Below, one piece after another: positions 1-5,116 of a DNA stretch of 5,116 nt; the first letter of the stretch is position 1, and each line of letters opens with the position of its first letter. A model generated the notes under the pieces. That model made no database searches, was not told the origin of the DNA, and saw only the letters and a list, made by a program, of their open reading frames with translations. This DNA comes from JAUWCW01 sp030609125 [NCBI: Candidatus Rokuibacteriota bacterium]. GTDB taxonomy: Bacteria; JAUVQV01. The stretch is taken from positions 1-5,116 of the forward strand of contig JAUWCW010000175.1 in assembly GCA_030609125.1 (NCBI GenBank), in the 5' to 3' direction. A program made the position numbers and the translations under genes.

Positions 1-133
1 CTTCCGCCTCCGCACATCGCTCCTCCAGTTCCTGGGGCGTAAGTTTCTTCTCCTGCCGCTCCGCGGCAACCTCGGCGGCGGTCTCTTCCCCGCCCCGATC
101 TTTCATCTTGTCTCTCTTTCTTCCTTTTCTCAT
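1..133 (-). CDS. grpE: GrpE nucleotide exchange factor, N-terminal fragment
   Basis: This is the beginning of a reading frame that leaves the window at its left edge. GrpE is the exchange factor that releases ADP from DnaK in the cytoplasmic Hsp70 chaperone cycle. Only about 44 residues are visible. They are highly charged and rich in Glu, Lys and Ala, and include LTPQELEERCAEAE, which looks like the start of the long GrpE N-terminal helix. The conserved GrpE core is outside the window, so the call rests mainly on position directly behind hrcA, the classic hrcA-grpE-dnaK order. Two in-frame ATG starts exist. ATG at 133 has AGGGGG at 145-140 with a 6-nt spacer. ATG at 106 has only a weak GAGAG upstream but gives a more usual acidic N-terminus (MKDRGGEETAAEV). 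I chose 133 for its ribosome site. The 17-bp gap to hrcA (44 bp if 106 is used) shows no terminator, so cotranscription is likely. Confidence 0.72.
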   Translation of the reverse strand, partial: MRKGRKRDKMKDRGGEETAAEVAAERQEKKLTPQELEERCAEAE

Positions 134-139
134 CCAGTT

Positions 140-145
140 CCCCCT
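140..145 (-). promoter_or_regulatory. Ribosome binding site favouring the upstream grpE start
   Basis: AGGGGG on the minus strand lies 6 nt before the ATG at 133 and can pair with the anti-Shine-Dalgarno core, with one G-U pair. The alternative in-frame ATG at 106 lacks an equally good site. This is the reason for preferring 133 as the grpE start. The whole 107-150 stretch is purine-rich on the coding strand and shows no hairpin. Confidence 0.4.
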
Positions 146-150
146 GCGCG

Positions 151-1188
151 CTATTCCACGCTGAGATAGTCGCTCAGGCTGACAGCCATGTACTCCACGA
201 TCGGTATGACCCGGGAATACTCCATCCGCGTCGGGCCGATGACGCCAAGCACGCCCAGGACCCGGCCCTCAAGTCCGTAGGGCGCGGTAATGAGACTCAG
301 CTCCTTCATCTCCGGAATCGGCATCTCTTCGCCGATGAAGATCTGGATCCCGTCGGACTTCATGCTCCTGTCCAGGAGGTGCAGGAGCCGACTCTTCTCC
401 TCGATGGCGGTCATGAGCCGCCGCAGCTTGTCGGGACTTGCGAACTCCTGCCAGGCCAGCATGTTCGCTGTCCCTTCCAGGTAGAGGCTCTCCGCCTTCT
501 CCTCCTCGAGCAGGGCCTGCCTTCCGAGGGCGATCGCCGCCTCCAGCAGGCGATCGAACTCCTCCTTGTCGGCGGCCATCCTGTCCAGAAGCTCCGAGCG
601 AACCTCACGAACCGGGCGGGTGGAGAATCTGCTGTTCCAGATCTCCGACATGGCATTCAACTCTCCCTGGCTCCAGTCCTCGGGGAGGTCGAACATCTTG
701 TTCTGGACCAGGCCGTTGTCGGAAACGATAACGGCGAGAACCTTCCGCCGGCCGATCCTTACGAACTGCAGCCTTCTGAACCTGTCGCTGAGAAACTTGG
801 GCCCCACCACGAGGCCGAGCTGGTGGGAGACAGCCGACAGGGTGCGCGACGTCTCCTGGAAAACCTCCTCCACCGAGCGGTGCCTCTCCGCGAATCTCTC
901 CCGGATCTGCCTGATCGCCGTCGCTCGCGGCCGCTCCGTTCGGATCAGCAGGTCCACATAGCAGCGGTAGCCAGGATCGGTGGGGTACCGTCCCGAAGAC
1001 GGGTGAGTCTGGCGCAGAAGTCCCTTCTCCTCCAGGTCGGCCATGACGTTCCTCACCGTGGCGGCACTGAGCTCGCGCTCGAGCTTCCTGGAGATGTAAC
1101 GCGACCCCACGGGCTCTCCCGTGGCGATGTAGTAGTAAACGGTGAGGTAGAGAACGTTCTTCTCCCTCTCCGTAAGCTCCAGATCCAT
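151..1188 (-). CDS. hrcA: Heat-inducible transcription repressor HrcA
   Basis: HrcA represses class I heat-shock genes (groESL, dnaK operon) by binding CIRCE operators; GroEL is known to support its activity. The 345-residue product has normal family length. Residues 1-80 form the winged-helix DNA-binding domain, with YIATGEPVGSRYISRKL, the recognition-helix segment SAATVRNVMADLEEKGLL, and the signature SSGRYPTDPGYRCYVD (about 64-79; family consensus SAGRIPTDKGYRFYVD). The central part is GAF-like, with YLEGTANML at 236-244. The C-terminal signature is MKELSLITAPYGLEGRVLG followed by VLGVIGPTRMEYSRVIPIVEYM, about 294-334. The start was set at ATG 1188 because it begins the conserved MDLELTERE segment. 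An in-frame ATG at 1209 adds seven residues and coincides with the predicted transcription start. A TTG at 1245 is also in frame but lies in the promoter -35 box, so it is unlikely. grpE follows directly. Confidence 0.96.
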   Translation of the reverse strand: MDLELTEREKNVLYLTVYYYIATGEPVGSRYISRKLERELSAATVRNVMADLEEKGLLRQTHPSSGRYPTDPGYRCYVDLLIRTERPRATAIRQIRERFAERHRSVEEVFQETSRTLSAVSHQLGLVVGPKFLSDRFRRLQFVRIGRRKVLAVIVSDNGLVQNKMFDLPEDWSQGELNAMSEIWNSRFSTRPVREVRSELLDRMAADKEEFDRLLEAAIALGRQALLEEEKAESLYLEGTANMLAWQEFASPDKLRRLMTAIEEKSRLLHLLDRSMKSDGIQIFIGEEMPIPEMKELSLITAPYGLEGRVLGVLGVIGPTRMEYSRVIPIVEYMAVSLSDYLSVE

Positions 1189-1216
1189 TCCGGTCGTACC
1201 GTCAATCATGGCGAAA

Positions 1217-1245
1217 AAACTAACAGTATCAATGCGTTTTGTCAA
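1217..1245 (-). promoter_or_regulatory. Sigma-70-type promoter for hrcA-grpE
   Basis: The minus strand carries a perfect -35 hexamer TTGACA (1245-1240), a 17-nt spacer, and a weak -10 TAGTTT (1222-1217). The -10 keeps the three most conserved positions of TATAAT (first T, A, last T). The expected transcription start is near 1210, almost on the ATG at 1209 and 21-22 nt before the ATG at 1188. The transcript would therefore be leaderless or have a very short leader. The -35 flank CTTGACA also resembles the sigma-32 -35 consensus CTTGAAA, but no CCCCAT-type -10 sits at the right distance. No CIRCE repeat overlaps it. Confidence 0.5.
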
Positions 1246-1262
1246 GCGTCAGCAGCGCCCGC

Positions 1263-1299
1263 AACTCCCGGGGAAGGTCGCTGGATTTTTCCGGGAGTT
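1263..1299 (-). repeat. Inverted repeat after the HD-GYP gene (possible terminator without U tract)
   Basis: The 9-bp arms AACTCCCGG (minus strand 1299-1291) and CCGGGAGTT (1271-1263) are perfect reverse complements around a 19-nt loop. An inner AA/TT pair is possible with a bulge. The repeat begins 5 nt after the HD-GYP stop codon and sits between that gene and the hrcA promoter, a natural place for a terminator or 3' mRNA-stabilising hairpin. No run of T follows the second arm on the minus strand (the next bases are GC-rich), so it does not meet the usual criteria for an intrinsic terminator. A protein-binding site is an alternative. Confidence 0.45.
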
Positions 1300-1304
1300 C
1301 GAGC

Positions 1305-2585
1305 TCAGGCTTCCGCTGGGGGGGGCCGCATCGACAGGTCCTGCGTCACCTTCCAGAGGAGGCCCTTGATCTTCTGCGGCGAGTAGCGGCTGCGAATCCT
1401 GGGAATTATGGTCGGCTTGGTCACGTTCCCCTCTATCTCGTCCTGCATGATCTCGAAGAAGGCCTGCGAGACCTGCGGGTCGAACTGGCGATAGACGTTG
1501 TCCCAGACTTCCTTCAGGGCTATGTCGAGACCGAGAGCCGGGCGGTACGGCCTGTCGGACGTCATGGCGTCGAAGGCGTCGGCCAGGCTGAGGACCTTCA
1601 TGCCCGTGTTGAGTCCGTCCATCTTGATCCTGTCAGGGTATCCGCTTCCGTTTACCCATTCATGATGGTGGCGTGCGATGAGAGCCACGTCGGGATAGGG
1701 GAACTTGATGTTGGAAAGAATGTCGTAGGAGATGGTGGGATGGCGGTGAATCTGGTCCATTTCCTGCTCGTTCAGGCGGCTCGGCTTGAGAAGGACACTG
1801 TTGTCGATGGCGATCTTGCCGATATCGTGCAGGTGGCTCGCTATGCGGACCGCCGCCACGTGCAGCTTGTTCATTCCAAGCCTCACGGCGATCACTTCGG
1901 CAAAGCAGGCCACCCGCTCCGAGTGGCCCCTGGTGTAGGGGTCCTTGGCGTCGATGGCGGCGCCGAGGGCTTTGATGGTATCGTGATACAGGCCCTCCAG
2001 ATTCCGGAAAAGCTTCTTGTTCTCGGAAGCCTTCCGTCTCAGGGCCTTGTTGCTCGACTCCAGGCTCCGGAAGAGGTCCTGGTTGTGTATCCCTATGGCG
2101 ATGTAATTCGCCATGATGCCGAGCAGGTCGAAATCCTCGACGGTAAACGGCTCGCCGTTGAACTTCCTGCCCAGGGTGATGATCCCGATCAGCTCCCCGC
2201 GGAAGTTCAGCGGCATGATGATCTCTGCCCTGACATCCTCGAAAACCTTGCCGGCCCGTTTCAGAAAGGGAGCCATGCGCACCGGGCTCCCTCCTGCCAC
2301 GACAGCCTTCTTGCGCACTCGGAGCAGTTCCACCATCTTCCCGGTGAGTTGTATCTGCTCGTCCCCGTCCAACACCAATCCCCGGCTGGCTTCCAGACAC
2401 AGCTTCCTCTTCCTGGGATCGAAGAGAAAAAGGGCCCCCTTCGAAACGGGGAGGGAGCCCATAACGCTGAAAAGAGACATCCTCATGTTCTCCTGAAACT
2501 CCTGCTGCGAGCTCAGGACCTCTCCCAGCTCTTCCAGGGTGGCTATGCTGAAGAGAAGCTTCCGGAGAGTCTTTTCGGAACTCAT
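1305..2585 (-). CDS. GAF-HD-GYP protein, predicted cyclic-di-GMP phosphodiesterase
   Basis: HD-GYP enzymes are metal-dependent phosphodiesterases that hydrolyse c-di-GMP, usually to GMP. The 426-residue product has no signal peptide or membrane segment. Residues about 15-170 look like a GAF sensor domain (GALFLFDPRKRKLCLEASRGL, then IIMPLNFRGELIGIITLGRK). A charged helical linker (170-205) precedes the HD-GYP domain, about 205-385. This shows GHSERVA (H221), HLHDIGKIAI (H253, D254, K257), RHP (H282), HHE (H307, H308), GSGYP (313-317) and LADAFDAMTSDRPYR (D336). The metal ligands appear intact. The usual DG before xGYP is NG (N312). A 40-residue tail of unknown role follows. ATG 2585 overlaps the upstream STAS stop as ATGA and has a strong GAGGAGGAG ribosome site, so translation is probably coupled. 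GAF ligand and enzyme activity are not provable here; no GGDEF domain is present. Confidence 0.9.
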   Translation of the reverse strand: MSSEKTLRKLLFSIATLEELGEVLSSQQEFQENMRMSLFSVMGSLPVSKGALFLFDPRKRKLCLEASRGLVLDGDEQIQLTGKMVELLRVRKKAVVAGGSPVRMAPFLKRAGKVFEDVRAEIIMPLNFRGELIGIITLGRKFNGEPFTVEDFDLLGIMANYIAIGIHNQDLFRSLESSNKALRRKASENKKLFRNLEGLYHDTIKALGAAIDAKDPYTRGHSERVACFAEVIAVRLGMNKLHVAAVRIASHLHDIGKIAIDNSVLLKPSRLNEQEMDQIHRHPTISYDILSNIKFPYPDVALIARHHHEWVNGSGYPDRIKMDGLNTGMKVLSLADAFDAMTSDRPYRPALGLDIALKEVWDNVYRQFDPQVSQAFFEIMQDEIEGNVTKPTIIPRIRSRYSPQKIKGLLWKVTQDLSMRPPPAEA

Positions 2586-2941
2586 TTCTCCTCCTCTTCA
2601 TTCTCACCGACGGGAGGAGCCCCCGCCCGGCCTACGAAGGGTACGTGCTTGTGGAGCCCCATGAGCCTGAAGATCTCTTCGTTGACCGGAGTCATCCCGG
2701 TGAAGAAAAGCTTGCCTTGAGCGTCCCTCACATTTTCGATGACACCGATAAGAATGGACACTCCCACGCTGTTGACAAGATCGGTATCGCTGAAGTCGAT
2801 AACAATTCTTCGGCTCTCACCGCCGAGCAGCCTGTCAACTTCCTCCTCGAGCTTCTCTCCGCCGTGGCCGCTGAGATAGCCGCTGACCTTGACTATCGCC
2901 GCATCATGAAGTATTTCAGTCGTCGTCTCGAACTTTGCCAC
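2582..2941 (-). CDS. STAS-domain protein, anti-anti-sigma factor type (SpoIIAA/RsbV-like)
   Basis: This 119-residue cytoplasmic protein is the size of a single STAS domain. Proteins of this type bind the SpoIIAB/RsbW kinase when unphosphorylated and are released when the kinase phosphorylates a conserved Ser. The fold pattern is clear: IVKVSGYLSGHGGEKLEEEVDRLL, then RRIVIDFSDTDLVNSVGVSILIGVI (about 44-68), then KLFFTGMTPVNEEIFRLMGL (77-96). The switch motif, usually D-S-S/T-G, is N57-S58-V59-G60, so the phosphoacceptor Ser is kept while the preceding Asp is Asn. The C-terminus is acidic (GENEEEEK). The start is GTG 2941, with AAGGAAGGA upstream, inside the end of the kinase gene (26-bp overlap). 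The natural partner is the GHKL domain encoded just upstream. Overlaps on both sides imply one operon with coupled translation. Confidence 0.88.
   Translation of the reverse strand: MAKFETTTEILHDAAIVKVSGYLSGHGGEKLEEEVDRLLGGESRRIVIDFSDTDLVNSVGVSILIGVIENVRDAQGKLFFTGMTPVNEEIFRLMGLHKHVPFVGRAGAPPVGENEEEEK
2588..2596 (-). promoter_or_regulatory. Strong ribosome binding site for the HD-GYP gene inside the STAS gene
   Basis: GAGGAGGAG on the minus strand ends 2 nt before the ATG at 2585; its GAGG core has a 7-nt spacer. It is embedded in the last codons of the STAS gene, where it encodes the acidic tail EEEEK. This and the ATGA stop-start overlap fix the start of the HD-GYP gene. Confidence 0.7.
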
Positions 2942-5116
2942 CGCTTCCTTCCTTTCCAGTCAGGTGTTTCACCATGACGAGCCTCACTCCGTCTTCGCTG
3001 CGGTCGAACTCCACCTCATCCATCAGCTCCTTGATGAGACTCAGCCCCCAGCCCCGCTTCGACATCTCCTTCTTGCCTCGCGCAGGAGCAATTACCTGGG
3101 GAGCAAATCGCCTGCCCCGGTTCTCCACCCGGATGATCAGGCTGCCGCCCTCAACGGTGAAAAAGAGCCGCACCTTTCCCTCCGCCAGCCCGCTGTGCTC
3201 GAAAGCGTTGATGCATGCCTCCACCAGCGCCATTTTTATCCTGCCCGTTTCGTTGGAGTCGAAGTTCATGTTCTCCGCAAGCTGCTCCACCGCCCGCGCC
3301 GCCACAAGCTCCGTCTCGGAGACCATTGGTATGGTCATCTCGAATTCAAGTCTCCGCCCCCTGCGGGCCTTCTCCTCCGGCGCCGGGAGGAGGGTTCCTG
3401 ATTCGGCGCCGATCATGCTCCCCAGCAGTGCCGCCTGGCGCACCGTGGACGAAAGGACCCTCTCCCGTCTGGCCCGCTCCAGAGCCCCCAGCGTGAAGCC
3501 CTCCCGGGAGATGATCCACCTCACCGCCGTCGCTCCCTCCAGTTCTTCTCCCGTCTGCAGGGCGCTCACCCCCCGTACGAACTCGTCCACATCTTCCTCG
3601 CCCACCGCCCCCGCGTCATGAAGCCGCACGAGCCAGCAGACTTTCTTCTCCTTCCCTTCGATTCCCGGCTGCACGGCCCACGCCGCCGCGTCGACCTCAA
3701 CGAGGGGAGGCCCGGAACCGGGACCGACAAAGCCGGAGGCCACGGAGACCACCCGCGGGAGCCGCAGAAGATCTCCAGACCTTCCCAGCCGCTCCAGGAG
3801 CTCGTCGTCCCCCGCGTCGGCTCCGTCCGCCCCCACTCCGCCGCCGGCAAAGAGCGTTTTCGGCACCTGCTGGCCCGACCAGGATTCCAGAAGGGTCCGA
3901 AGCCGCCTCTTCCCCTCCTTCCGAACCTCGCGACGCCTCTCTTCCCCGGCGCACCGCATCTTCTCCGCCGCCACCGAGGCCTCGACGAAAGTGAGACCCC
4001 CTCCGCCCGTCTCCCCCCGGTAGAGACTGAGAATGAAGTCCTTGAAGGTCGGGTTCTCTGTGATCCGCACCCGCGAGCATTCCACCGTCAGCAGCCCCGC
4101 CCGCCTCAGCCCTGCCAGGGCTTCCTCGACCTCCCCCGGCGCCTTGAGCATCGAGGACGACAAACGTTCCACCGCCGGCGCGAGCGGTTCTTCCCTGATG
4201 CAGAAGACGAGCAGCTCCAGCGCCGTCTTTCTCCCGGACAGATCCGGAAAGTACCCGGCCAGGAGGTCGAGCCAGTACCGGTGGACCTCCCCACGGCAAA
4301 CGGTTTCGGCGTACGACCGGTAAAGGACCGCCTCATCGATGTCCCCCCTGCCCGCCAGGCAGCGAACCAGGGCCTCCATGGCGAAAGGCATGCGTCCCGA
4401 GAGCCTCACCGCCTCACCGGTAAGCTCCTCCGTCATCTCCACGCCGCCCACTCTCAAAAGGCTCCGCATCAAGTGGAGTGCGTCTTCCTCCGGAAGGGGC
4501 CGCAGCTCCAGCAGATCGAAAAGTCCCGCCGCCTCACCTCTTCCCAGGAAGGATCCGATCTCTCCGGCAGTCCTCCCGGCAAGAATCATCGGCGCCCGCC
4601 GGGACCGCAGGGCCTCACGGGGCCAGCCGATCAGCTCCGGCGGGCGGTAGTGCGCCAGGTGGGCGAAGTCGTCGATCATGACAAGAACCTTCCACCCCCC
4701 CGCGGCGGCGAAGCGATCCGGAAGAAGGGCCGCCTCCAGCACCGGAGACCTCCCGGACCGGCCCTCCCTCCTGTCCCGGCAGACCTCACGGAGGTACCTT
4801 CCCGCCGCCGTGCCGTCCTCCCGCAGCCGGCTCTCCAGCATCCCCGGTCCCGGCGCCTCCCGCAGGGGCTCCGGGTCCCCCGCGGCGTGCGCGATGTACT
4901 GGGCCGCAAAGGAATCGATGAAGTCGGCGGCGAACTCGTTCACGCTCCACTTAAGCTTCGGCATGGAGTAGTAGAAGGGGAGGATGTCCCCGCCCTCCTG
5001 CCTGAGAGACGATGCGAGCGTTTGCAGCAGCGCCGTCTTTCCCGCCCCCGGGGGGCCCCAGAGCAGCACGCTCCTTCCCCACTCCCGGGCGAGATCGCGC
5101 ACTCTGCGGCGCAGGT
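2916..5116 (-). CDS. Multidomain P-loop ATPase fused to a SpoIIAB/RsbW-type GHKL kinase domain (5' end outside window)
   Basis: The frame is open to the right edge and encodes at least 732 residues, so the true start is probably outside. The GTG at 5102 lies only about 15 residues before Walker A and is likely internal. Numbering from that GTG: Walker A GPPGAGKT (16-23), Walker B VLVMIDDF (139-146), sensor-like ILAGRT (173-178), a helical lid to about 285, and a winged-helix-like segment (290-362) as in STAND/AAA regulatory ATPases. A charged helix (375-405) and a Gly-rich linker follow. Residues 450-555 resemble a PD-(D/E)XK nuclease-like fold lacking its E-x-K pair. Residues 590-715 form the GHKL domain: N box ALVEACINAFEHS (E628, N632), G1 box VENRGRRF, G2 box KRGWGLSLI and LMDEVEF. 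The kinase part should phosphorylate or sequester the STAS protein encoded next, whose start lies inside this gene. The trigger sensed by the ATPase is unknown. No membrane segment is seen. Module calls at both ends are firm; the middle is tentative. Confidence 0.85.
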   Translation of the reverse strand, partial: LRRRVRDLAREWGRSVLLWGPPGAGKTALLQTLASSLRQEGGDILPFYYSMPKLKWSVNEFAADFIDSFAAQYIAHAAGDPEPLREAPGPGMLESRLREDGTAAGRYLREVCRDRREGRSGRSPVLEAALLPDRFAAAGGWKVLVMIDDFAHLAHYRPPELIGWPREALRSRRAPMILAGRTAGEIGSFLGRGEAAGLFDLLELRPLPEEDALHLMRSLLRVGGVEMTEELTGEAVRLSGRMPFAMEALVRCLAGRGDIDEAVLYRSYAETVCRGEVHRYWLDLLAGYFPDLSGRKTALELLVFCIREEPLAPAVERLSSSMLKAPGEVEEALAGLRRAGLLTVECSRVRITENPTFKDFILSLYRGETGGGGLTFVEASVAAEKMRCAGEERRREVRKEGKRRLRTLLESWSGQQVPKTLFAGGGVGADGADAGDDELLERLGRSGDLLRLPRVVSVASGFVGPGSGPPLVEVDAAAWAVQPGIEGKEKKVCWLVRLHDAGAVGEEDVDEFVRGVSALQTGEELEGATAVRWIISREGFTLGALERARRERVLSSTVRQAALLGSMIGAESGTLLPAPEEKARRGRRLEFEMTIPMVSETELVAARAVEQLAENMNFDSNETGRIKMALVEACINAFEHSGLAEGKVRLFFTVEGGSLIIRVENRGRRFAPQVIAPARGKKEMSKRGWGLSLIKELMDEVEFDRSEDGVRLVMVKHLTGKEGSGGKVRDDD
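2942..2954 (-). promoter_or_regulatory. Ribosome binding site for the GTG-started STAS gene
   Basis: Tandem AAGGA units at 2954-2950 and 2950-2946 on the minus strand lie 8 and 4 nt before the GTG at 2941, inside the last codons of the ATPase-kinase gene. No ATG with a comparable site is found nearby, which supports the GTG start and coupled translation of kinase and STAS partner. Confidence 0.55.

Follow-up and report, generated by a model that had tools for sequence, protein, structure and literature searches.

A STAND-like ATPase fused to an RsbW-type GHKL domain beside STAS and GAF-HD-GYP genes, a candidate partner switch for c-di-GMP turnover

Partner switches and their c-di-GMP targets

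A bacterial partner switch usually comprises a small kinase and a partner that controls gene transcription. Partner switching is known from sigma factors, and STAND sensors are known from immunity and cell death. In the current study, STAND sensors, partner switching, and c-di-GMP were found joined in one conserved gene row, first seen in the window, which is the whole stretch of DNA analyzed (5,116 nucleotides, contig JAUWCW010000175.1 of a Candidatus Rokuibacteriota genome). Partner switches acting on cyclases are already known (SiaABCD, HsbA/HsbD, and Bgr); the STAND-fused variant is new.

According to PMC8457831 and PMC7647112, the kinase SiaB and the phosphatase SiaA of Pseudomonas aeruginosa set the phosphorylation of SiaC, and the unphosphorylated form of SiaC activates the cyclase SiaD, with which it interacts. 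SiaABCD is like the switch proposed here in being a partner switch with a c-di-GMP enzyme as output, but SiaA is PP2C-like, whereas no SpoIIE-type phosphatase was found for the window system; SiaC belongs to DUF1987 and not to Pfam STAS; SiaB is a separate, unfused kinase; and the output is a cyclase, whereas the output candidate of the window is an HD-GYP protein. The window model also matched SiaB (6kko; Z 12.5, model range 533–716), more weakly than it matched RsbW.

According to PMC8457831, HsbA of P. aeruginosa and BgrV of Sinorhizobium meliloti are STAS proteins that control a diguanylate cyclase and whose phosphorylation state is essential; HsbA switching is also treated in PMC5085249. 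HsbA/HsbD and BgrSTUWV are like the switch proposed for the window in tying a STAS protein to a c-di-GMP enzyme, but their targets are cyclases, as are those of the partner switches on c-di-GMP enzymes described in the passages of PMC8457831 consulted, and no fusion of a STAND-like ATPase to the kinase is mentioned in the passages of PMC8457831 and PMC5085249 consulted.

RsbW/RsbV and SpoIIAB/SpoIIAA share with the window the GHKL fold, the STAS fold with its serine position, and gene adjacency. Compared with its unfused RsbW/SpoIIAB-type relatives, the window-type domain is fused, has often lost the G1-box Asp, and is adjoined by c-di-GMP enzymes. Those relatives are mostly 135–160 aa; an earlier, sequence-only reading of this DNA gave about 140–160 residues for SpoIIAB and RsbW, which are normally small stand-alone proteins.

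Architecture of the fused protein and its neighbors

The features of the window are collected in Table 1. Gene calls were longest open frames combined with similarity search, in place of a gene finder.

Table 1. Positions of genes, domains, and motifs in the window
Feature	Coordinates	Strand	Remarks
Fused gene, STAND-like ATPase + PD-(D/E)XK-fold domain + GHKL	2916..5114	minus	732 codons, start codon beyond contig end
STAND / archaeal-type ATPase region, residues 1-372	3999..5114	minus	AF2 model pLDDT 83.9; Pfam AAA_16/AAA_22
Walker A GPPGAGKT, residues 20-27	5034..5057	minus
Walker B VMIDD, residues 145-149	4668..4682	minus
PD-(D/E)XK nuclease fold (predicted), residues 374-567	3414..3995	minus	separate AF2 model pLDDT 85.8
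RsbW/SpoIIAB-type GHKL domain, residues 588-719	2958..3353	minus	Pfam HATPase_c_2, structure match 6m37
N-box EACIN (Glu632, Asn636), intact	3207..3221	minus
Asn665 in place of G1-box Asp	3120..3122	minus
G2 box RGWGL (687-691), intact	3042..3056	minus
STAS protein (anti-anti-sigma type), 119 aa, GTG start	2582..2941	minus	overlaps fused gene by 26 bp
STAS Ser58	2768..2770	minus	aligned to SpoIIAA serine, Ala in 1tid_B chain
GAF-HD-GYP protein, probable c-di-GMP phosphodiesterase	1305..2585	minus	overlaps STAS gene by 4 bp
hrcA	151..1245	minus	59 bp downstream of GAF-HD-GYP gene; TIGR00331 E 6.6e-93

The fused gene is a single uninterrupted open frame whose 5′ end is cut by the contig end. Neither the frameshift nor the assembly join of two genes that the sequence-only reading had named as possible refutations was seen, and both were ruled out because homologues in other genomes align with the fused protein along residues 13–732. 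The gene upstream falls beyond the contig end; contigs C336 and C330 showed no exact overlap of 15 bases or more with the window end, and tblastn against a plasmid collection gave no match, leaving a plasmid origin without support.

At the N-terminus, Pfam gave AAA_16 at 31.6 bits (cut-off 32.6) and AAA_22 at 28.9 bits (cut-off 27). The predicted model of residues 1–372 matched 2qen (Z 22.8) and 2fna (Z 22.5), and also the plant NLR RPP1 (Z 18.9) and CED-4 (Z 16.9). Judged from this model, the ATPase is STAND/archaeal-ATPase-like, sharing its fold with the archaeal Walker-type ATPases PABY2304 (2qen) and SSO1545 (2fna) and with STAND proteins (NLRs, CED-4); unlike all of these, it has an RsbW-type GHKL as output domain. 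The Walker A and B motifs noticed earlier are present and intact, and structure prediction returned both a STAND-like fold (1–372) and an RsbW fold (588–719), the absence of either of which had been offered as a further refutation.

The model of the middle domain matched AF1548 (1y88; Z 13.3, rmsd 2.4 over 117), 2vld (Z 10.8), and Can2 (8bao; Z 10.3), and Pfam gave no match to this domain in any of 23 members. The domain is thus predicted to have a PD-(D/E)XK nuclease fold, but because the E/D-x-K catalytic motif is absent from the aligned strand (0/25 rows), it is probably no nuclease. This domain and the GAF-HD-GYP gene were missed by the sequence-only reading.

The C-terminal domain matched Pfam HATPase_c_2 at residues 605–716 (E 3.6e-20), and its model matched 6m37 (Z 19.7, 1.6 Å over 111 residues) and 1tid (Z 18.3); the NCBIfam equivalog PRK04069 reached 48.7 bits on the fused protein, below its cut-off of 145. 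The fused gene was the top HATPase_c_2 match in each of four genomes (63.6–89 bits; next 26.3–35.6), and in G000, G001, and G093 several other HATPase_c_2 matches lay above the Pfam cut-off.

The overlapping STAS gene reported earlier was borne out, its product matching Pfam STAS (PF01740, E 9.3e-14). The acceptor position was Ser (41) or Thr (5) in all 46 rows, including L133 and L135, whose loci were placed in the unfused set. The next gene product matched Pfam HD_5 (E 1.4e-33) and GAF_3 (E 8.2e-7), with the motifs HDIGK and HHHEWVNGSGYP intact; HD[IV]GK and GYP were found in 38/38 HD-GYP proteins, L116 having HP for HH. Based on these motifs, the product is probably a c-di-GMP phosphodiesterase. 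An N-terminal GAF region like that of the window also occurs in proteins with GGDEF or phosphatase outputs that follow GHKL-STAS pairs. This resemblance is not exclusive, STAS or GHKL being present in the fetched flanks of 11 of the 30 best-GAF loci (window and G001 included). Our short self-written pattern for the GAF leader matched 16/38 HD-GYP proteins; therefore, a resemblance is claimed and not a motif.

Recurrence of the gene row

A single-protein scan of genome contigs gave no relative; an alignment-based search gave at least 227, of which the best 80 were kept. Of 198 genomes sampled from the phylum of G125, 21 gave a match and 20 of these had the fused frame, four with a degenerate GHKL; in the phylum of G093 the frame was present in 4/8 genomes. 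These counts rule out the fusion as a one-off oddity. In G001, the one other genome of the window's phylum examined, the C-terminal part, STAS, and GAF-HD-GYP follow in the same order. A search of G000 at E 0.01 gave no homologue of the wHTH gene that lies upstream in G001.

A genome survey for the ATPase-GHKL architecture next to STAS genes, proposed by the sequence-only reading, returned a recurring arrangement. Among 50 fused loci from other genomes (window excluded; neighbors in both sets counted on the same strand within 3 kb, a limit widened to 4.5 kb for GGDEF around fused genes), STAS adjoined 44, GAF-HD-GYP 37, and a GGDEF cyclase just upstream 24, and a SpoIIE-type phosphatase none. 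Among 53 unfused GHKL relatives, taken from the best-scoring matches and not a random sample, several of whose loci end near the gene, STAS was near 52, a SpoIIE-type phosphatase near 28, GGDEF near 3, and HD-GYP near 1. The GG[DE]E motif was present in 24/24 upstream cyclases, and 14 of these 24 loci had a 1-bp gap or an 11- or 20-bp overlap. HD-GYP was not seen nearby in 13/50 fused rows, seven of which had STAS present and GHKL intact.

Before counting, L191, L193, and L211 were dropped because their contigs, equal in length to those of L132, L138, and L130, were presumed identical to them; also dropped were L070 (fused gene not visible) and L208 and L212 (no GHKL found). The STAS of L116 and L202 was counted from translation and the HD-GYP of L110 and L118, at contig ends, from the GAF part alone; the near-copies L111/L126 and L123/L127/L144 were kept. 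In the unfused set, L140 and L171 exceed the length of a GHKL domain alone, and L135, with an HD-GYP neighbor, Asn at G1, and a start at the contig end, is probably a cut fused gene.

The GHKL nucleotide site and the proposed switch

In RsbW/SpoIIAB-type kinases, the G1-box Asp contacts adenine. The residue aligned to this Asp of B. subtilis RsbW (6m36) is Asn665 in the window, and Arg669 occupies the position of the second G1 Gly; therefore, of the "complete GHKL kinase signature" read earlier, the N-box and G2 box stand and the G1 box does not, and it is this completeness alone that the reading loses among its observations, the ATPase, the GHKL domain, and the STAS overlap being retained. 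The Asp was kept in 14/51 fused rows and 62/63 unfused relatives, that is, replaced in 37/51 versus 1/63, the single unfused case (L135) lying at a contig end. The N-box Glu and Asn were each kept in 49/51 fused rows. This GHKL subfamily keeps the catalytic Glu and its partner's Ser/Thr, yet is often without the Asp that nearly all unfused relatives retain. Because this Asp is so often replaced, the kinase step is weakened, and there is reason to doubt that ATP is bound and that the kinase is active in the window and in the other rows without it. At the P-loop, the Walker A Lys was present in 38 of the 44 fused rows showing that position and replaced in six, including all four rows of one phylum and the window's relative G001, so hydrolysis there is unlikely to be essential everywhere. 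The earlier proposal of an NTP-driven STAND/AAA-like sensor thus keeps its STAND-like fold, with "NTP-driven" weakened; its one-polypeptide input module is partly supported, by the folds and the single frame, the kinase step being the weakened part.

The GHKL domain (Glu632, Asn636, and Gly690 positions) was intact in 44/44 rows with STAS and broken in 5/5 without (L192, which ends 180 bp downstream at a contig end, was left out), a co-loss that comes from two lineages; in the five broken rows, STAS and HD-GYP were both absent.

We consider it rather likely that the locus encodes a STAND-coupled partner switch whose GHKL arm is part of a STAND-like sensor protein and whose output is c-di-GMP turnover. 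The STAND part would sense an input and set whether the C-terminal GHKL domain holds the STAS protein, the signal passing through the dead-nuclease-fold linker where present; in some lineages, the GHKL domain may also phosphorylate the STAS protein. Once released, STAS would dock on the HD-GYP enzyme at its N-terminal GAF region, changing the enzyme's c-di-GMP-degrading activity; in loci with a PocR-GAF-GGDEF cyclase gene just upstream, breakdown might be set jointly with synthesis. The computed basis of this model consists of the domains, predicted folds, gene order and overlaps, and recurrence in distant genomes; in addition, the STAS Ser/Thr is conserved, the HD-GYP and GGDEF motifs are intact, and the five rows with a broken GHKL lack both STAS and HD-GYP. 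The binding, STAS phosphorylation by GHKL, STAS action on the phosphodiesterase, whether that action raises or lowers activity, the nature of the input, and the STAS reset are inferred. Gene order alone does not establish contact among the fused protein, STAS, and HD-GYP, and PF07228 gave no phosphatase near the 50 fused loci that might reset STAS. In lineages labelled Nitrospirae and Deltaproteobacteria in the records, a c-di-GMP phosphodiesterase would have a candidate direct input in this switch.

The GHKL domain could instead be a pseudokinase that merely holds STAS, the switch being the nucleotide state at the STAND P-loop and not phosphorylation. The replaced G1-box Asp, the Walker A Lys kept in most rows, and the SpoIIE-type phosphatase in 0/50 loci fit such a holder, but the N-box Glu and Asn and the STAS Ser/Thr (46/46) are conserved, a dead P-loop occurs together with an intact G1 Asp in one clade, and seven rows keep both sites; we regard it as a tentative and somewhat unlikely alternative. 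With similar caution, the loci may form a distinct class, in which the GHKL domain borne by a STAND sensor acts as a "holder" with a drifted nucleotide site (Asn, Ser, or Thr for Asp, with perhaps another nucleotide bound, or none), and a STAS messenger, set by the sensor and not by a phosphatase, sets c-di-GMP breakdown and, with a neighboring cyclase, synthesis. If true, the pathway would lead from a STAND sensor to c-di-GMP with no SpoIIE-type phosphatase involved.

RsbW/SpoIIAB-type domains classically bind sigma factors, and RsbW and SpoIIAB are the top fold and profile matches of the GHKL domain. In a conventional anti-sigma/anti-anti-sigma pair, the GHKL domain would hold a sigma factor encoded elsewhere, STAS would free it, and HD-GYP would be a chance neighbor, as the 13/50 fused loci without a visible HD-GYP might suggest. 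Against this improbable reading, GAF-HD-GYP follows in 37/50 fused loci, and a search for SpoIIE-type phosphatases with PF07228 gave none in G000, G001, and G093 and one in G125. Because it is built beside c-di-GMP enzymes in a conserved gene row, the STAND-coupled switch probably sets c-di-GMP and not a sigma factor, and these neighbors, with the three genomes lacking PF07228, favor the earlier suggestion that the target may not be a sigma factor.

An Avs-like anti-phage STAND system with a nuclease-fold effector, suggested by STAND-like and PD-(D/E)XK folds in one protein, is highly improbable and was set aside, given the missing E/D-x-K motif, PADLOC matches to the window protein that cover the P-loop region only (best E 5.6e-5), and the conserved operon with c-di-GMP enzymes.

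Concerning the upstream cyclase, 24/24 rows with it were without the G1 Asp, and the 19 others comprised 11 with Asp and 8 without; three independent pairs (trait following in one, same in two; sign test p 1) gave no rule tying the loss to the cyclase. Downstream, hrcA is context outside the claimed switch; G001 shares this neighbor (E 2.7e-87), followed by grpE.

Gene row and domains of the fused protein

The window spans the entire 5116-bp contig (G000:C101) of a 2.3-Mb draft genome. The fused gene, which encodes a STAND-like ATPase, a middle domain and a C-terminal RsbW-type GHKL domain in one frame, overlaps the STAS gene by 26 bp, as the sequence-only reading had reported; the STAS gene overlaps the GAF-HD-GYP gene by 4 bp, and 59 bp separate the latter from downstream hrcA.

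Genes annotated in the window
Gene	Position	Strand	Remark
Fused gene	2916-5114	minus	start codon lies past the contig end
STAS gene	2582-2941	minus	
GAF-HD-GYP gene	1305-2585	minus	
hrcA	151-1245	minus	

The predicted structure of the fused protein (28-row alignment, mean pLDDT 83.9) showed three parts. In structure matches of the model, residues 1-372 resembled the archaeal Walker-type ATPases 2qen (Z 22.8) and 2fna (Z 22.5) as well as the STAND proteins RPP1, a plant NLR (Z 18.9), and CED-4 (Z 16.9), and residues 588-719 resembled RsbW 6m37 (Z 19.7, 1.6 A over 111 residues) and SpoIIAB (Z about 18). The two terminal folds proposed from sequence were thus both recovered in the prediction. The middle region, for which the Pfam search gave no match, was modelled separately (pLDDT 85.8), and its model matched AF1548 (Z 13.3), 2vld (Z 10.8), and Can2 and EndoMS (both Z 10.3), entries with the PD-(D/E)XK nuclease fold. 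Since the E/D-x-K motif was absent from the aligned strand (0/25 rows), the middle domain probably lacks nuclease activity.

Spread and neighbourhood of the fused form

The fused frame is real rather than an assembly join or a frameshift, because homologues elsewhere match across the full length, as in L112, a locus of an assembly labelled Deltaproteobacteria, which aligned over residues 13-732. In a broad sample, 20 of 386 genomes matched at E 1e-12; the fused form was present in the window's genome G000, in G001 of the same phylum, and in G093 and G125 of other phyla, and the remaining matching genomes matched in the GHKL part alone, mostly in open frames of 146-264 aa. The STAND-like ATPase and GHKL parts shared one frame, lacking the middle domain, in two further phyla: of 198 genomes sampled from G125's phylum, 21 gave a match and 20 of these had the fusion, as did 4/8 genomes of G093's phylum. 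Within the window's phylum, the comparison rests on G001, which belongs to another family of the same order.

We compared 50 fused loci, with duplicates removed and the window left out. The ATPase-GHKL architecture recurred beside STAS genes, with STAS next to the fused gene in 44/50 loci, GAF-HD-GYP in 37/50, a GGDEF gene immediately upstream in 24/50, and a SpoIIE-type phosphatase nearby in 0/50, whereas 53 unfused GHKL genes, taken from among the best-scoring ones of the same scan, had STAS near 52/53, SpoIIE-type phosphatase near 28/53, GGDEF near 3/53 and HD-GYP near 1/53. The Fisher tests (HD-GYP, p 1e-15; phosphatase, p 8e-11) are descriptive only, since related rows are not independent. 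L071 (8679-10482) and L072 (8532-10425) each carried two adjoining STAS/GHKL pairs in divergent orientation.

The upstream cyclases were PocR-GAF-GGDEF proteins in all four examined by Pfam (L069, L110, L117, L123) out of 24; their GG[DE]E motif was intact in 24/24, and in 14/24 loci the cyclase gene ended 1 bp ahead of the fused gene or overlapped it by 11 or 20 bp. Among the HD-GYP proteins, HD[IV]GK and GYP were intact in 38/38, window counted, with HP for HH in L116.

In G000, a 676-aa PocR-GAF-GGDEF gene lies on contig C336 (L214:76-2106, minus strand); it ends 75 bp short of the contig end and is oriented such that it could stand ahead of the fused gene, although no sequence joins C336 to the window. 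Its product is a homologue of the operon cyclases over their full length, sharing 33% identity with that of L110 across 663 aa. In G001, the fused gene probably continues on a second contig, C143, a piece of which matched residues 1-78 of the window protein (41% identity, E 5.7e-6). There, the first bases of the fused gene overlap the last ones of a gene for a 200-aa protein (L019:307-909), which has a winged-helix C-terminus and, by eye and not by Pfam, a STAS-like N-terminus.

Nucleotide sites and broken GHKL domains

The Walker A Lys was kept in 38 of the 44 rows showing the site and was replaced by Thr or Ser in all four rows of G093's phylum and by Arg in L138 and G001. In those four rows (L068, L130, L209, L210), the second Walker B acidic residue was also changed, to His; STAS and GAF-HD-GYP still adjoin despite these alterations.

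The complete GHKL signature read from sequence held for the N-box (Glu and Asn each kept in 49/51 fused rows, at the Glu632 and Asn636 positions) but not for the G1 box, where the window has Asn. This position aligns to an Asp of RsbW and SpoIIAB, presumably the adenine-contacting residue. In the 51 fused rows it was occupied by Ser (17 rows), Asp (14), Asn (14, the window and G001 among them), Thr (3) or another residue (3); Asp was found in 62 of 63 unfused relatives, the exception (L135) beginning at a contig end. As the STAS acceptor position (Ser58 in the window) was Ser in 41/46 and Thr in 5/46 rows, the partner retains a residue that can be phosphorylated, whereas the kinase is often missing one that is conserved in its unfused relatives. 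Both sites were visible in 43 rows, with Walker A Lys and G1 Asp together in 7, Lys without Asp in 31, Asp without Lys in 4 and neither in one (L138); G001, read across two contigs, also had neither.

In five rows (L136, L203, L204, L206, L207), the GHKL domain was broken by loss of the Glu632, Asn636 or Gly690 position, and all five lacked both STAS and HD-GYP genes, whereas the three positions were intact in 44/44 rows having STAS (L192, where the contig ends, was excluded). Four of the five form one clade, so they count as two independent cases. The upstream cyclase was retained in L203, L204 and L207 of this clade, a hint that the cyclase may go together with the ATPase half, and STAS and HD-GYP with the GHKL half.

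A proposed switch on c-di-GMP turnover

The gene row is most simply read as a partner switch controlling c-di-GMP turnover, in which the STAND part would receive the input, the GHKL domain would hold or modify the STAS protein, and STAS would act on the GAF part of the HD-GYP protein. With eight GGDEF matches, G000 probably uses c-di-GMP signalling. No PF07228 match was found in G000, G001 or G093, and in these three genomes and G125 the fused gene was the top HATPase_c_2 match by at least 29 bits, although several weaker matches exceeded the Pfam cut-off. A classical switch on a sigma factor, hidden from this analysis, is therefore unlikely.

For the c-di-GMP switch, the STAS-on-GAF step is supported because a GAF region like that of the window HD-GYP protein, which starts RKLLFSIATLEELGEVLSS, also follows GHKL-STAS pairs elsewhere with other outputs, namely GGDEF (a Pfam match in L168, similarity in L170 and L187) and SpoIIE-type phosphatase (Pfam matches in L071 and L074; L072, N-terminus only). 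Counting against it, STAS or GHKL lay in the flanks of only 11 of the 30 best GAF-match loci, and a short leader pattern that we wrote matched 16/38 HD-GYP proteins. L168, L170 and L187, labelled Candidatus Sericytochromatia, have unfused GHKL-STAS pairs with a GGDEF gene nearby.

Partner switches acting on a cyclase are already known: SiaABCD (PMC8457831, PMC7647112), HsbA/HsbD (PMC8457831, PMC5085249) and Bgr (PMC8457831). In PMC13232838, an EAL and GGDEF phosphodiesterase keeps an anti-sigma factor off its sigma factor by blocking binding, an arrangement that differs from the one proposed here, and the passages of PMC12805831 and PMC6637768 mention partner switches, none of them acting on HD-GYP. 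No description of a STAND-fused kinase or of a switch on HD-GYP was found in titles, abstract openings and passages, with most subscription-journal papers and all preprints outside this coverage. Therefore, the novelty would lie in the variant, a STAND-fused kinase with a proposed HD-GYP output, rather than in the kind of switch.

In both G000 and G001 (L009:2522-4155, with grpE after hrcA), hrcA adjoins the 3' side of the HD-GYP gene, a placement hinting at a heat-shock operon link in the window's phylum.
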